The notes beneath the pieces are model-generated. The model ran no database searches and was not told where the DNA came from. It saw only the letters and a list, made by a program, of their open reading frames with translations. Shown piece after piece: positions 1 through 64,000 of a stretch of 64,000 nt of DNA (within the stretch, counting starts at the first letter, position 1; each line of letters opens with the position of its first letter). The translations under genes and the position numbers were made by a program. This stretch comes from Bacillota bacterium. Lineage in GTDB: Bacteria; Bacillota; SHA-98; Ch115. The stretch covers positions 1 through 64,000 of the forward strand of contig JABLXA010000017.1 of NCBI GenBank assembly GCA_013178415.1, read 5' to 3'.

Positions 1-127
1 GCTTGCAGGTTTCAGGTCGGATATATATGTGGTCGTCCGACCGAGCCCGTACCAGCGTGAATGAAGAGATAGAAAATGATTCCGAAGAAAAATAAGTAAC
101 ATCAGGGGCAGGGGTGCGAAATGTAGG

Positions 128-1719
128 CTTCATTATTTCCAGAGGGCAGGGTTCCCGCGGAGCGTCACCCTTCTCATGTGGGTCTTCAATATTGCCCTTG
201 CCGGTGGGCTCAGGTTCGTTATACGTTACTACCGCGAGTTGTTGTCCAGGAAGGGCCTTTGGCCGGGGCGGGGCGGGGTTCTGGCCCGGGGAGCAAAAGG
301 CTTCCCCACCCTGATAATAGGCGCTGGTGAGGCCGGGAATATGGTGGCCCGGGAACTCCGATCCCACGGAGAGCTCCCTTACAAGCCTGTCGGGTTTATC
401 GATGATGACCCTGCCAAGGTGGGCTACAGAGTGGCGGGTCTTCCTGTATTGGGCGGTAGGAAGGACCTCCCTCAGATTGTAAGGCGTTATTCCATCAAAC
501 AGGTCATAATAGCTATGCCTTCAGCACCTGGCACGGTAGTCAGGGAGATCGTGGACTTATGTAAGGGGCTGGATATTAGTCTAAAAACCCTCCCGGGGGT
601 ATATGAGCTCATCGATGGCAGGGTGAGCGTGAGGTCTATACGGGATGTCCAGATAGAAGACCTCCTGCGCCGTGAACAGGTGAAGGTGGACCTTGAAAGC
701 ATCGCAGGGTATCTGGGAGGCAAACGGGTGCTCATAACAGGGGCAGGGGAGTCTATAGGCTCTGAGCTTTCGAGGCAGGTGGCCAGGTTCAAGCCGGCAG
801 AGCTTCTGCTCTTGGGTCATGGAGAGAATAGTATTACGAGATCGAAATGGAACTCCGGGCGAACCACCCTGATCTCGAGTTGGTCCCGATTATCGCCGAT
901 ATAAGGGACCAGGACAAGATAGACCGCGTCTTTGAGCGATTCAGGCCGGAGGTGGTGTTCCACGCGGCGGCTCATAAGCATGTGCCGCTCATGGAGGCGA
1001 ACCCCGACGAGGCCATTACCAATAACATCTTCGGCACCTAGAACGTGGCATCGGCCGCCGACAGATACGGGGCCGAGAGGTTTGTGCTTATCTCCACGGA
1101 CAAGGCTGTAAACCCTACAAGCGTTATGGGCTCGAGCAAGCGGGCAGCCGAGATCCTGATCCAGGCCCTCAACTGGAGGAGCAAGACCAAGTTCGTTGCC
1201 GTAAGGTTCGGGAATGTCCTGGGAAGCCGTGGGAGCGTGATACCCCTTTTCACGAAGCAGATAGCCCGGGGAGGGCCTGTGACCGTGACCCACCCGGAGA
1301 TGAGGCGATATTTTATGACCATCCCGGAGGCTGTCCAGCTTGTGATACAGGCTGCGGCCCTGGGTGAGGGCGGGGAGATCTTCGTCCTCGATATGGGAAA
1401 GCCTATCAGGATCCTGGATATGGCCCGGGACCTCATAAGACTTTCAGGGCTTGAACCGGGTAAGGATATAAAGATTGAGTTCACGGGTATACGCCCGGGG
1501 GAAAAGCTCTTCGAGGACCTCTTTACGAGCGATGAGAAGCTTCTTGTAACTAAGCACGAACGGATTTTTGTCGCCAGGGATTCATCTGCTTTCGACGGAG
1601 ACCTTGAGCAGTTCTTCCGGACCTGCCGGGAGATGGCAGCTGCAGGGGAAAAGGGCGGGAACGCCTTCGTAAACTGGATAAAGGGGCTTTCAAACTATAA
1701 CGCGAGGCAGGAGAATTAA
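128..1719 (+). pseudogene. CapD/WbpM-type nucleotide-sugar 4,6-dehydratase, broken
   Basis: Family role: membrane-anchored NDP-sugar dehydratase/epimerase of exopolysaccharide or capsule synthesis. The reading frame carries the end of the N-terminal membrane region (GFPRSVTLL near 150-175), a first Rossmann-like domain (LIIGAGEAGNMVARELR), then the SDR domain with [33 protein letters not shown] and RPGEKLFE. Three lesions are visible. One base is missing in the GHGENSI-YEIEMEL stretch near 833-836, shifting frame 2 to frame 1. An in-frame TAG lies at 1039-1041 where the family has a residue before NVA. The third glycine of the GxxGxxG motif reads E (TGAGESIG). The N-terminal transmembrane part is not recognisable upstream. 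Certainly related to CapD; very unlikely to make a working enzyme. Sequencing error could explain the frameshift but less easily all three changes. Confidence 0.85.
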
Positions 1720-2392
1720 AAGTAGCGGCTATATCCCAAGGGGGTCGATATGAATGGCGGATCCCGCAAAGGATTTTACTCACTCTATCGATCTTACCCA
1801 ATATTGCTCTACATTTCAGAACAGTAGCTCCGGTATGGACAGGTGGTGTGAGCCTCAGTAAGGTAGATCGCCTCCACGAGACGGCCATCATCAGCAGTCA
1901 GCGCTCATGGCTAGAGGTGTTTGTGCGTGGGGTTGGCGGTCAGGTGAGAGGACCCTACCGGGAATGAACGTAGCGAGCGGCTTCGATAAAGAGAGATACG
2001 GGAAGACCGAAGCAACAGATGAACGAGTCCGCCTGTACGAAGCCGGCCTGTGCGATGTCTCCCAGATTTTCGGGGCTACCGGCTGGCGGCGGCGCTTCCG
2101 ATTGGCTATTCAGGACCGTATGAGCCTTGACACTTCTGTTCCGTCGAGAATTCAGGCCGGGCGTTCCTATACTCCGGATTTCGCAAGGCAATCCAACGAA
2201 GTAAGCCTGGTAACGGTTTAGATGAGGTAGCTATTCACCTATTTGGTGAAGGCCATGAGAGAGCAAAAAGTGATAAATAGGACCCTGTTGCCCAGAGATG
2301 TGGACGTAATGAGCACTTCATTGCGATTTACGTTGTGAAATACATATGGCGACACGAATGCGGGATTGAAAGAAATGTAGAGGGGTGCGGGT
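1720..2392. other. Intergenic stretch without a recognisable gene
   Basis: About 670 bases between the broken CapD gene and the next plausible gene. A 104-codon open frame (1907-2221, plus strand) is arginine- and glycine-rich, lacks a ribosome binding site and resembles no family I know; I do not call it a gene. No tRNA, terminator or strong repeat was seen. Confidence 0.4.
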
Positions 2393-2845
2393 ATGGAAAA
2401 GTGGGGCCTAGATGAAGTGGTCGATGTATTGCGCGGACTTTATGATAGTGAAATCATCGTTGAGCTGTACTATATAGAGTGGACGGATCATGGGGAGGTG
2501 CTTGAGAAGATATTAATTACACGCACATTAATATGCCTTGACGAGGTTGCAATAGACTATAAACCAGGGGAAACTTCAACGGGTAATATTATCGAATTTC
2601 CTTACATCACATTGTTTGGCGAGATTATTGAGACCAGTAAAGGAACAACAACTACAGAGATAACTATCCCTATTGATGATGAGGACATGGTTGGAGTGGA
2701 TATCGACCAGGATGGAGAACTTGATATATCGACAGGCCCTTTTTGGGAGTTTCATATAATCCCTACGCGCGAACCTCTCAGGCATCGCATCAGCGATTTA
2801 ATCGATAAGGCCAACAAGCTACGGGAGCAAGGATTCGATGCTTAA
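2393..2845 (+). CDS. Hypothetical acidic protein, 150 aa
   Basis: No family recognised. The start ATG is preceded by a purine-rich GAGGGG ribosome binding site eight bases upstream. The product is acidic and rich in beta-prone stretches (IIVELYYIEW, TLICLDEV, TEITIPIDDEDMVGVDID) and ends in a short amphipathic helix (HRISDLIDKANKLREQ). There is no signal peptide or membrane segment, so it is probably a small cytosolic protein. It stands alone between pseudogenes, in a neighbourhood dominated by toxin-antitoxin modules, so an immunity or antitoxin-like job is conceivable but not shown by the sequence. Confidence 0.55.
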   Translation: MEKWGLDEVVDVLRGLYDSEIIVELYYIEWTDHGEVLEKILITRTLICLDEVAIDYKPGETSTGNIIEFPYITLFGEIIETSKGTTTTEITIPIDDEDMVGVDIDQDGELDISTGPFWEFHIIPTREPLRHRISDLIDKANKLREQGFDA

Positions 2846-3039
2846 TAGGACATCGTCAAGCTGATCAGGACGAAATGGCAAGAAAGTAGGATCTTACAGC
2901 CTGCTAGCGAAGGATCTTTCTAATCTCCTAAAGGATAAGGATTCACTTGTTGGAGGTTTGAGGGGAACGTTGTCCCTTTGTAAAGGTTGAACTGATCCAT
3001 GTGGGATGAATGATGCCGTGAAAACAGCAAATTAGCTCT

Positions 3040-3251
3040 AACCGACCTTCCCTGGCAGAAGCATGAACATTCTCATCCCATACACTCTCGTGGGTCTGAA
3101 TATGAACGTGTCCGCGCCCTCCGCGCTGCTTCGACAACTTGGTGAGTACCTTTCTTGCTATAGAATCTCGACTTCTCATGGGCTGGTGTTCAACCGTATC
3201 AGGAGGACGGACAAGGCCTTGGGAGCCTTTTTGAAGGCGAAGGGGGTCTGA
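3040..3251 (+). pseudogene. Bacteriohemerythrin C-terminal relic
   Basis: The end reads RTDKALGAFLKAKGV, nearly identical to the C-terminus of the intact hemerythrin at 17024-17467 (KTDKALGAFLKAKGI). Upstream, shifted fragments match LLAIESQRLLVDWW (as FLAIESRLLMGW) and the HKGEHTSYIE helix (as KHEHSHP). One base is missing in the WW codons near 3186, and the iron-ligand histidine of NHI has become R. Only the second half of the four-helix bundle can be traced. A decayed duplicate. Confidence 0.75.
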
Positions 3252-3343
3252 TTAGCAGGTCGCCGCAAATCCCGTCATATCCGGATCTACGTGAGTGCAT
3301 TCTCGAGACTGTCAACTGGGTCGAGCATGGTTGTGAGCGGATC

Positions 3344-3430
3344 GAGTTGGACGTATGGTATGTCGAACATTGGTCGCTATGGCCGGATTTCTATATTTTT
3401 AGGAAGAAATCGGCCTTTACTTGGAGATGA
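3344..3430 (+). pseudogene. Polyprenyl-phosphate sugar transferase, C-terminal scrap
   Basis: Twenty-eight codons ending in a stop read ELDVWYVEHWSLWPDF followed by YIFRKKSAF. This matches the very conserved C-terminal signature of bacterial sugar transferases that start exopolysaccharide synthesis (ERIELDVYYVENWSLWLD, then ILxKT). The rest of the gene is missing. Together with the broken CapD gene at the left edge it shows that an exopolysaccharide cluster once extended here. Confidence 0.7.
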
Positions 3431-3524
3431 CATCCAGGGAAGGCCTGGCTGATCTTAATCTTATCTTTTGATAACCTATTGCATATCACATTAACTTATA
3501 ATATCTTATAAGGGGGCGGCGTGA

Positions 3525-3842
3525 GTGGGCCTCCGGGATGCCTATCTTCGTAGCGCTGCAAAAAGACGAATCTATACTATCAGCAGTCATGCCTTCCAAA
3601 GAATGGGCGAAAGGGCTATAACTGAAGAAGATATAGAAAAATGCGGCCTGGAGGGACAGGTCCTTGAGGAGCAAGATCATGAAGGGGATGTCAAGCTTCT
3701 TGTGCAGGGAATTGATAGTGAAGGCGAGTTCTTCTATATGGTGGTTGCCTTAGCTTATCCGCGCCCAGTTATAGTCACTGTCTGTCGTTTCCGAGAGGAA
3801 GCATGGGAGGACTTGGGCTCCACCAAAAAGAGAAAACGCTAG
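3525..3842 (+). CDS. DUF4258 protein, probable toxin of a three-gene TA-like unit
   Basis: The 105-residue protein has the DUF4258 pattern: HAFQRMGERAITEEDIE near residue 25, then LEEQ..GDVKLLVQG and a C-terminal hydrophobic strand YMVVALAYPRPVIVTVCRF. DUF4258 proteins are small, resemble the MqsR/RelE-like fold and typically sit upstream of a YgiT-type zinc-finger antitoxin, as here. The GTG start has AGGGGG eight bases upstream. The next gene begins 31 bases downstream, so the two are probably co-transcribed. Assignment to the family is strong; toxicity is inferred from the arrangement. Confidence 0.75.
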   Translation: MGLRDAYLRSAAKRRIYTISSHAFQRMGERAITEEDIEKCGLEGQVLEEQDHEGDVKLLVQGIDSEGEFFYMVVALAYPRPVIVTVCRFREEAWEDLGSTKKRKR

Positions 3843-3873
3843 GCCATATTGAGATTGAGATGGGGGCGAGCCT

Positions 3874-4356
3874 ATGAAATGCTATGTGTGCGGCGGGGAA
3901 ATGAGGCGGACAAAGAAAGATGTGGAGGCAAACTGGAAGGGGCGACAGGTAGTCTTTCGTGGTATGGAGCCCTGGGTGTGTCAATCATGCGGTGAGGAGG
4001 TATATGAGCCAGATGATGTCCGGCTTATGCAGAGCCTTATCCGCGGCACTATGTCCCTCGAAGATTATCCTCAGATTATGAATGTTGAGGAGGTAGCCGA
4101 CCTTCTGCGAGTAAGTAGTCAAACCGTTTATAATCTGGCTCGCGCTGGGAAGCTGCCAGCAGTTAAGGTAGGGCGTGAGTGGAGATTCGACCGCGAAAAG
4201 GTCCTGGAGGCGCTTAGCCGTAATACCTCTAAGGAGGATGCACCAACCGGAGAAAAAACGGTAGGGCTAGCCGCCCGGGGTGGTAGCCCCAAGGGCATTT
4301 CAGAAAGGGACCAGGAGATAATCAGAAAACATCTAGCAGAAATGAGTCTGGGTTAA
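3874..4356 (+). CDS. YgiT-type zinc-finger (MqsA-like) antitoxin fused to an excisionase-type HTH
   Basis: Two domains are visible. Residues 1-45 carry two Cys pairs, CYVCGG and WVCQSCGE, the zinc-ribbon of MqsA N-terminal domains that normally binds the partner toxin. Residues about 69-120 are a MerR/excisionase helix-turn-helix (NVEEVADLLRVSSQTVYNLARAGKLPAVKVGREWRF), presumably binding the operon promoter. This differs from classical MqsA, whose DNA-binding half is an Xre-type HTH. The C-terminal tail (RDQEIIRKHLAEMSLG) is charged. ATG with GGGGGCG six bases upstream. It sits between the DUF4258 gene and an ImmA/IrrE-type protease and probably represses all three. Confidence 0.8.
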   Translation: MKCYVCGGEMRRTKKDVEANWKGRQVVFRGMEPWVCQSCGEEVYEPDDVRLMQSLIRGTMSLEDYPQIMNVEEVADLLRVSSQTVYNLARAGKLPAVKVGREWRFDREKVLEALSRNTSKEDAPTGEKTVGLAARGGSPKGISERDQEIIRKHLAEMSLG

Positions 4357-4368
4357 GGGGGTGGACAA

Positions 4369-5139
4369 GTGGCTCTATCTCCTTCCCAATATGCCAGGAA
4401 TCTCCGGTTCGAGCTTAAACTGTCTGGCCCTGTTGATGTTATGGCCGTGGCGAAAAGGCTTGACATCATGGTATTTGAAGAAGATCTCAGCGGTTTTGAG
4501 GGTTGCCTACTTCGGGCCAACGGGAACGTCCGAATTCTGGTGAGTTCCTCAGTTTCCTATCAAACCCGCAAGCATTTCACTATAGCTCACGAGTTCGGCC
4601 ATTTCTATATGCCCCATCACCAGAGGGACATATTCTCATGTAAAGCCGAGGATATTGCCTCTTACCAAGGTAATGCGGAACAAGAGAACGAGGCTAATGA
4701 GTTCGCTGCCGAATTCCTTTTGCCGGCGAATGAAATCGAAGGGCACCTGAGATCGAGCCCAGATATGGCCATAATCCGCGAACTCAGTGAAAAATATGGT
4801 ACTTCCCTGACGGCAACAGCGATACAGGTTGTGAAGACTACCTCTGAGCCTGTAACAGTGGTTCTTTCGGAATTAGGCGAGGTAAGATGGTTTGTGCGCT
4901 CTAAGAGCTTCCCGTTTCACATCAGGAGGGGCCGGCTTCACGAATGGACCTATGCATCCGATTATTTTAGCGGTAAAGAGCTCCCTGAAGCAGCACAAGA
5001 TGTATTGGCGATCGCCTGGTGTGATGGTGTTCCACGAGATAGACTGATCATTGAGGAATCAGTTGCCTTTGGTCATCTGGGAATGGTAATGAGCATACTT
5101 CGAATTCCTGTAGATGAAACCATACTCGAAGAGGAATAG
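4369..5139 (+). CDS. ImmA/IrrE-family metallo-endopeptidase
   Basis: A 256-aa protein with the zinc-protease motif HEFGH (HFTIAHEFGHFYM, around residue 74) and the downstream glutamate region EQENEANEFAAEFLLPANE typical of the ImmA/IrrE (DUF955) fold. Family members cleave HTH repressors (ImmA with ImmR; IrrE with DdrO). The GTG start at 4369 lies just after AAGGGGGTGG; the preceding gene stops 12 bases earlier, so translation is probably coupled. The likely substrate here is the adjacent zinc-finger/HTH regulator, which would make the unit inducible by proteolysis of its antitoxin. That last step is inference. Confidence 0.85.
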   Translation: MALSPSQYARNLRFELKLSGPVDVMAVAKRLDIMVFEEDLSGFEGCLLRANGNVRILVSSSVSYQTRKHFTIAHEFGHFYMPHHQRDIFSCKAEDIASYQGNAEQENEANEFAAEFLLPANEIEGHLRSSPDMAIIRELSEKYGTSLTATAIQVVKTTSEPVTVVLSELGEVRWFVRSKSFPFHIRRGRLHEWTYASDYFSGKELPEAAQDVLAIAWCDGVPRDRLIIEESVAFGHLGMVMSILRIPVDETILEEE

Positions 5140-5510
5140 TTAAAGCTTCGGGAGTGCGATTTGCACATGTCAAAAGGCTATTTTCTTCCCTCCCGCCCGC
5201 AAACCCGCCGCCCGGTCCCCCTACGAGGGTACTCGCTGACAACAGAAGTTTCCACCGGTCGCCGAGAAGCATGCATGCCCCTGCGTTCAGGACGGCGCTG
5301 CGATCAATGAGGTTTGCGAGTACCGAGCCTAAGACGGATGTGAATTCGTCGTGCTGATATGTTAGCTGGTGAATGCATAGTGGCGAGCCAGGTAAGTGCG
5401 GTCGCCTGCGAGCCACGATACGTAATTGTAGGAATCTTCAACGACCGGTAGATGATCTATCGTAATGGGGATGAAAGGGAAGCGATACACTCCCTAAGCA
5501 GCCATAGATC
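5140..5510. other. Noncoding stretch, no feature seen
   Basis: Between the protease gene and the collapsed repeat copy there is no open frame with a ribosome binding site, no RNA gene and no match to other parts of the window that I could see. Confidence 0.35.
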
Positions 5511-5796
5511 CTATACCATATAGAGTATGGTGCCCTGCGGAAATGTCTTTTCAATCTGGGCGTGAAAGAACTCCTGGAGTTCTGCTGTGTCCAGGACGCA
5601 AGAGAGAAGTCGCTTTCTATATCTGGTAGAGGCGGCTATCCCGGACTTCACCAGCGCCGGCCCGTCCGCGACGCTCAACTATATGGGTTAGAACTCGACT
5701 TTGCTGTGATTCCAGACCAGTGGTTTAGAAAACTGGCTCCCAGTCCGAGTACCATGCGAGAGCTGTAAACGGTGCCGGCTGCTGCCACCACGGGCG
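5511..5796. repeat. Collapsed copy of the splB-to-ANT(6) segment (9.85-11.94 kb)
   Basis: Five short blocks match, in the same order, pieces of the region 9852-11935: 5511-5585 matches 9852-9926 (3' end of splB, about four differences in 75 bases); 5587-5626 matches the splB upstream region near 10887; 5627-5684 matches near 11096; 5686-5749 matches the ANT(6) codons for VDFAVIPDQRFRKLASSPE; 5751-5796 matches the ANT(6) codons for HARAVNGAG. The intervening roughly 1.8 kb is deleted in pieces. No intact gene remains. Confidence 0.8.
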
Positions 5797-5814
5797 AGGT
5801 GCTACCGGCAGGAC

Positions 5815-5842
5815 TTGACAATATTCTATCTTTCGCTATGAT
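5815..5842 (+). promoter_or_regulatory. Sigma-A-type promoter for the AAA ATPase
   Basis: TTGACA at 5815-5820, a 16-base spacer and TATGAT at 5837-5842. An imperfect inverted repeat (TGATAA ... TTATCA) overlaps and follows the -10 box, which could be an operator. The ATPase start lies about 120 bases downstream. Confidence 0.6.
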
Positions 5843-5965
5843 AATTGTATACATTTTTATCATCATAATGTGGATACTGTTCATGAGAGTGCAGATTCTA
5901 GCGCTGGGGCCGCGCGTTCCCAGGACTTGATTGATCCCGGTGGTGTGTTCGGGAGGTGTATCTCA

Positions 5966-7390
5966 ATGGACCTCTGGAAGAATAATCTCGATGTTTTCCG
6001 CGAGCAGAACCCATGGTGGGTGTCGGGAGCGGTTCCTGTTGACCTGGTCGGGTCCGTCCGCAGGTTGTACTATGACCATATCGCAGAGCACCTCGCCACC
6101 CAGCGGGAAGTCCTCCTTCTCGAGGGTCCCCGCCGTGTCGGTAAAACCACCCTCATCTACCAGGCAATCGCCCATCTTCTGGCGTCCGCAACACCGCCCA
6201 GCCGCATCCTGTATGTGTCCGTAGACGACCCATATCTCAACAGGGGGACTCTTTTCAAGGACATACAAGACTACTTCGAGCACTTCGCGGCGAAGCGGGA
6301 CCTCCGTGGCGCTGAGGGAACATTCTACGTGTTCCTTGACGAGGTGACAGCCCTGGATGACTGGGAGCTTTATGTAAAGCGCTACTATGACCTGAAGTAT
6401 CCACTCCGGTTCGTGTGCACGAGCTCGGCTGCGGCGTTCTTGAAAAAGCGCTCACGCGAGAGTCTGGCCGGACGGATATCCGCGGTCCAGGTCTATCCAT
6501 TCTGCCTGTCTGAGGCCGCCAGTCTGAGGGGAATGGGGTCGAAGCTTGCTGAGGCACATGCATTGATTCGCGAGACCTGGGCGTCGTTTTACAAGCACCT
6601 TGATGTAACGCGACTCCATGCCGGACTGCAAGAGGTGGAGAAGGAGTTTGGGACGCTCCTTTTGGATGAGCTGCCGCTGAGGCTCTACCTCCTTGAGGGT
6701 GGCTTTCCCGAGTATATACTTGCCAAGTCGCCACGCTACAAGGACCATTACTTCCTGGAGAGTGTTGTGGACAGGACGCTCTTTCATGATATCGGGCCGG
6801 TTTTTGGCGCGACGGACTTGCACCTCCTGCAAAGGCTGTTTTTATATGCCAACAACCAGAGCGGCGCCCTCCTGAACGTTTCAGAGGCATCCAGGAACCT
6901 GGGAGCACCGTATTCGACAGTAGCCGGCTACCTTCGCTCCTTAAGCTCGGCTGGGCTGCTGTATCTTCTGTCGAAATTCGCAACCTCTGTGGAGGCTGAA
7001 GCGCGGTCCATCGAGCGCGTATACGCCATTGACCCGGGGCTTTACCTTTCACTCGCGCGCGTCGAGCCGACCGATCTGGACCAGACGGGTGGGTGGGGAC
7101 GCCTCGCAGAGATCTGCGTGTTTGGCGAATTCAAGCGTCATGATCTGCGAGACATTCGTTATTGGAGGGACCGGGAGCGCGAGGTTGACTTCGTCGTGGA
7201 TTGCGCTGGCGCCCTGCTGGCTATTGACGTGAAGTTCAGGGACGATCCCCTCGACCCACGCGGACTTCGCGGTCTCGAACAATTTACCCGCAGGTTCTCG
7301 CCGGCAGTCCGTATCATTGTGAGCAAGGATACGCACCGTCTTTGCGATGACCGGACGCTCGTGGTGCCGCTGCGACTTTTCCTGGGCTAG
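5966..7390 (+). CDS. AAA_14 ATPase with C-terminal DUF4143 domain
   Basis: A 474-aa cytosolic ATPase. Walker A is GPRRVGKTTL (about residue 54), Walker B is FYVFLDEV followed by TALDDWE, and a sensor-like CTSSAAAF follows. The C-terminal DUF4143 part contains EVDFVVDCAGALLAIDVKF, resembling a degenerate PD-(D/E)XK core, and a winged-helix-like stretch (NVSEASRNLGAPYSTVAGYL) lies before it. The family is widespread and variable in archaea and bacteria; its function is not settled (defence, selfish element or nucleic-acid-linked roles are proposed). The frame is open further upstream to 5870, but GGGAGGTG six bases before the ATG at 5966 decides the start. A TTGACA promoter lies upstream. It appears intact, unlike many neighbours. 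Confidence 0.85.
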   Translation: MDLWKNNLDVFREQNPWWVSGAVPVDLVGSVRRLYYDHIAEHLATQREVLLLEGPRRVGKTTLIYQAIAHLLASATPPSRILYVSVDDPYLNRGTLFKDIQDYFEHFAAKRDLRGAEGTFYVFLDEVTALDDWELYVKRYYDLKYPLRFVCTSSAAAFLKKRSRESLAGRISAVQVYPFCLSEAASLRGMGSKLAEAHALIRETWASFYKHLDVTRLHAGLQEVEKEFGTLLLDELPLRLYLLEGGFPEYILAKSPRYKDHYFLESVVDRTLFHDIGPVFGATDLHLLQRLFLYANNQSGALLNVSEASRNLGAPYSTVAGYLRSLSSAGLLYLLSKFATSVEAEARSIERVYAIDPGLYLSLARVEPTDLDQTGGWGRLAEICVFGEFKRHDLRDIRYWRDREREVDFVVDCAGALLAIDVKFRDDPLDPRGLRGLEQFTRRFSPAVRIIVSKDTHRLCDDRTLVVPLRLFLG

Positions 7391-7599
7391 GAGATTGATC
7401 GAGAACTCCCTATGGATTTCGATTGCCTCGGTCAGACTCAGAAATCCGAGATATGGATGCAGATATTGTAAGTAATTCGGCATCCTTAAGGATGGGGGCA
7501 GTAGTTTAGCGGCCCCGAGTGAGATAGCATATGGTCGCCAGGGACAGTCACGCATCCACAGGTATGCGGACAATAGCATATTCCCGGCTCGCTGAAGAT

Positions 7600-7906
7600 A
7601 TTGATAGCTATCAGCATTGTCAACGGCGGATAGTGTTGGCCATCGGCATTGTTCGCTGAAGATGATGCTGGCCACCAGCACTGTCTATGGCGGATAGTGC
7701 CGGCTATTAGCATTATTCTCCGATGACATTGCTGTCCACCAGCATTGTTTCGGGCAGATAGTGCTGTCCACCAGCACAGTCCTCTCGAGACAATGCTAAC
7801 CATCGGCATCATCTTTAACGGACAGTGCTAACTGTCAGCATCGTCTTCGGCGAACAGTGCTAATCGGCAGCATTATTTCCGATAAACAGTTCTAACCATC
7901 AGCACC
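7600..7906. repeat. Hairpin array A: ten 32-bp tandem units
   Basis: Units start at 7600, 7632, 7664, 7696, 7728, 7760, 7792, 7824, 7856 and 7888, an exact 32-base pitch with no indels. Each has an 8-base arm resembling AGTGCTGG, a 3-base loop (often CCA) and an arm resembling CCAGCATT, then a 13-base linker. Arm sequences diverge, yet several keep pairing: AGTGTTGG/TCGGCATT pairs throughout using G-U. The period is not a multiple of three, so it is not a coding repeat. The array runs into the 5'-truncated Rpn gene. Confidence 0.85.
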
Positions 7907-7919
7907 GTTAATCTGTCAC

Positions 7920-8639
7920 ATGGAGTTTCAAAGCTCGGATGATCCAAGGATACTGTCAAGAATGCTGAGGTATGCGATAGAGATCCGTGATGCCCAGGGG
8001 GATTTCCCATATCAGGTTCTCCTTTACCTGGGTGATCGTCCAACCAATATGGAAAGCTGTATTATGTGCAAACGGGGAGATTTTGGAGGGATCGATTACT
8101 CACATAGACTGGTGGATATTGGTTTACTCACACGGGAATCACTCAAGTCAGCGGGGGTACCTGAATTATATGGGCTCTTGCCTCTTGCAGAAAGATCGAC
8201 TCGGATGAAGGAGTCAGAGGGTTTTCTGAAGGATTGTGTAAATGATATTGTTAGCAGCCCTATAAGTGTTGAGGCAAAACAACAGATTCTTGTTCGAGCA
8301 GAGATTTTGGCAGGGTTAACGTTTGATGGGGAGACCATTGAGAGGATTTTCAGGGAGGTGGAGACTATGTTCGACATCGAGCGGTCGGCTGGGTACCAGC
8401 GGATTCTCAAAAAAGGCATCGAGCAGGGCAAGATAGAGGGCAAAATAGAAGGCAAGATAGAAGGCAAGAAGGAGTTGGCGATAGATGTAGCGATGAAACT
8501 GCTCAGGAGGAAATTCAAGCGGATTCCTTCTGGATATCTTGAGAGGATTAAATCTCAGGAATTATCCACTCTTGAGAGGATCACGGAAAACATATTCGAC
8601 ATCGAAAAGCCGGAAGACCTCGATCGGTATCTTTCGTAG
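7920..8639 (+). pseudogene. Rpn-family PD-(D/E)XK nuclease/transposase-like gene, 5'-truncated
   Basis: 239 codons aligning with residue 68 onward of the intact paralogue at 13626-14546 (HMEFQ, SRMLRYAIEI, FPYQVLLYLG, LTRESLKSAGVPE, MFDIERSAGYQ, EDLDRYLS). The first 67 residues, including the catalytic aspartate of the PD-(D/E)XK core, are missing; the codons for HMEFQ follow directly on hairpin array A. There is no ribosome binding site. Near the C-terminus a short tandem repeat (KIEGKIEGKIEG) forms the charged helix typical of these proteins. A terminator follows. Rpn proteins promote RecA-independent DNA transfer in vivo; this copy should be catalytically dead. Confidence 0.85.
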
Positions 8640-8680
8640 AGCTTATCCGAATTCTATAACCTTGGTGAGGGTAGGAGAGT

Positions 8681-8707
8681 GCCCTGGGGTGCTCCAGGGC
8701 GTTTTTT
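8681..8707 (+). terminator. Rho-independent terminator after the Rpn relic
   Basis: Perfect stem GCCCTGG / CCAGGGC with a six-base loop, followed by a run of six T residues (8702-8707). Confidence 0.8.
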
Positions 8708-8763
8708 AGGAATCTGGACTCACAGATACCCAAGACCGCAGCGCCGGGGCCGCAGGCGAGCTA

Positions 8764-8901
8764 CCTTGTACAGCTTGCCTGGTCTAGGCTTCCAGCGAGA
8801 GGCTCACCGAATCCGCATCCTTCGTGCCATGTGACCGGGCCCCCGATAAGAAAGCAAACCTCAAATCAAGGGGAAGACTGCCACACTGTCTTGACACGTA
8901 C
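8764..8901. repeat. Dispersed repeat R1, copy 1
   Basis: 138 bases that recur at 16115-16253 with about ten differences. No open frame is conserved between the copies. The shared end contains TTGACA, but a -10 box does not follow in either copy. Both copies sit near toxin-antitoxin genes. Confidence 0.8.
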
Positions 8902-8937
8902 GTTGTGCGGAACTTGGCTGGAGTGCCTTGGAATATG

Positions 8938-8946
8938 TGGTATAAT
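8938..8946 (+). promoter_or_regulatory. Possible extended -10 promoter before the TumE locus
   Basis: TGG followed by TATAAT at 8941-8946 forms an extended -10 element. No good -35 hexamer lies 16-18 bases upstream. It would start a transcript crossing the IS605-like end and the TumE pair. Confidence 0.35.
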
Positions 8947-9020
8947 AGCAACGGGAGGTTCACCCGGGGAGTGGGGTAAGATAGATCATGGCGCTAAGGT
9001 TAGAATTGATTGTTATAAAT

Positions 9021-9063
9021 CCACGCGGGAAAGCCCGTGGTCTTAGCCGCGGGAGGACGTCAG
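9021..9063 (+). mobile_element. IS200/IS605-type right-end (omegaRNA hairpin) relic
   Basis: A CCCGTGG / CCGCGGG stem with the loop TCTTA, followed by AGGACGTCAG, has the form of the right end of TnpB-carrying IS605-group elements, where the reRNA scaffold ends. A competing stem with the upstream CCACGCGGG is also possible, as is usual there. No TnpB or TnpA gene remains, so this is a scar. Confidence 0.55.
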
Positions 9064-9125
9064 TTTTGTATTTCGAGTCATTTTGTTAGGTTGCCACAAG
9101 GGAGTCAGTGCGGAGGTGGGATACC

Positions 9126-9443
9126 ATGGAGCGTATAGAGCTACGTATACCACATGCTCTGAATATGCTGCCTAATAAAGAAAAGGGCATTTTCTCGAGG
9201 GCGATAGCATCTTCAGCCAAGCTGAGGATGGCAACCCTGGAGAAGAGGCTGAAGGATGCGCAAACCATGTTGCAGAGATTCGAGAATAAGTATGGCAAGT
9301 CTTATCGGGATTTCGAAAGCAGCTTCCCTGACGATGCCGATATGGAGATCCACGAGGATCTTGTGGAATGGGCCTTCTGGGATCGTGTGGCGGAGGATTG
9401 CTCTGCGGCCATAAATGGTTATAGACTTCTGACAGGTCGATGA
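9126..9443 (+). CDS. Probable antitoxin of the TumE-type pair
   Basis: A 105-aa, largely helical protein (AKLRMATLEKRLKDAQTML, then FENKYGKSYRDFE) with an acidic C-terminal half (DDADMEIHEDLVEWAFWD). Proteins of this size and pattern commonly precede DUF6516 (TumE-type) toxin genes and are taken as their antitoxins. The start chosen is ATG 9126, preceded by GGAGGTGGG; a GTG at 9108 is in frame but overlaps the ribosome binding site. It ends 13 bases before the toxin start, so the two form an operon. Confidence 0.65.
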   Translation: MERIELRIPHALNMLPNKEKGIFSRAIASSAKLRMATLEKRLKDAQTMLQRFENKYGKSYRDFESSFPDDADMEIHEDLVEWAFWDRVAEDCSAAINGYRLLTGR

Positions 9444-9456
9444 GGGAGACTGCCAG

Positions 9457-9834
9457 ATGGAATCTATTGAGGATTTGCTTACTGAATTTGGCGATATTGT
9501 ATCGGATATAGATGTTGATTCGATTTCCACTGACAAAGATGACTATAGGCATATTAAAGTCATACTTAGGTTTATTGACGGAAGTAGCCTGAGGATAAGT
9601 GAATTTGCCACCCCCGGTAAAAACCCCATTAGGTATAGCTACTATTGGCTAGATAGCTGCAGTAACCTGATTATTGGCTGGGATAATGCGCCTCACCACA
9701 GGAGTATCTCGACATTCCCGCATCACCAGCATGTTCGTCACTAGAATAATGTGTCACCATCGGAGAAGCGGAACCTCAAGGATGTTTTGTATGAGATCCG
9801 GAGCCGCATAGGGGGAGAGGTCGACGGGTGTTGA
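9457..9834 (+). pseudogene. TumE-type (DUF6516) toxin interrupted by an in-frame TAG
   Basis: The frame shows the DUF6516 pattern: a strand set around VILRFIDGSSLRISEF, then YSYYWLDS, IIGWDNAPHHRSISTFPHH. A TAG stops it at 9742-9744. The same frame continues without shift for another 29 codons (NNVSPSEKRNLKDVLYEI, then RSRIGG) and stops at TGA 9832-9834; this is the expected helical C-terminus of the family. A single change has therefore removed the last quarter of the protein. The upstream antitoxin is intact. Either the toxin is inactivated, or the short form or rare readthrough matters. Confidence 0.75.
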
Positions 9835-9851
9835 CGTAGTGCCTACCAATG

Positions 9852-10865
9852 CTATACCATATAGAGTATGGTGCCCTGCGGAAATGTCTTTTCAATCCGG
9901 GCGTGAAAGAACTCCCGGAGCTCCGCCATTAAATCGTCAGGATAGACATATTTACCATACCCGAATTGTCCGTACTTGAATCTGCGTTCCTTTTCGTCCA
10001 GCGGAACCTCTGTGCCGGGATATGCTTGCTGAATGATTCCCTTTGATCTTGTGGTGAAACGGTGAGTTATGAGTTCAAAAGTAACGGGGGTATCGCCCGG
10101 TATATACTCCTTTACTGTATCCAGCAGTCTTCCGTATTCCTCGCGCCACCCGCGAAACGCAAAGATGGGCCCGATTAGGAACCCGAGGGGGTATCCCGCT
10201 TCTAGTACCTTCTTGGCCGCCTCCAGCCTGAATCGGAGCCGCGGCGCTCCGGTTTCGAATCTCTTGATTACGGATTCACAGTTGATGCTAAACCTGATCT
10301 CGGTTTTTCCTCTGTGGTCGGCGCCTAACAGGCCGTCGATATCGGTATATTTAGTTACAAACCGGAACCTCGCATCATTCAGGAAAGCAAAGAATTTGAC
10401 TGCCTTTTGTATGGAGCCCGTCCAGCTTTCCACAGAGATAGGGTCCGACGTAGCAGCGCCTTCAAATATCGTCGTTTCTGGTCGGCGTTCATCTACATAC
10501 TCCCCGGCCCGATTCAGGATATCGTCGACGTTTACATAGACCTTAATATAGGGCCTTCTTCCAAGATTAGTATTGAGATAGCAGTACTGGCACAATCCAG
10601 GGCACCCGGAGGTCAATGGCAATTGGTAATGGGCAGATGGTTTGCAGGTCTGAAACTCCCGTCCCTGCCAGACTAGTACCACTATTGTCCGTTTGGCCGC
10701 TAAGAAACCCTCTCTGAATGTTTCATGCGAGGATACAGGGATCCTCTTTTCATAGACCAGCGTTCTTATCCCTCCGGCTTCGAACCGCTTCATGAGTTCG
10801 TTTCCCAGAGGATAAGAAAGGGCATTTCTCTGAATTAACGCCAGCTTCGGGATAAAAGGACTCAT
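9852..10865 (-). CDS. splB: Spore photoproduct lyase family radical SAM protein
   Basis: A 337-aa radical SAM enzyme. The cluster motif is CPGLCQYC within TSGCPGLCQYCYLNTNLG, followed by RPYIKVYVNVDDIL, TIFEGAATSDPISVE, VTKYTDIDGLLG and TEIRFSINCE, all typical of SplB. Family members repair the thymine dimer 5-thyminyl-5,6-dihydrothymine in germinating spores, using a cysteine-based hydrogen-atom relay near the C-terminal half. ATG 10865 was chosen; GGTGATAG lies just upstream and a GTG at 10874 is the alternative. It stands alone on the minus strand and its 3' end is duplicated at 5511-5585. Supports a spore-forming host, though SPL-like proteins occur elsewhere. Confidence 0.85.
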   Translation of the reverse strand: MSPFIPKLALIQRNALSYPLGNELMKRFEAGGIRTLVYEKRIPVSSHETFREGFLAAKRTIVVLVWQGREFQTCKPSAHYQLPLTSGCPGLCQYCYLNTNLGRRPYIKVYVNVDDILNRAGEYVDERRPETTIFEGAATSDPISVESWTGSIQKAVKFFAFLNDARFRFVTKYTDIDGLLGADHRGKTEIRFSINCESVIKRFETGAPRLRFRLEAAKKVLEAGYPLGFLIGPIFAFRGWREEYGRLLDTVKEYIPGDTPVTFELITHRFTTRSKGIIQQAYPGTEVPLDEKERRFKYGQFGYGKYVYPDDLMAELREFFHARIEKTFPQGTILYMV

Positions 10866-11281
10866 AACTATCACCCAATATACTATTTTGTCCAGGGCGC
10901 AAAGGAGAAATCGCTTCCCGTATTATATGGTGGAATACTAGACCCTTTGCGCCGCGGAAATCACCACAGGTTGCGAACTTCAACGTCACTGAAGGGATGT
11001 TCAAGACTATGGGAAATTCGCTGCCAAACTGATCAAACGACAAAGGAAAAGATCCTGGGATGGCGAAGATATAAGAAATTCATGAACCTAAAGGTGGAGG
11101 CGGCTATCCTGGACTTCACCAGCGCTGGCCTGTTCATGATGCTCAACTATAAAAATAACGTATCTTCCGGTGGGCAGGCAAACCGGCAGAAGAGAATACT
11201 CAGAATTGGCAAGCCAGAAGGGAGGCAGGCGGCTCTCCTCCCCGTCCTTACCGCCGGGGTCTCCAGTCCGCAGATTCCGTG
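10866..11281. other. Noncoding spacer between splB and the ANT(6)-like gene
   Basis: No convincing gene. Two parts (near 10887-10925 and 11096-11155) recur in the collapsed copy at 5587-5684. An open stretch with a lysine-rich start and the residues NLKVEAAILDFTSAGLFM near 11090-11150 may be a relic but belongs to no family I know. Confidence 0.4.
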
Positions 11282-12157
11282 ATGAAGAGTCAGATCGAAA
11301 TGGCATACAATGAGCTGATCCGGAGATTTATTTCCTGGGCCTGTAGCCGTGAGGATATCCGGACCGTTTTTATCGTTGGATCCCGGGCACGGGTAGATCA
11401 TCCTGCTGACGAATGGTCGGATCTTGACTTAGTTATCGTCACGAGAGATCCAGAATACATTTTGTCCTCATCGGAATGGTTGAAAGAGATAGGCGAATCA
11501 TGGATATCCTTCATCGAAGGCACTGCTGTGGGAGAAGGTAATGAGCGTCGCGTCCTATTTGAACATGGATTAGATGTAGACTTTGCTGTGATTCCAGACC
11601 AGCGGTTTAGAAAACTGGCTTCTAGTCCCGAGGTTGGAGATATATTTCAGCGTGGAATTCATGTGCTGCTGGATAAAGATAACCTCACGGTCGATTCGCC
11701 TTCTTCATCCGGAAAGGCTCCGGACATACCTTCATCTTTTCCACCGTCAGAAAGGGACTTCGTTAATCTCATAAACGACTTTTGGTACCACGCGGTGTGG
11801 ACTGCGAAGAAGTTGTTGCGAGGGGAATTGTGGACGGCGGTATTCTGCCTGAATTGTTATATGCATAGTAAAGTGTTGCGTGTCTTGGAATGCCATGCAA
11901 GAGCCGTAAACGGTGCCGGCTATGATACCTGGCACAGGGGGCGTTTTCTTGAGGAGTGGGCGGATAGGCGCGCTCTGGAGGGATTACGGAGTTCTTTTGC
12001 CTATTATGATGAAGATGATGCCTGGCGTGCATTGATATCTATTATGGATCTATTCCGGTGGCTGGCTGTTGAGACCGCTGGAAGACTGGGTTTCCACTAC
12101 CCGGTGTTTGAAGATGAGCGGGCGACGGAGTGGGTAAAAAGTCATTTGTTTCCCTGA
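11282..12157 (+). CDS. ANT(6)/AadS-like nucleotidyltransferase
   Basis: 291 aa. The nucleotidyltransferase core is VFIVGSRARVDHPADEWSD plus LDLVIV near residue 30-55 (GS...DxD) with a third acidic residue in LDVDFAVIPD. The C-terminal half has the helical ANT(6) pattern (NDFWYHAVWTAKKLLRGELW). Family members adenylylate position 6 of streptomycin; distant chromosomal members may have other substrates, so resistance is not claimed. ATG 11282 follows a GTG codon; no strong ribosome binding site. Fragments of this gene are present in the collapsed copy at 5686-5796, and a second, truncated member lies at 27434. Confidence 0.75.
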   Translation: MKSQIEMAYNELIRRFISWACSREDIRTVFIVGSRARVDHPADEWSDLDLVIVTRDPEYILSSSEWLKEIGESWISFIEGTAVGEGNERRVLFEHGLDVDFAVIPDQRFRKLASSPEVGDIFQRGIHVLLDKDNLTVDSPSSSGKAPDIPSSFPPSERDFVNLINDFWYHAVWTAKKLLRGELWTAVFCLNCYMHSKVLRVLECHARAVNGAGYDTWHRGRFLEEWADRRALEGLRSSFAYYDEDDAWRALISIMDLFRWLAVETAGRLGFHYPVFEDERATEWVKSHLFP

Positions 12158-12227
12158 TAGTTATCGATTCCGGGCCCCGATGGCATCGCTGACACCGGAG
12201 AGAGTGGAAACTGGGTAAATGAGATTA

Positions 12228-12245
12228 CCCCGGCCGGAGCCGGGG
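12228..12245 (+). terminator. Possible terminator hairpin after the ANT(6)-like gene
   Basis: Perfect CCCCGGC / GCCGGGG stem with a four-base loop (CGGA), 70 bases past the stop codon. There is no T run, so termination strength is doubtful. Confidence 0.35.
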
Positions 12246-12365
12246 CAATGATAAGGTGAATCTGATTGGCTCGGATACAATCACGCATCCTCAAGGACGC
12301 GGACGCTGGCATACCTTATATGGTTCATGGCAGGGGAGCGACCATGCCTTCATTCTCCGGCGGAC

Positions 12366-12710
12366 AGTGTTAGCTACTAACACTATTCCCGACTCCCGGC
12401 GGATAATGCTGGCCACTAGCATTGTCTGCGGTGGATAGTGCTGACCGCCAGCGCTGTTCCCTGGGGATAATGCTGGCCATTAACATCGTCCTCAACGTAC
12501 AGTGCTAACCGCCAGCATCGTCCCCGGCGAACAGTGCTAACCGTTAACCCTATTCCGGATGGACGATGCTAATCATTAGCATTGTCCCCGTCGGACGGTG
12601 CTAAGTATCAGCACCATCATCGCCGCATGGTGCTGGCCACCAGCACTATCCCCGCTGCGTAGTGCTGGCCGCGAGCATTGCCCCGCTGGATAGTGCTGGC
12701 TACTGACACC
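12366..12710. repeat. Hairpin array B: eleven units of the same 32-bp family as array A
   Basis: Arms start at 12366, then at 12405, 12437, 12469, 12501, 12533, 12565, 12597, 12629, 12661 and 12692; the pitch is exactly 32 bases over most steps. Stems with fully or almost fully complementary arms differ in sequence: AGTGTTAG/CTAACACT, AATGCTGG/CTAGCATT, GATGCTAA/TTAGCATT, GGTGCTAA/TCAGCACC, GGTGCTGG/CCAGCACT. Loops are CTA, CCA, TCA or GTA. Some units carry mismatches. No spacers of unique sequence exist, so it is not CRISPR. Confidence 0.85.
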
Positions 12711-12889
12711 GTTCCTGGCTGAAAGGCTGTGGATGCACTGGAGCTGATGCCGCCCGTTCTATTCCTCAGTTCGAAAGCGGCCGCCATCTCCAACAAGTCG
12801 AGGGTGGCCACTATCCCCAGCAAGTTTCTCTCGCCGAGGACCTTCAACATAGCCGACAAATGTGGATTTGACGGAGTATATTTAAGGTA

Positions 12890-12990
12890 GGCACCCATGC
12901 CGGTTTAACCAGCATCACCAGGGGGATGAAAACCGTCGCGCATATTTCAGGTTAGTCCCCCATGCCGGTCTAGCTGGCACCATCAGAGGC
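12890..12990. repeat. Two units of a 65-bp repeat family (family C)
   Basis: Each unit begins CATGCCGG, contains a short palindrome (TGCCGG-tttaa-CCAGCA; GCCGG-tctag-CTGGC), then ACCATCAGA or similar and GGATGAAAACCG. Starts are 65 bases apart (12897, 12962). The same family has four units at 50784-51010. Confidence 0.7.
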
Positions 12991-13032
12991 ACCAGATTTG
13001 ACGACATGGCGAGGGTCGTGGATATGACGCAC

Positions 13033-13104
13033 TTGTGGACTTATGGATAACCCCTTCAGGGTTACCCACAGGGTCCACAACTGCTTGGACAACGCTTCGC
13101 GTTG
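13033..13104. repeat. Nested inverted repeats with DnaA-box-like sequence
   Basis: TTGTGGAC at 13033-13040 pairs with GTCCACAA at 13073-13080; inside it, TAACCC pairs with GGGTTA. A second perfect hairpin, CAACGC-ttc-GCGTTG, lies at 13090-13104, and TATCCACAAC follows at 13111-13120. Further on, 13136-13256 is bounded by roughly complementary TTTATAGATCTACAA and TTGGATATCTATAA. No coding sequence. Confidence 0.55.
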
Positions 13105-13309
13105 CCCACATATCCACAACTCCGGAGGCTACATTGGTTTATAGATCTACAATGTCAATCTTAGAAGTTGCCTCGGGCAGGGAGGGCATGCATAAAAGGG
13201 CGCGGCCGTAGTATGCCCGGGCATTGCTTCAACTTCGGAGTTGGATATCTATAATTCATGGAGAACGGAGATAGGGCGAGACCGAGAAACCCGGCTTCAA
13301 GAGATTGAG

Positions 13310-13447
13310 ATAGGGGTGGAGAGGTTGCTCAAATGGACCAGTGATCTTTCCACCGCGACATCGGAGTAATCAATGATCAGCACAGGGAGCTTTTCAAAAG
13401 GGTCAATAGTCTGATCTCATCTGTTGGCCAGGGTAAGGGGAAAGATT
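13310..13447 (+). pseudogene. Bacteriohemerythrin N-terminal relic
   Basis: Reads LLKWTSDLST, then after a small frameshift GVINDQHRELFKRVNSLISS, against LLKWTEDLST and GVIDDQHKELFKRVNSLLSS in the intact gene at 17024. The two-base disruption is in the codons for TG near 13352. After about 13447 similarity is lost. This is the second decayed hemerythrin in the island. Confidence 0.8.
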
Positions 13448-13625
13448 GGATAGCCGCGGTAGTTCCCCCATGGCGGTCTCCGGCCGTCGCCATCGAGAGG
13501 ATGAAAATGGCAGCTGCCGGCTATTGTCAAGGTAGGCTTTCCCAGTGGCTATGTTGTAATGCATTTTGGCACTGATGAGTAGTATATTGGCAGTAGTATA
13601 TCCCCCATCCATCTGTGGCGCAACA

Positions 13626-14546
13626 TCAAGACAAGTATTGGTCGAGGTCTTCTAGCTTCTCGATCTCGAATATGTTCTCTGCAATCGTCTCAAGGGTAAA
13701 CACATCCTGAGATTTGATTTTCTCAAGATATTCGGGTGGAAGCTTCTTAAACTTCTTACGAAGCTGCCGCAAAGTGAGTTCAGAAAGAGCTTCCCTCTTG
13801 CCTTTCTCTATACCCTTTTCTATACCCTTCTCTATACCTTTCTCTATACCCTCTTCCAGGATCAATTGATATCCGGCAGATTGTCTGATGTCAAACATAT
13901 CCACTACCTCCCTGAAAATCCTCTCGATAATCACCTTACCAAATGCCAACCCAGCGAAAATCTCCGCCATAACCAGGGTCTTCTGTTTTTCCTCAAGCCC
14001 CATGGGACTGTTTATAATGTCATCCACACATTCCTTCAAAAACTCATCCGGCTTTTCCCTGCGAGTCTTCCTTTCAGCCAAAGGCAAGAGCGCATATACC
14101 TCTGGTATGCCTGCAGATTTAAGAGATTCCCGGGTTAGTGCACCAATATCCACAATCTTATACCGGTAATTTAGCCCGCCGAGATTTCCCCGGTCGCACG
14201 CAATGTTGTCTTTCATATGGGGCGGATAAGACCCAAGGTAGAGTAAAATCTGATACGGGAAGTCCCCGTATGAGTCATAGATTTCAGTCGCATACCGGAG
14301 CATCCTCACCTGCATTTTTGGGTCGTCTGTCGTTTGAAACTCCATATGACAAATGGCAGGCTCATTTCCACTTAAGCCCCTCACGACCAGGTCAGAGGAC
14401 TTCATCTCGATCCGGTTAAACTCCACATTGAGAGGCCGGACATCCTCCAGAGTTATCCCGCCAAAATATTCTATTAATCCTTCCTCGCTGCCTGAGAATA
14501 AATTCTTGATGGTTACATCGTATTTCTGTCCCGTCTGTTCCGGCAA
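13626..14546 (-). CDS. Rpn-family recombination-promoting nuclease/transposase-like protein
   Basis: 306 aa, intact. The PD-(D/E)XK core is seen as D52 in SSDLVVRGL and E69/Q71 in CHMEFQ, followed by QVRMLRYATEIYD and FPYQILLYLG. The C-terminal half is helical with a perfect tandem GIEKGIEKGIEK repeat around residue 232 and a KKFKKLPPEYLEKI segment. Rpn proteins (RpnA-E of E. coli) are DNA endonucleases that stimulate recombination-mediated transfer. TTG start with GGGAGGGG seven bases upstream. Transcribed away from array B, about 900 bases from it. The DNA of the GIEK repeat can change copy number by slippage. A truncated paralogue lies at 7920-8639. Confidence 0.8.
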   Translation of the reverse strand: MPEQTGQKYDVTIKNLFSGSEEGLIEYFGGITLEDVRPLNVEFNRIEMKSSDLVVRGLSGNEPAICHMEFQTTDDPKMQVRMLRYATEIYDSYGDFPYQILLYLGSYPPHMKDNIACDRGNLGGLNYRYKIVDIGALTRESLKSAGIPEVYALLPLAERKTRREKPDEFLKECVDDIINSPMGLEEKQKTLVMAEIFAGLAFGKVIIERIFREVVDMFDIRQSAGYQLILEEGIEKGIEKGIEKGIEKGKREALSELTLRQLRKKFKKLPPEYLEKIKSQDVFTLETIAENIFEIEKLEDLDQYLS

Positions 14547-14849
14547 ATTAACCCCTCCCGACCTGGTTCTAGTTTTAGTTTACCACATTTATGCAGGACT
14601 CTCAATCGGCATTGAGTAGCTGGCAGGGTTACATCAAAGCCGCGCCGGGAATCCTAGTGGGACCTTCCTAGTTAGTGCACAGACAAAAGCGAGAATCCAG
14701 GTACCGCAAAGGTTTCCGACCTTGTACTCCTGTTACTAACTGGCTAGCCGGTGCATCGCCTCCAGATTGAGAGGTTGGGCAAGCATGCATTATTGCGCCT
14801 CATTTTTTGGTCCGAATAAGCGGAAGAAATCAATTACCTTATTATTGCT
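14547..14849. other. Spacer upstream of the Rpn gene
   Basis: No gene recognised. The region presumably holds the Rpn promoter on the minus strand, but no clear hexamers stand out. Confidence 0.3.
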
Positions 14850-14909
14850 ATCTGTGGCGAGTGAAATTCCAACAAGAGCAACCACATACTGCCGGTAGAT
14901 GGTTTTGAA
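14850..14909. repeat. Dispersed repeat R2, copy 1
   Basis: Sixty bases that recur at 16515-16575 with about seven differences (shared core ACAAGAGCAACCACAT and GGTAGATGGTTTTGAA). The two copies flank the VapBC locus as direct repeats. Confidence 0.75.
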
Positions 14910-15017
14910 CCTGATTTTCCATGAGGTCGCCCATATCGTCCACGGGCGCGGAGCCTAGCTCCAGGTGCTGCCGCGTGTCGGCAGATAGGAAAGCCGATAG
15001 CATGCTGGATTGTGCCC

Positions 15018-15055
15018 TTGACTATTTGCTTCTTTTGTCTTACTCTAAAGTAAGA
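15018..15055 (+). promoter_or_regulatory. Promoter and operator of vapBC
   Basis: TTGACT at 15018-15023, 17-base spacer, TACTCT at 15041-15046. The inverted repeat TCTTAC (15038-15043) / GTAAGA (15050-15055) overlaps the -10 box and is a fitting autoregulatory site for the AbrB-type antitoxin. Confidence 0.55.
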
Positions 15056-15074
15056 GGATGGGGAGGTGGTCAGC

Positions 15075-15371
15075 GTGGAAGGCACGTACGTATCATCGAA
15101 GGGGCAGGTTGTCATACCAAAGGCGGTCAGAGATGCAGCGGGCCTTAGAGTCGGAACAAGACTCAAAGTTACTCTGAAAGAGGACGGGATATTGCTGACT
15201 CCCGTGCGTGCGGAGACTGCCGATGTCCTGTATGGCCGTTTTAGGGGCCAGGATTTAATTGCCGATCTGGAAGCTGAACATCGGGCTGAGGTTCGACGGG
15301 ATTCCGAGATTGGGGCTCCGCGAAAGGCATCCGGAAGGTCGACCAACACAAAGGGGGCCCGAAAACCTTGA
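15075..15371 (+). CDS. vapB: AbrB/MazE-fold antitoxin (VapB-like)
   Basis: 98 aa. The N-terminal swapped-hairpin AbrB domain is clear: GTYVSSKGQVVIPKAVRDAA followed by GLRVGTRLKVTLKEDG and ILLTP. The remainder is a charged tail that would wrap the partner toxin. GTG start at 15075 with GGGAGGTGG upstream; a GTG at 15066 lies inside that site. It overlaps the toxin gene by four bases. Binds its own promoter and neutralises VapC. Confidence 0.85.
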   Translation: MEGTYVSSKGQVVIPKAVRDAAGLRVGTRLKVTLKEDGILLTPVRAETADVLYGRFRGQDLIADLEAEHRAEVRRDSEIGAPRKASGRSTNTKGARKP

Positions 15372-15826
15372 CCCTACATCGAGTTACCCTTGATTCCTGG
15401 GCCATCCTGGCATGGCTCCAAGGTGAACCTTCAGGCAGCATAGTGAGAGACCTTTTGATGTGGCGCATGGGACATGCCTCAGCTAGTGAGTCCCTTGAAT
15501 CCATATTCCAGCGGGCCGGTGGGCCTCCAGAGGTATTTCTCAATATCATAAACCTTGGAGAGGTGTTTTATATCCTGGGGAGAAAGCTCGGGGAGCGGAC
15601 CGCTTTCGAAACAATACGGCAGGTTCAAGCTATGCCTTTAGAGATCGTTCCAGCCGATGATAAGACAGTCTTTGATGCTGCGCGCATAAAGGTCAGAAAC
15701 CGTGTATCATATGCTGATGCATTCGCCATAGTTACCGCCAAAAAGAAGGGTGCCATACTTTTGACAGGTGATCCTGAAATGCGGGATGTGGCAGATGTCA
15801 AGGTTCATTATATGCGGGGAGCGTAA
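15368..15826 (+). CDS. vapC: PIN-domain ribonuclease toxin (VapC-like)
   Basis: 152 aa PIN domain. The acidic residues expected for metal binding are present: D in VTLDSWAIL, E in INLGEVFYIL, D in VSYADAFAI and D in LLTGDPEM. The TTG start overlaps the antitoxin stop (TTGA). VapC toxins cleave tRNA or rRNA in the cytosol. Segment 30-60 is longer than in minimal PIN proteins. The pair appears intact and is bracketed by R2 repeats. Confidence 0.85.
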   Translation: MTLHRVTLDSWAILAWLQGEPSGSIVRDLLMWRMGHASASESLESIFQRAGGPPEVFLNIINLGEVFYILGRKLGERTAFETIRQVQAMPLEIVPADDKTVFDAARIKVRNRVSYADAFAIVTAKKKGAILLTGDPEMRDVADVKVHYMRGA

Positions 15827-15989
15827 GCAAGGCCACTTAGGCTTCATGTCAAGGATCGTCGAAGGAACACATCGAGACTCATGGAAAGGGTAATTGCGAT
15901 ATTCGTTGAATAATGCTAGTGGCCATGGGTGTAGTGATTGGGCCATGTCTTGCGGAAGGAATTTGCGCATGCCAATGTCCTTTTCGTAG

Positions 15990-16109
15990 AACATAATGCT
16001 TAACCTCCCGCGGGATATTCTTCCCGAAGGGGCCAGGCCAGGCGATGTTCTATCTATTATCGTCAGAGTTGATGAGGCGGCGACAAAGGAGAGGACAAGG
16101 CGGTCATAG
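15990..16109 (+). pseudogene. DUF3006 protein, 5'-truncated
   Basis: Reads NIMLNLPRDILPEGARPGDV, then LSIIVRVDEAATKERTRRS and a stop. This is the C-terminal half of DUF3006, a small barrel-like domain of unknown function. The N-terminal strand (YIIDRxEGDWAVIE) is absent and no ribosome binding site precedes it. A second copy at 20332 keeps exactly the missing N-terminal half. Confidence 0.7.
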
Positions 16110-16114
16110 AGACT

Positions 16115-16253
16115 CCTTGTACAGCCCGCCTGGTCTAGGCTTCCAGCGAGAGGCTCACCGAATCCGCATCCTTCGTGCCATGTGACCGGGCCCCCAATAG
16201 GAAAGCAAACCTCAAATCAAGGGAAAGACTGCCACACTGTTCTTGACACGTAC
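16115..16253. repeat. Dispersed repeat R1, copy 2
   Basis: 139 bases matching 8764-8901. The last shared bases are TTGACACGTAC; the flanks differ on both sides. Confidence 0.8.
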
Positions 16254-16256
16254 TCC

Positions 16257-16440
16257 GTTTTTCATTTTGTAAAGCTGGCCGCGCGCAAGTTCTTTGGGCA
16301 TAAGCCGGTATGGATCGGCGCCGATCAGGTTCAGGTAGCTACCACCGAAAAGCTTCTTGTCGACTGTCTCAATTTTCCCTAGTACGCCAGGGGGATCAGA
16401 GAGGTTGCCAAGCTACTGTGGCATGGCAGGCAAACTCACG
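16257..16440 (+). pseudogene. AbiEi-type antitoxin, C-terminal relic
   Basis: Reads FHFVKLAARKFFGHKPVWIG, then VQVATTEKLLVDCLNFP, TAG (16380-16382), then YARGIREVAKLLWHGR. This is the middle of the AbiEi effector domain, where families have a xVRVAxPEKTLLDCLDxP motif followed by GGIxEV. The N-terminal winged helix and the end are missing and the frame holds a stop. It abuts repeat R1. Confidence 0.6.
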
Positions 16441-16514
16441 TCCAGGCGGAAAAGGGCCTACCTGAGCGCTCTGTCGAGCACGACTATTGCCTAAGTAGTA
16501 GACAGGATTATCTC

Positions 16515-16575
16515 GATCCGTGGCGAATGAAATTGTAACAAGAGCAACCACATGCTACCGGTAGATGGTTTTGAA
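16515..16575. repeat. Dispersed repeat R2, copy 2
   Basis: Matches 14850-14909 in direct orientation. Downstream, 16576-17020 has no recognisable gene; it includes a short run of near-repeats of TCACCGG/TCAGCC around 16950-17010. Confidence 0.75.
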
Positions 16576-17023
16576 ACAGCCTGGGAGAATAAAATATGGT
16601 GTGGATATCAAGTTCTCTTGACTATCATAGTCACGCCGAAGAGGATGATTTATGCTTTGGTTAGGTGGTAGCCATGGTTGAGCATGGGTTGCGAATGAGC
16701 ACAGAAGGCGAAGAAGTAAGAGATGGGGTACCCCTCTCTGGTTGCGAATGTTTTTAAGGGTGTGCAGGAAACCCTCTGTTACATCGCGATGGCAGAGTTA
16801 CGATATAATGGGCGGAGAAAGGTACGCGTACCGAGCGGGATTCTGGACTAATACCGGTTGATCAGGGTTACGGAACACAACAGCGTCTATACTGCCGATA
16901 TTGCACCGGCAAGGCCCAGGCACATGCGTTTGCCGCTGGAGCGCCGGATTACCGGTCAGCCAGATCATCGGGTCACCGGCCCACTGGACCACTGGGTCAC
17001 CAGCCGGGGCTGAGAGATAAGAA

Positions 17024-17467
17024 ATGAGTCGATATAATAGAAATGATAGGGGGACGGGCGATTTGCTCAAATGGACTGAAGATCTTTCTACCGGTGTCGG
17101 TGTCATCGATGACCAGCACAAAGAGCTTTTTAAGAGAGTCAACAGCCTGCTTTCATCCATGAGTCAGGGAAAGGGGAAGGAACAGATAGGCGAGGTGCTG
17201 GGTTTTCTTAGTGATTACGTGGTGACGCACTTCGGCACTGAAGAAAAATCCATGGAATCCAATGGATATCCGGGGCTTAAAGCGCATAAAGGCGAACACA
17301 CTTCGTATATCGAGAAGCTTTCAGGCCTCCGGAAGCGGTTCGACCGGGAAGGGCAGAATTCCCTTCTCGCCATTGAATCCCAGCGCCTTCTCGTAGATTG
17401 GTGGTTGAATCACATCGGCAAGACCGACAAGGCCCTGGGCGCGTTTTTGAAGGCGAAGGGGATCTGA
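17024..17467 (+). CDS. Bacteriohemerythrin
   Basis: 147 aa four-helix non-heme di-iron protein that binds O2 reversibly; in anaerobes and microaerophiles such proteins sense or carry oxygen. Iron ligands are visible in order: H in DDQHKELF, H and E in VTHFGTEEKSM, two H in KAHKGEHTSY, and H and D in LNHIGKTD. Length is usual for the stand-alone form. ATG start; upstream GAGATAAG is a weak ribosome binding site. Two decayed copies lie at 3040 and 13310, so this is the only functional one in the window. Confidence 0.9.
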   Translation: MSRYNRNDRGTGDLLKWTEDLSTGVGVIDDQHKELFKRVNSLLSSMSQGKGKEQIGEVLGFLSDYVVTHFGTEEKSMESNGYPGLKAHKGEHTSYIEKLSGLRKRFDREGQNSLLAIESQRLLVDWWLNHIGKTDKALGAFLKAKGI

Positions 17468-17544
17468 GGTGCCCAGGTGCACCGATGCCCAGATGCTTGG
17501 GCGCCCAGCTACTCGGATGTCCGAGAGGCCTGGATGTCCGGGAT

Positions 17545-17674
17545 GCCTTATTTAGAGTCCTTCTCTAAAAGATTTACACCATGCCATGTTGTATGCTCCC
17601 TGTTATACGATATGGTTAAGAAAGAAAGGTTGGAGCGGAAGGTGGGGAAAGGGTTCTACACCTATGGTGCGTGA
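17545..17674 (+). pseudogene. 3-hydroxyacyl-CoA dehydrogenase, C-terminal scrap
   Basis: Reads SKRFTPCHVV then LLYDMVKKERLERKVGKGFY, TYGA and stop. This fits the C-terminal domain of 3-hydroxyacyl-CoA dehydrogenases (PLLxEMVxxGRLGRKxGxGFYxY). The NAD-binding domain and most of the C-terminal domain are absent. A fragment of a fatty-acid or butyrate-type pathway gene left by rearrangement. Confidence 0.55.
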
Positions 17675-17871
17675 TTGAAGGGGCCGAGATGGCTGGCAGA
17701 GTAACCGGGCAGGTTGATGATAGATATCAACCTGCGCCCGGCCGGATCATCGCAAAGACACGGTAATGATAACGGGACCGCCCTAAGCGCAGCCAGCAGT
17801 AAACAGTTATCGGCGGCCCCCGTAACATGATGGTAGATGAATACAGAAATAGACCCAGTTATCCCGCAGCG

Positions 17872-18238
17872 CTAGGAGTCTTGGTCCTGAGTAGCCGCGG
17901 CTTCCACAACTGATTCAGATCGTAAACCCATGGCGCCTTCGAAGGCCTTCCTCCATTTTGTCGGCACATCTACTATGTTATTCCACTTACGACAGATTTG
18001 ATACACATTGAATGGTTTATCATGAGCTGGAGGTTCATATCCTAATGCGTTCTCTAGGCATTCCTCCAGGACAAATATCCTGGAAGGATCGCCCACGCTG
18101 GCTACAATGGATTTATTCAATTCATATGCTTTTGTGTCTGAGCGTCCCGGTCGTGTATAACGGTAAAGGGGATATTTAGAGCATCTAGATACCTCGCCAG
18201 AGAGATTATAGTGGCTTTGCCCCGTGTACGGATGACTT
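17872..18238 (-). pseudogene. OLD-family endonuclease TOPRIM-domain relic
   Basis: On the minus strand the frame reads VIRTRGKATIISLARYLDAL, NIPFTVIHDRDAQTQKHM, then shifts by one base near 18120 to LNKSIVASVGDPSRIFVLEE, CLENALGYEPPAHDKPFNVY. The GK, DRD pattern followed by the glutamate of VLEECLE is typical of the TOPRIM nuclease domain at the C-terminus of OLD-family ATP-dependent nucleases. The AAA ATPase half is missing. A defence-gene remnant. Confidence 0.6.
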
Positions 18239-18892
18239 GTACCGTCGATTTGATCGCGTTACGTTTTTCACACCTAACTCCGATGGGAGGGGGCCATTAC
18301 ATGTTCGCTTGATGAACCAGGGGCTTTTGTGAAGCATTATGTTTGATGGGTGCACGCGATCACGATCATACGCATGCCTTACCTTAAAGCAATGAGAGCA
18401 TTCAAGACTGTGATCCGGACTTCGGTAGCATCGAGGGTTTCCGTCGGGTACCAAATCAAGGGAAAATCCTGAAGCGCTGACTGCATTCGGTATAGACAAT
18501 ACAGCCTCGCCGTGGAGAATCTGGAGAGAAAAGGGGGCTGATCTCAGTAGAACTCAGTTTATTCGGGTATGAGGCAGAACCAAGCACCATAGATTGGTCG
18601 ATGTTTTGTGACGAGCGAAAGATTGCCAATAACAAGTATTCGCCGCGTGAGGAATGCATCTGTATCTGCACGATACTACCTATTCCTTACCGGCATTTTG
18701 AGGAAGTCCTGCAAAAGCCGCGGAAGGCAAGCGATCGGCATGAATATTAGCATGAGATTGCCTTCAAGAAGGTGGAAAACCCCTCTTGGCGACATCAAGG
18801 TGGGCGTATCCATGGATGAGGGGGCGCTAATTCAGCCCTACGCTCAGACGTTTTTTGTGGAGTATTTCGACAGCGTAATCCCGTAGGAGGCT
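18239..18892. other. Stretch of unidentified decayed sequence
   Basis: Short coherent peptides appear in different frames (DERKIANNKYSPREECICIC and HFEEVLQKPRKASDRHEY near 18605-18750 on the plus strand; DIKVGVSMDEGALIQPYA near 18795-18850). None has a start with a ribosome binding site and I recognise no family. It is probably one or two degraded genes. Confidence 0.35.
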
Positions 18893-18980
18893 TGCTTTTG
18901 AGGATCCGACATGGTATGATTTTGTTAGAATTATCTGCGACGTGATGCATGCCGCAGATATTTATAACAGGGTGGGTCGT

Positions 18981-19580
18981 ATGGGGAAGTATGAAACAGC
19001 AAAGCGGATCTTTGAAGCTGGCGACAACATAGCTACAACGGGCGAAATGCTAAAGGAGGGCATTCACACCAGCTATATTGCAAATCTAGTCAAGACGAAA
19101 CGGATCGCCCGTATCAAGCGTGGTGTATATGAGTGGATTGAAGACGGCCATAAGGATGATATCGAGATCATATTCCGGCTCCTTCCAGAGGCTATCCTCT
19201 GCATGGATAGCGCGCTGTATCACTACAGGTACACTGATCGAACTCCTGACAAATGGCACATTGCGGTTGACAAGCGAATCAATAGGCGGAAGGTCAAACT
19301 CGAATATCCCCCGATCAAAGCTTATTTCATTGAACCCCGCTGTCTCGAAATTGGCCTTACATGTTCCGAGGTAAATGGTATAAAGGTGCGCATCTATGAC
19401 AGAGAGAGAACGATCTGCGATGTAATCCGACATTCAGCCAAGCTGGACGCAGAGACTGTGCGCATGGCAATTCAGGCTTACATTAGGGACGGGAGGAAGA
19501 ATATACCGAAGCTCATGGAATGCGCGAGGATGTTCCGGATCCAAAGGAAGATCCATGATCTGATTGGAGTGTGGCTTTAA
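18981..19580 (+). CDS. AbiEi-type antitoxin (type IV TA), first AbiE locus
   Basis: 199 aa from ATG 18981 (MGKYETAKRIFE), which has GGGTGG about five bases upstream; GTG/ATG codons at 18942 and 18945 are also in frame. The N-terminal winged helix (TTGEMLKEGIHTSYIANLVK, TKRIARIKRGVYEW) is followed by the effector domain (CMDSALYHYRYTDRTPDKWH; VRIYDRERTICDVIR). AbiEi proteins repress their own operon and prevent toxicity of the AbiEii nucleotidyltransferase without binding it. The gene overlaps the downstream toxin start (TAATG). It is intact while its toxin is broken. Confidence 0.85.
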   Translation: MGKYETAKRIFEAGDNIATTGEMLKEGIHTSYIANLVKTKRIARIKRGVYEWIEDGHKDDIEIIFRLLPEAILCMDSALYHYRYTDRTPDKWHIAVDKRINRRKVKLEYPPIKAYFIEPRCLEIGLTCSEVNGIKVRIYDRERTICDVIRHSAKLDAETVRMAIQAYIRDGRKNIPKLMECARMFRIQRKIHDLIGVWL

Positions 19581-20258
19581 TGCCGGACATTGCCCAATCG
19601 GTGATCGACAGGTTGAGGAGCAAGTCCAGGGCCTCTGGCAGGACCTTTCAACTAACCTTGCAGCTATTCTGCCAGGAGGAGTTTTTGAGGAGGCTGCAAC
19701 GGTCAAGGCATTATGGCAATCTTATCCTCCAGGGTGGCCTGTTTCTATTACTCGCTGAGCGGCTTTACCGGCAGGCCCACTATGGATGTGGACTTTCTGG
19801 CCAAAAGGACGCCCACCGACCCGGTGATGATAGAGGGGATGGTGCGCGAGATAGTTGAGGCCAGCACAGGGTACGACTACATTAGTTTCGAAATCAAAGG
19901 CATTGAACCCATCACGGAGTTCAGGGAATATGGTGGAGTCAGGGTGAGTCTTGTCGGCTGTATCAAGAATACAAAAACGCCTTTTCATATCGACATAGGA
20001 ATTGGGGATGTCATTGTGCCGAAGCCATCGGAAAGGTCCATCCCGACCCAGTTGGATGGATTTGAGGAGCCGATCATCCTGACATACTCGCTGGAGTCGA
20101 CTGTAGCGGAGAAGCTAGATGCGACCATATCTCGAATGGAGCTAAACAGCAGGATGAAGGATTTCTACGATCTATATTATCTTGCGAGCACGTATAGTTT
20201 CGATGCCAGAATCCTCCAGGAGGCTATCTCCCAGCCTTTCGACAGCGCGATGGCGTAA
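19580..20258 (+). pseudogene. AbiEii-type nucleotidyltransferase toxin, frameshifted and truncated
   Basis: Starts MPDIAQSVIDRL in frame 2, reads to LILQGGLFL near 19747, then frame 3 continues SLSGFTGRPTMDVDFLAKR, HIDIGIGDVIVPKP, VAEKLDATISRMELNSRMKD, FYDLYYLAS. One extra T in CTATTACTCG near 19748 explains the shift, which falls in the GG...DxD catalytic region. The protein ends after EAISQPFDSAMA, about 90 residues earlier than the intact homologue at 23779. Two separate lesions make function unlikely, leaving an antitoxin without toxin. Confidence 0.8.
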
Positions 20259-20331
20259 ATGGCCTGTTTTCGAGGATCCGATATGGCATAACTATTTCAC
20301 TGGACGCTACACATAGAGGGGGCTTGATTCA

Positions 20332-20454
20332 ATGTATATCATCGATCGGTTAGAGGGCGATTGGGCGGTTATTGAAGGACCAAAGAACATAATGCTTAAC
20401 CTTCGGCGGGAGATTCTTTCCAAAGGGGCGAGGTCGAGCCCAGATAGGAGATAG
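20332..20454 (+). pseudogene. DUF3006 protein, truncated to 40 codons
   Basis: ATG with AGGGGGCTTG upstream; reads MYIIDRLEGDWAVIEGPKNI, then MLNLRREILSKGARS and a stop a few codons later. This is the N-terminal half of DUF3006; where the family continues with RPGDVL the frame reads SSPDRR and stops. The region shares the codons for NIMLNL...ILSKGAR with the relic at 15990. The gene could still be translated, but the product lacks half the domain. Confidence 0.6.
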
Positions 20455-20601
20455 ATATCGTCAATCATTCGATACTTACCCAGTGGATGTAATCTCGCAT
20501 CTATTGGTCATATACTCGGGTCGTCTAGTATAGTAAAATACCAATTGCAGGGACACTTATATCTTAAGAATGATCTGAAGTCCCCAAGTAGGTGATGAGC
20601 A

Positions 20602-21540
20602 GTGTTTGGCGAATCTCTAGGACAATTTAAGGCGCATCTCATTGGATCAGCCGTCCGGGAAGGCCGGATTGATGTCGAGGATCTGTTAGTGTTTGTGTCT
20701 TATTTGAAGACTGCCATCGAAAGGGTCGCCATAGTGCTCTCTGGAGCTCAAGCTAGCTTGACACGAGGGCGCCGACCTCAGGAAATCAAAAGGCAATGCC
20801 GGCTGCAGTTTTTGGGATTTGAGCCGGGTAGCGTGCAGTTGTCTTTCGGCCTGGCAACGCCGACCCAACTTCCATTTCCATTCTATGATAATTTAGGGGA
20901 ACACGCTGTGAGAACTCTGCTGGAAGGTTTATCAGCATTCAAGGAAACGAACGATTCCATGCCTTTGGGATACGACATGGGTGTCCTACACGCCTGGATT
21001 GGGGTAGGGAAGATATTCAGCAGGGGGATTGACTGTGTGACATTTACCCTTTTGGGGACAGAGGCTCCAATAAGCTACGATTTTGATCCCCAGGTTTTCG
21101 AGAAAATCGAGGGCAAGATCCGATGTCCAATTCAAGGACAGGAGACACTTGTCGAGGGAAGATTGTTAATGGCCGATTTTAAGGAGTCCAATACTCGGTG
21201 CCGTATACATCCACCCGCGGGTGAACCTATAATGTGCTCTTTTGACGATGAAATCCGAGATGATGTACTGGCAGCATTAACCAAGCACGTTAGGGCAAGA
21301 GGTAAGGCCACTCTTGATGCCATAACAGGAAGAATAATGGATTTGGATCTTTCGGGTGTTGAAATAATTGAAGATGATGAAGCGGAGTCTATGGGTTTCT
21401 GGACTGTAGAGCCAGTCGAATCTCTTGCCAGAGCGCAGGGCTCTCCACTAAGCCCTCGATTCGATGACTTAAAGGGCCACTTTTGGCCAGAGGATGAGAC
21501 TGTTGAGGAGTTCATCGAGTTTGTAAGGCATTTGAAATAG
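20602..21540 (+). CDS. 312-aa protein of unknown family paired with a PIN toxin
   Basis: No named family recognised. Visible parts: an N-terminal helical stretch (DVEDLLVFVSYLKTAIERVA), a beta-rich middle (CRLQFLGFEPGSVQLSFGL), and a C-terminal beta region resembling a small barrel (VEGRLLMADFKESNTRCRIH; EPIMCSFDDEIRDDVLAALT; ATLDAITGRIMDLDLSGVEI). The tail is very acidic (VEIIEDDEAES, EDETVEEF). No signal peptide or membrane segment. GTG start with AGGTGATG upstream. The PIN gene starts 25 bases after its stop, so they form an operon; the acidic C-terminus and position suit an unusually long antitoxin. That role is inferred. Confidence 0.7.
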   Translation: MFGESLGQFKAHLIGSAVREGRIDVEDLLVFVSYLKTAIERVAIVLSGAQASLTRGRRPQEIKRQCRLQFLGFEPGSVQLSFGLATPTQLPFPFYDNLGEHAVRTLLEGLSAFKETNDSMPLGYDMGVLHAWIGVGKIFSRGIDCVTFTLLGTEAPISYDFDPQVFEKIEGKIRCPIQGQETLVEGRLLMADFKESNTRCRIHPPAGEPIMCSFDDEIRDDVLAALTKHVRARGKATLDAITGRIMDLDLSGVEIIEDDEAESMGFWTVEPVESLARAQGSPLSPRFDDLKGHFWPEDETVEEFIEFVRHLK

Positions 21541-21565
21541 CTGGATGTCCGCAATGGAGGGTACT

Positions 21566-21961
21566 ATGGGAAGTGTTGTTGTCGATACCGATGTAGTATC
21601 ATATTTACTGAAATCGGACTCCCGGGCTGAAAGCTATCGTAAGATCCTCGATGGTCGCACGCTGCTTCTATCATTTATGACAGTGGCCGAGCTCTATCAA
21701 TGGGCGTATTCACGTAATTGGGGAAGAGAGCGCATATTGAGCATGGAATCTGTGCTCCGGAATTATGTTATTGTGCCGTACAACTACCGAATTTGCCAGA
21801 TATGGGCTAAGGTGATGACCCAGCGGAGGAAAGCGGGTTCGCAGATAAGCTGCAATGACGCATGGGTCGCGTCAACTGCGTTGCTTTACTCATGTCCTTT
21901 GATCACGAATAACAATAACGACTTCCAGGGCATAGACGGCCTTATTGTAATCTCAGCCTGA
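21566..21961 (+). CDS. PIN-domain ribonuclease toxin (VapC-like)
   Basis: 131 aa. PIN features: VVVDTDVVSYLLK at the start (first aspartates), SFMTVAELYQWAY (glutamate), ISCNDAWVASTALLY (D) and LITNNNNDFQGI (D). ATG 21566 was preferred because GGAGGG lies five bases upstream and PIN proteins usually begin a few residues before VDTD; ATG codons at 21545 and 21554 are in frame. Its partner is not a usual AbrB, RHH or Phd antitoxin but the long protein just upstream. Confidence 0.85.
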   Translation: MGSVVVDTDVVSYLLKSDSRAESYRKILDGRTLLLSFMTVAELYQWAYSRNWGRERILSMESVLRNYVIVPYNYRICQIWAKVMTQRRKAGSQISCNDAWVASTALLYSCPLITNNNNDFQGIDGLIVISA

Positions 21962-22801
21962 CAAGCCCGTCGCAGGGGGTAGCGGTTCTTCCCATTCACT
22001 GGACTCATCTGTCCGAAAGGGCCTGATTGATAATGCCGGGCGTTATCAGATGGGCAGATGGTGCCCTGCACCACTCGCTGGAGGATCCACTTCCCATATC
22101 GTCCTTCGATACCGCATGCTCCTACGATCAAAGGCGGCTCAATGAGTAGACATAGAAGTGGTCGTCAAGACAATTATAGGCAAGCTTTGGAAGTCCATCC
22201 CAACACTCTATCTCCTCCCCCATGGTCGCGGTTCCTCCGTGGACTCTGACGTCTAGAATAGACCCTCTGCCAAGAACTGATATCTTCTCCATGATTATGA
22301 CTTTAAACTTACGGAGACCCCAAGTAGGTCATCAAGGTCAGTCTCAAGACGTCGATAAGGTGGAAAGTATAGCGAGGGCATCCCGTACAAAAATTGTTCT
22401 GAGTCTTTGGCTACCTCTACTATATTCTAATCGCGCTTGGGGATGTCCATGAGTACCCTTCCCGAAGGTCGGTCCAAAATGGCCTAGTGACAGGCTCATC
22501 AGGCAGGCTCGCAGACTCGCCTACTTGTCGGCCACTAGATTGAAGAGATCCCCTTCCAAGCAGATATCTGCATACTCATGTCAAATATGGCATCCTATGG
22601 GAATGGCGTCCGTTCGCGCAGGTACCTTCGTAAGGGGAGGTGGGGACTTGATGAAGGCGACTTGCATCATACGACGTTTAGAGAGTGTGCCGGCAAGTTG
22701 GTGTGCGGGGTCTATAGGGTAGAGCTGTTGTGGAATCACAGCGACCTAATCAGACGATTTGATGGTATGCGCAGAACTCGTATACAGGAGGTGCAACCGT
22801 T
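21962..22801. other. Spacer with decayed sequence
   Basis: No gene supported. A purine-rich site before a short frame at 22578-22829 (GRWGLDEGDLHHTTFRECAG) suggests a relic, but no family is recognised. Confidence 0.3.
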
Positions 22802-22933
22802 GTGGCTCAACTCGAGAAAGAGGTCCTAAAGGGTAGAGTGTCCGAACTCATCGGGTATTGGGACGATGATGATCAGTACGTGGAGAAAGTCAATTCCTAC
22901 AACCGCATGGACACGGACCTTGACGCCCGGTGA
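22802..22933 (+). CDS. Small hypothetical protein, 43 aa
   Basis: GTG start preceded by a strong AGGAGGTG eight bases upstream. The product is acidic and helical (AQLEKEVLKGRVSELIGYWD then DDDQYVEKVNSYNRMDTDLD) and stops at 22931-22933. It could be a short antitoxin-like protein, a leader or the remaining N-terminus of a longer gene. Nothing recognisable follows before the AbiE promoter. Confidence 0.4.
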   Translation: MAQLEKEVLKGRVSELIGYWDDDDQYVEKVNSYNRMDTDLDAR

Positions 22934-23118
22934 TGACCCCCTGCCCGTGGGAGCACGAAGAGAGTTGCCGGTCTCGACCGGTGCCGGAAGGATTCGGCTC
23001 GTCAATCCCAGAGAATGGGACGGGCGGCTGGTTCGACCACGCCGCCCTGCTATGTCCTTGCGGTCGGTCCTAAATAAATATCCACCATCCACACTCTCCG
23101 CAATTGCCTTCTTCTCCT

Positions 23119-23162
23119 TGCTACAGATCTACGGTAGTTATATAATAATACCGTAGATTTGT
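23119..23162 (+). promoter_or_regulatory. AbiE promoter with embedded operator palindrome
   Basis: -35 TTGCTA at 23119-23124, 16-base spacer, -10 TATAAT at 23141-23146. A perfect inverted repeat, ATCTACGGTA (23127-23136) and TACCGTAGAT (23149-23158), brackets the -10 box; the arms extend outward to ACAG/TTGT with one mismatch. AbiEi proteins are known to bind inverted repeats in their promoter and repress, which fits this site. The AbiEi start is about 20 bases downstream. Confidence 0.75.
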
Positions 23163-23179
23163 ATGTGCGAGGGATCAAA

Positions 23180-23782
23180 ATGCTTTCGTCACAGAAACGT
23201 GCAGTAGCTGTGCTGCGTCAACATGCTGGCTTTGCGCAAACGCGTGATTTTGAACAAGCCGGGGTCGGACGATGGGTGCTTCCTGACCTTGTAAGAGCGG
23301 GCGTCATTGAGCGAGTCCGGCATGGCTTCTACCGGCTTCCGGACGTTCCTGCGCTGGATCATCGCGACATGGTCGAGGCATGCGCCATGGTACCACACGG
23401 GGTGGTCTTTCTTCTGTCAGCCCTTTCGTATTACGACCTGACAACTTACAATCCATGGCGTGTATCTCTCGCTGTTGGGAGTAAGGCTAAGGTAGTTCTG
23501 CCGCAATCGCCGCCAATTGAGCTGCACTACCTGAAGTCTCAGTATCATGAGCTTGGTGCGGTGGTTCTCGAACTCCCGGCGGGCCGGATACGAATCTACG
23601 ACCGGGAGAAAACGGTGTGTGACTGTCTTCGCTATCGCAACCGGATCGGCCTTGATATTACTCTTGAGGGCCTCAAGAACTACCTCAAGTCTCCGTACAG
23701 GAATATCGATAAGCTCCTGAGGTACGCAGGGCAATGTCGAATAGAACATATTCTCCTTAGGTATCTGGAGGCCATGCTATGA
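23180..23782 (+). CDS. AbiEi-type antitoxin (type IV TA), second AbiE locus
   Basis: 200 aa from ATG 23180, with GAGGG six bases upstream. N-terminal winged helix: HAGFAQTRDFEQAGVGRWVL, PDLVRAGVIERVRHGFYRL. Effector domain: FLLSALSYYDLTTYNPWRV, IRIYDREKTVCDCLRYRNRI. Expected to repress the promoter just upstream and to counter AbiEii. The stop overlaps the toxin start by four bases (ATGA). About the same architecture as the copy at 18981 but clearly diverged, so probably a separate acquisition rather than a local duplication. Confidence 0.88.
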   Translation: MLSSQKRAVAVLRQHAGFAQTRDFEQAGVGRWVLPDLVRAGVIERVRHGFYRLPDVPALDHRDMVEACAMVPHGVVFLLSALSYYDLTTYNPWRVSLAVGSKAKVVLPQSPPIELHYLKSQYHELGAVVLELPAGRIRIYDREKTVCDCLRYRNRIGLDITLEGLKNYLKSPYRNIDKLLRYAGQCRIEHILLRYLEAML

Positions 23783-24729
23783 CCAGCGGACATAGGAATA
23801 AAGCCGCTTCCGTACGCGCCAGACTGACACGACTCGCGAGGCAGCATGGGCGCGAGGTGGATTCCATCTTTTTGCAGTACATGCAAGAAAGACTTCTCTT
23901 TCGGATCAGTAAATCGCAATACTCGAGTCACTTCGTGCTCAAAGGCGGAGTGTTCCTCTTTGCGCTCCACGGATTTGCCGCAAGGCCCACCCGGGACATC
24001 GATTTTCTTGCCCGTCACCTTAGTAACGACGACCATCGCCTCGTTGCTATATTTCGGGAGATTGCAGCAATAACGGATGACGACGGCGTCACCTTTGATC
24101 CCGAGTCTGTTTCCGATGAACGCATTACCGAGCTTGCAGCATATCCTGGCGTTAGCATCAATCTTGACTGTTCGCTGGAGCAGGCACGCAAGAGAGCACG
24201 CGTTGACATTGGATTCGGAGATGCTGTCGTACCAAAGGCGATCCAGATGGACTTCCCTATCTTGCTCGACGGCCAGCCTCCAAGAATATGGGCCTATTCT
24301 ATTGAATCAGTAATCGCCGAGAAGTTTGAAGCGATGTTACGGTTCTCTACAGTGAATAGTCGGATGAAGGATTTCTACGATGTCTATTGGCTTTCCCTGC
24401 GTTATGATCTGGATGGCCGAATCCTGCAGGAGGCAATACAGGAGACCCTGGGTCGGCGAGGAACCCCGGTGGATAGGGAACCAGCTGCTCTATCGGTTTG
24501 TTTTGCCGAGGATCCTGGCAGGCTCAGACAGTGGTCAGCCTTTTTATCGCGCATTGGTTGCGCCCACAGCGGTCCCTCTTTAGCAGAGGTCATGGAACGC
24601 ATTCGGTGTTTTCTCGGACCCGTCTTCGAAGCACTGTGCACGGAAGGAGAATTCTTTAGACTATGGGTCAGCTCGTCCGGCCAATGGGAAGCGTACGGAA
24701 AGTCCCGCGAGTTAATGTGTAAGCCCTAA
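23779..24729 (+). CDS. AbiEii-type nucleotidyltransferase toxin
   Basis: 316 aa, full length for the family. Motifs of the nucleotidyltransferase core: FVLKGGVFLFALHGF, ARPTRDIDFLARH (GG...DxD), ARVDIGFGDAVV (third acidic residue), then AEKFEAMLRFSTVNSRMKDF YDVYW as the KDxxD-like helix. AbiEii enzymes add nucleotides to target RNA (the related MenT toxins modify tRNA) and give abortive phage resistance. Apparently intact and controlled by AbiEi from a shared promoter. A probable working phage-defence module. Confidence 0.9.
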   Translation: MTSGHRNKAASVRARLTRLARQHGREVDSIFLQYMQERLLFRISKSQYSSHFVLKGGVFLFALHGFAARPTRDIDFLARHLSNDDHRLVAIFREIAAITDDDGVTFDPESVSDERITELAAYPGVSINLDCSLEQARKRARVDIGFGDAVVPKAIQMDFPILLDGQPPRIWAYSIESVIAEKFEAMLRFSTVNSRMKDFYDVYWLSLRYDLDGRILQEAIQETLGRRGTPVDREPAALSVCFAEDPGRLRQWSAFLSRIGCAHSGPSLAEVMERIRCFLGPVFEALCTEGEFFRLWVSSSGQWEAYGKSRELMCKP

Positions 24730-25356
24730 TGCTGTTCTCCTCCATTATTTGCCGGGGAGTCCGCGTCTGAAGACATGGCAAGTATTAGGGCCGTGCTTCC
24801 CGATCACTTTTGTATTTCTCCATAATCCCTGAGCATAAGGACTGTCGGAAGCTCGCAGATCTTATCGGGACAGATGATGCTGATCGGCGGCAGTGTCGCG
24901 GAGGCATTTGGGGTTCGCTCCGAAAAATGAACTTGCCTAAGTATCAAGACCGTCTTTTTATATAGGACGAGTAAGGATGACCAAGTCCAAAATCCACGGA
25001 CGGGATGCCAGTGGGTGTTGGGCTTGACAACTTTCTTTCAATATGCCTAATGCTACGCTGCCACTTATGCAACTCCTGCCAATTCCGCCGCCCAGGCGCC
25101 TGTGCGAGGCTGTTCAAGTACAGACTGGTCCACCACTCGACGAGGGGAAATGGAGTGCTATTGCCTATGTGGCAAAGTAGTACTAATTGTAGGCATAGCC
25201 ATCGTCAGTAATCCACGGCAACCGCGACGATTTGTTGAAGTCTCTGGTCATGTTCAAACCCTCCCTTTGGGTCCAATGACTTCGCGTATCAGCGGCGCCC
25301 GCTACCGGTCCGACTCGAGACACCCACCCTCCTATTGCGTCCGCTGGATACGCTTG
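24730..25356. other. Spacer, no gene supported
   Basis: No open frame with a ribosome binding site, no RNA gene and no repeat seen in about 620 bases. Confidence 0.3.
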
Positions 25357-25686
25357 TTACTTGTTAGACGGTACCTTCATGTCAACTGATCGGATAATCT
25401 CGTCGACGTCCTCTTTACTTCTGATACGCATAATATCCGTTGACCTTCTAGTGAGCTGGAGGACTCGACTCAATCTCAACTGGGAATATCCAAGAATCCT
25501 ATGCTTAGCGTAGCGAATTAGTGACCGGTCTTTGTTTGGGCCCATCTGCAATCTAATAAAGACATTCTCATAGTTGGCGTATAACACCAATGTGTAGACC
25601 ATGCCAGAAGTAGTACCAAGACGCGTCTCTGTTCCACCAGTGGCTGTTCGACCCGGACGACGTGGACCCGGAACTAAACGATTCAC
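25357..25686 (-). CDS. Hypothetical protein, doubtful
   Basis: 109 codons on the minus strand. The second half looks protein-like (MVYTLVLYANYENVFIRLQM, NKDRSLIRYAKHRILGY, STDIMRIRSKEDVDEIIRSV), while the first 25 residues are proline/arginine/glycine-rich and may lie upstream of the true start. No family recognised and no good ribosome binding site. It may be a small gene beginning near the MVYTLV methionine, or a relic. Confidence 0.35.
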   Translation of the reverse strand: MNRLVPGPRRPGRTATGGTETRLGTTSGMVYTLVLYANYENVFIRLQMGPNKDRSLIRYAKHRILGYSQLRLSRVLQLTRRSTDIMRIRSKEDVDEIIRSVDMKVPSNK

Positions 25687-25867
25687 GAGATCTCTCGCCT
25701 CAACTGGCAGCTAGGCCATCATCCAAAACCCCTTCATTCCCGACTTCCGGGAATTTTGTCTGGCAGTCCATGATTTTGCCCCGCTATTCACGGCTGACGG
25801 AAAACCACTGAAATCCCAAAAGCAGATTTGGGGTAGCCCCTTATATTTTGTCCTGCCCACTGCGTCC

Positions 25868-26671
25868 TCACGGACATGACTTTTCAGGTTTGCGTGCCCG
25901 GATAAAGGCGCTGGCCAGAGACCCGGTGTAAGATGCCAGTTCTCCTTCCATTTCACTGTTTGAAAATCCCTCTGGCAGATCAGACCGGTCAAAGACACGG
26001 ACTATCTCCAGTTCCACATCGATAAAACCCGCTTCTTCCAACAGCCGGCGGTATTCTGTCTCCGTCAGGGCGCCGGCAACGCAGCCTGTCCAAAGCTCAA
26101 TGTTTTGCCGCAGCCGGTCAGGTATCTCTCGCCGCCATGCCATATCGGAAACGGCAAGGCGGCCGCCAGGTTTGAGCACACGGAAAGATTCCTTGAGCAC
26201 CCTGGCTTTGTCCGCGGCCAGATTGATGACACAGTTCGAGATGACTACGTCCACGTGATTGTCCGGCAGCGGGATGTTTTCCATATCGCCCTTTAAGAAC
26301 TCCACGTTGGTCAGCCCGCTCTGGCGTCGGTGTTCTTCGGCCAGGGCTAACATTTCGTCGGTCATGTCTAGGCCGTACACCTTCCCCTTTGGGCCTACCC
26401 GCCTGGCGCTCAATAAAACGTCCAGCCCAGCGCCACTACCTAGATCCAGGACTACCTCGCCCTTCTTTAAGTCCGCCAGGGCGGTGGGGTTACCGCAACC
26501 AAGAGAAGCATGAAGCAGTTCGCGGGGCAGGCCCACCGTTTCCCCCAGGGTATAGTTACAGGCACCGAAGCATCCTTCATAGGCACAGCAGCTTCCTGCC
26601 TTGCCCGATTGGACCATCCGGGCCGCCATGGCGTATTTTCCCTTTACGGCTTCTTTCAAAGAATCACTCAT
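25868..26671 (-). CDS. arsM: Arsenite S-adenosylmethionine methyltransferase
   Basis: 267 aa. The Rossmann SAM site is VVLDLGSGAGLDVLLSARRV followed by GLDMTDEML. Arsenic-binding cysteines appear in CCAYEGCFGAC near the N-terminus, VISNCVINL and LWTGCVAGAL, as in ArsM. It methylates trivalent arsenic in the cytosol to volatile or excreted species. ATG 26671 overlaps the stop of the upstream regulator (ATGA), with GGAGG nine bases before. No arsenite efflux or arsenate reductase genes are nearby, so this is a two-gene detoxification cassette. Confidence 0.88.
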   Translation of the reverse strand: MSDSLKEAVKGKYAMAARMVQSGKAGSCCAYEGCFGACNYTLGETVGLPRELLHASLGCGNPTALADLKKGEVVLDLGSGAGLDVLLSARRVGPKGKVYGLDMTDEMLALAEEHRRQSGLTNVEFLKGDMENIPLPDNHVDVVISNCVINLAADKARVLKESFRVLKPGGRLAVSDMAWRREIPDRLRQNIELWTGCVAGALTETEYRRLLEEAGFIDVELEIVRVFDRSDLPEGFSNSEMEGELASYTGSLASAFIRARKPEKSCP

Positions 26672-27126
26672 GGGCAACAACCTCCCTTTAATTTCCTCGT
26701 GGCTTCAACAAGCAGGTCCAGGCCCTCCAGGACGACCTGCCATTTTTCCGTGGGAATCTGCCGCAGAATCTCCTGGACGTACTCATTCATGCCCCGGTTG
26801 ATAGCCTCAACCAGTTCACGGCCGGTGCTCGTCAAAAACAATGCCAACCGGCGGCGATCCCGGGGATCGACCTCTTTTTTCAAGAGTCCACGACGCACCA
26901 GGCCATCGGCCACCCGGCTGACGGTACTCAAATCCAGCTCTAATGCTGTGGTCAGCTCGCTCAGGGATGTCTCTCCTTCCTTTCGGCGGGAAATCTCCAG
27001 CAGCAAGTGGCATTGGGAAAGGGTTACCCCGCAGCAACCCACTTCACTTTTTTCCAGCAGCTGCACGGCCCGGACCAGCTCGACCAGCAACCGGCGCAGA
27101 CAGACGGACGGCAATTCATGTTCCAT
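26668..27126 (-). CDS. MarR-family regulator with paired cysteines, arsM partner
   Basis: 152 aa winged-helix repressor. DNA-binding part: TSLSELTTALELDLSTVSRV ADGL, then the wing VDPRDRRRLALFLTSTG. Thiol groups stand out: CCGVTLSQC near residue 31-39 and GGCCP at the C-terminus, a plausible As(III) binding or redox-sensing set. It overlaps arsM by four bases and is transcribed first, so it most likely represses the pair and is released by arsenite. The sensing role is inferred from the cysteines and context. Confidence 0.8.
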   Translation of the reverse strand: MEHELPSVCLRRLLVELVRAVQLLEKSEVGCCGVTLSQCHLLLEISRRKEGETSLSELTTALELDLSTVSRVADGLVRRGLLKKEVDPRDRRRLALFLTSTGRELVEAINRGMNEYVQEILRQIPTEKWQVVLEGLDLLVEATRKLKGGCCP

Positions 27127-27145
27127 GTCCTTTCACCCAGAATAA

Positions 27146-27177
27146 TTGTATCATGCATGTGTTGTATCATGCAATTA
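27146..27177 (-). promoter_or_regulatory. Promoter/operator of the marR-arsM operon
   Basis: On the plus strand TTGTATCATGCA occurs at 27146-27157 and 27162-27173, a direct repeat 16 bases apart. Read on the minus strand this gives TTGCAT, 18 bases, TACAAT as -35 and -10, lying inside the repeats about 20 bases before the regulator. Good candidate operator. Confidence 0.6.
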
Positions 27178-27433
27178 TTGTTGGCGGCGAATATCCTATT
27201 GACGTCCGGAGATCTGGTTGGTGTCCTAAATTCGTCTTTCATCGTTCCTTGTCGGAGATTTTCATGAAAGCATTCTATGTTGGTCTCGTGGCGGATGGTT
27301 TTGAAGAGCCTGCTTCCCCTGCCGGAGATCAATCAGGCAAAAAAGCCCTTAGATGGAGTGATATGCCGGAGATTCCGCCGGTCCTGGTGGTAAGAATGAG
27401 GATAGGCAATGTCAATGAAAGAGGACAGGCAAC

Positions 27434-27958
27434 ATGAGAAGTGAAAAGGAAATGCTTGGGCTAATACTCAATATGGCCGAGGAAGACGAGCGCGTGCGGG
27501 CGGTGATCATGAATGGCTCGCGGGTAAATCCGAATGCCCCTCGGGATTTTTTCCAGGATTACGACATTGTCTTTATTGTGACTGATGTCAGCCTATTTGT
27601 GCGCGACCGCAGTTGGATAAGCCGCTTTGGGGAATTGATGATAATGCAAACGCCCGAGGAGATGGACGATCCCCAGCCAGAGAATGATGGTAGATTCACA
27701 TATCTAATGCAGTTTGTCGATGGTAACCGTATTGACCTCAGCCTCTATCCCGTCGCCAAAATAAAGGAGATGGAAAGAGATAGTCTGAGCTTGCTGCTTC
27801 TAGACAAAGATGGCATCGTAGAGCCATTCCCGCCGCCAAGCGAAATGGATTATATTCCCAAACCTTCAGGCGCAAAGCATTTTGGCTATAGCTACCCTTA
27901 CAACGACGACGAACGGGTCACAGCCTATTTGAGACATATAAAGATCTTACCATGTTAG
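27434..27958 (+). pseudogene. ANT(6)-like nucleotidyltransferase, 3'-truncated
   Basis: 174 codons with the N-terminal nucleotidyltransferase half: VRAVIMNGSRVNPNAPRDFF, QDYDIVFIVTDV (DxD), LMQFVDGNRIDLSLYPV. Typical AadE/ANT(6) proteins are close to 290 residues and continue with a helical C-terminal half beginning with FWW; here the frame ends shortly after YSYPYNDDERVTAYL. The end overlaps the convergent LarA-like gene, so the missing half was probably lost in the rearrangement that set the island boundary. AGAGGA ribosome binding site is present. Confidence 0.7.
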
Positions 27959-29236
27959 CTTCGCATCCCCACTTACTGTAAATGGAATTTCCGTGGGTGG
28001 AGACAGTATTTCAAACCTCTCTTTATCTGCCGCCTCTGGAAGCATAGGTTCAGAAATCCAGATTCTCTCTAGATCGAGCGTATTCTTTATCCAGACCACT
28101 TTCTGTTTTCCGGGTTCTACGCGAACGCAACTATGAAGAGCCACTCCGACAGCATCGCGATCCGTGGCCATAACCATTGGTATTCTGACAGGCGACAATG
28201 CTGTTGATGTGAATGCATTTACATAGCCTTTCAAGACGTCCATCTTTTCAACAACCCGGCGTGATATTACATCAGCCTGGCCGATGCCATTTGCGTTGCC
28301 CTGCGTCTCATCAGTAAGATCGAGCACCACTATTTTCTGGACGATGGGACCGCCGCTGGCGAATGGGGTAGGATACCTGCCAGTCACATTTGGGTCCATC
28401 CCATCTCCGCTTATATCCTTTCCAATTTCTTGAACGACGAGAACATCGAATGAAGGGAAGTATATCTGGGCCATCAATTCTTTGGCCCTTCTTAATAGTC
28501 TCTTTTCCTCAGGTTCGAACTCATCTTTTCCGATAGCCTTGATTATTGCGGGTCGATGCCTTGCATTTTCGACGATGCCGATGCCGAACAAAACCGGCAT
28601 CCTTGCCAACAAGATCCTCCCCGCCTCAACTACATTGGATTCAAGTTTATCAAAGCCTGTGGAGTGCAAAGACGCTGCGCCTCTTTGTTTCCCGAGGCCT
28701 ATGGCAAGGATCTTCATGAGCCCGCTTTCGATTTCACCATGAAATGCGGTATGGGGCTTTATTCGGTTGACGGCGATAATTCCATCGGCCTCATAGGCAA
28801 ACCGGTCAATGAACACTTTGAGACCCCCAGATGTCCTTCCGAGTTCCACTACTTCCATGGTTGCTCGAATCGGGGCACCCATTCTCTCTTCAGTGATCCC
28901 CATCTGTTCAAGGACCTGTTTTTGCCCCTCTGCAGTCGCGCCACCATGACTTCCCATCGCCGGCACGATGAATGGATCAGCGCCACGATCTCTAAGGAGG
29001 CGAATGAGTGCGAATATCACTTCAGGAAGACCCTTTACGCCCCTGCTTCCTGCCGTAATTGCGATCCTTGCCCCGGGTTTTATTAAAGAACTGAATCGGT
29101 CGAACTCCCTTGCGACTTCTTGCGGAATGTCGGATACCTCTGGTAGGGCGAATATCTGTCTTATCTTAGCAAGCTTCGGAAAGATAATCTCGGAAAAGGG
29201 TAGGTCGCTGAGACCTATGAATGGAAACTCTCGCAT
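27947..29236 (-). CDS. LarA-like (DUF2088) protein
   Basis: 429 aa. The N-terminal domain reads ARIAITAGSRGVKGLPEVIF, then PAMGSHGGATAEGQ, and a central NRIKPHTAFHGEIESGLMKI, fitting the lactate racemase N-domain family. LarA proteins use a nickel-pincer nucleotide to racemise or epimerise 2-hydroxy acids; many homologues act on other hydroxy or sugar acids. No larB, larC or larE cofactor genes are in the window. ATG 29236 with GGTGGGAG close upstream; ATG 29248 is the alternative. It borders a sugar-acid region, so a role in epimerising an acid substrate is plausible. Confidence 0.65.
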   Translation of the reverse strand: MREFPFIGLSDLPFSEIIFPKLAKIRQIFALPEVSDIPQEVAREFDRFSSLIKPGARIAITAGSRGVKGLPEVIFALIRLLRDRGADPFIVPAMGSHGGATAEGQKQVLEQMGITEERMGAPIRATMEVVELGRTSGGLKVFIDRFAYEADGIIAVNRIKPHTAFHGEIESGLMKILAIGLGKQRGAASLHSTGFDKLESNVVEAGRILLARMPVLFGIGIVENARHRPAIIKAIGKDEFEPEEKRLLRRAKELMAQIYFPSFDVLVVQEIGKDISGDGMDPNVTGRYPTPFASGGPIVQKIVVLDLTDETQGNANGIGQADVISRRVVEKMDVLKGYVNAFTSTALSPVRIPMVMATDRDAVGVALHSCVRVEPGKQKVVWIKNTLDLERIWISEPMLPEAADKERFEILSPPTEIPFTVSGDAKLTW

Positions 29237-29587
29237 GTCTCCCACCATCCTTATAAAAAAAACAGGCTCATCCGAGCTTGCTTGGTAAGAAGTGTATGTA
29301 AGCTTTGGGGATTAATAACTATCTATATGCGCCTTACTTCCACCGTCAGTATACTATAGCCGCTCTGCCGTGTCAATGCACAGGGGAGGAAAAAAGGAAA
29401 ACATGCGAACGGAGGGGGGTCACGATACTCTACATATATAGTCTCAGGTCGTATATAATCTGAGCAGGCTCGGGTTTATGCCCGGTAGGCCTCAGGTGCT
29501 CTTAGATACATTGTCTTAAGTCGCCATCAGGGACTACCACGGTAATGAAAAGGCCATCGGGCTATTTTGGATATGGGGGCGAATGGA
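29237..29587. other. Divergent intergenic region
   Basis: About 350 bases between two divergent genes; both promoters should be here. TATAAT at 29454-29459 could serve the plus-strand hydrolase, though the -35 is weak. GGAGGGGGGTC near 29411 is not followed by a gene. Confidence 0.35.
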
Positions 29588-30406
29588 ATGATAGACATAT
29601 TGTTTCTTGGGACTGCTGCCGCGGAAGGATGGCCCGGAGTATTTTGTCAATGCGATTATTGTTCCCGTGCGAGAAAATTTAGTGGAAAGGATATACGAAC
29701 GAGAAGCTCCATAATGATCGGCGATAAATACAAGATAGACTTTCCTCCGGACACCTATATGCACGTGCTCAAGTATGGCCTTGATCTCGGACAGCTTGAG
29801 CATCTCCTGATCACTCATTCTCACAGCGATCATTTCTACCCTGCGGACATCGGAATGCGCCTTGCCCCATTTGCCCATCTTAAGCAGGACAGACAGCTTC
29901 ATATCTATGGCGATACTTATGTGAGAGAAGGCCTGGAAAAGGAAGAAGCGCTCGACCGCGAAGGAAAAGTGGTCTTTCACTTGATGGAGTCATTTGTGCC
30001 AGTCCAGATTGGGGAGATGCGGGTGGTTCCCTTAAAGGCGAACCATTTCCCCCGTAGAAATTGTTTCAACTACCTTCTAGAAGCTCAAGATAAGACTATT
30101 TTTTATGGCCTAGATACGGGATGGTTCCTGGATGAGACCTGGGATGTGCTCTCAAGAACACGTCTTCGGCTTGCCATTCTTGATTGCACCCTGGGTCCCA
30201 ATTCAGGCTTTGAATATCATATGGGAATCGATGCAGTAATAGGGACCAAAGAGAAGCTCGTTGAGATGGGGACTGCCAATGAGGACACGATATTTGTTGC
30301 CACTCATTTTTCTCACAACGGCGGCCTTACACATTCTCAGCTAGAGGAGGCTTTTTCTGGAGCCGGGATTCTAGTTGCTTACGATGGCATGCAACTATCC
30401 ATATAA
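29588..30406 (+). CDS. PhnP-like metallo-beta-lactamase-fold phosphodiesterase
   Basis: 272 aa. The metal motif HSHSDH (LLITHSHSDHFYP) is followed by later histidines in KANHFPRRN and FVATHFSHNGG and aspartates in LDTGW and LDCTLG. The N-terminal CQCDYC fits the extra zinc site of PhnP-type enzymes, which hydrolyse cyclic sugar phosphates. No other phosphonate genes are present; in this sugar region the substrate may be a cyclic sugar phosphate or lactone. ATG 29588 chosen for GGGGGCG upstream; the frame is open to 29567. The ROK regulator follows after about 110 bases. Confidence 0.75.
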   Translation: MIDILFLGTAAAEGWPGVFCQCDYCSRARKFSGKDIRTRSSIMIGDKYKIDFPPDTYMHVLKYGLDLGQLEHLLITHSHSDHFYPADIGMRLAPFAHLKQDRQLHIYGDTYVREGLEKEEALDREGKVVFHLMESFVPVQIGEMRVVPLKANHFPRRNCFNYLLEAQDKTIFYGLDTGWFLDETWDVLSRTRLRLAILDCTLGPNSGFEYHMGIDAVIGTKEKLVEMGTANEDTIFVATHFSHNGGLTHSQLEEAFSGAGILVAYDGMQLSI

Positions 30407-30513
30407 AAAAAGAGGAAAATCTGAAACTATGGCGAAAGTTTTTTTAGGTATAAAAACAAAGAGCTATGTTGCTATGATGATGGCATGTTGTGGAAAGGCA
30501 AGGGGACGTGTTG

Positions 30514-31749
30514 ATGAGTAACAGCCGTGATCTAAAGGTGCTTAATCGACTTCTAGTGAGGGACATAATTCGAAAACATGGCCCCATCCCGAGATATGAG
30601 GTAGCAAGAAAGGCGGGGTTGACTCCACCCACAGTGACGGTTATTGTCAATGATTTACTTAAAGCTGGTGTTGTCGAAGAGGTCGGCCATGGTGAATCAA
30701 GCGGGGGGAGGCGCCCTGTACTTCTTGAGTTGAACCCCCGGGCTGCTTTTGTTTTTGCAGTAAGGATACAGCGCGGTGAGGCCATGACAGCTTTACTGGA
30801 TCTAGCCGGGAACGTCTTGGGTAGGGAATGTCTTAACCTGGATACATCATTGCCAGATGACGTGATCGAAGAGGTTGGTTCGTCTTTTGATTCCCTTCTC
30901 AAGAATTCTGTGGTCAAGAAAAATATGGTCTTGTGGTGCGGGGTTGCGACTCCAGGACTCATTGATTCGCGCCTTGGTGTTGTCACGCGGTCATCAAATC
31001 TGAGCTGGCAAGGGGTGCCTTTCAGTGAGATGCTATCCAGGAGGCTTGGAGGCATTCCTGTACATGTGGAAAACATTTCAAATGCTGCGGCGCTGGCCGA
31101 AAAGGTCTATGGAAGCGGCCAGGGGCGCCACAACCTGGTATATTTGAACCTCTCCGTTGGTGTAGGCGCTGGTGTCATAATTGATGATAAAGTATATGGC
31201 GGCGCCCGCGGTTATGCCGGTGAAATAGGGCATATGATACTAATCCCGGATGGGGGACCTATCTGCTCGTGCGGGCGGCATGGATGTTTTGAGGCAATTT
31301 GCGGGGTCAGGGCAGTATTGGAACAGATAAGAGCGTCCGTCCCCAAGGAGGAACTTTCCCGCCGTGGCCTGGAAGGGGCAATCGCCACGATAAATGATGT
31401 GACAAAACCACAAATAGCTGCCATTCCCCAGGTCCGGGAGACTCTTGAGCGCGTTGGGTACTTCGTAGGGGTTGCTGTGGCAAATTTGATGAATCTCTTC
31501 AATCCAGAAATAGTGATACTAGGCGGTGAATTGGCCAAAACTGGCGACCTATTTTCAGATACAGTTGAGCGGGTAGCCAAGGAGTGTGCGCTGCAGGAAA
31601 TAGGGGAGGCCGTGCAGATCGTGAAGTCAAGTATGAAAGAAGACCCTCCTTTGATGGGCGCCTACGCACTCGCCCTCGAAAAAGTGTTTGAGATGGATGA
31701 TTGGGAACGGCCATCCACTACTATTGCCGAAATGCCTGGGGCTATGTAG
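30514..31749 (+). CDS. ROK-family transcriptional regulator (NagC/XylR type)
   Basis: 411 aa. N-terminal winged helix: GPIPRYEVARKAGLTPPTVT followed by IVNDLLKAGVVEE. The ROK fold follows with LGVVTRSSNLSW, NAAALAEKVYG, AGYAGEIGHM and the zinc motif CSCGRHGCFEA. Repressors of this type respond to a sugar or sugar phosphate. ATG 30514 with AAGGGGAC eight bases upstream; a GTG at 30490 is in frame. It likely controls the binding-protein and dehydratase genes downstream, and perhaps the ABC importer. Confidence 0.88.
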   Translation: MSNSRDLKVLNRLLVRDIIRKHGPIPRYEVARKAGLTPPTVTVIVNDLLKAGVVEEVGHGESSGGRRPVLLELNPRAAFVFAVRIQRGEAMTALLDLAGNVLGRECLNLDTSLPDDVIEEVGSSFDSLLKNSVVKKNMVLWCGVATPGLIDSRLGVVTRSSNLSWQGVPFSEMLSRRLGGIPVHVENISNAAALAEKVYGSGQGRHNLVYLNLSVGVGAGVIIDDKVYGGARGYAGEIGHMILIPDGGPICSCGRHGCFEAICGVRAVLEQIRASVPKEELSRRGLEGAIATINDVTKPQIAAIPQVRETLERVGYFVGVAVANLMNLFNPEIVILGGELAKTGDLFSDTVERVAKECALQEIGEAVQIVKSSMKEDPPLMGAYALALEKVFEMDDWERPSTTIAEMPGAM

Positions 31750-31915
31750 TGTAGATATCTATATTGAAGTGAAAGGATGTGATGTGGGGCCGCGGTATTT
31801 CCATATTTTATAAGCCAATCCATTCTAGATGGGATATTTGCATTGGACTCACACGCGTAGCAATGTTGACCAACTAATGGGGCATCGGACCCTGAAGCTG
31901 AAAAGGAGGAAGATT

Positions 31916-33832
31916 ATGGCTCCTTCTCAAAGAGTATCATTCATCGCAATATCTTGTGTTATTGCTCTTATCATCGGCGTTACCTCTTTGTCCTTTGCAG
32001 CATCTAAAGTTTACCAGGAGGCTCCTATGCTTACGGAGTTAGTGAAGCAAGGGAAGCTTCCCAGCGTAGAGAAAAGGTTGCCGGATGATCCGATGGTGGT
32101 TACCCCTGTCAATGAAATCGGTCAGTATGGTGGAACATGGCGTAGAGCTGCCCTCAGCCCTGTAGATACCATGCTCCATGTCCGCCTTGGATATGAGCCC
32201 TTGATAAGGTGGGACAGAGATGGCAAGAGACTGATCCCCAATGTGGCCACATCATGGGATATATCGGATGGTGGGAAGACATTCACCCTTCACCTTAGGA
32301 AGGGCATCAAATGGTCAGATGGAGAACCTATGACTGCGGATGATATTGCTTTCTGGTATGAAGATGTGATTTGTAATAAGGAACTGACTCCCGTCTATCC
32401 AGACTGGCTGTTGGTAGACGGCAAACCTGCGAGATTTGAGAAGGTCGATGCTTACACTATTCGGTTCAGTTTTGCAAAGCCTCATTCCATGTTTCTGGAA
32501 TATCTTGCTAGTCCAGATGCAGGACCGTCGGTGTTCAATTATCCTAAGCATTACCTGAAACAGTTCCATCCTAAATACGCCCAGAAGGCTCAGCTTGACG
32601 CGAAAGTTAAATCAGCCAAATTTGATAATTGGTACCAGCTATTCGCCGACAGGGCGCAGCCTTTCACCAATCCCGAACTGCCGAGCATAAGGCCCTGGAT
32701 TCTGAAATCTAATCCCACAGCTACCAGGTTGATAGCAGAAAGAAACCCCTATTACTGGAAGGTGGACACCAAAGGCAATCAGCTGCCTTATATAGACCGG
32801 ATTGCATGGGATGTGGTTCAGGATGTCCAGATGATCACCATGAAGGCCGTGTCCGGCGAAATCGACATGCAGGCAAGGAACCTGTCTTTCTCCGATTACC
32901 CGCTTCTCATGGAGAACAGAGATAAGGGCGGATATGAGGTGTACCTCTGGAATGCGGGGCAGGGTGCCAGCGCCATATTCCCGAATCAGAATTTCCAGGG
33001 CGATCAGGTGATACGCGGTCTCATAAGGAACGTCAAATTCAGAAAGGCGCTTTCCATGGCCATCAACAGGGATGAGGTCAACGAACTAAATTACCTTGGC
33101 CAGGCCACCCCAGCTTATACTGCGTTCCCATATGATTCTCTTCAGAATGATCCTGGGATACGTAAGCTCTTTGAGTATAACCCCAAGGAGGCAAATAAGC
33201 TGCTTGACGAGCTTGGTCTCAATAAACGAGACAAAGATGGATACAGGCTGCGTCCTGATGGCAAACCCCTTACACTGACCATCATGACCAACCTGGGCTA
33301 TTCTATCCACGCTGATGTCATGCAGGCGATCCAAAGATACTGGAGTGCAGTTGGGATCAGGACAGTCCTGGATACCGTATCAGGAGCGCTCTGGTGGGAA
33401 CGAATCGATGCGAATAACTACCAGTTCGCAGGATATACCATGGAATTCGGGACAGATTATTATGTTCCTAGCTACTCGCTGATAAGCCTTGTTCCGAAGC
33501 AAGGTCGCGTGTACTGGGCTCCTCTTTATGGTCGCTGGTATATAACCGGAGGCAAAGAAGGTGAGAAGCCAACAGGCGCTGTGTTGCAGATAATAGAGGA
33601 TTACCGCAAGCTTCTGGTAAGCGCGAGTGAAAAGGAGCGGGATAAGCTGACTGAAGATATATTCAGGCTATGGGCTGAAAACCTGTATGGGATACCTGTG
33701 CTCGGCGGTTACAACATGCCTGTGGTGGTCAAGAAGAATTTCGAGAATGTGCCGCGCAAAGGCAACCTGGCTTACGCGTATTCCAGCCCTGGTTATCTTA
33801 TGCCGGAGCAATTCTTTATCAAACAAAAGTAG
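31916..33832 (+). CDS. Family-5 ABC solute-binding protein, orphan
   Basis: 638 aa exported protein. Signal peptide at residues 1-28 (FIAISCVIALIIGVTSLSFA) without a lipobox cysteine. Family 5 features: YEPLIRWDRDGKRLIPNVA, TFTLHLRKGIKWSDGEPMTA, KFRKALSMAINRDEVN. Family 5 proteins bind oligopeptides, dipeptides or, in many anaerobes and thermophiles, oligosaccharides. AAGGAGG seven bases before ATG 31916 decides the start. No Opp/Dpp-type permease or ATPase is present; a terminator-like hairpin follows at once. It must use permeases encoded elsewhere. The sugar context favours a saccharide ligand. Confidence 0.88.
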   Translation: MAPSQRVSFIAISCVIALIIGVTSLSFAASKVYQEAPMLTELVKQGKLPSVEKRLPDDPMVVTPVNEIGQYGGTWRRAALSPVDTMLHVRLGYEPLIRWDRDGKRLIPNVATSWDISDGGKTFTLHLRKGIKWSDGEPMTADDIAFWYEDVICNKELTPVYPDWLLVDGKPARFEKVDAYTIRFSFAKPHSMFLEYLASPDAGPSVFNYPKHYLKQFHPKYAQKAQLDAKVKSAKFDNWYQLFADRAQPFTNPELPSIRPWILKSNPTATRLIAERNPYYWKVDTKGNQLPYIDRIAWDVVQDVQMITMKAVSGEIDMQARNLSFSDYPLLMENRDKGGYEVYLWNAGQGASAIFPNQNFQGDQVIRGLIRNVKFRKALSMAINRDEVNELNYLGQATPAYTAFPYDSLQNDPGIRKLFEYNPKEANKLLDELGLNKRDKDGYRLRPDGKPLTLTIMTNLGYSIHADVMQAIQRYWSAVGIRTVLDTVSGALWWERIDANNYQFAGYTMEFGTDYYVPSYSLISLVPKQGRVYWAPLYGRWYITGGKEGEKPTGAVLQIIEDYRKLLVSASEKERDKLTEDIFRLWAENLYGIPVLGGYNMPVVVKKNFENVPRKGNLAYAYSSPGYLMPEQFFIKQK

Positions 33833-33879
33833 TCCCTCATGTCACTATCATCGCTTAACCAAGGGATAAAATCATCAGG

Positions 33880-33908
33880 CAGGAGGGGTGGGCCCCTCCT
33901 GTCATATT
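33880..33908 (+). terminator. Hairpin after the family-5 binding protein
   Basis: Perfect nine-base stem CAGGAGGGG / CCCCTCCTG with a four-base loop, followed by TCATATTT. Weak T tract; probably terminates or protects the transcript end. Confidence 0.6.
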
Positions 33909-33984
33909 TCGATGTAGGAAATAGACAGCTCGTGGCGAATTCACCTAGGAAAGGAGTGACAAAAGTCGTTAAGGGGGCATACGA

Positions 33985-35187
33985 ATGGGCAATTTGACTA
34001 TCACCGATGTGCGTGCCATCCTCACCGCTCCCGCAGGTATTGCGCTAGTAGTGGTGAAGGTCGAGACGTCCGAACCAGGCTTGTATGGGCTGGGGTGTGC
34101 TACTTTCACCCAGCGTCCCCTGGCAGTTCGTTCGGTGGTGGAAGATTATGTAAAGCCATTTTTGGTGGGCAAAGACCCTCATAGAATCGAAGATATCTGG
34201 CAATCCCTCATGGTCAGCGCTTATTGGCGAAATGGACCAGTATTGAATAATGCTGTTTCTGGGGCGGATATTGCTCTATGGGACATAAAGGGAAAGATTG
34301 CGGGGATGCCACTATATCAATTGTTTGGCGGCAAATGCCGGGAAGGGGCTGCTGTCTACCGTCATGCCGATGGGCGCGACGTGAATGAGGTTGAGGATAA
34401 TGTCCGCGCCTATATGGAACAGGGGTATCGGTATATTCGATGCCAGATGGGCGGCTATGGCGGACCGGCGCACAAGCTCTTTCGTCCAGAGAATTCCCCT
34501 CCAGGCGCGTATTTCGATCCCGACGCTTATGCCCGCAGTGTGCCCGTTTTGTTTGAACATTTGCGGGAGAAGATCGGATTTGATGTAGAGCTTCTGCATG
34601 ATGTCCATGAACGAATAGCGCCCATCGAGGCGGTGCGCCTGGCAAAAGCACTCGAGCCATATCGCCTGTTCTTTCTAGAAGACCCGCTGCCGCCTGAACA
34701 GGTTGACTGGTTCCGCATGATCCGCCAACAGAGCGCCACCCCCATCGCTATGGGGGAGCTATTCAATAATCCCAATGAATGGACTTCCCTGATTGCAAAT
34801 CGACTTATAGACTTCATTCGCATCCATATTAGCCAGATCGGCGGTTTGACCCCTGCCAGGAAGCTGGCAGCTTTTTGTGAACAGTTCGGCATAAGGACAG
34901 CCTGGCATGGGCCAGGGGATGTTTCTCCTGTGGGGCATGCCGCGAATGTCCACCTGGATGTCAGCTGCCCCAACTTTGGCATTCAAGAATGGTCTGGGTT
35001 TAATGACGAAACCCTGGAGGTTTTCCCTGGATGCCCTGAAATAAGGGACGGCTATGTTTATCCCAATGACAAACCCGGGCTGGGAATTGATATCGATGAA
35101 GCCAAGGCAGCGCGGTATCCTTGTTCTAATGAACTGCCAGAGTGGACATTAGCTAGGCTGCCTGATGGTACGTCCGTCCGACCGTAG
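33985..35187 (+). CDS. ManD/RspA-like enolase-superfamily sugar-acid dehydratase
   Basis: 400 aa. Metal and acid-base residues of the mandelate racemase subgroup are visible: YRHADGRD, LLHDVHERI, FFLEDPLPPEQ, AMGELFNNPNEW and HGPGDVSPVGHAANVHLD. These match D-mannonate/D-gluconate dehydratases and RspA. It would convert an aldonic acid to a 2-keto-3-deoxy acid in the cytosol. AAGGGGG lies before the ATG. It follows the orphan binding protein by 150 bases. Substrate cannot be fixed from sequence; low-activity members are common in this subgroup. Confidence 0.85.
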   Translation: MGNLTITDVRAILTAPAGIALVVVKVETSEPGLYGLGCATFTQRPLAVRSVVEDYVKPFLVGKDPHRIEDIWQSLMVSAYWRNGPVLNNAVSGADIALWDIKGKIAGMPLYQLFGGKCREGAAVYRHADGRDVNEVEDNVRAYMEQGYRYIRCQMGGYGGPAHKLFRPENSPPGAYFDPDAYARSVPVLFEHLREKIGFDVELLHDVHERIAPIEAVRLAKALEPYRLFFLEDPLPPEQVDWFRMIRQQSATPIAMGELFNNPNEWTSLIANRLIDFIRIHISQIGGLTPARKLAAFCEQFGIRTAWHGPGDVSPVGHAANVHLDVSCPNFGIQEWSGFNDETLEVFPGCPEIRDGYVYPNDKPGLGIDIDEAKAARYPCSNELPEWTLARLPDGTSVRP

Positions 35188-35849
35188 TGGCCACATGGGG
35201 CATCTAACGAAGTGGATTGGCCCCGGCGCCCCGGGGCCCCACATTGCACTTCTCAACCGCCTTTTAATCGATTTCTCCTTCCTTTCTCGAATGCTCATCT
35301 TTTTATCTCCCCATGTATTAATCCTGGCATAGTTGGCTCTTGATACAGCCCGATGAATTCAACCGGCCAGGAGCCGCGTTTTGCCCTCAAATGCTACAGA
35401 TATAACTGGTCATATTTGCTGAGGACACCAATAGCTCTCTCACCGATTGATAGTCTTCTTCCCGTTAATCTGGGTCGACAATTTAAGAGACCTTATTCTC
35501 AGATATCGTCACCGACTGGAAATAATCGACAATCTCATTGAGAGTAAAACGAAATCAATAGAACTTTGTAATTCTAGATTGACAATATGTAAATTTAACA
35601 TTACAATATTTTCAGTGAGCGAATCTTGGGATATCCAGTTTCCGGTCGAGAGTATATGCCCTTTCGTGCCCGGCAGGGTCAAATTACATTTTCAATAGTG
35701 TTATATCACGTTTCGTCCCTGACACGGGCAATAGCCTGTCGCCGATGCCCTTACATTACATATACTGCGCCGAATTGGCGTCTTGGTAGAAGAGGGGAGG
35801 TGATGGTGTGATGGGAGGCCAGGTGGAAATTACACATGCGGTGAAGAAC

Positions 35850-36245
35850 AGTGGTGATAATACCGGGTAAACTCGGTGAGAGGCTCGTTGTCTACATTCA
35901 CTCCGAGGAAGAGGTACTCCGTTGAGTTGGGGGTTATTCAATGACAAGACTCCTTCAATCCAAATGGAATACGGAATTCCCGCGTCAGGTTTGAGGGACT
36001 GAAGATGTTCGATAGCGGCCATAACGAATCACGATCAGTCGTATCGATTATCGTTGCGGAATCCGGATAGGGTAACCTCATCGATACTGGGTTCTCCATC
36101 CATCGTGATGAACACGGGATCCTTTGAGACTTTCCCGAGCCTGATGTTGGAGGTCGCACCAATTACGAGCTCTACGACACCGGCAAACACGAGAGTAGTT
36201 GCAGGAATGTCTCTCTTGGTGAATCCATCGCGATCTTTGCACGAC
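35850..36245 (-). pseudogene. Decayed minus-strand gene, family not recognised
   Basis: On the minus strand coherent peptides appear in changing frames: RDIPATTLVFAGVVELVIGA, SNIRLGKVSKDPVFITMDGE, PSIDEVTLSGFRNDNRYD then a stop; MAAIEHLQSLKPDAGIPYSI; and STEYLFLGVNVDNEPLTEFT. They follow one another in order, which suggests one gene with several frameshifts. I cannot name the family. The rest of 35188-36464 holds a possible GGCCCCG/CGGGGCC hairpin at 35219-35240 after the dehydratase and nothing else recognised. Confidence 0.45.
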
Positions 36246-36464
36246 GCGTCCCTATATTGGGTAGGATACGTTCTTGTGGTATCCTCGGTTTGGCCATGAG
36301 AATCTACCGCCTCCGGTGCTGTTTCTTGGCTAGAACAAGCATACCAGAGGATAGGTTCTCCCGACTATTCTGTTCCTGGGATGATTTGTCCCTCAAACTA
36401 AAGAAGTCTTATCACAGGGATAAGGGCGCGGGAGAAATACATTTCATTCAGGGGGTAAGAGAAT

Positions 36465-37820
36465 ATGAACAAGTTGTCAAGGCGGCTTGCTTTGGGCTGT
36501 ATCGTTATGTTATTCGTGGCTTGCTTCTTAGTTACAGGCGTGAGAGCTGCTGAGAACGCTACGATTACTGTCCTTTGGCGGTCAAGCCCTGTGGAAAATC
36601 CTATGCTTGACAGGATAATCGCCGAATTTCACAAGAAGCATCCTAATATAGTAGTGAAGCCAATTATAGTAGCTTATGAGCAATATGAGCCCAAACTCCT
36701 CTCGATGTTCGCGGCAGGTTCACCTCCAGACATTTTCTGGTGTGCTGGAGACGGCGGGTATATTGACCATGCTGTCCGCGGGATGGATCTTGACCTTACG
36801 CCGTATCTGAAGAAGGAACCGGGGTTGGTGAAAGATTTCTATCCCGCAGCTATCCAGGGAAGTACTTTCAGAGGGAGGTTCCTTGGACTATCATGGTGTG
36901 AAGCTTACACTGCTGGTTTCTACAATGCAACTTTGTTTGATAGGGCAGGGTTAGGTTATCCCCCCACCGACTGGGCAGATAAGACATGGACGTATGACAA
37001 GATGGTGGAGACTGCCCAGAAGCTCACCAAAGATCTTAATGGCGACGGCCGGGTTGATCAATTTGGAGTGATCTGGGATCTTCAGCAGATAATTGAGGAC
37101 ATGTGGATGTGGGGAGGCGACCTCTTTGCCGGTGAGGTGTATGAGAAGACTGGAGTACCGGAAAAGACTGCCCTGGACAATCCCAGGAATCGCGATGCCC
37201 TCTTCACGGCCCTCCAAAAGAAGGCGGATTTGATTCACAAATATAAGGTGTCTCCTACCCCTGCGCAAAGCCAGGTGATAGAGCAAATGGGGCCTCCTCT
37301 AAAAACTGGAAGAGTGGGTATGGTCTTCAGCGGAAACTGGGCTATAACCCCGCCACTCCCGAAAGACTACAAATGGGGTATTTGCGCTGTACCATTATGT
37401 AAGCAAAGAAAAGTCATAATATATTCAAATCCTCTTGAAATCGCAAAGACATCGAAACACCCGGAGGCAGCCTGGGAGTTCTCAAAATACTTTGTGAGCG
37501 AAGAAGCTCAGAGGATCATGGTTGAACTTACCCCATGGATGCCATGTGCCGCCTCGCTACGGAAGCTTTATATAGATAATATGCTCAAACATACTATTCT
37601 CAATGAAAAGCAGCTTGAGCAGGTACTCAAGGGTGCCTTTGAATATGCACAGGAGTCTCCTAACCATACCCTTTTTGGGTTCCCGAAGATGTTTAATACA
37701 TGGAATGCGGAACTAGAGGGCCTATGGCTAGGTAAGCTGACGGTAAAAGAAGCTGTCGACGCTCTGCTTCCCAAACTCGACAGAGTCATCCAGGATAATC
37801 TCAAACAGAAAGTAGAATGA
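36465..37820 (+). CDS. Sugar ABC transporter solute-binding protein (family 1)
   Basis: 451 aa exported protein. Signal peptide at 1-29 (LALGCIVMLFVACFLVTGVR, AAE). Binding-protein features: MLDRIIAEFHKKHPNIVVKP, MFAAGSPPDIFWCAGD, GRVGMVFSGNWAITP, KHPEAAWEFSKYFVSEEAQR. Captures an oligo- or monosaccharide outside the cell and delivers it to the two permeases downstream. ATG with GGGGGTAAGAG upstream. Separated from the permeases by a strong hairpin that may raise its level relative to them. First gene of the importer operon. Confidence 0.9.
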   Translation: MNKLSRRLALGCIVMLFVACFLVTGVRAAENATITVLWRSSPVENPMLDRIIAEFHKKHPNIVVKPIIVAYEQYEPKLLSMFAAGSPPDIFWCAGDGGYIDHAVRGMDLDLTPYLKKEPGLVKDFYPAAIQGSTFRGRFLGLSWCEAYTAGFYNATLFDRAGLGYPPTDWADKTWTYDKMVETAQKLTKDLNGDGRVDQFGVIWDLQQIIEDMWMWGGDLFAGEVYEKTGVPEKTALDNPRNRDALFTALQKKADLIHKYKVSPTPAQSQVIEQMGPPLKTGRVGMVFSGNWAITPPLPKDYKWGICAVPLCKQRKVIIYSNPLEIAKTSKHPEAAWEFSKYFVSEEAQRIMVELTPWMPCAASLRKLYIDNMLKHTILNEKQLEQVLKGAFEYAQESPNHTLFGFPKMFNTWNAELEGLWLGKLTVKEAVDALLPKLDRVIQDNLKQKVE

Positions 37821-37871
37821 CCTCCGCGTATTGGAGATTTAGGCTGGCGATTAACCTATAATCGATCGTCT

Positions 37872-37907
37872 ACCTCCCTCGGCGAGCTTCTGCTCGACGA
37901 GGGAGGT
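37872..37907 (+). promoter_or_regulatory. Intercistronic hairpin between binding protein and permease
   Basis: 16-base arms ACCTCCCTCG-G-CGAGC (37872-37887) and GCTCG-A-CGAGGGAGGT (37892-37907) with a TTCT loop and one G/A mismatch. There is no T run, so it is more likely an mRNA-stabilising or attenuating element that keeps the binding-protein message abundant than a full terminator. Confidence 0.7.
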
Positions 37908-37981
37908 CTAATGGTAGCTTTGTGGCCTTGGGAAGTTAAATGTATCATTGGGAAAATTCGGGAAAAGGAGTATGTGCAGAG

Positions 37982-38893
37982 ATGTCGAGCCGCAGGCTGA
38001 CCCGTCTAGCGAGGCAAGAGGAAAAGTACATGTATTTGTTCATTTCGCCATGGCTTATTGGATTTATACTATTTGTTGGAGGACCAATAGTAGCATCTCT
38101 CTTCTTTAGCTTTTGTAACTATGACGTTGTAAGGCCCCCGATTTGGACGGGACTTAGGAACTATCTCCAGTTGGTTGCGGATCCTCTCTTCTGGCAGTCT
38201 CTGAAGGTTACGGCTCTTTATTCTATCGTGAGCGTCCCATTAAACCTCATGGTGTCTCTGGCCATAGCAATCCTACTTAACCAAAATGTTCAGGGATTGA
38301 CAGTTTTCAGGACCATCTTTTACATGCCTTCAGTGATCTCAGGGGTAGCCGTATCTCTCCTATGGATGTGGATTTTCAATCCTGAGTTCGGGATTTTCAA
38401 TTCCTTATTGTGGCAGGTATTCCATATCCAAGGGCCTGGTTGGATAATGAGTGAAAAGTGGGTGCTACCTGCGTTCATAATCATGGGACTGTGGGGAATT
38501 GGTGGCGGGATTGTCATTTATCTTGCCGGGCTTCAGGGTATACCGACGGAACTCTATGAGGCGGCGGAGATAGACGGAGCTAATCCGTGGTATAGGTTCT
38601 GGAGAATCACCCTACCGATGATGAGCCCAGTAATCTTCTTTAATCTGATAATGGGCATAATCAGTTCGTTCCAAATCTTTACCCAAGCCTATGTCATGAC
38701 AGGTGGGGGCCCACATTATGCTTCTCTCTTTTATGTTCTCTACGTTTATAGGAATGCCTTCTCTTATTTCAACATGGGATATGCTTCTGCTCTGTCATGG
38801 ATCCTATTCTTGATAATCCTGGGACTAACCTTAATAGTGTTCAAATCGTCACCTCTATGGGTTCACTACGAGGGTACATCACGTGGTAGATGA
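37982..38893 (+). CDS. Sugar ABC transporter permease (MalF/UgpA type)
   Basis: 303 aa with six hydrophobic segments, first at LFISPWLIGFILFVGGPIVA. The EAA loop that docks the ATPase is EAAEIDGANPWYRFWRITLP. ATG 37982 chosen; AAAGGAG lies 11 bases upstream, and the frame is open to 37940. Forms the channel with the next gene product in the cytoplasmic membrane. The cognate ATPase is absent here; a shared MsmX-type ATPase elsewhere is usual in Bacillota. Confidence 0.9.
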   Translation: MSSRRLTRLARQEEKYMYLFISPWLIGFILFVGGPIVASLFFSFCNYDVVRPPIWTGLRNYLQLVADPLFWQSLKVTALYSIVSVPLNLMVSLAIAILLNQNVQGLTVFRTIFYMPSVISGVAVSLLWMWIFNPEFGIFNSLLWQVFHIQGPGWIMSEKWVLPAFIIMGLWGIGGGIVIYLAGLQGIPTELYEAAEIDGANPWYRFWRITLPMMSPVIFFNLIMGIISSFQIFTQAYVMTGGGPHYASLFYVLYVYRNAFSYFNMGYASALSWILFLIILGLTLIVFKSSPLWVHYEGTSRGR

Positions 38894-38966
38894 TGTTCTA
38901 AGTCCTGTCAAGAGGAGTGGCGGCTGACAGCCAGCGAGTTTATCAAGCTTAATGGAGGTACGGAAG

Positions 38967-39818
38967 ATGGGGCATTTGGCCAGTAAACGTAGGATAAGAC
39001 TCTTTGCTGCCATATTTGTCTATTCATCCCTAATCGCCATAAGTATAGTCATATTGATACCAGTAGCATGGATGCTCTCAACTGCACTAAAAGAAGACAG
39101 TGAGGTATTCCTCTTTCCGCCACAATGGATACCTAGGGTGGTATGCTGGGACAACTTCAAGCGTGCTTTGACGTTTTTGCCATTTGGCCGGTACTTTTTC
39201 AACACTGCTACGATTACATTTTCGACCTTGCTGGGCGAACTCCTATCCTCTTCAGTTGTGGCTTATGGTTTTGCAAGGCTTAGAGGACGAGGCCGCGATC
39301 TACTTTTTGCTCTTGTTCTATCCACAATGATGGTCCCATCTCAGGTGACAATGATACCTACGTTTGTAATTTTTAAGCTCCTTAACTGGGTGGACACATT
39401 TAAACCACTGATTATACCTGCGTTCTTCGGCAGCGCATTTTTCATCTTCTTGCTCCGGCAGTTCTACATGACTATACCGGTAGAAATAGATGACGCGGCC
39501 AAGATTGATGGTTGCACCTATTTTGGTATTTACAGTAGGATAATGTTGCCACTGACAAAACCAGCACTTGCGACTGTGGCCATCTTCTCGTTTATGTGGC
39601 ATTGGAACGATTTCATGACGCCTTTAATATATCTCAATAGCAATGAGAAGCTCACGCTGAGCATTGCTCTCAGCCGGTTCACGGGGATGTACGGGATGAC
39701 AGCCTGGAATCTACTGATGTGTGCGTCCTTAGTGGTAGCCTTGCCGTGTCTTCTATTGTTCTTCTTTGCTCAGAAATACTTTATCCAGGGTATCGTTGTC
39801 ACGGGACTTAAGGGCTAG
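38967..39818 (+). CDS. Sugar ABC transporter permease (MalG/UgpE type)
   Basis: 283 aa, six membrane segments beginning with IFVYSSLIAISIVILIPVAW. EAA loop: DDAAKIDGCTYFGIYSRIML. GGAGG eight bases before ATG 38967 fixes the start; an ATG at 38952 overlaps that site. Pairs with the preceding permease; the binding protein, both permeases and the next gene are collinear. Confidence 0.9.
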   Translation: MGHLASKRRIRLFAAIFVYSSLIAISIVILIPVAWMLSTALKEDSEVFLFPPQWIPRVVCWDNFKRALTFLPFGRYFFNTATITFSTLLGELLSSSVVAYGFARLRGRGRDLLFALVLSTMMVPSQVTMIPTFVIFKLLNWVDTFKPLIIPAFFGSAFFIFLLRQFYMTIPVEIDDAAKIDGCTYFGIYSRIMLPLTKPALATVAIFSFMWHWNDFMTPLIYLNSNEKLTLSIALSRFTGMYGMTAWNLLMCASLVVALPCLLLFFFAQKYFIQGIVVTGLKG

Positions 39819-39866
39819 AGACTAGCAGTAGTTACTTTTGAGGCCACAGAAATCGGAGGGAAAGAT

Positions 39867-40964
39867 ATGCGGAGTGTTTTGAAGGTACCGTTCTCCAACC
39901 CAGCGCCTGACTTTGACGAGTTAACAAGTGTCGTGAAGGGAGAGAAAAAGGCGGAAAGGGTTCATTTCGTCGAATTGGGTATTGATCCTGAGATTGTAAA
40001 CCATATTCTGGAAGAATTCTTGGATGAGAAGCCAGTCAAATCTCCTCTAGATGAGTTCGAGACCTTCTATAGGCAGAGAATAGAATTCTGGTATAGGATG
40101 GGCTATGACTATATAAGAGTTGCCGGAGGGCTAGATTTTCCCCGAGCCAAGCACAAGCAAGCTGAAGACACGGCCCTGCTCTCTCGGGGGGCGCGTAGTT
40201 GGATAGATGAGGGTTCGGGGGTTATATCTTCCTGGAAAGATTTTGAGGAATATCCATGGCCCAAGCCCGAAAGTATAGTTTTTTCGCATTATGAGTTTGT
40301 CTCCAAGAATCTGCCAGGCGGAATGAAAATGATGGTTTGCCCCTCCAGTGGAGTGTTTGAGATCTGCAGCGAAGAATTGCTCGGTTTTGAGGGGATGAGC
40401 TATTTGATCCATGATGACCCCAACCTGGTAGAAGCTGTTTTCAATAGGGTCGGGGAACTAATCTATGAATTCTATAAAAATCTCGTTACTCTTGAAGGGG
40501 TAGGGGGGTTTTTCCAGGGAGATGACTTAGGATTTAAGACCTCTACCATAATCTCTCCTGCTCTTCTGCGAAAGCTTGTACTCCCTTGGCATAAGAAGTT
40601 TGCGGCACTCGCCCATAAGCATAATAAGATGTACTGGCTTCATTCATGCGGTAACCTAGTAGAGATTGAGAAGGACCTTATAAATGACGTCCAAATCGAT
40701 GCCCTGCATTCTTTCCAGGATGCCATAATGCCAGTCGTTGAGTTTAAGAAGCGCTGTGGTGATCAGGTGGCAGCCCTCGGCGGAGTCGATATGGACCGGC
40801 TCTGCAGGTCGGATGAAGAGGAGCTACGTAGGTACGTTCGCGAAATCCTAAAGAACTGTATGCCTATCAGGTATGCTTTGGGTTCTGGTAATACTGTGGC
40901 AAATTATGTCCCCGTCAAGAATTATCTGATAATGCTGGACGAGGGTGCCCGGTGGATCAGATAG
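39867..40964 (+). CDS. Uroporphyrinogen decarboxylase (URO-D) superfamily protein
   Basis: 365 aa. URO-D fold features: YRMGYDYIRVAGGLDFPRAK, KNLPGGMKMMVCPSSGVFE, DPNLVEAVFNRVGELIYEF, QGDDLGFKTSTIISPALLRK, LHSCGNLVEIEKDLI, ALGGVDMDRLC. It lacks the context of heme synthesis. URO-D-like proteins in sugar-transport operons are common in anaerobes; relatives include corrinoid methyltransferases such as MtaA, in which a His/Cys set binds zinc, and the HSCGN motif resembles that. The likely job is methyl transfer or another modification of the imported compound. GGAGGG before ATG; 48 bases after the permease gene, so one operon. Confidence 0.8.
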   Translation: MRSVLKVPFSNPAPDFDELTSVVKGEKKAERVHFVELGIDPEIVNHILEEFLDEKPVKSPLDEFETFYRQRIEFWYRMGYDYIRVAGGLDFPRAKHKQAEDTALLSRGARSWIDEGSGVISSWKDFEEYPWPKPESIVFSHYEFVSKNLPGGMKMMVCPSSGVFEICSEELLGFEGMSYLIHDDPNLVEAVFNRVGELIYEFYKNLVTLEGVGGFFQGDDLGFKTSTIISPALLRKLVLPWHKKFAALAHKHNKMYWLHSCGNLVEIEKDLINDVQIDALHSFQDAIMPVVEFKKRCGDQVAALGGVDMDRLCRSDEEELRRYVREILKNCMPIRYALGSGNTVANYVPVKNYLIMLDEGARWIR

Positions 40965-41189
40965 CAATGAGTGGGAATGGAAAGCGGGCGTTTGGACAAC
41001 CGTCTAGGAGGCTGTCAAGGAATTGGAAGGCATACACTAATGCCATAGGATATTCTAGCTTTGATTGCATGTTGAGTGATGATAGGAGGGTAAACCCGGT
41101 ATTTGTGGAAACTAGGAGCAGAAGAAGGTTGCTGAGCTTTTGAGGGAAGTAAAGGAGTGGGAGATGACGGTGTGGCAGGGGGCGAGGTA

Positions 41190-41351
41190 GGCCATCCGGC
41201 CTTCGGCAATCCTGAAGGAGTCAGTTACTCAATATACCATAAACTAATCGAGGTATTTGAGGGATATGGGCTTTACAGTTGATACAAAGCAGGAGATTTC
41301 GATGCTCAGGTGGCCCGGGGCGAGCGACTCTTGCGAGACGGGGGTGTGGAT
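41190..41351 (+). pseudogene. Remnant frame in phase with the amidohydrolase gene
   Basis: Before the amidohydrolase start the same frame reads AFGNPEGVSYSIYHKLIEVF, EGYGLYS, TGA (about 41279), YKAGDFDAQVARGERLLRDG GVD. It is protein-like with one stop codon and seems to be the C-terminal end of a lost gene. Family not recognised. The stretch 40965-41190 holds no other recognisable feature. Confidence 0.4.
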
Positions 41352-42572
41352 ATGAAACTAGGAGGACTTTATGAAGACATCCGGGCTGAGGTTGACTTGC
41401 TAGAGATCATCAGTACCCACGAGCACAATCTGGTTCCGGAGCGCGGAGTTCCCGTCACCCTGGAATACATCTTTCAGCATTCCTATGTGGGCTGGTGCGG
41501 GGTAAGCCCCGGAGAGACAGGGGAGGAGAGGGAGGCGTTCCTCCACAAGGTCGGGGTTAATTCCTACTACCGGTGGCTTCTCTTTGCCCTCCGGGACCTG
41601 TACGGCTTCGAGGGGGAGCTTACCGCGCAGAACTGGGACGAGGTCTCAAGCCGGATCACCAGGGCCCATGAGGACCCGGAATGGTATTTCAAAATAATGG
41701 CGGAACATGGAAGGATCAGGCGCGCTATCCTGGATGCCTATTGGGATCCGGGGAGCGATAATGGTCACCCTGAGTACTATTCCCCCGCCTTTCGGATCAA
41801 TGCCTTTGTCATGAGTTATGGCCCGAAAGCAAGAGACCATAACGGGAATAATGCGTTCGACATTCTCTCCAGGTATGGTATGGAGGTTAAGGACTTTGAC
41901 GATTACCTGGGGGCCCTTGAGGCTTTATTGAACCTTAAGAAGTTGCAGGGGTGCGTGGCGTTGAAATCCGCCCTGGCCTACGATCGCCCTCTTTACTTTG
42001 ACGAGGTCCCCCATGAGGTAGCTGAGGGAGTCTTTGCGAAACGGGGATGCAGTGTGAGCCCTGCAGAGGCAAAAGCCTTTGGGGACTACATGTTTTACTT
42101 CATTGCGGAGAGGGCCGGAGAGCTGGGCCTTCCCTTGCAGTGCCATGTAGGACTTGGTAGGATCGGTGGCTCGAATCCCATGAACCTTGTACCTGTGATC
42201 GAGAAATGTCCGAAAACCAGGTTCGTACTGTTCCATGGAGGATACCCCTGGTTCCACCAGATCGGTGGGCTCCTGCATAATTACGACAATGTTTACGCGG
42301 ACTTGGTATGGTTGCCCCTTATATCCCCGACCGCCGCGGTAAGCGCCCTTCACGAATGGATCGAAGTTGCGAAGACTTCTGAGAAGCTCACGTGGGGCGG
42401 GGATGCGTGGACCCCTGAAGAGGTTTATGGGGGCACTTTATCCATCAGGTATGTGATTTCAAAGGTGCTGGCGGAAAAGTTAGCGGAAGGCTATTTCGAT
42501 AGGGAAACGGCCTTAAAGCTTGCAAGGCTGATCCTGAGCGAGAATGCGCGAAAGCTCTATAGATTGCAGTAG
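41352..42572 (+). CDS. Amidohydrolase-superfamily protein
   Basis: 406 aa. The metal motif HxH is in IISTHEHNLVPERG near residue 25; later residues include LPLQCHVGLGR, VLFHGGYPWFHQ and TWGGDAWTPEEVYGG (final Asp). The arrangement resembles amidohydrolase-2 and the related uronate-isomerase clan. ATG 41352 with GGGGGTG upstream; open frame further upstream is the remnant described separately. As the last gene after the URO-D protein it probably hydrolyses or isomerises the imported compound. Exact substrate unknown. Confidence 0.8.
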   Translation: MKLGGLYEDIRAEVDLLEIISTHEHNLVPERGVPVTLEYIFQHSYVGWCGVSPGETGEEREAFLHKVGVNSYYRWLLFALRDLYGFEGELTAQNWDEVSSRITRAHEDPEWYFKIMAEHGRIRRAILDAYWDPGSDNGHPEYYSPAFRINAFVMSYGPKARDHNGNNAFDILSRYGMEVKDFDDYLGALEALLNLKKLQGCVALKSALAYDRPLYFDEVPHEVAEGVFAKRGCSVSPAEAKAFGDYMFYFIAERAGELGLPLQCHVGLGRIGGSNPMNLVPVIEKCPKTRFVLFHGGYPWFHQIGGLLHNYDNVYADLVWLPLISPTAAVSALHEWIEVAKTSEKLTWGGDAWTPEEVYGGTLSIRYVISKVLAEKLAEGYFDRETALKLARLILSENARKLYRLQ

Positions 42573-42674
42573 AGGAAGCAGATTGGGGCTGCGATGAACT
42601 TTGCCTGCGGGGCGGAGGGTGGGCCTTTTACCTGGCCGGCCGCCCGGGTTTTGTATGCCCGGCATGGACGATGG

Positions 42675-43625
42675 CTATGGGGAGCATATCTCTAACCTTT
42701 CTCTCAAGAATTGTTCGACAGCATGCCGGTCAGGAATGCCTGAGCGGCCGCCGGGGCGGGTAGCTTTTATGGCAGCGGCGGCCGTTGCCATCAGTATAGC
42801 CTGATCGAGCGGTATGTCGCCTTGCGCCAAGCAAGCAGCGTACACTCCATGGAATACATCTCCGCATCCGGTCGTGTCAACGGGTTCGATCTTGAAGGCT
42901 GGTTGATGTCGTATGATGCCATCCATCAGAGTATACCAGGTCCCTTTATCGCCGCAGGTAACGGCAGTGCAGGCGCGCCTATTCTGTGCCAGCCATTTGA
43001 CCATACGTTCCGGGTCCTCAGATCCGCTCAATTTGGCGGCAAGGTGACGTGGTAGAATAAGGTGATCTACCTCCGCCATTAATTCTAGGATTCGCGGGTC
43101 CCGAACCGACTCAAAATCAGCTACCACCGGAATACCCAGGGCATGAGCGAGCTGAACCGCGCGCAGCGTCCCTGCGGGTTCAAGTGTATCTATGAATAGC
43201 ACGCGGCAGCTGCTGATGAGTTCCTTGTTGATTTCTCCAGGGGAGCGGCCGACGACCCCTTTATTCGAGGAGAAAATGGTTCGCGTTTTGTTGGTTTGAT
43301 CGACGATGATGAAGCCATGGTAAGTGCTGGCCCCAGGCCGTCGTATAACATGGGATATGTCAACCCCCTCCCGCTTGAACTCTTCAAGTGTGAAATTGGA
43401 GGCCTCATCATATCCGAGAACGCCGGCGTAGGCTGCTCTTGCGCCGAACCGAGCCGCGGCGACGAGAGCAGTACCTGTCAGCCCTCCCCCCTCGCGTCTA
43501 GTATCCGATACTAAGACTTTACTATCGGCAGGCGGGTAGCACTCTACGTAAAGTATTTCGTCAACCGCGACGATCCCGCAGCCAAGAACGTCCCAGCGGG
43601 GCTTGGTAGTCATATTAGTTGCCAT
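42675..43625 (-). CDS. PfkB-family carbohydrate kinase
   Basis: 316 aa. Signature parts: the N-terminal VLGCGIVAVDEILYV, the central GVLGYDEASNFTLEEFKREG VDIS and the ATP/substrate loop EPVDTTGCGDVFHGVYAACL, whose aspartate is the catalytic base. It phosphorylates a sugar or 2-keto-3-deoxy acid in the cytosol. ATG 43625 is preferred, though AAAGGG is rather far upstream; ATG 43613 is possible and the frame is open to 43676. Convergent with the amidohydrolase and divergent from the epimerase. Together with the dehydratase it could complete an Entner-Doudoroff-like route. Confidence 0.88.
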   Translation of the reverse strand: MATNMTTKPRWDVLGCGIVAVDEILYVECYPPADSKVLVSDTRREGGGLTGTALVAAARFGARAAYAGVLGYDEASNFTLEEFKREGVDISHVIRRPGASTYHGFIIVDQTNKTRTIFSSNKGVVGRSPGEINKELISSCRVLFIDTLEPAGTLRAVQLAHALGIPVVADFESVRDPRILELMAEVDHLILPRHLAAKLSGSEDPERMVKWLAQNRRACTAVTCGDKGTWYTLMDGIIRHQPAFKIEPVDTTGCGDVFHGVYAACLAQGDIPLDQAILMATAAAAIKATRPGGRSGIPDRHAVEQFLRERLEICSP

Positions 43626-44062
43626 GGAAGATCGGCGCCCTTTCCTTAATGCATATTTGCAGCCACCATGCATCAATTTTAACCCGAAAGGCAGCGTCTC
43701 GCCAAGTGCTTATTGATGAGAATGCAGATCATGCACTAGGCCTATTTCTTACACATCGCGGTATTGCAGCCCCGTCTTTCAACTCCGCGAATCTGGCTAT
43801 CCCAAGCAGGATTTCGAATGTCTCTGTGGAAGTGAACTATAAAGATTATCAAAAACTTATTCGATCAATTTCACAAAATCTCGCGTGGAAAGCCCATAGC
43901 TCCGGCCACTTGGGCGAAGGCGCGGCCCGTCCGTCATTTAAAGGACTGCTGGCAGCGGCGGGGCAGCGTGTTTCCCGAGCCTTGAATCTGGTCATTTATA
44001 GGTTCTGGTTCTGTAGATGCTGCGAGGAGGATTCTACATGGTCTAGAAAGGGGATTGATCTC

Positions 44063-45064
44063 GTGGCAAGGTATCTTATTCGTGAAAGAGTATTTGACTC
44101 CGAGCCGGCATATGAGCTTGTAGATGAGGTTTCAGGACTCAGCGCTTTACTCATTTCGGGTTTCGGGAGCAATCTCATTTCATTTCGGGATGTGAGGAAG
44201 GGTATTGAATTTATCAAGGGCCCGGAAAATATGTCCCAGCTTCGTGAGCGGCCTACTGGCTTCGGTTTTCCGGTGCTCATGCCCCCCAGCAGAATCGCGG
44301 ATGGGACTTTTGAATTCATGGGACGCCGCTACCAATTTGAGAAAAATGAGGGCGGGAAGAATCATATTCACGGACTGGTAAGAAATCGGCCCTGGAGGGT
44401 CGCGGCCGCTCGGGCCGGCGATGAAGATGGGGCATTTATCCAGACCAGAATATCTTCTGACGATCATCCGGACATGCTGAGATCTCTGCCGCATTCATTT
44501 GAATTACGGCTCAGCTTCCGGCTCAAGGATGGCACCCTTTCGATCGAGGTTATGGCAATCAATAACGGGGCCGACCCTATGCCTTTCGGACTCGGATTCC
44601 ATCCCTATTTCAAGGTTCCCCTTGCCGGAGATAGCTCTAAGGCTTCGTGCTTCATAAAGCTCCCGGCGGCAAAAAGGTGGGAGCTCATAGATCTTCTTCC
44701 GACAGGGAAGATCCTGCCTGTAGAGGGCAAGTATGACCTGAGGTCAGGCCGTAGCCTCGATGGACTCATCCTCGATGATGTCTTCACTGATGTCGCGCCG
44801 GTGGCCGGCGAGGATGTAATAAGATGCGAATACTGGGATGAGCGTGCCGGAGCAGGCATCATCTTTGAAGCAGGTGTTGAATTTCCTCACTGGGTAGTAT
44901 ATACAGGGCGAACGGCCGATACTGACTTCGTTTGTCTTGAACCATACACCTGGATCCCAAACGCCCCCAACGTAAACTTGCCTGCGGAGCTTACAGGTAT
45001 GCGCGCTCTAACACAGGGGGAATCCTTCAGAGGGAAGATGGTGTTAAAGCCTCATAATAGATGA
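44063..45064 (+). CDS. Aldose 1-epimerase family protein (GalM-like)
   Basis: 333 aa. Features: FGFPVLMPPSRIADGTFEFM, GGKNHIHGLVRNRPWRV (catalytic His region), MPFGLGFHPYFKVPL (second His) and FVCLEPYTWIPNAPN (catalytic Glu). Interconverts anomers of the incoming sugar. The frame is open back to 43619, but a GTG at 44063 with AAAGGGGA eight bases upstream matches the start of homology; the upstream part overlaps the divergent kinase promoter and lacks protein character. Confidence 0.82.
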   Translation: MARYLIRERVFDSEPAYELVDEVSGLSALLISGFGSNLISFRDVRKGIEFIKGPENMSQLRERPTGFGFPVLMPPSRIADGTFEFMGRRYQFEKNEGGKNHIHGLVRNRPWRVAAARAGDEDGAFIQTRISSDDHPDMLRSLPHSFELRLSFRLKDGTLSIEVMAINNGADPMPFGLGFHPYFKVPLAGDSSKASCFIKLPAAKRWELIDLLPTGKILPVEGKYDLRSGRSLDGLILDDVFTDVAPVAGEDVIRCEYWDERAGAGIIFEAGVEFPHWVVYTGRTADTDFVCLEPYTWIPNAPNVNLPAELTGMRALTQGESFRGKMVLKPHNR

Positions 45065-45412
45065 TCTTGTCACAGGAGACAGAAGCCATGGGGCGAGAGT
45101 TTCCGGGGGATGTGCTCCAGGGATATGTTTGGAAGCCCTCTCGAAAGGCCTATATCCCACAATATATTGGGACAATTTCCAGGCATGGCCACAATATATG
45201 GAGGTTGCAGGTGTTTTCGAGCAACTTGTGCTAGACGGCAACTGGGAGACCACGCCAGCAATTTTACTTGCCGTCATCTACTCTGCCTCCTCAATTAGGA
45301 GCGTATTTCCAACAGTCCATTTGACTAACTCTATCTCGCTTGCCGGTAATGTTGATAAACCAATGCGGTGGCTGCGGTAGTTAGCGCGGACATATGCCCC
45401 ATGGTGACATAG
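45065..45412. other. Spacer with a doubtful short frame
   Basis: A TTG-initiated 83-codon frame at 45129-45380 (LSKGLYPTIYWDNFQAWPQY, MEVAGVFEQLVLDGNWETT) looks protein-like in its first half but has no ribosome binding site and no recognised family. Otherwise nothing seen. Confidence 0.3.
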
Positions 45413-45973
45413 CTATTCAAACTCCACAATCCTCACTCCTATGCCATGTAGCTGGGCGATCTCATTGATCTCATCCTGCCCCGAGAAAAGACAACCGCTC
45501 TCATTTATGACGGCTAGTGCATCCTTTGTGAACCCGCCAGTCGATACAAGCCATATCTTGAGGTCCTGGGCCCTGCGCATCTCCTTTACCACCTCGGCTG
45601 CCTTAAGGGCCTTCTCTACCTCCTGGCTGGTCATGGGTTCATTCTTCTGATACTTGCACTCTGCTACCCACAGGTGCTTTGCCCCATCTACCTCATAATC
45701 ACCATATGCATCAACTTGGTATTCCCCAGAGTTGGGCAGCTTCACAACCATGTCCCCACGTGCCCTGAAGAGAGGAGCTTTGATCACCTCTCCGGGACGG
45801 CCAAAGAGTCTCACATCCAGCTCCTCGTTGTTGAACCTGGACATTATGTTCTGGACCACCATCTCGAGAAACTTGCCTTTAACATAGTTAAATAGCCCTT
45901 GCTGCTGAAGGTCCACCTTCTCAACATCCTTCACCTCATTCTCATACCGGTACTGAATATAGCGCATGAGCAT
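45413..45973 (-). CDS. PD-(D/E)XK nuclease-like protein, possibly 5'-truncated
   Basis: 186 aa from the first ATG. The nuclease core is read in QVDAYGDYEVDGAKHLWVAE followed by CKYQKN (D...ECK), with SQEVEKALKAAEVVKEMR and IWLVSTGGFTKDALAVINES after it, like Mrr/restriction-endonuclease-type domains. The same frame stays open about 250 bases upstream to a TGA near 46225 with protein-like content (RRHYTFNDIM directly before) but contains no ATG, GTG or TTG. So either the gene lost its 5' end or starts at 45973 without a clear ribosome binding site. Function not known; the domain often follows an ATPase. Confidence 0.6.
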   Translation of the reverse strand: MLMRYIQYRYENEVKDVEKVDLQQQGLFNYVKGKFLEMVVQNIMSRFNNEELDVRLFGRPGEVIKAPLFRARGDMVVKLPNSGEYQVDAYGDYEVDGAKHLWVAECKYQKNEPMTSQEVEKALKAAEVVKEMRRAQDLKIWLVSTGGFTKDALAVINESGCLFSGQDEINEIAQLHGIGVRIVEFE

Positions 45974-46257
45974 GATGTCATTGAAGGTGTAATGCCTCCG
46001 GCTAGAAGGACGCTTCAGACGTGTTCTTGAAGCTGTCGGAGGAGGCAGGAATTGCGCGAAACGAGTCGAATGGAAACCACTAAAGGTATGAGGGAAGGAC
46101 TGGTAACGTGCCAGGAGTGTCAGGCCAGCAGACAGATAGCGGGATAGCGGATGGCGGCGGATGTCCGCGGCGGAGAGGCGATTGGGTCGAGCCGGACGAG
46201 GGTTGATTTGCGTACACTTGCTTGGCGGTCAGTTAATCCGAAAGGTGGTCGGTAGTG

Positions 46258-47256
46258 ATGGAAGACAAGGCGGAGCTGTTTGAGGCTGTCTTGGCACAGA
46301 TGCCTGAGGGAATAATCATTATCGGCAAAGACGACCGGATCCTGTTTGTGAACGAGAAGGGTGAGCAGATCAGGCGCATTGCCGCGGCGAATGTCGTGGG
46401 TCGCAGTGTTCTCTCATGTCATCCCGACAAGTCACATGAACGCGTGAGGCGCGCACTGGACTACCTGAAGGCCGGAAAGCAGAAGGATTTCACCAGAATG
46501 GTCGTTGACCATGTGAACGACAGGTACTACGAGAACACCTACGCTGGCATAAGGAATGCCAGGGGCGAATACATTGGTTCAATCGTAATATCGAGAGACG
46601 TCACAGAACGAAGAAAACTCGATGAGGAACGGGCGACATACCTGCGCAACCTGGAGGAAAGACTGGCGGAACTGACCAAGCAACTCGAAGACCTATTCGT
46701 TTCATCTATGTCGAGCCTCGTCAACGTCCTTGAGGCAAAGGATCCATATACAGAAGGGCATTCTCTCAGAGTCTGTGAGACAGCGGTAAAGATGGCTGAG
46801 CACCGATGGGGGGTCTCGCAGGAGGCGAGGGACGTAGAGCTGGCAGCCAAGCTTCATGACATCGGGAAGATCGCCATCCGAGAGGCTGTGCTAAACAAGC
46901 CTGCGCGGCTTACCGATGAGGAATTCGCTCATATAAAGACCCATCCGGTCATCGGCGAGAGGATACTGAGTCCCTTTGGGAAATTGAAGGCCGTCACGCT
47001 ATACATCAGGCACCACCACGAGAGATTCGATGGCTCTGGGTACCCGGATGGGTTGAGTGGGGAACAGATCCCCGTGGGTGCCAGGATACTTGCCATTGCG
47101 GATAGCTACGATGCCATGGTCTCGACTAGGCCGTACCGCGCGGCCATGGAACCAGCGAAGGCAGTCAAGGAGATCGAGTCGGGTGCCGGAACCCAATTCG
47201 ATCCAGAGTGGTGCGAGGTGTTTCTCGAACTCTTCCGTTCCGGCAGTCTGGGGTGA
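46258..47256 (+). CDS. PAS domain - HD-GYP phosphodiesterase
   Basis: 332 aa. Residues 1-115 form a PAS domain (QMPEGIIIIGKDDRILFVNE to IGSIVISRDVTERRKLDEE). A coiled coil links it to an HD-GYP domain: LHDIGKIAI, HPVIGERIL, IRHHHERFDGSGYPDGLSG, IADSYDAMVSTRPYR. HD-GYP enzymes hydrolyse c-di-GMP. No signal peptide or membrane segment, so it senses a cytosolic cue. AAAGGTGG upstream of ATG 46258; GTG 46255 is adjacent. A hairpin terminator follows. Confidence 0.9.
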   Translation: MEDKAELFEAVLAQMPEGIIIIGKDDRILFVNEKGEQIRRIAAANVVGRSVLSCHPDKSHERVRRALDYLKAGKQKDFTRMVVDHVNDRYYENTYAGIRNARGEYIGSIVISRDVTERRKLDEERATYLRNLEERLAELTKQLEDLFVSSMSSLVNVLEAKDPYTEGHSLRVCETAVKMAEHRWGVSQEARDVELAAKLHDIGKIAIREAVLNKPARLTDEEFAHIKTHPVIGERILSPFGKLKAVTLYIRHHHERFDGSGYPDGLSGEQIPVGARILAIADSYDAMVSTRPYRAAMEPAKAVKEIESGAGTQFDPEWCEVFLELFRSGSLG

Positions 47257-47269
47257 ACAGTCGTGGTCC

Positions 47270-47300
47270 TGACCCGGCATACGCCGGGGTCATCATTCTT
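47270..47300 (+). terminator. Probable terminator of the HD-GYP gene
   Basis: TGACCCGGC / GCCGGGGTCA stem with one bulged G, loop ATAC, followed by TCATTCTT. Lies 14 bases past the stop codon. Confidence 0.55.
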
Positions 47301-47748
47301 GCTGGAGAGGTGGCCACGGACATCCAGTAATCCTTTCGTCAGCTGCGCATGCCCTTCCTCAGCCCTCCAATAAACGTCCTCTCGATGGTTTTCTTTTCAG
47401 ACACAAGCCCCGGTCTCCCGTACTTGCAAGAAGGAGAAAGCTTTTTCTTGGCGTAATATATTGCATATTGTAAATATGGTTCGTTAAGGGAAATATGTTG
47501 GCTGACTTGATGGGGCGTGGGTCGCTATTGGCAATCGCGGTCCAGACTATCTCCCGTTGAGGCGCGCTCGCGGTGGCGTTCAATTGTCCTACCCGGATCA
47601 ACCAGGATGATTTCTATGAGATTCCAGACATAGAAGGATATGCTACTATCACGCTTTTAGTATCGCTTGAGAACTGGGAGCCGGGCACAGTTAGAGTGTT
47701 TAGGATAGCTAATCTTTGTTCAGATTTCAAGAAGGAGGCGGTTGATAT
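47301..47748. other. Spacer upstream of the CBS-GGDEF operon
   Basis: An open frame at 47573-47809 (INQDDFYEIPDIEGYATITL, LVSLENWEPGTVRVFRIANL) is protein-like but overlaps the next gene and its ribosome binding site; it may be a relic. No other feature. Confidence 0.35.
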
Positions 47749-48120
47749 ATGTCTTCCAAGGCAGGATCCCATCTACCTGCGTCGGAGCCTCTTCGCAAAG
47801 CGGAGATGACCATAAGGTTGTCGGAATTCGAGATCCCGCCCATGCAGGACGCCCTACTTGTAGGGAAAAAGGCCCCCATTGGACCCGAAGCTGTGCGCAG
47901 GATGGTGGACGCCCTATCGCCAGAGCAGTATGAAATCATCAGGATCGAGCATCAGGTGTTTGAAGCTGCGGTATTGAAGAGATCTCTCTTGAAGTTGTTA
48001 CCGGAGGAGAAACTCCTCCCTATCCTCCTGGAGGAGTGCGAACGCGTAGCTGATGAACAGGCGGTTGTAAAAGCTCAGGTGAATATCGTAATTCAGGTAA
48101 ACCGGGCGGTGGACTTATAA
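47749..48120 (+). CDS. Hypothetical protein, partner of the CBS-GGDEF protein
   Basis: 123 aa, AAGGAGG before ATG. Mostly helical: GPEAVRRMVDALSPEQYEII, FEAAVLKRSLLKLLPEEKL, LLEECERVADEQAVVKAQVN. No family recognised. Its stop TAA is followed directly by the ATG of the CBS-GGDEF gene (zero spacing), so the two are translationally linked and the protein may regulate or scaffold it. Confidence 0.7.
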   Translation: MSSKAGSHLPASEPLRKAEMTIRLSEFEIPPMQDALLVGKKAPIGPEAVRRMVDALSPEQYEIIRIEHQVFEAAVLKRSLLKLLPEEKLLPILLEECERVADEQAVVKAQVNIVIQVNRAVDL

Positions 48121-48990
48121 ATGCACACCGTAGGAGAGATCATGACTAAAGAGCTTGTGACGGTTAAGCCTGAGGATTCGGTGGCTCGAGTAGCCGAGCT
48201 TATGGAGAGGACCAAGATCGGAGGATTTCCGGTTGTAGAAGGCGGGCGGCTTGTGGGGATTATAACCTCACGCGATATAAGAGGTTGTCATCCCAACCGG
48301 CTTATAGCGGATGCAATGACCAAGGAAGTGGTGACTGTACCCCACACGTGCTCACTTTGGGAGGCAAAGGAGCTACTTGAGCGACACGGCATCGAGCGGC
48401 TCGTGGTGATGGATGGAGACTGTGCGGTTGGGGTGGTGACGAAATCACTCCTTTACGCTGAGTTCGGAAAGTACATAGATGCCCTTACGGGACTGCACAA
48501 AGCAGAATTTGTTCAACGGAAAGCCCTGGAACTTCTGCAGGGTGGGAAGGAAATTGCAGTTATCTTCTTGGATCTGGACAACTTCGGGGCAGTTGACAAG
48601 GAACTTGGGCACGTGGTGGGCGACGAGATCCTCTATAGGGTGGCGAAGATTCTGGCCGGCGTGGTTGAAGAAGGTTCCGACCATCTATTCCGGTATGCAG
48701 GGGATGAATTTGCAGTTGTAACCATGAAACCTCTGGAAGAAGCGAAGAAGCTTGCCTTGCGAATGGTAAATGCGATTTCTGAAGAAGAATGGCCGCTGGG
48801 AATCAAAGTAGCAGCTTCTGCAGGTGTGGCCGGGGGCCGGCGGGCTTCTCCTCGGCATGGAGATTCAGAGCTATATGCAGTCAGCTATCTGATCAACATG
48901 GCAAGCCTGGCTTCGACCAGGGCAAAGAAGGAAGGGAAGCAGGTAGTTGTAGCAGGGAAGATAGAGTTGAGAGAGGCCGACTGCATGTAA
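48121..48990 (+). CDS. CBS-pair - GGDEF protein (predicted diguanylate cyclase)
   Basis: 289 aa. Two CBS motifs occupy residues 1-120 (IMTKELVTVKPEDSVARVAE; AMTKEVVTVPHTCSLWEAKE), a module that usually binds adenine nucleotides. The GGDEF domain follows: IFLDLDNFGAVDKELGHVVG, FRYAGDEFAVV. The signature is AGDEF, a variant still active in some cyclases. No RxxD inhibitory site is evident five residues upstream. It would couple cell energy state to c-di-GMP, opposing the HD-GYP enzyme nearby. Confidence 0.85.
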   Translation: MHTVGEIMTKELVTVKPEDSVARVAELMERTKIGGFPVVEGGRLVGIITSRDIRGCHPNRLIADAMTKEVVTVPHTCSLWEAKELLERHGIERLVVMDGDCAVGVVTKSLLYAEFGKYIDALTGLHKAEFVQRKALELLQGGKEIAVIFLDLDNFGAVDKELGHVVGDEILYRVAKILAGVVEEGSDHLFRYAGDEFAVVTMKPLEEAKKLALRMVNAISEEEWPLGIKVAASAGVAGGRRASPRHGDSELYAVSYLINMASLASTRAKKEGKQVVVAGKIELREADCM

Positions 48991-49135
48991 TACTGTCCTG
49001 AGACGGCATGACCGTGGTTATGTGTTTGCATGAAACTTGACATCACGGACTTCCACTGAAACCCCAGCCCTGCGTCGGTTTTCATCTATGAACGACGTCA
49101 CCTCATAAAGGCCGCTATAAAGGCCGCTTGCATCA

Positions 49136-49531
49136 TTGGCGGCTATTAAAATTCCGGCATTTGCCGAGATTAAGGAAAGGCTCCTATTCGGCGAGGACTA
49201 CGTAAACACCGGTTATGTGTTCACGAAGCCGGAAGGCGGTCCGTTGGAGCCTTGCTACGTGACTGGCTACTTTAACAGGATTGTCAAAAAGGCGGGGATA
49301 AGGAGCATTAAGTTCCACGCACTAAGGCACACCCGTGCAACTTTGTTAGGAGCAGCAGGGGTGCCGCTCAAATCCGTTTCTGCTCGCCTGGGTCACTCAT
49401 CTGTTGTAATGACCGGGGACATCTATTCACATGTATACAGCGATATGGACAGGGAAGCTGCTGACACTTTCGAAGAAATACTCAATAAGGCAAAAGTTGG
49501 GAAGAAAGATTTTCTCTCTTTGGCAGAGTAA
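49136..49531 (+). pseudogene. Tyrosine recombinase/integrase, C-terminal half only
   Basis: The frame keeps the second half of the catalytic domain: FHALRHTRATLLGAAGVPL (HxxR), ARLGHSSVVMTGDIYSHVYS (GHSS and the nucleophile Tyr). The first catalytic Arg, the Lys and the SAM-like N-terminal domain are missing; there is no ribosome binding site before the first codons. The relic lies 150 bases from tRNA-Leu, the usual attachment site for such integrases, marking the scar of a lost integrative element. Confidence 0.8.
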
Positions 49532-49676
49532 TCACTGGACTCGATTATTCCACCAAAAGTTTTGGGGCCCCTCTTGGAATATACTGGAGTAAACATTCCA
49601 CCAAGAGTCCCACCAAATCCCTAATTTTTAGGAGATGTATCCGGTTTCCAGAAAGCCCTCAACCCCTTGAAATACT

Positions 49677-49767
49677 TGGTGCCGAAGCGGGGATTTGAAC
49701 CCCGACGGCCGTTAATGGCCACTAGACCCTGAATCTAGCGCGTCTGCCATTTCCGCCACTTCGGCAC
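49677..49767 (-). tRNA. tRNA-Leu (anticodon CAG), CCA encoded
   Basis: On the minus strand the acceptor stem GTGCCGA / TCGGCAC, the anticodon stem CTAGA / TCTAG with loop TTCAGGG, a long variable arm (GGCC ... GGCC) typical of class II tRNA, the T arm CGGGG-TTCAAAT-CCCCG and the terminal CCA are all present. Reads CUG codons. Confidence 0.93.
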
Positions 49768-50199
49768 AAAAATCAAGAATTTCCTGGCCTCCTGGGCCAT
49801 TTGTCGTTTGGTCCGGGGATATCCCTGATGTTTTGGTCGCGGCTTCTCCCCCGCGGATTTTAGTTTAACATGTAGGCGAATGGACGTCAATAGGGATCCC
49901 AAATTCCCAAATTCGATCCTCTATCGCTGCGTCCCTCTTGGGCCAGCGCTTCATACGGCCGTCCTTATCATCGACTCCAGGAAGGGCCCTCCATTGATAA
50001 GATAAATAGGCTGGCGGATGCTGCCAATGTTTCATATTCAAAGGTGAGGTGGCGGGATTTTCGGCACTTGAGGGCAGAGGTTGACGGAATTTCAGCCACT
50101 TCTGCATCCAAGCCGACTTAAAGCTCGCCACTCCGAGCCACTATATCCCATAAAATTCCTTATTATGGATAATCATAACCTATAATATTCCAATTTGGG
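49768..50199. other. Noncoding stretch beside tRNA-Leu
   Basis: No gene recognised; AT-rich upstream of the tRNA (expected promoter side), merging into the repeat array. Short phrases such as GCCACT and TCGGCCAC that build the array already occur from about 50040. Confidence 0.35.
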
Positions 50200-50680
50200 G
50201 GCAAGGTGGCGGAAAATTCGCCACTCTTGGCCAGGAACTGGCGAAATCTCGGCCACCCTTGAGCAAAACCTGCCTAAATTTCAACCACCTCAAGGTGAGA
50301 TCGGCCCAAAATTTGCCAGAATGTTCCCGTCCTGACGGGAAATTCGCCACCCCGGCGAGGAGGCTGACGGATTCTTAGCCACTTTTACGTGGGACCTGCC
50401 TGCAATCTCGTCACCCTCGGTCTAAGCTGACGGATTCCCAGCCACTTTCGTAGGGGATCTGCCTACAGTCTCGTCACCCTCGGTCTAGGCTGACGAATTT
50501 TCAGCTATTTCGGCGCGCAACTCGCCCAAAAACTTGCCACCCTCGGTCCAGGATGACTGAAAATTCGCCATCCTTGGTCCAGGGTGACCGAAAACTCGTC
50601 ACCAGCGATTTGGGCTGACTAAAGACTCGCCACCCACCTTAGAGATCTGGCCGAGAGCTTGTCACCCGCGCTTTTAGGTG
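50200..50680. repeat. Tandem array D, 31-bp basic unit with 63-bp higher order
   Basis: The phrase TGAC(C/T)GAAAA(C/T)TCGCCACC or TGACGGATT...CTCGTCACCC recurs with starts at 50365, 50428, 50491 and 50554 (63 apart), then 50585, 50616 and 50647 (31 apart). Between copies GGTCCAGG or GGTCTAGG precedes TGACC, giving weak GGTC...GACC palindromes. Diverged copies extend left to about 50200. A perfect hairpin TTCCCGTC-ct-GACGGGAA lies at 50324-50341. No coding potential. Confidence 0.7.
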
Positions 50681-50725
50681 GAGAGAAGGCAGCCATCCGC
50701 CTCAAAGACCCGGCAAAATGCCGCT

Positions 50726-50777
50726 AGCTGACCCAAGCCCCACCTCTACCGGGAGACCGGGCGTGATAGCATGGCAG
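50726..50777. repeat. Dispersed repeat E, copy 1
   Basis: About 52 bases starting AGCTGACCCAAG, containing CCGGGA and GCGTGATA, which recur at 62398-62456 with small gaps. It sits between arrays D and C. Confidence 0.6.
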
Positions 50778-50783
50778 ACCCCC

Positions 50784-51020
50784 ATACCGCCACAGTGGCA
50801 CCATCAGAATGATGAAAACCGCAACGTGCATTTTTCGGGGTAGACTCCCATGCCGCTGCGGCGGCACCACCAGAAGCATGAAAACGGCCGGATCTATTTT
50901 CGTGGTAGACTCCCATGCCGCTGCGGCACCATCAGATGGATGAAAATTCCTGGACTGCCATCCCGGTATCTTCAGGGTAGGCCCTCATGCTGCTAAGTCA
51001 GCACCAGCAGAAGGGAGCCA
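50784..51020. repeat. Four units of the 65-bp repeat family C
   Basis: Units start at 50784, 50850, 50915 and 50987. Each begins with a palindrome that differs but stays paired: GCCAC-A-GTGGC, GCCGC-tgc-GGCGGC, GCCGC-T-GCGGC, TGCTG-ctaag-TCAGCA. ACCATCAGA and GATGAAAAC follow, then a linker ending TAGACTCCC. The same family occurs at 12890-12990. Confidence 0.75.
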
Positions 51021-51102
51021 GCCCCAGTGAACATGCTAGTTATGACATGGCTTGCGCAGCCAAAACCCCATGCCCCCTCATACTGAATATCGACAGCCAG
51101 AG

Positions 51103-51471
51103 TCAGGCTTTCTTGTTCTTGTAATCCTTGATCGCCTCGTGCAGGGCATCGGCAGCCAGGTTAGAACAGTGCATCTTGTTTGCCGGAAGCCCATCGAGGG
51201 CTTCCGCGACGGCCCTGTTTGAGATCTCCATGGCTTCCTCAAGGGTCTTGCCCTTAACGAGCTCGGTCACCATGCTGCTTGTAGCTATCGCGGCACCGCA
51301 ACCGAAAGTCTTGAATCTCGCATCGACTATCCTACCATTCTCGACTTTTATCATAAGCTTCATGACATCCCCACAGATGGGGTTCCCTACCTGCCCTACC
51401 CCATCTGCATCAGGCATATCACCAACATTCCTCGGATTCATGAAATGATCCATAACCTTCTGGGAATACAT
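51103..51471 (-). CDS. nifU: Iron-sulfur cluster scaffold, IscU/NifU-N type
   Basis: 122 aa. The three scaffold cysteines are in VGNPICGDVM, KTFGCGAAIATSS and KMHCSNLAADAL, with the conserved aspartate in CGD. It assembles [2Fe-2S]/[4Fe-4S] clusters on sulfur delivered by the cysteine desulfurase encoded just upstream (26 bases apart, same strand). Length is that of the short NifU-like form of Bacillota and Thermotogae. Confidence 0.93.
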   Translation of the reverse strand: MYSQKVMDHFMNPRNVGDMPDADGVGQVGNPICGDVMKLMIKVENGRIVDARFKTFGCGAAIATSSMVTELVKGKTLEEAMEISNRAVAEALDGLPANKMHCSNLAADALHEAIKDYKNKKA

Positions 51472-51497
51472 ATCCGACTCATCCTCCCCCCGCTTTT

Positions 51498-52655
51498 CTA
51501 TACGCCAAATGGTGACATAGCCCTGAGTTTCTCCACGATCTTGGGAAGCACATCTAGAACATACCTCACATCTTCTTCGGTGTTATCTCTTCCAAGAGTC
51601 AGCCTCAGGGATCCATGCGCCAGCTCGTGGGGGATTCCCATGGCCAGTAGAACATGCGATGGCTCTAATGCACCTGATGTACAGGCAGATCCTGATGAAC
51701 CTGCGATGCCCTCAAGGTCTAGATTCAGCAATATTGATTCTCCTTCTATGAATTTGAAGCAGAAGCTAGCATTCCCGGGAAGCCGTTCACCGGGGTGTCC
51801 AGTCAGTGTTACCTCAGGAATGGAATTCATGATGCCTTCGATAAGCATATTGCGCAAACTCGTAAGTCTTGCCGCATATTCGGGTTGCTCCTGAGATGCC
51901 AGTTCTATTGCCTTTGCAAGGCCCACAATAGCCGGGACGTTCTCAGTTCCAGCCCTCCGGCCACGTTCCTGAGCGCCGCCGGTCATGTATGGGCGGAATC
52001 TCACACCCTTGCGAACGTAAAGCGCGCCTATGCCCTTGGGGCCATAGAACTTATGCGCTGAGAGCGAGAGCATATCTACCCCAAGATCCCTGACATTCAC
52101 CGGGAGATTGCCTATTGTCTGAACGGCATCTGTGTGGAAATATATCCCTGCTTCCCGGGCGATCTTCGCGATCTCATCAATAGGTTCTATCGTCCCGACC
52201 TCGTTATTGGCGTGCATCACGGAGATCAGGATCGTCTTGTCGGTTATGGCCTTCTTTACATCCTCGGGATTCACCATCCCATAGGAATCTACTGGCAGCA
52301 AAGTCACCTCGAATCCTGATTTCCTCAGGTCTTCACAGCTATTCAGCACGGCATGGTGCTCCACTGAAGATGTTATGATGTGGTTTCCCTTCTTCTGATT
52401 TGCCAAAGCGACTCCCTTGATTGCAGTATTGTCCGATTCAGTGCCTCCGGAAGTGAATATCACCTCAGAAGGATCCGCTCCGATCGCACTGGCCACTTTG
52501 TCTCGTGATTCGTCAAGCGCATTTCTCGTCTCCCTGCCGAAGGCGTGTATACTTGACGGATTGCCGAACTTCTCCGCAAGATACGGCATCATGGCTTCAA
52601 TAACCTCTTTCCGACAGGACGTAGTCGCCGCGTGGTCCAAATATACCTTCCGCAT
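51498..52655 (-). CDS. nifS: Cysteine desulfurase (NifS/IscS)
   Basis: 385 aa PLP enzyme. Features: VYLDHAATTSCRKEVIEAM, SGGTESDNTAIKG, SSVEHHAVLNSCE, the PLP lysine in LSLSAHKFYGPKGIGALYV, and the catalytic cysteine loop AGSSGSACTSGALEPSHVLL. Supplies sulfur to NifU. ATG 52655. It lies downstream of rrf2-cysK-mtaB across a 450-base gap of repeats, so it may have its own promoter but belongs to the same Rrf2-linked sulfur theme. Confidence 0.95.
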   Translation of the reverse strand: MRKVYLDHAATTSCRKEVIEAMMPYLAEKFGNPSSIHAFGRETRNALDESRDKVASAIGADPSEVIFTSGGTESDNTAIKGVALANQKKGNHIITSSVEHHAVLNSCEDLRKSGFEVTLLPVDSYGMVNPEDVKKAITDKTILISVMHANNEVGTIEPIDEIAKIAREAGIYFHTDAVQTIGNLPVNVRDLGVDMLSLSAHKFYGPKGIGALYVRKGVRFRPYMTGGAQERGRRAGTENVPAIVGLAKAIELASQEQPEYAARLTSLRNMLIEGIMNSIPEVTLTGHPGERLPGNASFCFKFIEGESILLNLDLEGIAGSSGSACTSGALEPSHVLLAMGIPHELAHGSLRLTLGRDNTEEDVRYVLDVLPKIVEKLRAMSPFGV

Positions 52656-52710
52656 TCAAACAGCCCCTCTTTCATAGAAAATCATAAGTAAACTGCTCAG
52701 GATTATCTCT

Positions 52711-52820
52711 TCAAAGCTCCTATATATTATTCCGTGAGATGGCCCTTTCAAAGCTCCTGCACGTTACCCCGCAAGGTGGCCCCTCAAAACTCCTGTATAT
52801 TACTCTGGAGGACGGCCCCT
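52711..52820. repeat. Three 36-37-bp tandem units
   Basis: TCAAAGCTCCT starts at 52711 and 52748, and TCAAAACTCCT at 52784; each unit continues with a run such as ATATATTA(C/T)TCCG and ends in GGCCCCT. Imperfect, noncoding, directly upstream of nifS. Confidence 0.65.
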
Positions 52821-52968
52821 CCTTGAGTGCGGTTCAATAATCAATCAATGCACCAAGGAAGGGCAAGATCTCCTGGACCACAGATCTCTGGACCACAGAT
52901 CTATAGATGACCAAGCTCAAATTTCGAAATATGAGCTGGTCGTGTGCGGTGCGCCTGGCAGCCGCGTA

Positions 52969-53056
52969 GTGACATACATAGCTGGGTTATCTTCCCGCCA
53001 ATGACGCCAGTGACTGGCTTGCCCCCTCACGTGGTGACATACATAGCTGGGCCATC
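52969..53056. repeat. Two-copy direct repeat before mtaB's 3' end
   Basis: GTGACATACATAGCTGGG followed by (C/T)(C/T)ATCTT occurs at about 52970 and 53034. No function evident. Confidence 0.55.
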
Positions 53057-53104
53057 TTTCCAACTCTGGATCTGGCGATCAATATCATAGATTGTCGTCA
53101 TATA

Positions 53105-54490
53105 TCAGGCCAGGCCGTAATCCTCAAGCACGACCTTATTGAGGTCGATCCTCTCTTTTACGACCCTCCATGCTTCATCCTCGGTGTCTGGCATCGCGTC
53201 CAGATCCTTTTGCATTTTCTCCAGCCACGGTCTCTCGCGATCCGATATTATGACGCGGCCTTCTCTACCTGCGGCTTTAAGAGCCTCAATTGTCGCTTGC
53301 GCAGCAGCCCTGGCCTGGTCGTAGTGTGTCGATTCTCGTAAAATTTCCTTGCTTATCATCAAGACGACATCGGGCCTTAACACATAAGCCTGTGGATCCA
53401 GACGGCTATCCGAACCAACGAACCAGTCGCGAAGCTTGAGTGCTGATTCCCGCCCATCCTGGCTTGCCGTATTCATCAATCGGCAGTCATATGCTAGTTG
53501 TTCTATTGAAACAGTGGGAGCCATGCCCGCAAGGAGTTTCACGTTTTGGACGGATTCGTTGCTCCAAAGATCCGCCACAGCAGCCGCGATGTTCCCCAAT
53601 GGACTAAAATGTGCGCAAGCAGCTGATTTCCCTTCCATAGCAATGGGGTATCCCGTGATCGCCTTAATATATGGCCCTTCATATGCACAGTCTTTGCTCG
53701 GCCCTATCGCCCCGGCTTCATACGCGACAAGACTCCTGACTGCGCTTACGACCCTTACGACGGCTGCAAACACCCGAGGTATATAACCCTTTTCTGCCAG
53801 CATCATGGCCGTGTTCCCGAAGCCGCAGGCTGTATCACCTGACGGGATGCTTCCCGTCTCGTTAGCAATGGATACTATCGCTTTCCAAAGTCTTTCCATG
53901 TCCCGTGCAGCCATAACACCCAGAGAGAAGATGACAGCCTGCAGATCACAAGTTAAAAGCGCGTCATCGTGGACCTCCTTTCCACCCGTCGACTCGATGG
54001 CCAAAAACTCCGCCCCGGCTTGGGCGCACCCCCGGAATGTCTCAAGCATCGCGTCAAGCATCGGACCTTCCGACATCCGAGGAGGCCTTATCATATCCCG
54101 GACGTCATTTGGTGTAATCCTCATTACGCTCTTGAGTCCATGCCTGGATTCATACTCGCGCATCGCGTCCCTGACTATATTCGTGATCTCGATGCCCCAT
54201 TCGGGGTGAATAGTCGTAGGGGGAAGGAGCTCAACCTCGACTACCAGGCCTGGTACAGTAAGCTCGCTGGCACGCGTCAGGATGCCGTCGATCATCTCTC
54301 TATACTGCCGTTTGACTTCTTCCATAGTCTTTTCATTAATATCCATTGGAGGCAGCGTGAAATTGATTTCCGGGTAGACGATCCCACCACCTATGATCAT
54401 CCCATTTGCCAGTTTAATAGGCTTTGGAGATATTCCATATATGAAATCCCCCACATCGCTTATGGCCAATTTCTCAAATCGCCCTGTCAT
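53105..54490 (-). CDS. mtaB: Methanol:corrinoid methyltransferase, MtaB-type
   Basis: 461 aa, the usual MtaB length. MtaB cleaves the C-O bond of methanol with zinc and passes the methyl group to the corrinoid protein MtaC. Zinc-ligand candidates fit the known Glu-Cys-Cys pattern: FLAIESTGGKEV, GDTACGFGNTAMM, AACAHFSPLGN. The opening IIGGGIVYPEINFTLPPMDI is also characteristic. ATG 54490 with GGGGAGGG nine bases upstream; TTG 54499 is in frame. No mtaC or mtaA is in the window; it lies 42 bases behind cysK and so seems to be part of that operon. Confidence 0.82.
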   Translation of the reverse strand: MTGRFEKLAISDVGDFIYGISPKPIKLANGMIIGGGIVYPEINFTLPPMDINEKTMEEVKRQYREMIDGILTRASELTVPGLVVEVELLPPTTIHPEWGIEITNIVRDAMREYESRHGLKSVMRITPNDVRDMIRPPRMSEGPMLDAMLETFRGCAQAGAEFLAIESTGGKEVHDDALLTCDLQAVIFSLGVMAARDMERLWKAIVSIANETGSIPSGDTACGFGNTAMMLAEKGYIPRVFAAVVRVVSAVRSLVAYEAGAIGPSKDCAYEGPYIKAITGYPIAMEGKSAACAHFSPLGNIAAAVADLWSNESVQNVKLLAGMAPTVSIEQLAYDCRLMNTASQDGRESALKLRDWFVGSDSRLDPQAYVLRPDVVLMISKEILRESTHYDQARAAAQATIEALKAAGREGRVIISDRERPWLEKMQKDLDAMPDTEDEAWRVVKERIDLNKVVLEDYGLA

Positions 54491-54532
54491 ATCTGTCAAC
54501 CCTCCCCAAGATAGTCTGATCCTGGCCGCCGT

Positions 54533-55462
54533 TTAATCAAATACCCCTGTAGATAGGTACCTCTCTCCGGTATCCGGGAGTATCGCGACAATGAGCTTAC
54601 CGTGATTCTCCTCCCGCAGCGCTACCTGCACGGCGGCCCACGCGGCCGCGCCAGATGATATCCCTGCGAGTATCCCCTCTTCTCTGGCAAGGCGCTGTGC
54701 CATATTTATGGCCTCCTGCTGAGGAACCTGGATTATCTCATCGATCAATTCGCGTTTGAATACTTCGGGGACAAACCCCGCGCCGATTCCCTGTATCTTG
54801 TGAGGCCCCGGAGAGCCGCCAGAAAGCACGGGAGATTCCGCCGGTTCAACAGCGATTGCCTTGAAGCCTGGCTTTAAGTTTTTGATCACACTAGCGATGC
54901 CGGTGATAGTACCCCCAGTGCCTACGCCAGCCACGACTATGTCGACCTCACCGCAGGTGTCCTGCCAGATCTCTACCGCGGTGGTTTTAATATGAATCTC
55001 CGGATTTGCGGGATTTTTGAATTGCTGTGGTATAAATGAGCCAGGGATGGAGGCAGCGAGTTCTTCTGCCTTGCGAACGGCTCCGCTCATCCCCTCGGAA
55101 CCCGGAGTAAGGACTATTTCTGCCCCGAAAGCGGCAAGGAGCTTCCTCCGCTCAATCGACATCGTCTCTGGCATTGTAAGTATCAGATGATATCCTCTTG
55201 CTGCGGCCACAAATGCTAAGGCGATGCCGGTGTTTCCACTAGTGGGTTCAATTATGGTGGACCCGGGTTTAAGTATCCCCGCCTTCTCCGCTGCATTGAC
55301 CATAGATACACCTATACGGTCTTTGATACTCCCGCATGGATTGAATGATTCCAGTTTGGCGGCTACAGTTGCTCGAGCGCTTCCGGTCACCCTATTCAGC
55401 CGGACCAATGGTGTACCGCCAATCAGCTGTGTTATATCTCCTGCGATCTTGCTATTCTGCAT
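54533..55462 (-). CDS. cysK: Cysteine synthase (O-acetylserine sulfhydrylase)
   Basis: 309 aa PLP enzyme. Features: [16 protein letters not shown] lysine in [15 protein letters not shown], phosphate-binding [24 protein letters not shown], and [12 protein letters not shown]. Makes L-cysteine from O-acetylserine and sulfide. It overlaps the end of the Rrf2 regulator by 11 bases and is therefore co-transcribed with it; its product can bind CymR-type Rrf2 regulators in Bacillota, an attractive feedback here. Confidence 0.95.
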
Positions 55463-55925
55463 ATTGCGTCCCTCCTGCTATGTCCGGATATTCGTCTTGA
55501 TCCTCCATTTTCACAAGTGATGCTATGGTAATAGCATCTAGGGCCTGCTCGATCTGTAATTGAAGGCGCAGCCATGCTGGTCTGCTCAGACAATGCTGTT
55601 TCCTTTTACAGCGGCTTGCGGCGCTCCTGCCAGGTGGACCAAGGCAATCAACGGGCGCTATGGGCCCCTCCAATGCGCGGATTACAGAAGCTACTGTTAT
55701 ATCTCCAGGGTTCTTCGCCAATCTAAATCCACCATTTATTCCTCTTTCTGCCTCCACAAGCCCCGATTGCCTGAGTTTATGGAAAATCAAGGCAAGATAG
55801 CCCTTTGAGATACCCTCTCGTTCCGAGATGTGGGCTAACGCAACAGGTTTGCCGTCTTTGGACATGAGGGCTAGAGCACACATCGCCCGGACGCCATACC
55901 TTGCCCTTGTGGAAAGCTTCATCAT
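55452..55925 (-). CDS. Rrf2-family regulator (IscR/CymR-like)
   Basis: 157 aa. N-terminal winged helix: [60 protein letters not shown]. Three cysteines follow in [19 protein letters not shown], a spacing compatible with an IscR-type iron-sulfur cluster, whereas CymR proteins lack it. It probably senses Fe-S or cysteine status and controls cysK, nifS and nifU downstream. ATG 55925 or 55922; GGGGGTGATAGG upstream. Confidence 0.88.
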
Positions 55926-56133
55926 GATGTGCCTATCACCCCCCTAAAAAAGATTAGCAATTTGATTATCTTTTACTTGAATAGACTATATCACTTACGA
56001 AAGGATGCGTCAATCATGTCTCTCCCATTTCGGGCGCATAACTACCCAGGAGATCTGTCCATCTCGTAGACAGATGGAATGCTCTCTGGAAGAAGGAAGG
56101 CATGTGCCCATCTGGAAATCCAGAAAACTCTTC

Positions 56134-56163
56134 TTGACAGTCCAAAAGAATCCAGAATATAAT
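56134..56163 (+). promoter_or_regulatory. Consensus sigma-A promoter of the metQ transcript
   Basis: TTGACA at 56134-56139, 18-base spacer and TATAAT at 56158-56163, both perfect. Transcription would start about 35 bases before the riboswitch. Confidence 0.85.
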
Positions 56164-56204
56164 AGCGGCAATAAAGCTTTCGCAGAGAAAGATTCAAGAA
56201 TTGA

Positions 56205-56299
56205 ACCTCGCATCGAGAGCGGCGGAGGGACTGGCCCAATGAAGCCCGGCAACCGGCAGCCTTGGTGCTCCAGTGGTGCCAAATCCTGCAGGGCGAGGT
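56205..56299 (+). promoter_or_regulatory. SAM-I (S-box) riboswitch
   Basis: The core is unmistakable: ATCGAGAG, GCGGAGGGACTGGCCC, AATGAAGCCCGGCAACC, GGTGCTCC, AGTGGTGCCAAATCC, TGCAGGG. The closing P1 helix is ACCTCGC (56205-56211) with GCGAGGT (56293-56299). S-box elements bind S-adenosylmethionine and switch off methionine uptake or synthesis genes. The controlled gene is metQ at 56643. A perfect hairpin GGCCTCTCC / GGAGAGGCC (56379-56404) lies downstream but has no U run, so the expression platform is unclear. Confidence 0.95.
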
Positions 56300-56378
56300 C
56301 TGGTGGGATCCAGATGAAATCCCGCAGACGTGGAACCTGGGAGATGGGAGGAGGGTGTCAGATGAGCATGCGCATGAC

Positions 56379-56404
56379 GGCCTCTCCTGATTTCGGGAGA
56401 GGCC
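56379..56404 (+). promoter_or_regulatory. Strong leader hairpin between riboswitch and metQ
   Basis: Nine perfect base pairs with an eight-base loop, followed by AAAAAG rather than T residues. Further on, 56537-56588 holds two copies of ATGGCTGAAGGCT(A/G)GATATC. The remaining leader up to 56640 is noncoding. Confidence 0.6.
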
Positions 56405-56642
56405 AAAAAGTTCCATGGGGGTGAACGCGGAGATTCTGCAGCGAGAGCAGAAATCCTGCAACTAGATAGGGTAACTGATATTCCCGTTCGGAGATTATGC
56501 CGGTGACCGCAGTGGGGCTATCTTCAATGCACAAGCGATTCAAATGGCTGAAGGCTGGATATCACATGGCTGAAGGCTAGATATCGCATAGATGTAAGCC
56601 CGAAAGATGGACCGGGCAGATTCATAGATAGGAGGAATTTCT

Positions 56643-57446
56643 GTGCAGAGTTATCTTAAGTCTCGGATACTATTGGCGATTTTACTTGTGGCAGCAAGTC
56701 TGGTCGTCGTGTTACCTTGTTATGCAGCAACCGTCATCAGAGTAGGGGCAACCCCCGTACCTCATGCGGAAATCTTGGAAGTCATAAAGCCTATCCTCGA
56801 AAAGCAAGGCATTACGCTCAAGGTTATAGAGTTCTCTGATTATGTTAGGCCAAACCTGGCGGTGGCTGATGGCGAACTGGACGCCAACTTTTTCCAGCAT
56901 ATTCCCTACCTGGAGAGCTTTTCACGAGACCATAAACTGGATCTCACCTGGATTGCGAAGGTGCATATCGAACCCATGGGCATCTATTCTAAGAAGATCA
57001 AGAACCTCTCGGAGTTGAGGGAGAAGGCAGTCGTCGGGATCCCCAATGATGAAACCAACGGCGGCAGAGCGCTCCTCTTGCTGCAATCAGCAGGCCTCAT
57101 AGAGCTCAGGAAGGGCGTAGGTGCCAAGGGCACACCCCTCGATATCGTCAAGAACCCCAAAGGGCTCTTGATCCGTGAATTGGAGGCTGCGCAGCTCCCC
57201 AGAGCCCTTGATGATCTTGATATTGCAGTTATTAATGGAAATTTCGCTCTGCAGGCAGGAATGACACCCACTAAGGATGCACTGAAACTGGAAGGCGCAG
57301 AATCGCCTTATGTGAATGTGCTGGTCGTGAGGACCAAAGACAAGAACAATCCCGCGCTGCTCAAACTCGCCAGGGCGCTGAACAGCAAAGAAGTCAAGGA
57401 TTTCATCCTTGGAAAATACGCCGGAGGGGTTGTGCCCGTATTCTAG
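56643..57446 (+). CDS. metQ: Methionine ABC transporter substrate-binding protein, orphan
   Basis: 267 aa exported NlpA/MetQ-family protein. Signal peptide at 1-28 (ILLAILLVAASLVVVLPCYA, AT); the cysteine follows a proline, not a standard lipobox. Binding-domain features: VIRVGATPVPHAEILEVIKP, DANFFQHIPYLESF, VGIPNDETNGGRALLLLQSA, DIAVINGNFALQAG, SPYVNVLVVR. GTG start with AGGAGG eight bases upstream. No metN or metI follows: the next gene is convergent. It must work with a transporter encoded elsewhere. Control by the S-box confirms the methionine assignment. Confidence 0.92.
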   Translation: MQSYLKSRILLAILLVAASLVVVLPCYAATVIRVGATPVPHAEILEVIKPILEKQGITLKVIEFSDYVRPNLAVADGELDANFFQHIPYLESFSRDHKLDLTWIAKVHIEPMGIYSKKIKNLSELREKAVVGIPNDETNGGRALLLLQSAGLIELRKGVGAKGTPLDIVKNPKGLLIRELEAAQLPRALDDLDIAVINGNFALQAGMTPTKDALKLEGAESPYVNVLVVRTKDKNNPALLKLARALNSKEVKDFILGKYAGGVVPVF

Positions 57447-57627
57447 GTCTTGATCTTATGTATCATGCTTTTATGGGCCGCTGTTCCTGTCCTATCTGGT
57501 CTTAATTGCCGACATGGCCGGCATGCCCGTGTAAATGAGAGGGACGGTGTCGCCGAGGATGCCGTCCCCCCATTGAAGAAGACGCCTATGCTCCCGGGAT
57601 ATACTCCCCAAACAAGTCAGATCCTAG

Positions 57628-58881
57628 CTATATTTCGGTCCGCAAGGCGAAATCCCGGAAATTATCCCCGAAAAGCCTCGCTGCGTCACGCTCAATCTCT
57701 TCCTCTTCTGGGACCCAGCCTGTTTCGAGCAAGTCAAGATACTTATCTTGTAAGACTTTTGCTATGGTCGCTTTTGAGTGTTCCCACTTATATATGAGCT
57801 GGTCAAACACGCGAGCATCGGAATGCTGAGGTATGAAGCTGGTTCCCAGAAGCTCGACACGCATACGGGTTATCTCTTCCACGAGGCTCGGATTATTCAA
57901 AAACCACCAGCACCCAAATATCATAAGGTTGCGGAACTTGCGGGCCATCACGGACAGTTCATGCTGATTTTCTCTCGAAAGCAACGTGACCATAAATTTG
58001 TTTTCAGGATACCTGGCTGCAAGGTATTTTATGACCCTGATGTTCATCCGCCCGACCGCGTCGCCGGCGTCCCCGAGGCCAGGGTTGACTTGCCGGTCGA
58101 CCCCGATCATCATGGCAAATGGCACACCCAGCTCGCGTGAGACGGGGATTACACAATCCTCGATGAACCTCGCGCGGGGCGAATCCTCAGGGATATTGAA
58201 ATCATAAGGAAGTGAAACCGCCATGTAGACAGCCTTCATCCGCCCTATCCAGTCCTCCAGAAATCGCCTTACGCCTTTGAGGGTATCGGCTGATAGATCC
58301 TCTGAGACATCATAGCCCCATTCGCGGAGACGCTGGCATGCCACAGGCCACGAATTCAAGAGCACATCAAGGCGAAGAGCGGCAAGGAAGCGCTCATCGC
58401 GCCGTTTGCCATCCAGCCACATCTTTCTTTCGCGCGGATTGAAGGGATCATTGGTCATCACAATCTTGTCGATGCCCTCAAGCTCGAAAACGCGATCCAC
58501 ATAGTCTTCAACAGTGATGTCCCGGAAAAACTGCCGGTAGGATTCAAGATCGCGGGATTTGACATCGAGGCCGAGCCTTGACAGGACAGTGAGGACACCA
58601 CGGCATGCTTCACTGCAAGGGGTCCGCTCGATGAAAAGGGCCTTCCAGATCAAGTCAGCTTGTTCGCGCTTGGACATAGCCCAAAATCTGGAGTATGGTA
58701 TATCCACGACCCTCATAGTCTCAGCTACAAGGTAATGGTATGTAAGGAGTTCATCAATCCCCCAAAGGAAAAGGTCGCCGAATGTCGGCGGGAAGATGTG
58801 GGTATGCACGTCCGTAATTCGGGCCTTGCTGACGGCATTGGACACAACCTCACGAAGTCGCGCAGGATCTTCTATATGCAT
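57628..58881 (-). CDS. Glucuronate/uronate isomerase-like amidohydrolase-superfamily protein
   Basis: 417 aa from ATG 58881 (GGAGGT seven bases upstream; the frame is open to 59016). Metal motif HxH in ARITDVHTHIFPPTFG, then GIDELLTYHYLVAETMRV, MTNDPFNPRERKMW, and the C-terminal RNLMIFGCWWFLNNPSLVEE. These fit the UxaC-like clade that isomerises D-glucuronate or related uronates. It is shorter than classical UxaC (about 465 aa). Follows a Gfo/Idh oxidoreductase by 78 bases, so the two probably act on one sugar-acid pathway. Confidence 0.75.
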   Translation of the reverse strand: MHIEDPARLREVVSNAVSKARITDVHTHIFPPTFGDLFLWGIDELLTYHYLVAETMRVVDIPYSRFWAMSKREQADLIWKALFIERTPCSEACRGVLTVLSRLGLDVKSRDLESYRQFFRDITVEDYVDRVFELEGIDKIVMTNDPFNPRERKMWLDGKRRDERFLAALRLDVLLNSWPVACQRLREWGYDVSEDLSADTLKGVRRFLEDWIGRMKAVYMAVSLPYDFNIPEDSPRARFIEDCVIPVSRELGVPFAMMIGVDRQVNPGLGDAGDAVGRMNIRVIKYLAARYPENKFMVTLLSRENQHELSVMARKFRNLMIFGCWWFLNNPSLVEEITRMRVELLGTSFIPQHSDARVFDQLIYKWEHSKATIAKVLQDKYLDLLETGWVPEEEEIERDAARLFGDNFRDFALRTEI

Positions 58882-58958
58882 CGCATGTACCTCCGTAGAA
58901 TTTGATAAAATGGGACAGGCGCGAATCACGCCGCAAAAAATAGGTATGCCTCCTACGG

Positions 58959-60071
58959 CTATTCGTCCAGTCTCCCGGGCATCAGGCCCAAAGGCAATGG
59001 GGCAGGACGCTCGCACGTGCTCTGGATCTCGATATGTTTACCTTCCCTCGCTGCATCATGGAAGGCATGCATTATGTCCAGGACGTGATAGGCGAGTTCT
59101 CCATTCGCCCGATGGGGCCTTCCAGACCGGAGAGCATAGGCCATGTCTGCCGCTCCGATGCCCCTGCTGTTCTGAGAATACCCATGCGTCAATGGAATCT
59201 CGCTCCACTCACTCGCGCCAGCCCTCTTTATGCGGACCGGTCCTCCGAAGGTATTCGGATCAGGCACACTCAGGGTTCCCTCAGTCCCGTAGACCTCGAT
59301 TCGCGGAAGCTCAGCTCCCCAGACATCAAAACTAGTGATTATGGTCCCGATGGCGCCGCTGGCGAAGTCCAAAATGCCTGCCACATGTGTGGGGACATCG
59401 ACCTTGATCTTTGTGCCATATTTGGGCTTGCTGGTAATGATCCTTTCCGGGAAAGTGATTCTGGTTGAACCGGTCACGCGGCGAACTGGCCCCAGGAGGT
59501 TTATGAGAGCGGTGAGATAATAGGGCCCCATGTCAAACATCGGACCGCCGCCAATTTTGTAGTAGAATTCGGGATCCGGATGCCAGCTCTCAGGCCCGTG
59601 ACCCATCATGAAAGCGGTCGCTCCCACGGGTTCGCCAATCCAGCCATCATCAATGAGCTTCCTGCAGGTCTGAAGCCCGCCACCCAAAAATGTATCCGGC
59701 GCGCATCCGACCCTTAGCCCCTTTGCCGCTGCCGTCTCAAGTATCTCTTTTCCCTCTTCGCGCGTAATGGCCAGAGGCTTCTCATTGTGGACAGATTTTC
59801 CTGCGTTCAAGGCCGCCATCGCTACCTGGTAATGAGCTCTCGGAACGGTAAGGTTGATCACGATCTTTATATCCGGGTCCGCCAGGAGTTCCTCTACAGT
59901 GCATGCCTTGGCTCCAAATTCGGCAGCCTTGGCCTGCGCCCTCCCCATATCGAGGTCTGCGCAAGCGACGATATCGAGTATCTCAAATGTCTTGCCTGCC
60001 GAGAAATAGATGCCACTAATAGTGCCGCATCCGATTATGCCCACCTTCGTTGGTTCAATGCTCATACTCAT
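58959..60071 (-). CDS. Gfo/Idh/MocA-family oxidoreductase
   Basis: 370 aa. N-terminal NAD(P) site [19 protein letters not shown], then the EKP signature in [15 protein letters not shown], and the C-terminal substrate domain with [20 protein letters not shown]. These enzymes oxidise or reduce sugars, inositols or uronates. ATG 60071 with GAGGGG upstream; open frame extends to 60137. First gene of a two-gene unit with the uronate isomerase-like protein. Confidence 0.88.
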
Positions 60072-60219
60072 AGATGATCCCCTCACCTTCCTTGAATTGG
60101 ATATCGCTTCCCACAACGAAATTCCCACCCAGGGCATATCGACAAATAATTCGAGATCGACACCCTATTTCCCTATGGTTCACCGCTGTTAACTGAATGA
60201 TAACTTCAGGTAGCAAGTC

Positions 60220-61458
60220 TTAATTGATGTATCTCCACTGGGAAAGATAGGACTCCTGTTCATCAGTCAAATGATCTATCTGAATCCCGGCGGTCTGGAG
60301 CTTTATGTGCGCAATCTGCTGGTCTATCTTGCCAGGTACAGGGATAAGACCCACAGGAAGTTCCCTCGCACTGCGGGCGCACCATTCAAGGGCCAATGCC
60401 TGTACAGCGAATGAAAGATCCATGATCTCCACTGGATGGCCGTCGCCTGCGGCGAGGTTGATCAGTCTGCCCTGAGCTATCAAATAGATCTTCTTACCGT
60501 CGGAAAATGAGAACTCCTCGATGTTATTGCGGACAATTCTCGAAGAAGCCATTCGCCGCAGGGCTCTCACATCGACCTCAACATCAAAATGCCCGGCATT
60601 GGCCAAGATTGCTCCATCCTTCATGAGGTTGAAATGCTCTTCCCCGATGACCCCGCAGTTTCCCGTGGCGGTGAGGAAGACGTCGCCTACCTTTGCGGCC
60701 TCTTTCATCGGCATTACTTCAAAACCATCGAAAACGGCCTCAAGAGCCCTGACCGGGTCTACCTCAGTAATAACCACCCTGCCACGCATTCCTCTGATCT
60801 TTTCAGCGATACCACGCCCGACCCAGCCGTAACCAGCAACAACAAAGATCTTCGATGACACCACCAGGTTCGTCGCCCGCAAGAAACCCGCGAGGGCCGA
60901 TTCACCAGTCCCATAGCGGTTGTCAAATAGATGCTTCATTCTAGCATCGTTTACCGCTACAATGGGAAATGGGAGGACTCCGTCCTTTTCCATAGCCTTT
61001 GCGCGGTTGATGCCAGTAGTCGTCTCCTCACAAGCTGCAAGGGTTTTACTCTTCAGTTTCGGAAACTCCTGCACAAGGGTCGCAGTGAGGTCTAGTCCGT
61101 CGTCCAATAAGAGATCCGGCGAATACTCAAGGACGCGTCGCAGGTTTCCTGCATGCTCTTCATCGCTCTCACCATACCAGGCGTAAACATGCGCTCCCAT
61201 TTGAGCCAAAGCATGAGCCACGTCGTCCTGAGTAGACAGAGGATTGCTTCCCGTGATGGCGACATCCGCTCCACCTTCCATAAGGCACAATGCCAGTCTA
61301 GCCGTCTTTGCCTCCAGGTGGATCGACATGCCTATTGTCATTCCATCAAAAGGCTTGTTTTGACGGAAATTCTGTTCGATCTCCGCCAACACAGGCATAT
61401 GAGTTCGCGCCCATTCGATTTTGGCGGCCCCTTCATCCATGTCTCTATTTACCCCCAT
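60220..61458 (-). CDS. ahcY: S-adenosylhomocysteine hydrolase
   Basis: 412 aa, the short form seen in archaea, Thermotogae and some Bacillota. Features: MSIHLEAKTARLALCLMEGG, CEETTTGINRAKAMEKDG, FDNRYGTGESALAGFLRATN, the NAD site VVAGYGWVGRGIAEKIRGM, ITEVDPVRALEAVFDGFEVM and GHFDVEVD. Hydrolyses S-adenosylhomocysteine to adenosine and homocysteine, relieving inhibition of methyltransferases such as ArsM here. ATG 61458 with AGGTGATC eight bases upstream; ATG 61440 and GTG 61470 are alternatives. Confidence 0.93.
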   Translation of the reverse strand: MGVNRDMDEGAAKIEWARTHMPVLAEIEQNFRQNKPFDGMTIGMSIHLEAKTARLALCLMEGGADVAITGSNPLSTQDDVAHALAQMGAHVYAWYGESDEEHAGNLRRVLEYSPDLLLDDGLDLTATLVQEFPKLKSKTLAACEETTTGINRAKAMEKDGVLPFPIVAVNDARMKHLFDNRYGTGESALAGFLRATNLVVSSKIFVVAGYGWVGRGIAEKIRGMRGRVVITEVDPVRALEAVFDGFEVMPMKEAAKVGDVFLTATGNCGVIGEEHFNLMKDGAILANAGHFDVEVDVRALRRMASSRIVRNNIEEFSFSDGKKIYLIAQGRLINLAAGDGHPVEIMDLSFAVQALALEWCARSARELPVGLIPVPGKIDQQIAHIKLQTAGIQIDHLTDEQESYLSQWRYIN

Positions 61459-61554
61459 CCTGATGATCACCTGTCTTTTAGAGTTTCGTAAAACTCAGGC
61501 ATTGAAAAGATATGCAGAAAGCCGGCATGAATTAGCTGGCAAAACCTGCAGCCT

Positions 61555-62115
61555 TTATTCCCCTCGGATCTTCAAGAATAACAGAGCAGCTGTTGTCTTT
61601 GCATCACAGATCACGCCATTTTCTACCATGCGAATTGCCTCATCGAGAGTGACGGTCTCAGTCTGGATGAACTCATCTTCATCGGGGTGCGCGGCCGTCC
61701 GTGACAAGCCTCTCGCAATGAAAATATGGATGATCTCGTCGGAAAACCCAGGCGTTGTATAAAAACTCAGTATCTTCTGGAAGGAAGCTCCGACATAACC
61801 GGTTTCTTCTTCAAGCTCTCGTCGCGCGCACTCCATTATCTCCTCATCCCTATCAACCTTGCCGGCAGGTATCTCAAGAGTCACCCTTCCTATTGGGTAG
61901 CGATATTGCCTTACCATTACGATCCTGTTCTGATCAAGAAGCGGTATTATTGCCACCGCCGCGGAATGCTCCACGACTTCCCTGGTGGAAGTCCGGCCAT
62001 CAGGGAGCTTCACCGTATCTACCCGTAGGTTTACGATCTTTCCCTCATAAATTCTCTTTGTGTCAACTGTATCCTCCTGGATCTTACTTGCATCGAAGAC
62101 CAAATTCAAAGCCAA
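61555..62115 (-). CDS. ADP-ribose pyrophosphatase (NudF-type Nudix hydrolase)
   Basis: 186 aa. The Nudix box GKVDRDEEIMECARRELEEE TGY is complete, with upstream RQYRYPIGRVTLEIPAG and the NudF-like N-terminal strand set (TKRIYEGKIVNLRVDTVKLP). Splits ADP-ribose to AMP and ribose-5-phosphate. The start is uncertain: TTG codons at 62115 and 62109 follow CAGGGGG; 62109 has the better spacing. It precedes ahcY on the same strand by about 100 bases. Confidence 0.9.
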   Translation of the reverse strand: MALNLVFDASKIQEDTVDTKRIYEGKIVNLRVDTVKLPDGRTSTREVVEHSAAVAIIPLLDQNRIVMVRQYRYPIGRVTLEIPAGKVDRDEEIMECARRELEEETGYVGASFQKILSFYTTPGFSDEIIHIFIARGLSRTAAHPDEDEFIQTETVTLDEAIRMVENGVICDAKTTAALLFLKIRGE

Positions 62116-62538
62116 AACCCCCTGTCTGTAAGACCTAAGACATGTTTGACTGAAGCTAACGCGCGGCTATGTCCTCTGCGATCCTCATTCGCGCCGCTAA
62201 GATGAGCGGAATCTCGGGCACACTATGCGATGCTGGCGCCCTCTGATTTTCGAACATGTGAGGAGGCGCCTCCTGTCGGATGGCGCCACCCCACCCTGCT
62301 TATCCATTCTCCATCAATCTCTATGAAAGAGCAAGACCTCGACCTTGGCCAAGACCTTGAATCTGGCAAATATGACCGAGCTGACAAGATTCTCGCCAGC
62401 TGACCCAAGTCCCACCATCCCCTGCCGGGAAACCGTGCGCGGTAATATAGCGGCATTGTCTTCCTTTCAAATCTGAATTTGGCCATCCTTAGACACTGGA
62501 AAAGGAAAATGCGACCCGGCATAATCAGAAAGATCTTG
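62116..62538. repeat. Repeat-containing intergenic region with element E copy 2
   Basis: 62398-62456 matches element E at 50726-50777 (AGCTGACCCAAG ... GCGGTAATATAGCGGCA). Just before it, GACAAGATTCTCGCCAGCTGACC and CTTGGCCAAGACC resemble phrases of array D, so the array family has reached this site too. A palindrome-like GAGGCGCCTCCTGTC... GGATGGCGCCACC lies near 62262-62295. No gene recognised. Confidence 0.55.
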
Positions 62539-64000
62539 TCAGCTGACCTTTCGATCATAGGATGACCGGAGGATCTCCTTTAGCTCTTCGATCAGTGGCA
62601 GCCTTGGATTGGTGACTGTACACTGGTCGGCAAAGGCCTGATTGGCTAGTTTGTCCACTGCCTGTTCGAATTGCTTTTCCGGAACCCCGCACTCTTTGAT
62701 CGATAAAGGCATCCCCACTTCTTCCATTAGGCGTAGGATCGCTGCAATCAGACTGTTGACGCCTTCTTCTGGAGTCTCTGCCTGTAGACCCAGCATTCGT
62801 GCGACCCTGGCATATCGTTCCGGGGCCTGATAAGTGTTGTATTTGGGGTATGGCATGAGCTTGGTCGGCCGACTTCCATTGTATTTGATTACCGCCGGCA
62901 TTAACACTGCATTAGCCCTCCCATGCGGAATGTGAAATTCGCCACCTAAAGCATGAGCAAGACTGTGGTTTATGCCCAGGAATGCGTTCGTGAAAGCCAT
63001 GCCTGCCAAGCATGAGGCATTATGCATCTTTTCCCTCGCCAGCCGGTCTGATCCGTTCTTATAAGCCTTGGGCAGGTATTCGAATACGATTTCAATTGCC
63101 TTGAGAGCCAGGGCATCCGTATAATCGCTCGCCATGATGGAGACATAGGCTTCCAAAGCGTGAACTAGGACGTCGAGACCGGTGTCTGCTGTGACTTTGG
63201 GCGGAATGGTCATGGTGAAATCAGGGTCAATTATTGCTACATGGGGCGTCACTGCGTAGTCAGTTATCGGATATTTTATGTTATTCGTCCGATCCGTGAT
63301 GACAGTGAAAGCAGTGACTTCAGATCCTGTGCCGCTAGTGGTCGGGATTGCAACAAACTCGGCCTTCAATTGTGGGAAGAGAAATGCTCGCTTGCGAATG
63401 TCTTGAAATCTCAGTTTCAAATTCTGGAATGTGATATCTGGATACTCATAGAACAGCCACATGCATTTGCCTGCGTCTATGGCTGAGCCTCCGCCGATGG
63501 CAATAATGGTATCAGGTTCAAATTGTCGCATTTCACTAACTCCGCGCATAACCGTTTCCACCGAAGGATCAGGTTCGACGTCGCTGAAGATCTTATACTG
63601 TATTCCGGCTTCATCTAACCATCTAGTTGCCTTATCCACATAGCCGAGACTGACCATCATCTTATCTGTGACGATCTGCGCGCGCTTCCCCTTCAACTGG
63701 GCAAGATAGCGAATAGAACCGGGCTCAAAGTAGATCCGGGGCGGCACTCGAAACCATTTTTCATCGATCTTACGGTCAGCTCTCCGCTTAATGGAGATGA
63801 GGTGTTTGATTCCAACGTTATCGGCGGTGGAATTGCCGCCCGCTGAGCCACAGCCCAGGGTAAATGAAGGCGGCAAGTAGTTATAGCTATCGCCGACGCC
63901 ACCCAGTGCGCTCGGGCTATTTATCAACAGACGCCCAACTTTGACTTCATGGCAGAATCTATCGATTACTGTCTGGTCTGTTGAATGAATAACTGCAGAA
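62539..64000 (-). CDS. adhE: AdhE C-terminal part: iron-containing alcohol dehydrogenase, continues past window edge
   Basis: The frame is open to the last base of the window. The outermost residues (AVIHSTDQTVIDRFCHEVKV GRLLINSPSALGG, GCGSAGGNSTADNVGIKHL) are the end of the aldehyde dehydrogenase half of bifunctional AdhE; after the linker ADRKIDEKWFRVPPRIYFEP comes the iron alcohol dehydrogenase half with IIAIGGGSAIDAGKCMWLFY, AIPTTSGTGSEVTAFTVI, and iron ligands in GLDVLVHALEAYVS and LGINHSLAHALGGEFHIPHG. AdhE reduces acetyl-CoA to ethanol in anaerobic fermentation. Only the last 486 codons are in the window; the rest cannot be judged. Confidence 0.9.
   Translation of the reverse strand, partial: SAVIHSTDQTVIDRFCHEVKVGRLLINSPSALGGVGDSYNYLPPSFTLGCGSAGGNSTADNVGIKHLISIKRRADRKIDEKWFRVPPRIYFEPGSIRYLAQLKGKRAQIVTDKMMVSLGYVDKATRWLDEAGIQYKIFSDVEPDPSVETVMRGVSEMRQFEPDTIIAIGGGSAIDAGKCMWLFYEYPDITFQNLKLRFQDIRKRAFLFPQLKAEFVAIPTTSGTGSEVTAFTVITDRTNNIKYPITDYAVTPHVAIIDPDFTMTIPPKVTADTGLDVLVHALEAYVSIMASDYTDALALKAIEIVFEYLPKAYKNGSDRLAREKMHNASCLAGMAFTNAFLGINHSLAHALGGEFHIPHGRANAVLMPAVIKYNGSRPTKLMPYPKYNTYQAPERYARVARMLGLQAETPEEGVNSLIAAILRLMEEVGMPLSIKECGVPEKQFEQAVDKLANQAFADQCTVTNPRLPLIEELKEILRSSYDRKVS

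Follow-up and report, generated by a model that had tools for sequence, protein, structure and literature searches.

In the window analysed here (the whole 64,000-nt stretch of DNA), arrays A and B represent a repeat family that is dispersed in its own genome and reaches related genomes. Its members keep a 32-bp pitch and a dyad-symmetric unit, their arms show no covariation within arrays, their unit cores accept few transversions, and in relatives they carry ends like those of an insertion sequence (IS). We read them as an IS-derived MITE family bearing phased arrays of dyad protein sites under selection for binding, an explanation that, taken whole, we consider somewhat probable.

Unit design and pitch of the arrays

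The unit counts (ten for A, eleven for B), common design and 32-bp pitch that an earlier note had described were borne out (Table 1), and all four hairpins it quoted are present in the sequence. Its layout of an 8-base arm, 3-base loop, second 8-base arm and 13-base linker held for the dyad with a 3-base centre, while the palindrome is longer than stated: the unit consensus, GCGGATAGTGCTAACCATTAGCACTGTCCCCG, has 12 paired positions per arm (11 Watson-Crick and one T-G) around that centre. The dyad goes beyond chance, as the share of cells with a standard pair is 79.8% in the register proposed and drops to 32–48% when the partner is slid by 1–3 columns.

CRISPR arrays are marked by identical repeats with unique spacers; here, by eye, the diverged 32-bp units are contiguous except for short spacers. 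They differ from each other by about 36%, yet the step between them is exactly 32 bp in 96 of 100 cases (rescan of 21 loci and 121 units, with which the hand list agrees). As this pitch is close to three helical turns, successive sites would lie along one face of the helix. The retention of the step argues against a neutral satellite in old MITEs, i.e. units amplified by slippage and decaying without function, with any shortage of transversions due to mutational bias. In favour of that alternative, the divergence of units inside an array nearly equals that between arrays (identity 0.64 vs 0.58; 12 arrays).

Arrays A and B are probably colinear, unit 4 of A corresponding to unit 1 of B and onward (P = 0.003, uncorrected). 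This was the lowest P of the 66 array pairs tested, 4 of which reached P ≤ 0.02 (A-B, A-C3b, A-r_C2, and C43-r_C13). Beside array A, the Rpn remnant matches its full-length paralogue from 7899 to 8636 with 61% identity, overlapping the last unit by 15 nt; residues 1–60 of the paralogue were not found in the region searched (7000–9000).

Table 1. Features in and around arrays A and B (window positions)
Feature	Position	Strand	Description
Array A	7594..7913	.	ten 32-bp quasi-palindromic units; 9/9 steps exactly 32 bp
Array B	12360..12717	.	eleven units; steps 39, then 8 x 32, then 31
37-nt block	7544..7580	+	78% identity to 12277-12313, flank of B
Same 37-nt block	12277..12313	+	upstream of array B
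Candidate right end of element B	12725..12741	-	by-eye likeness to left block of A
Rpn-family gene remnant	7899..8639	+	matches residues 61-306 of paralogue at 13626-14546

Distribution of the family

The earlier note had named a lack of other arrays in the genome among the findings that would refute it; such a lack is contradicted. A model search of the own genome and its relatives finds the family at no fewer than 13 loci in the own genome; G003, from the same order, has 7, and G002 has a fragment. The search scored 150 of 782 first-look candidates in the own genome, 86 per genome across 61 genomes, and 150 per genome in the class; because only part of the candidates was scored, the numbers of loci are minimum values and absences are not exhaustive. 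With candidates partly scored, at least 5 of 61 genomes (the own genome and 60 relatives) have a match at E ≤ 0.01, i.e. the own genome and G003, plus G002, G026, and G032 with a single weak match apiece. An additional weak match in the own genome lies at C31:31036-31124 (E = 0.002).

Across the class, the family is patchy (at least 2 of 17 genomes at E 0.001), and the arrays of the own genome have no fixed orientation relative to neighbouring ORFs; both observations agree with a neutral satellite. Among the candidates scored, neither G001 (same family) nor the 13 genomes of the class's other family have a match, which argues against host sites for chromosome organisation or partition (centromere- or nucleoid-like) that acquired IS ends later in G003. 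The locus of array C3b also speaks against such host sites, being 522 nt long with the array in the own genome and 167 nt in G001; this difference of 355 nt exceeds the array, and no clean junction was seen. What a host role would account for is the presence of phased sites in several intergenic places and of alike arrays in different families (C3a and G003 C13, 77% over 248 nt), though the unit order of that pair did not reach P = 0.02. Given also the IS linkage described below, we regard host sites as quite improbable.

In broader searches, an exact pattern for a single unit, too strict to fit many of the known ones, has three lone matches in genome_contigs, all in unrelated organisms (about four estimated by chance), and none in viral_contigs. 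A distant blastn search of plasmids and phages gave no match to array B.

Pairing of the arms

Arms that changed together had been taken in the earlier note as a sign of selection on pairing, possibly in a structured RNA. We find instead that pairing equals the expectation of independent arm drift. Our set of 117 units draws nothing from C8, r_C42, or the G002 fragment; leaving out C4a and C39 as well (two units each) gives the 113 units in 16 arrays used for the pairing and constraint tests. In these, within-array shuffling left 844.5 Watson-Crick cells, against 851 observed (z = 0.56), and a smaller set of 68 units in 9 arrays gave z = 0.08. Judged by what the note itself would have taken as refutation, its covariation claim fails. 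The test has power, as a compensation of 10% would yield z of about 3.3. Units are also as complementary to other units as to themselves (0.571 vs 0.568), and compensatory pairing inside units is ruled out by this comparison together with the within-array shuffles. No G-U enrichment beyond column make-up was found. Conservation of purine or pyrimidine with free transitions gives wobble and matched pairs in the observed proportions.

A transcribed hairpin array maintained by base pairing does find some agreement in the data. Strand folding is far above shuffles (RNA z = −11.9 for A and −10.2 for B; DNA z = −7.2 for B), pooling units across arrays gives a weak pairing excess (z = 2.05; for two of five measures, 9 and 8 of 500 shuffles, from overlapping two-unit windows), and A-C pairs fall under expectation in the G003 arrays (z = −2.7). 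Against it stand, besides the powered within-array test and the self-complementarity, a "loop" as constrained as the "stem" and the lack of any Rfam family at gathering score at the arrays, the best weak match having E = 0.054 and 25.4 bits against a gathering score of 60. Pairing between mirrored units across an array was likewise tried and rejected, r_C13 alone of 12 arrays having it (P = 0.002). The structured-RNA reading is largely refuted, and we consider it very unlikely. The family illustrates how conspicuous hairpins with seemingly compensatory changes can come about where no selection for pairing is detectable.

Base-class constraint on the unit

Within the unit, it is chiefly the purine/pyrimidine pattern of the central 27 bp that is retained. 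At unit indices 2–28, the transition rate is 0.265 and the transversion rate 0.067, a ratio of 3.94 (95% over arrays 3.17–5.07), while the five spacer positions show 0.253 and 0.258, a ratio of 0.98 (16 arrays with at least 3 units; within-array pairs are not independent). Core and spacer of the same arrays thus share an equal transition rate and differ fourfold in transversions, which a neutral satellite does not predict. Rates are near zero at indices 4, 8, 22, and 26 and low at 21, and index 9 tolerates transversions; that the near-invariant positions are dyad-related also counts against neutrality. Counting against our reading, transversions are less scarce in arrays of TTTAAAC type (stem ratio 2.16).

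Also set against the neutral alternative are the fourfold sites of the G002/G003 alignments, where transitions to transversions number 156:110 in five ORFs taken as genes and 177:134 in all twelve rows, i.e. about 1.4 compared with 3.9 in the unit core and 1.0 in the spacer. Five whole alignments give 540:278 (1.9), which counts against our reading. Overall we think a neutral satellite unlikely. The purine/pyrimidine pattern and the near-invariant dyad bases suggest dyad DNA sites set out in phase along the array.

Insertion-sequence ends and mobility

The array elements of relatives have termini resembling those of an IS that encodes a 484-aa transposase; these ends are inverted repeats, and some copies have a target duplication. 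The transposase matches NF033572 (ISKra4) with E = 5e-32 and 111 bits, below the cut-off of 205, so we call the linked IS ISKra4-like only; against UPF0236 (PF06782) it scores 46 bits, above the cut-off. At least one ISKra4-like end is present at 6 of 8 loci in G003 and G002, and both ends are present at 3 of 8. This linkage of sister-lineage loci to one IS type is at odds with the host-site alternative. Among the seven G003 arrays, IS-like ends are lacking at C13, the end pair of C2 is a different one, and the C10 array has transposase remnants on one side and the right IS end on the other. By eye, the target duplication is AAAGATTT for the IS (8/8) and ACTTGTT(C/T) for the G002 element (7/8), and it is poor at G003 C11 (5/8) and C6 (3/8). 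Between G002 and G003 element copies, no flank match was listed except other short repeats (40 of 56 candidates scored), and the L070 locus in G002 offers no clean empty site.

None of 13 arrays in the own genome has a recognisable full IS-type end, which speaks against the IS-derived reading and for the neutral and host-site alternatives, and no flanking inverted repeats are significant there (lowest P = 0.075, at C4b). At E 1e-10 that genome has a single transposase match, a fragment of 74 residues located where a contig stops. The CACGCAT core of the ISKra4-like ends occurs there only at A and B, on one side each, and the background rate of C(A/G)CGCAT is 0.02 per 200 nt and strand. At array A, the core lies in the 37-nt block, which, judged by this motif, is a possible left end of element A; no full IS-type end was found at the block. 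The right end of element B (Table 1) is tentative, and a flank-against-flank test at B lends it no support (P = 0.885). Separately, we considered a derivation of the units from IS tips, with which they have TTAGCAC in common; it was rejected because 5% of background windows reach the tip-aligned score, and the likeness of half-sites to the IS tip is not significant.

Proposed origin and candidate binder

A and B belong to a dispersed repeat family built of tandem 32-bp units. In each unit, the conserved part is a double-stranded, dyad-symmetric site of about 24 bp, roughly A-N3-TG-N11-CA-N3-T, in which most other positions keep their base class (purine or pyrimidine) only; a variable spacer of about 8 bp comes after it. 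On the IS-derived reading, the elements would be MITEs, non-autonomous offshoots of an ISKra4-like IS, or descendants of such MITEs, moved in trans by its transposase, and could gain or lose length through unit duplication. The array would offer a multi-site landing platform to a putative dimeric DNA-binding protein, encoded by host or transposon, and selection on this binding would maintain it; the hairpin-forming power of the strands would then be a by-product of the dyad.

A phased protein-binding array had been the other option in the earlier note. The pitch, the dyad-related near-invariant bases and the few transversions fit it, though no binding protein was identified. One candidate binder, with apparent winged-helix and nuclease-like parts, adjoins arrays C3a and C43 (82% alike); part of it weakly resembles phage and plasmid proteins, and it has no match in Pfam or among the ORFs of the G003 and G002 loci inspected. 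A dispersed, IS-copied nucleoprotein array read through its purine/pyrimidine pattern (DNA shape), with transitions nearly free, transversions purged and phasing kept, is an idea we hold to be on the doubtful side.

If the protein-site reading is true, the arrays are phased operators in an IS-linked family, in which the idea that sequence is read by base class rather than base identity can be put to the test. A transition-transparent binding code spread by an IS would, if real, be a new type of constraint for a bacterial repeat.

Comparison with known systems

Plasmid partition sites, iterons, and phased operator arrays have dyad or direct sites at near-integral helical turns. The arrays resemble partition sites and iterons in having several sites so spaced, and differ in being dispersed over at least 13 chromosomal loci; no partition or initiator gene was recognised among the array neighbours inspected.

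The earlier note knew of no described family with this layout, but, as far as the excerpted accounts go, pneumococcal BOX and REP/BIME come close. BOX elements (boxA-boxB(n)-boxC) of Streptococcus pneumoniae and S. suis are interspersed repeats of composite build, bounded by inverted IS-like ends and holding a variable number of tandem internal modules, and in S. suis one internal boxB occurs between different end modules (excerpts of PMC3049150). The array elements of G003 and G002 look like such BOX-type modular MITEs, and the arrays likewise have different or no recognisable ends, a likeness in layout only. Compared with that description, the internal unit here is a dyad, the 32-bp pitch is rigid, and the partner IS is ISKra4-like.

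REP/BIME elements are likewise clusters of imperfect palindromes, and some bind gyrase, IHF, and Pol I; BIMEs too capture transposase gene ends in their clusters (excerpts of PMC2817692). The arrays might on these grounds be REP/BIME-like elements mobilised as single-stranded hairpins by a RAYT (HUH) transposase. However, REP/BIME units alternate in orientation, whereas those here run head-to-tail at a fixed pitch, their consensus lacks the GTAG-type head of REP/BIME, the linked transposase is a different, ISKra4-like one, and the IS-like ends form inverted repeats, flanked in some copies by a target duplication. This origin is disfavoured and, in our view, scarcely credible.

Prokaryotic satellites, in the excerpted account of Subirana and Messeguer (2019, PMC6749651), are families of non-coding tandem repeats transposed through a genome, with rare cases in Leptospira interrogans and Methanocella conradii. 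Set against that account, the present family is distinguished by its palindromic unit, its IS-linked ends, and its purine/pyrimidine constraint.

Distribution and layout of the array family

Arrays A and B of the window belong to a genuine dispersed family of tandem 32-bp quasi-palindromic units. Searches by blastn, a two-unit sequence model (eight own-genome arrays, 55 windows), and a matrix scan of fetched loci place at least 13 loci in the genome of the window; the true number may be higher, as scoring covered 150 of 782 first-look candidates. The earlier note would have counted a lack of other arrays in the genome against selection on hairpin pairing, and these loci remove that objection. 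Among 60 relatives, G003 (same order, other family) is the sole genome with arrays by the model (42 matches), and one weak match each is present in G002 (same genus as G003), G026, and G032. At E 0.001, two of the 17 genomes in the class match (the own genome and G003). Direct reading reveals 7 loci in G003 and 1 in G002. Neighboring ORFs were inspected for 10 of the 13 own arrays and, as judged without a gene caller, the arrays are intergenic and variable in orientation. A distant blastn of array B against phage and plasmid collections returned no match.

A rescan of all 21 loci found 121 units and, as the earlier note had described, a 32-bp pitch over nearly every step—i.e. 96 of 100 successive steps are exact, the remainder being 31, 31, 38, and 39 bp. 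The unit counts of A and B were likewise borne out. The consensus is GCGGATAGTGCTAACCATTAGCACTGTCCCCG (68 units, nine own-genome arrays). The proposed palindrome is real, but its 8-3-8 extent is too short, since each arm contributes 12 paired positions on its side of a three-base center. Standard pairs fill 79.8% of cells in this register, and 32–48% when the partner is slid by 1–3 columns.

Features of the window
Feature	Position	Remarks
37-nt block with CACGCAT	7544-7580	motif 45 nt before array A
Array A	7594-7913	ten units
Two small neighboring ORFs	9108-9744	second matches TumE toxin family (PF20126, E 1.4e-18)
Spore photoproduct lyase	9852-10874	PF20903, E 5e-113; between arrays A and B
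Nucleotidyltransferase, streptomycin adenylyltransferase family	11279-12157	PF04439, E 4e-45; between arrays A and B
37-nt block with CACGCAT	12277-12313	motif 78 nt before array B
Array B	12360-12717	eleven units
Repeated CCCCATGCCGGTYT-type motif	12881-12989 and 13464-13479	close downstream of array B
Tandem repeat, CTCGCCACCCTCGGTC...	50363-50660	63- and 31-bp periods; unrelated to the arrays
SAM riboswitch	56207-56314	RF00162

Base pairing and base class

Compensatory changes between arms, which the earlier note took as a sign of selection on pairing, are not supported as such. Most core columns are almost purine-only or pyrimidine-only, so independent transitions in both arms automatically yield Watson-Crick, G-U, or A-C cells. 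A test for covariation in which right arms were permuted among the units of each array gives no excess: 515 Watson-Crick cells against 514.3 expected (z 0.08, 68 units), and 851 against 844.5 (z 0.56) for 16 arrays with 113 units. In the latter set G-U cells also show no excess (z −0.48), and A-C cells are mildly depleted (z −1.64 overall, −2.72 in G003 arrays). The test has power: when 10% of wobble cells were compensated in simulation, z averaged 3.3 and was never below 2.05 in ten runs. Shuffling across all arrays leaves a weak excess (z 2.05, 68 units; in two of five measures, with overlapping windows, 8 and 9 of 500 shuffles) that disappears within arrays. Units are no more complementary to themselves (0.568) than to others of their array (0.571; difference −0.003, standard error 0.009).

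What is constrained is base class. At unit indices 2–28 within 16 arrays, transitions occur at a rate of 0.265 and transversions at 0.067 (ratio 3.94, 95% over arrays 3.17–5.07, an interval that partly compensates for non-independent pairwise counts), whereas five spacer positions of the same arrays have rates of 0.253 and 0.258 (ratio 0.98). For comparison with neutral change, transitions and transversions at fourfold sites of G002 and G003 number 156:110 (five ORFs taken as genes) or 177:134 (all twelve printed rows); five whole alignments give 540:278. The loop resembles the stem in its transition:transversion ratio, at 5.8 and 5.4, respectively, for the five main own arrays, 3.1 and 2.2 for the TTTAAAC type (three arrays), and 7.6 and 5.6 for four arrays of G003. 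Transversions are scarce at indices 4 to 27 (24 bp; exceptions 9, 11, 12, and 15), and the near-invariant indices 4, 8, 22, 26, and, less strictly, 21 are dyad-related, forming a pattern of about A-N3-T(G)-N11-CA-N3-T. We read the unit as a dyad site in double-stranded DNA that recurs once per three helical turns and to which a protein would bind. Of the two options in the earlier note, a phased array of putative protein sites is the best account, and an RNA maintained by pairing is not supported.

Insertion sequence ends

In the sister lineage the family is linked to insertion sequences (IS). Flanks of several G003 and G002 arrays are mutually alike and form inverted repeats, and the array ends resemble those of a 1.7-kb insertion sequence of G003 (L103; CTTAGCACGCATAAGGTCTGGGAT and ATCCCAAGGGTTATGCGTGCTAAG) with an 8-bp duplication, AAAGATTT. 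The 484-aa protein of this IS scores above the cut-off of UPF0236 (PF06782) and below that of ISKra4 (NF033572, E 5e-32), and we therefore call the element ISKra4-like. Both ends are present at G003 arrays C6 and C11 and the G002 copy, one at C1 (left), C10, and C42 (right), and neither was found at C13, while C2 has a different pair, GGGGCGCATAA (p 0.005). Target duplications, read by eye, match at 7/8 (G002 copy), 5/8 (C11), and 3/8 (C6) positions. The C10 array seems to lie inside a decayed IS, as it stands between related-transposase remnants (residues 31–141, plus short C-terminal matches, E 0.035 and 0.8) and a right end. With G002 and G003 copies and their flanks as queries, the matches listed in the other genome fell on the element and on some further short repeats; the flanks were not among them (one search scored the best 40 of 56 candidates). 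A separate short repeat (L075:2908-3006) has >20 matches in G003 and is unrelated to the arrays.

For the window arrays the link is less sure, because none of the 13 own-genome arrays has a full IS-type end; it rests on kinship with G003 arrays and the 37-nt block common to A and B, whose C(A/G)CGCAT motif has a background expectation of 0.02 per 200-nt flank and strand. A and B also look colinear, from A unit 4 and B unit 1 onward (p 0.003 against unit-order shuffles, uncorrected, lowest among 66 array pairs), which with the block suggests copies of one longer element. Array A adjoins the remnant of an Rpn-family gene, and no match to its first 60 residues was found within 7000-9000. Between the same two genes, locus C3b spans 522 nt in the own genome vs 167 nt in G001 (same family), with junctions that are not clean and a 355-nt surplus larger than the array. 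Own array C3a and G003 C13 are 77% alike over 248 nt with different flanking genes, a likeness equal to that of an ATPase gene common to both genomes (77% over 1836 nt).

Two ATPase proteins (L072:1749-3623 and L065:2347-4251, 78% identical) lie upstream of arrays C5 (~940 nt) and G003 C13 (~90 nt); the G003 protein also matches Mrr_cat, and no further shared genes were seen around these loci. Proteins 82% alike, with an apparent winged-helix N-terminus and nuclease-like C-terminus, start ~220–260 nt from arrays C3a and C43 (L016:4220-4960 and L018:5284-6147), and a minisatellite, GGTATCCAAGGTATCC, lies beside C43 (L018, upstream of 4701). The flank of array C17c (L020) matches that of C4b (L073) and is similar by eye to the 50363-50660 repeat. 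ISKra4-like ends at L106 (own C12 contig end) and L105 (own C26 start) adjoin CRISPR-like repeats, GTTGCAGTCCTTGACCCGATG..., as if the IS sat in a CRISPR array.

Comparison with known repeats

Open-access literature, judged mainly on titles and abstract openings, yielded no 32-bp palindromic unit with ISKra4-like ends, and the portions consulted of a MITE review (PMC10969869) and an IS survey (PMC9208149) hold nothing closer. REP/BIME elements, as far as covered in the part consulted of PMC2817692, fit more poorly, as the consensus here is without a GTAG head and the transposase differs. The earlier note knew of no described family with the layout of its units. As a whole, the elements are laid out like BOX, where a tandem run of modules is enclosed by IS-like ends; in the consulted part of the account of S. 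suis BOX, the same modules occur with differing ends (PMC3049150).
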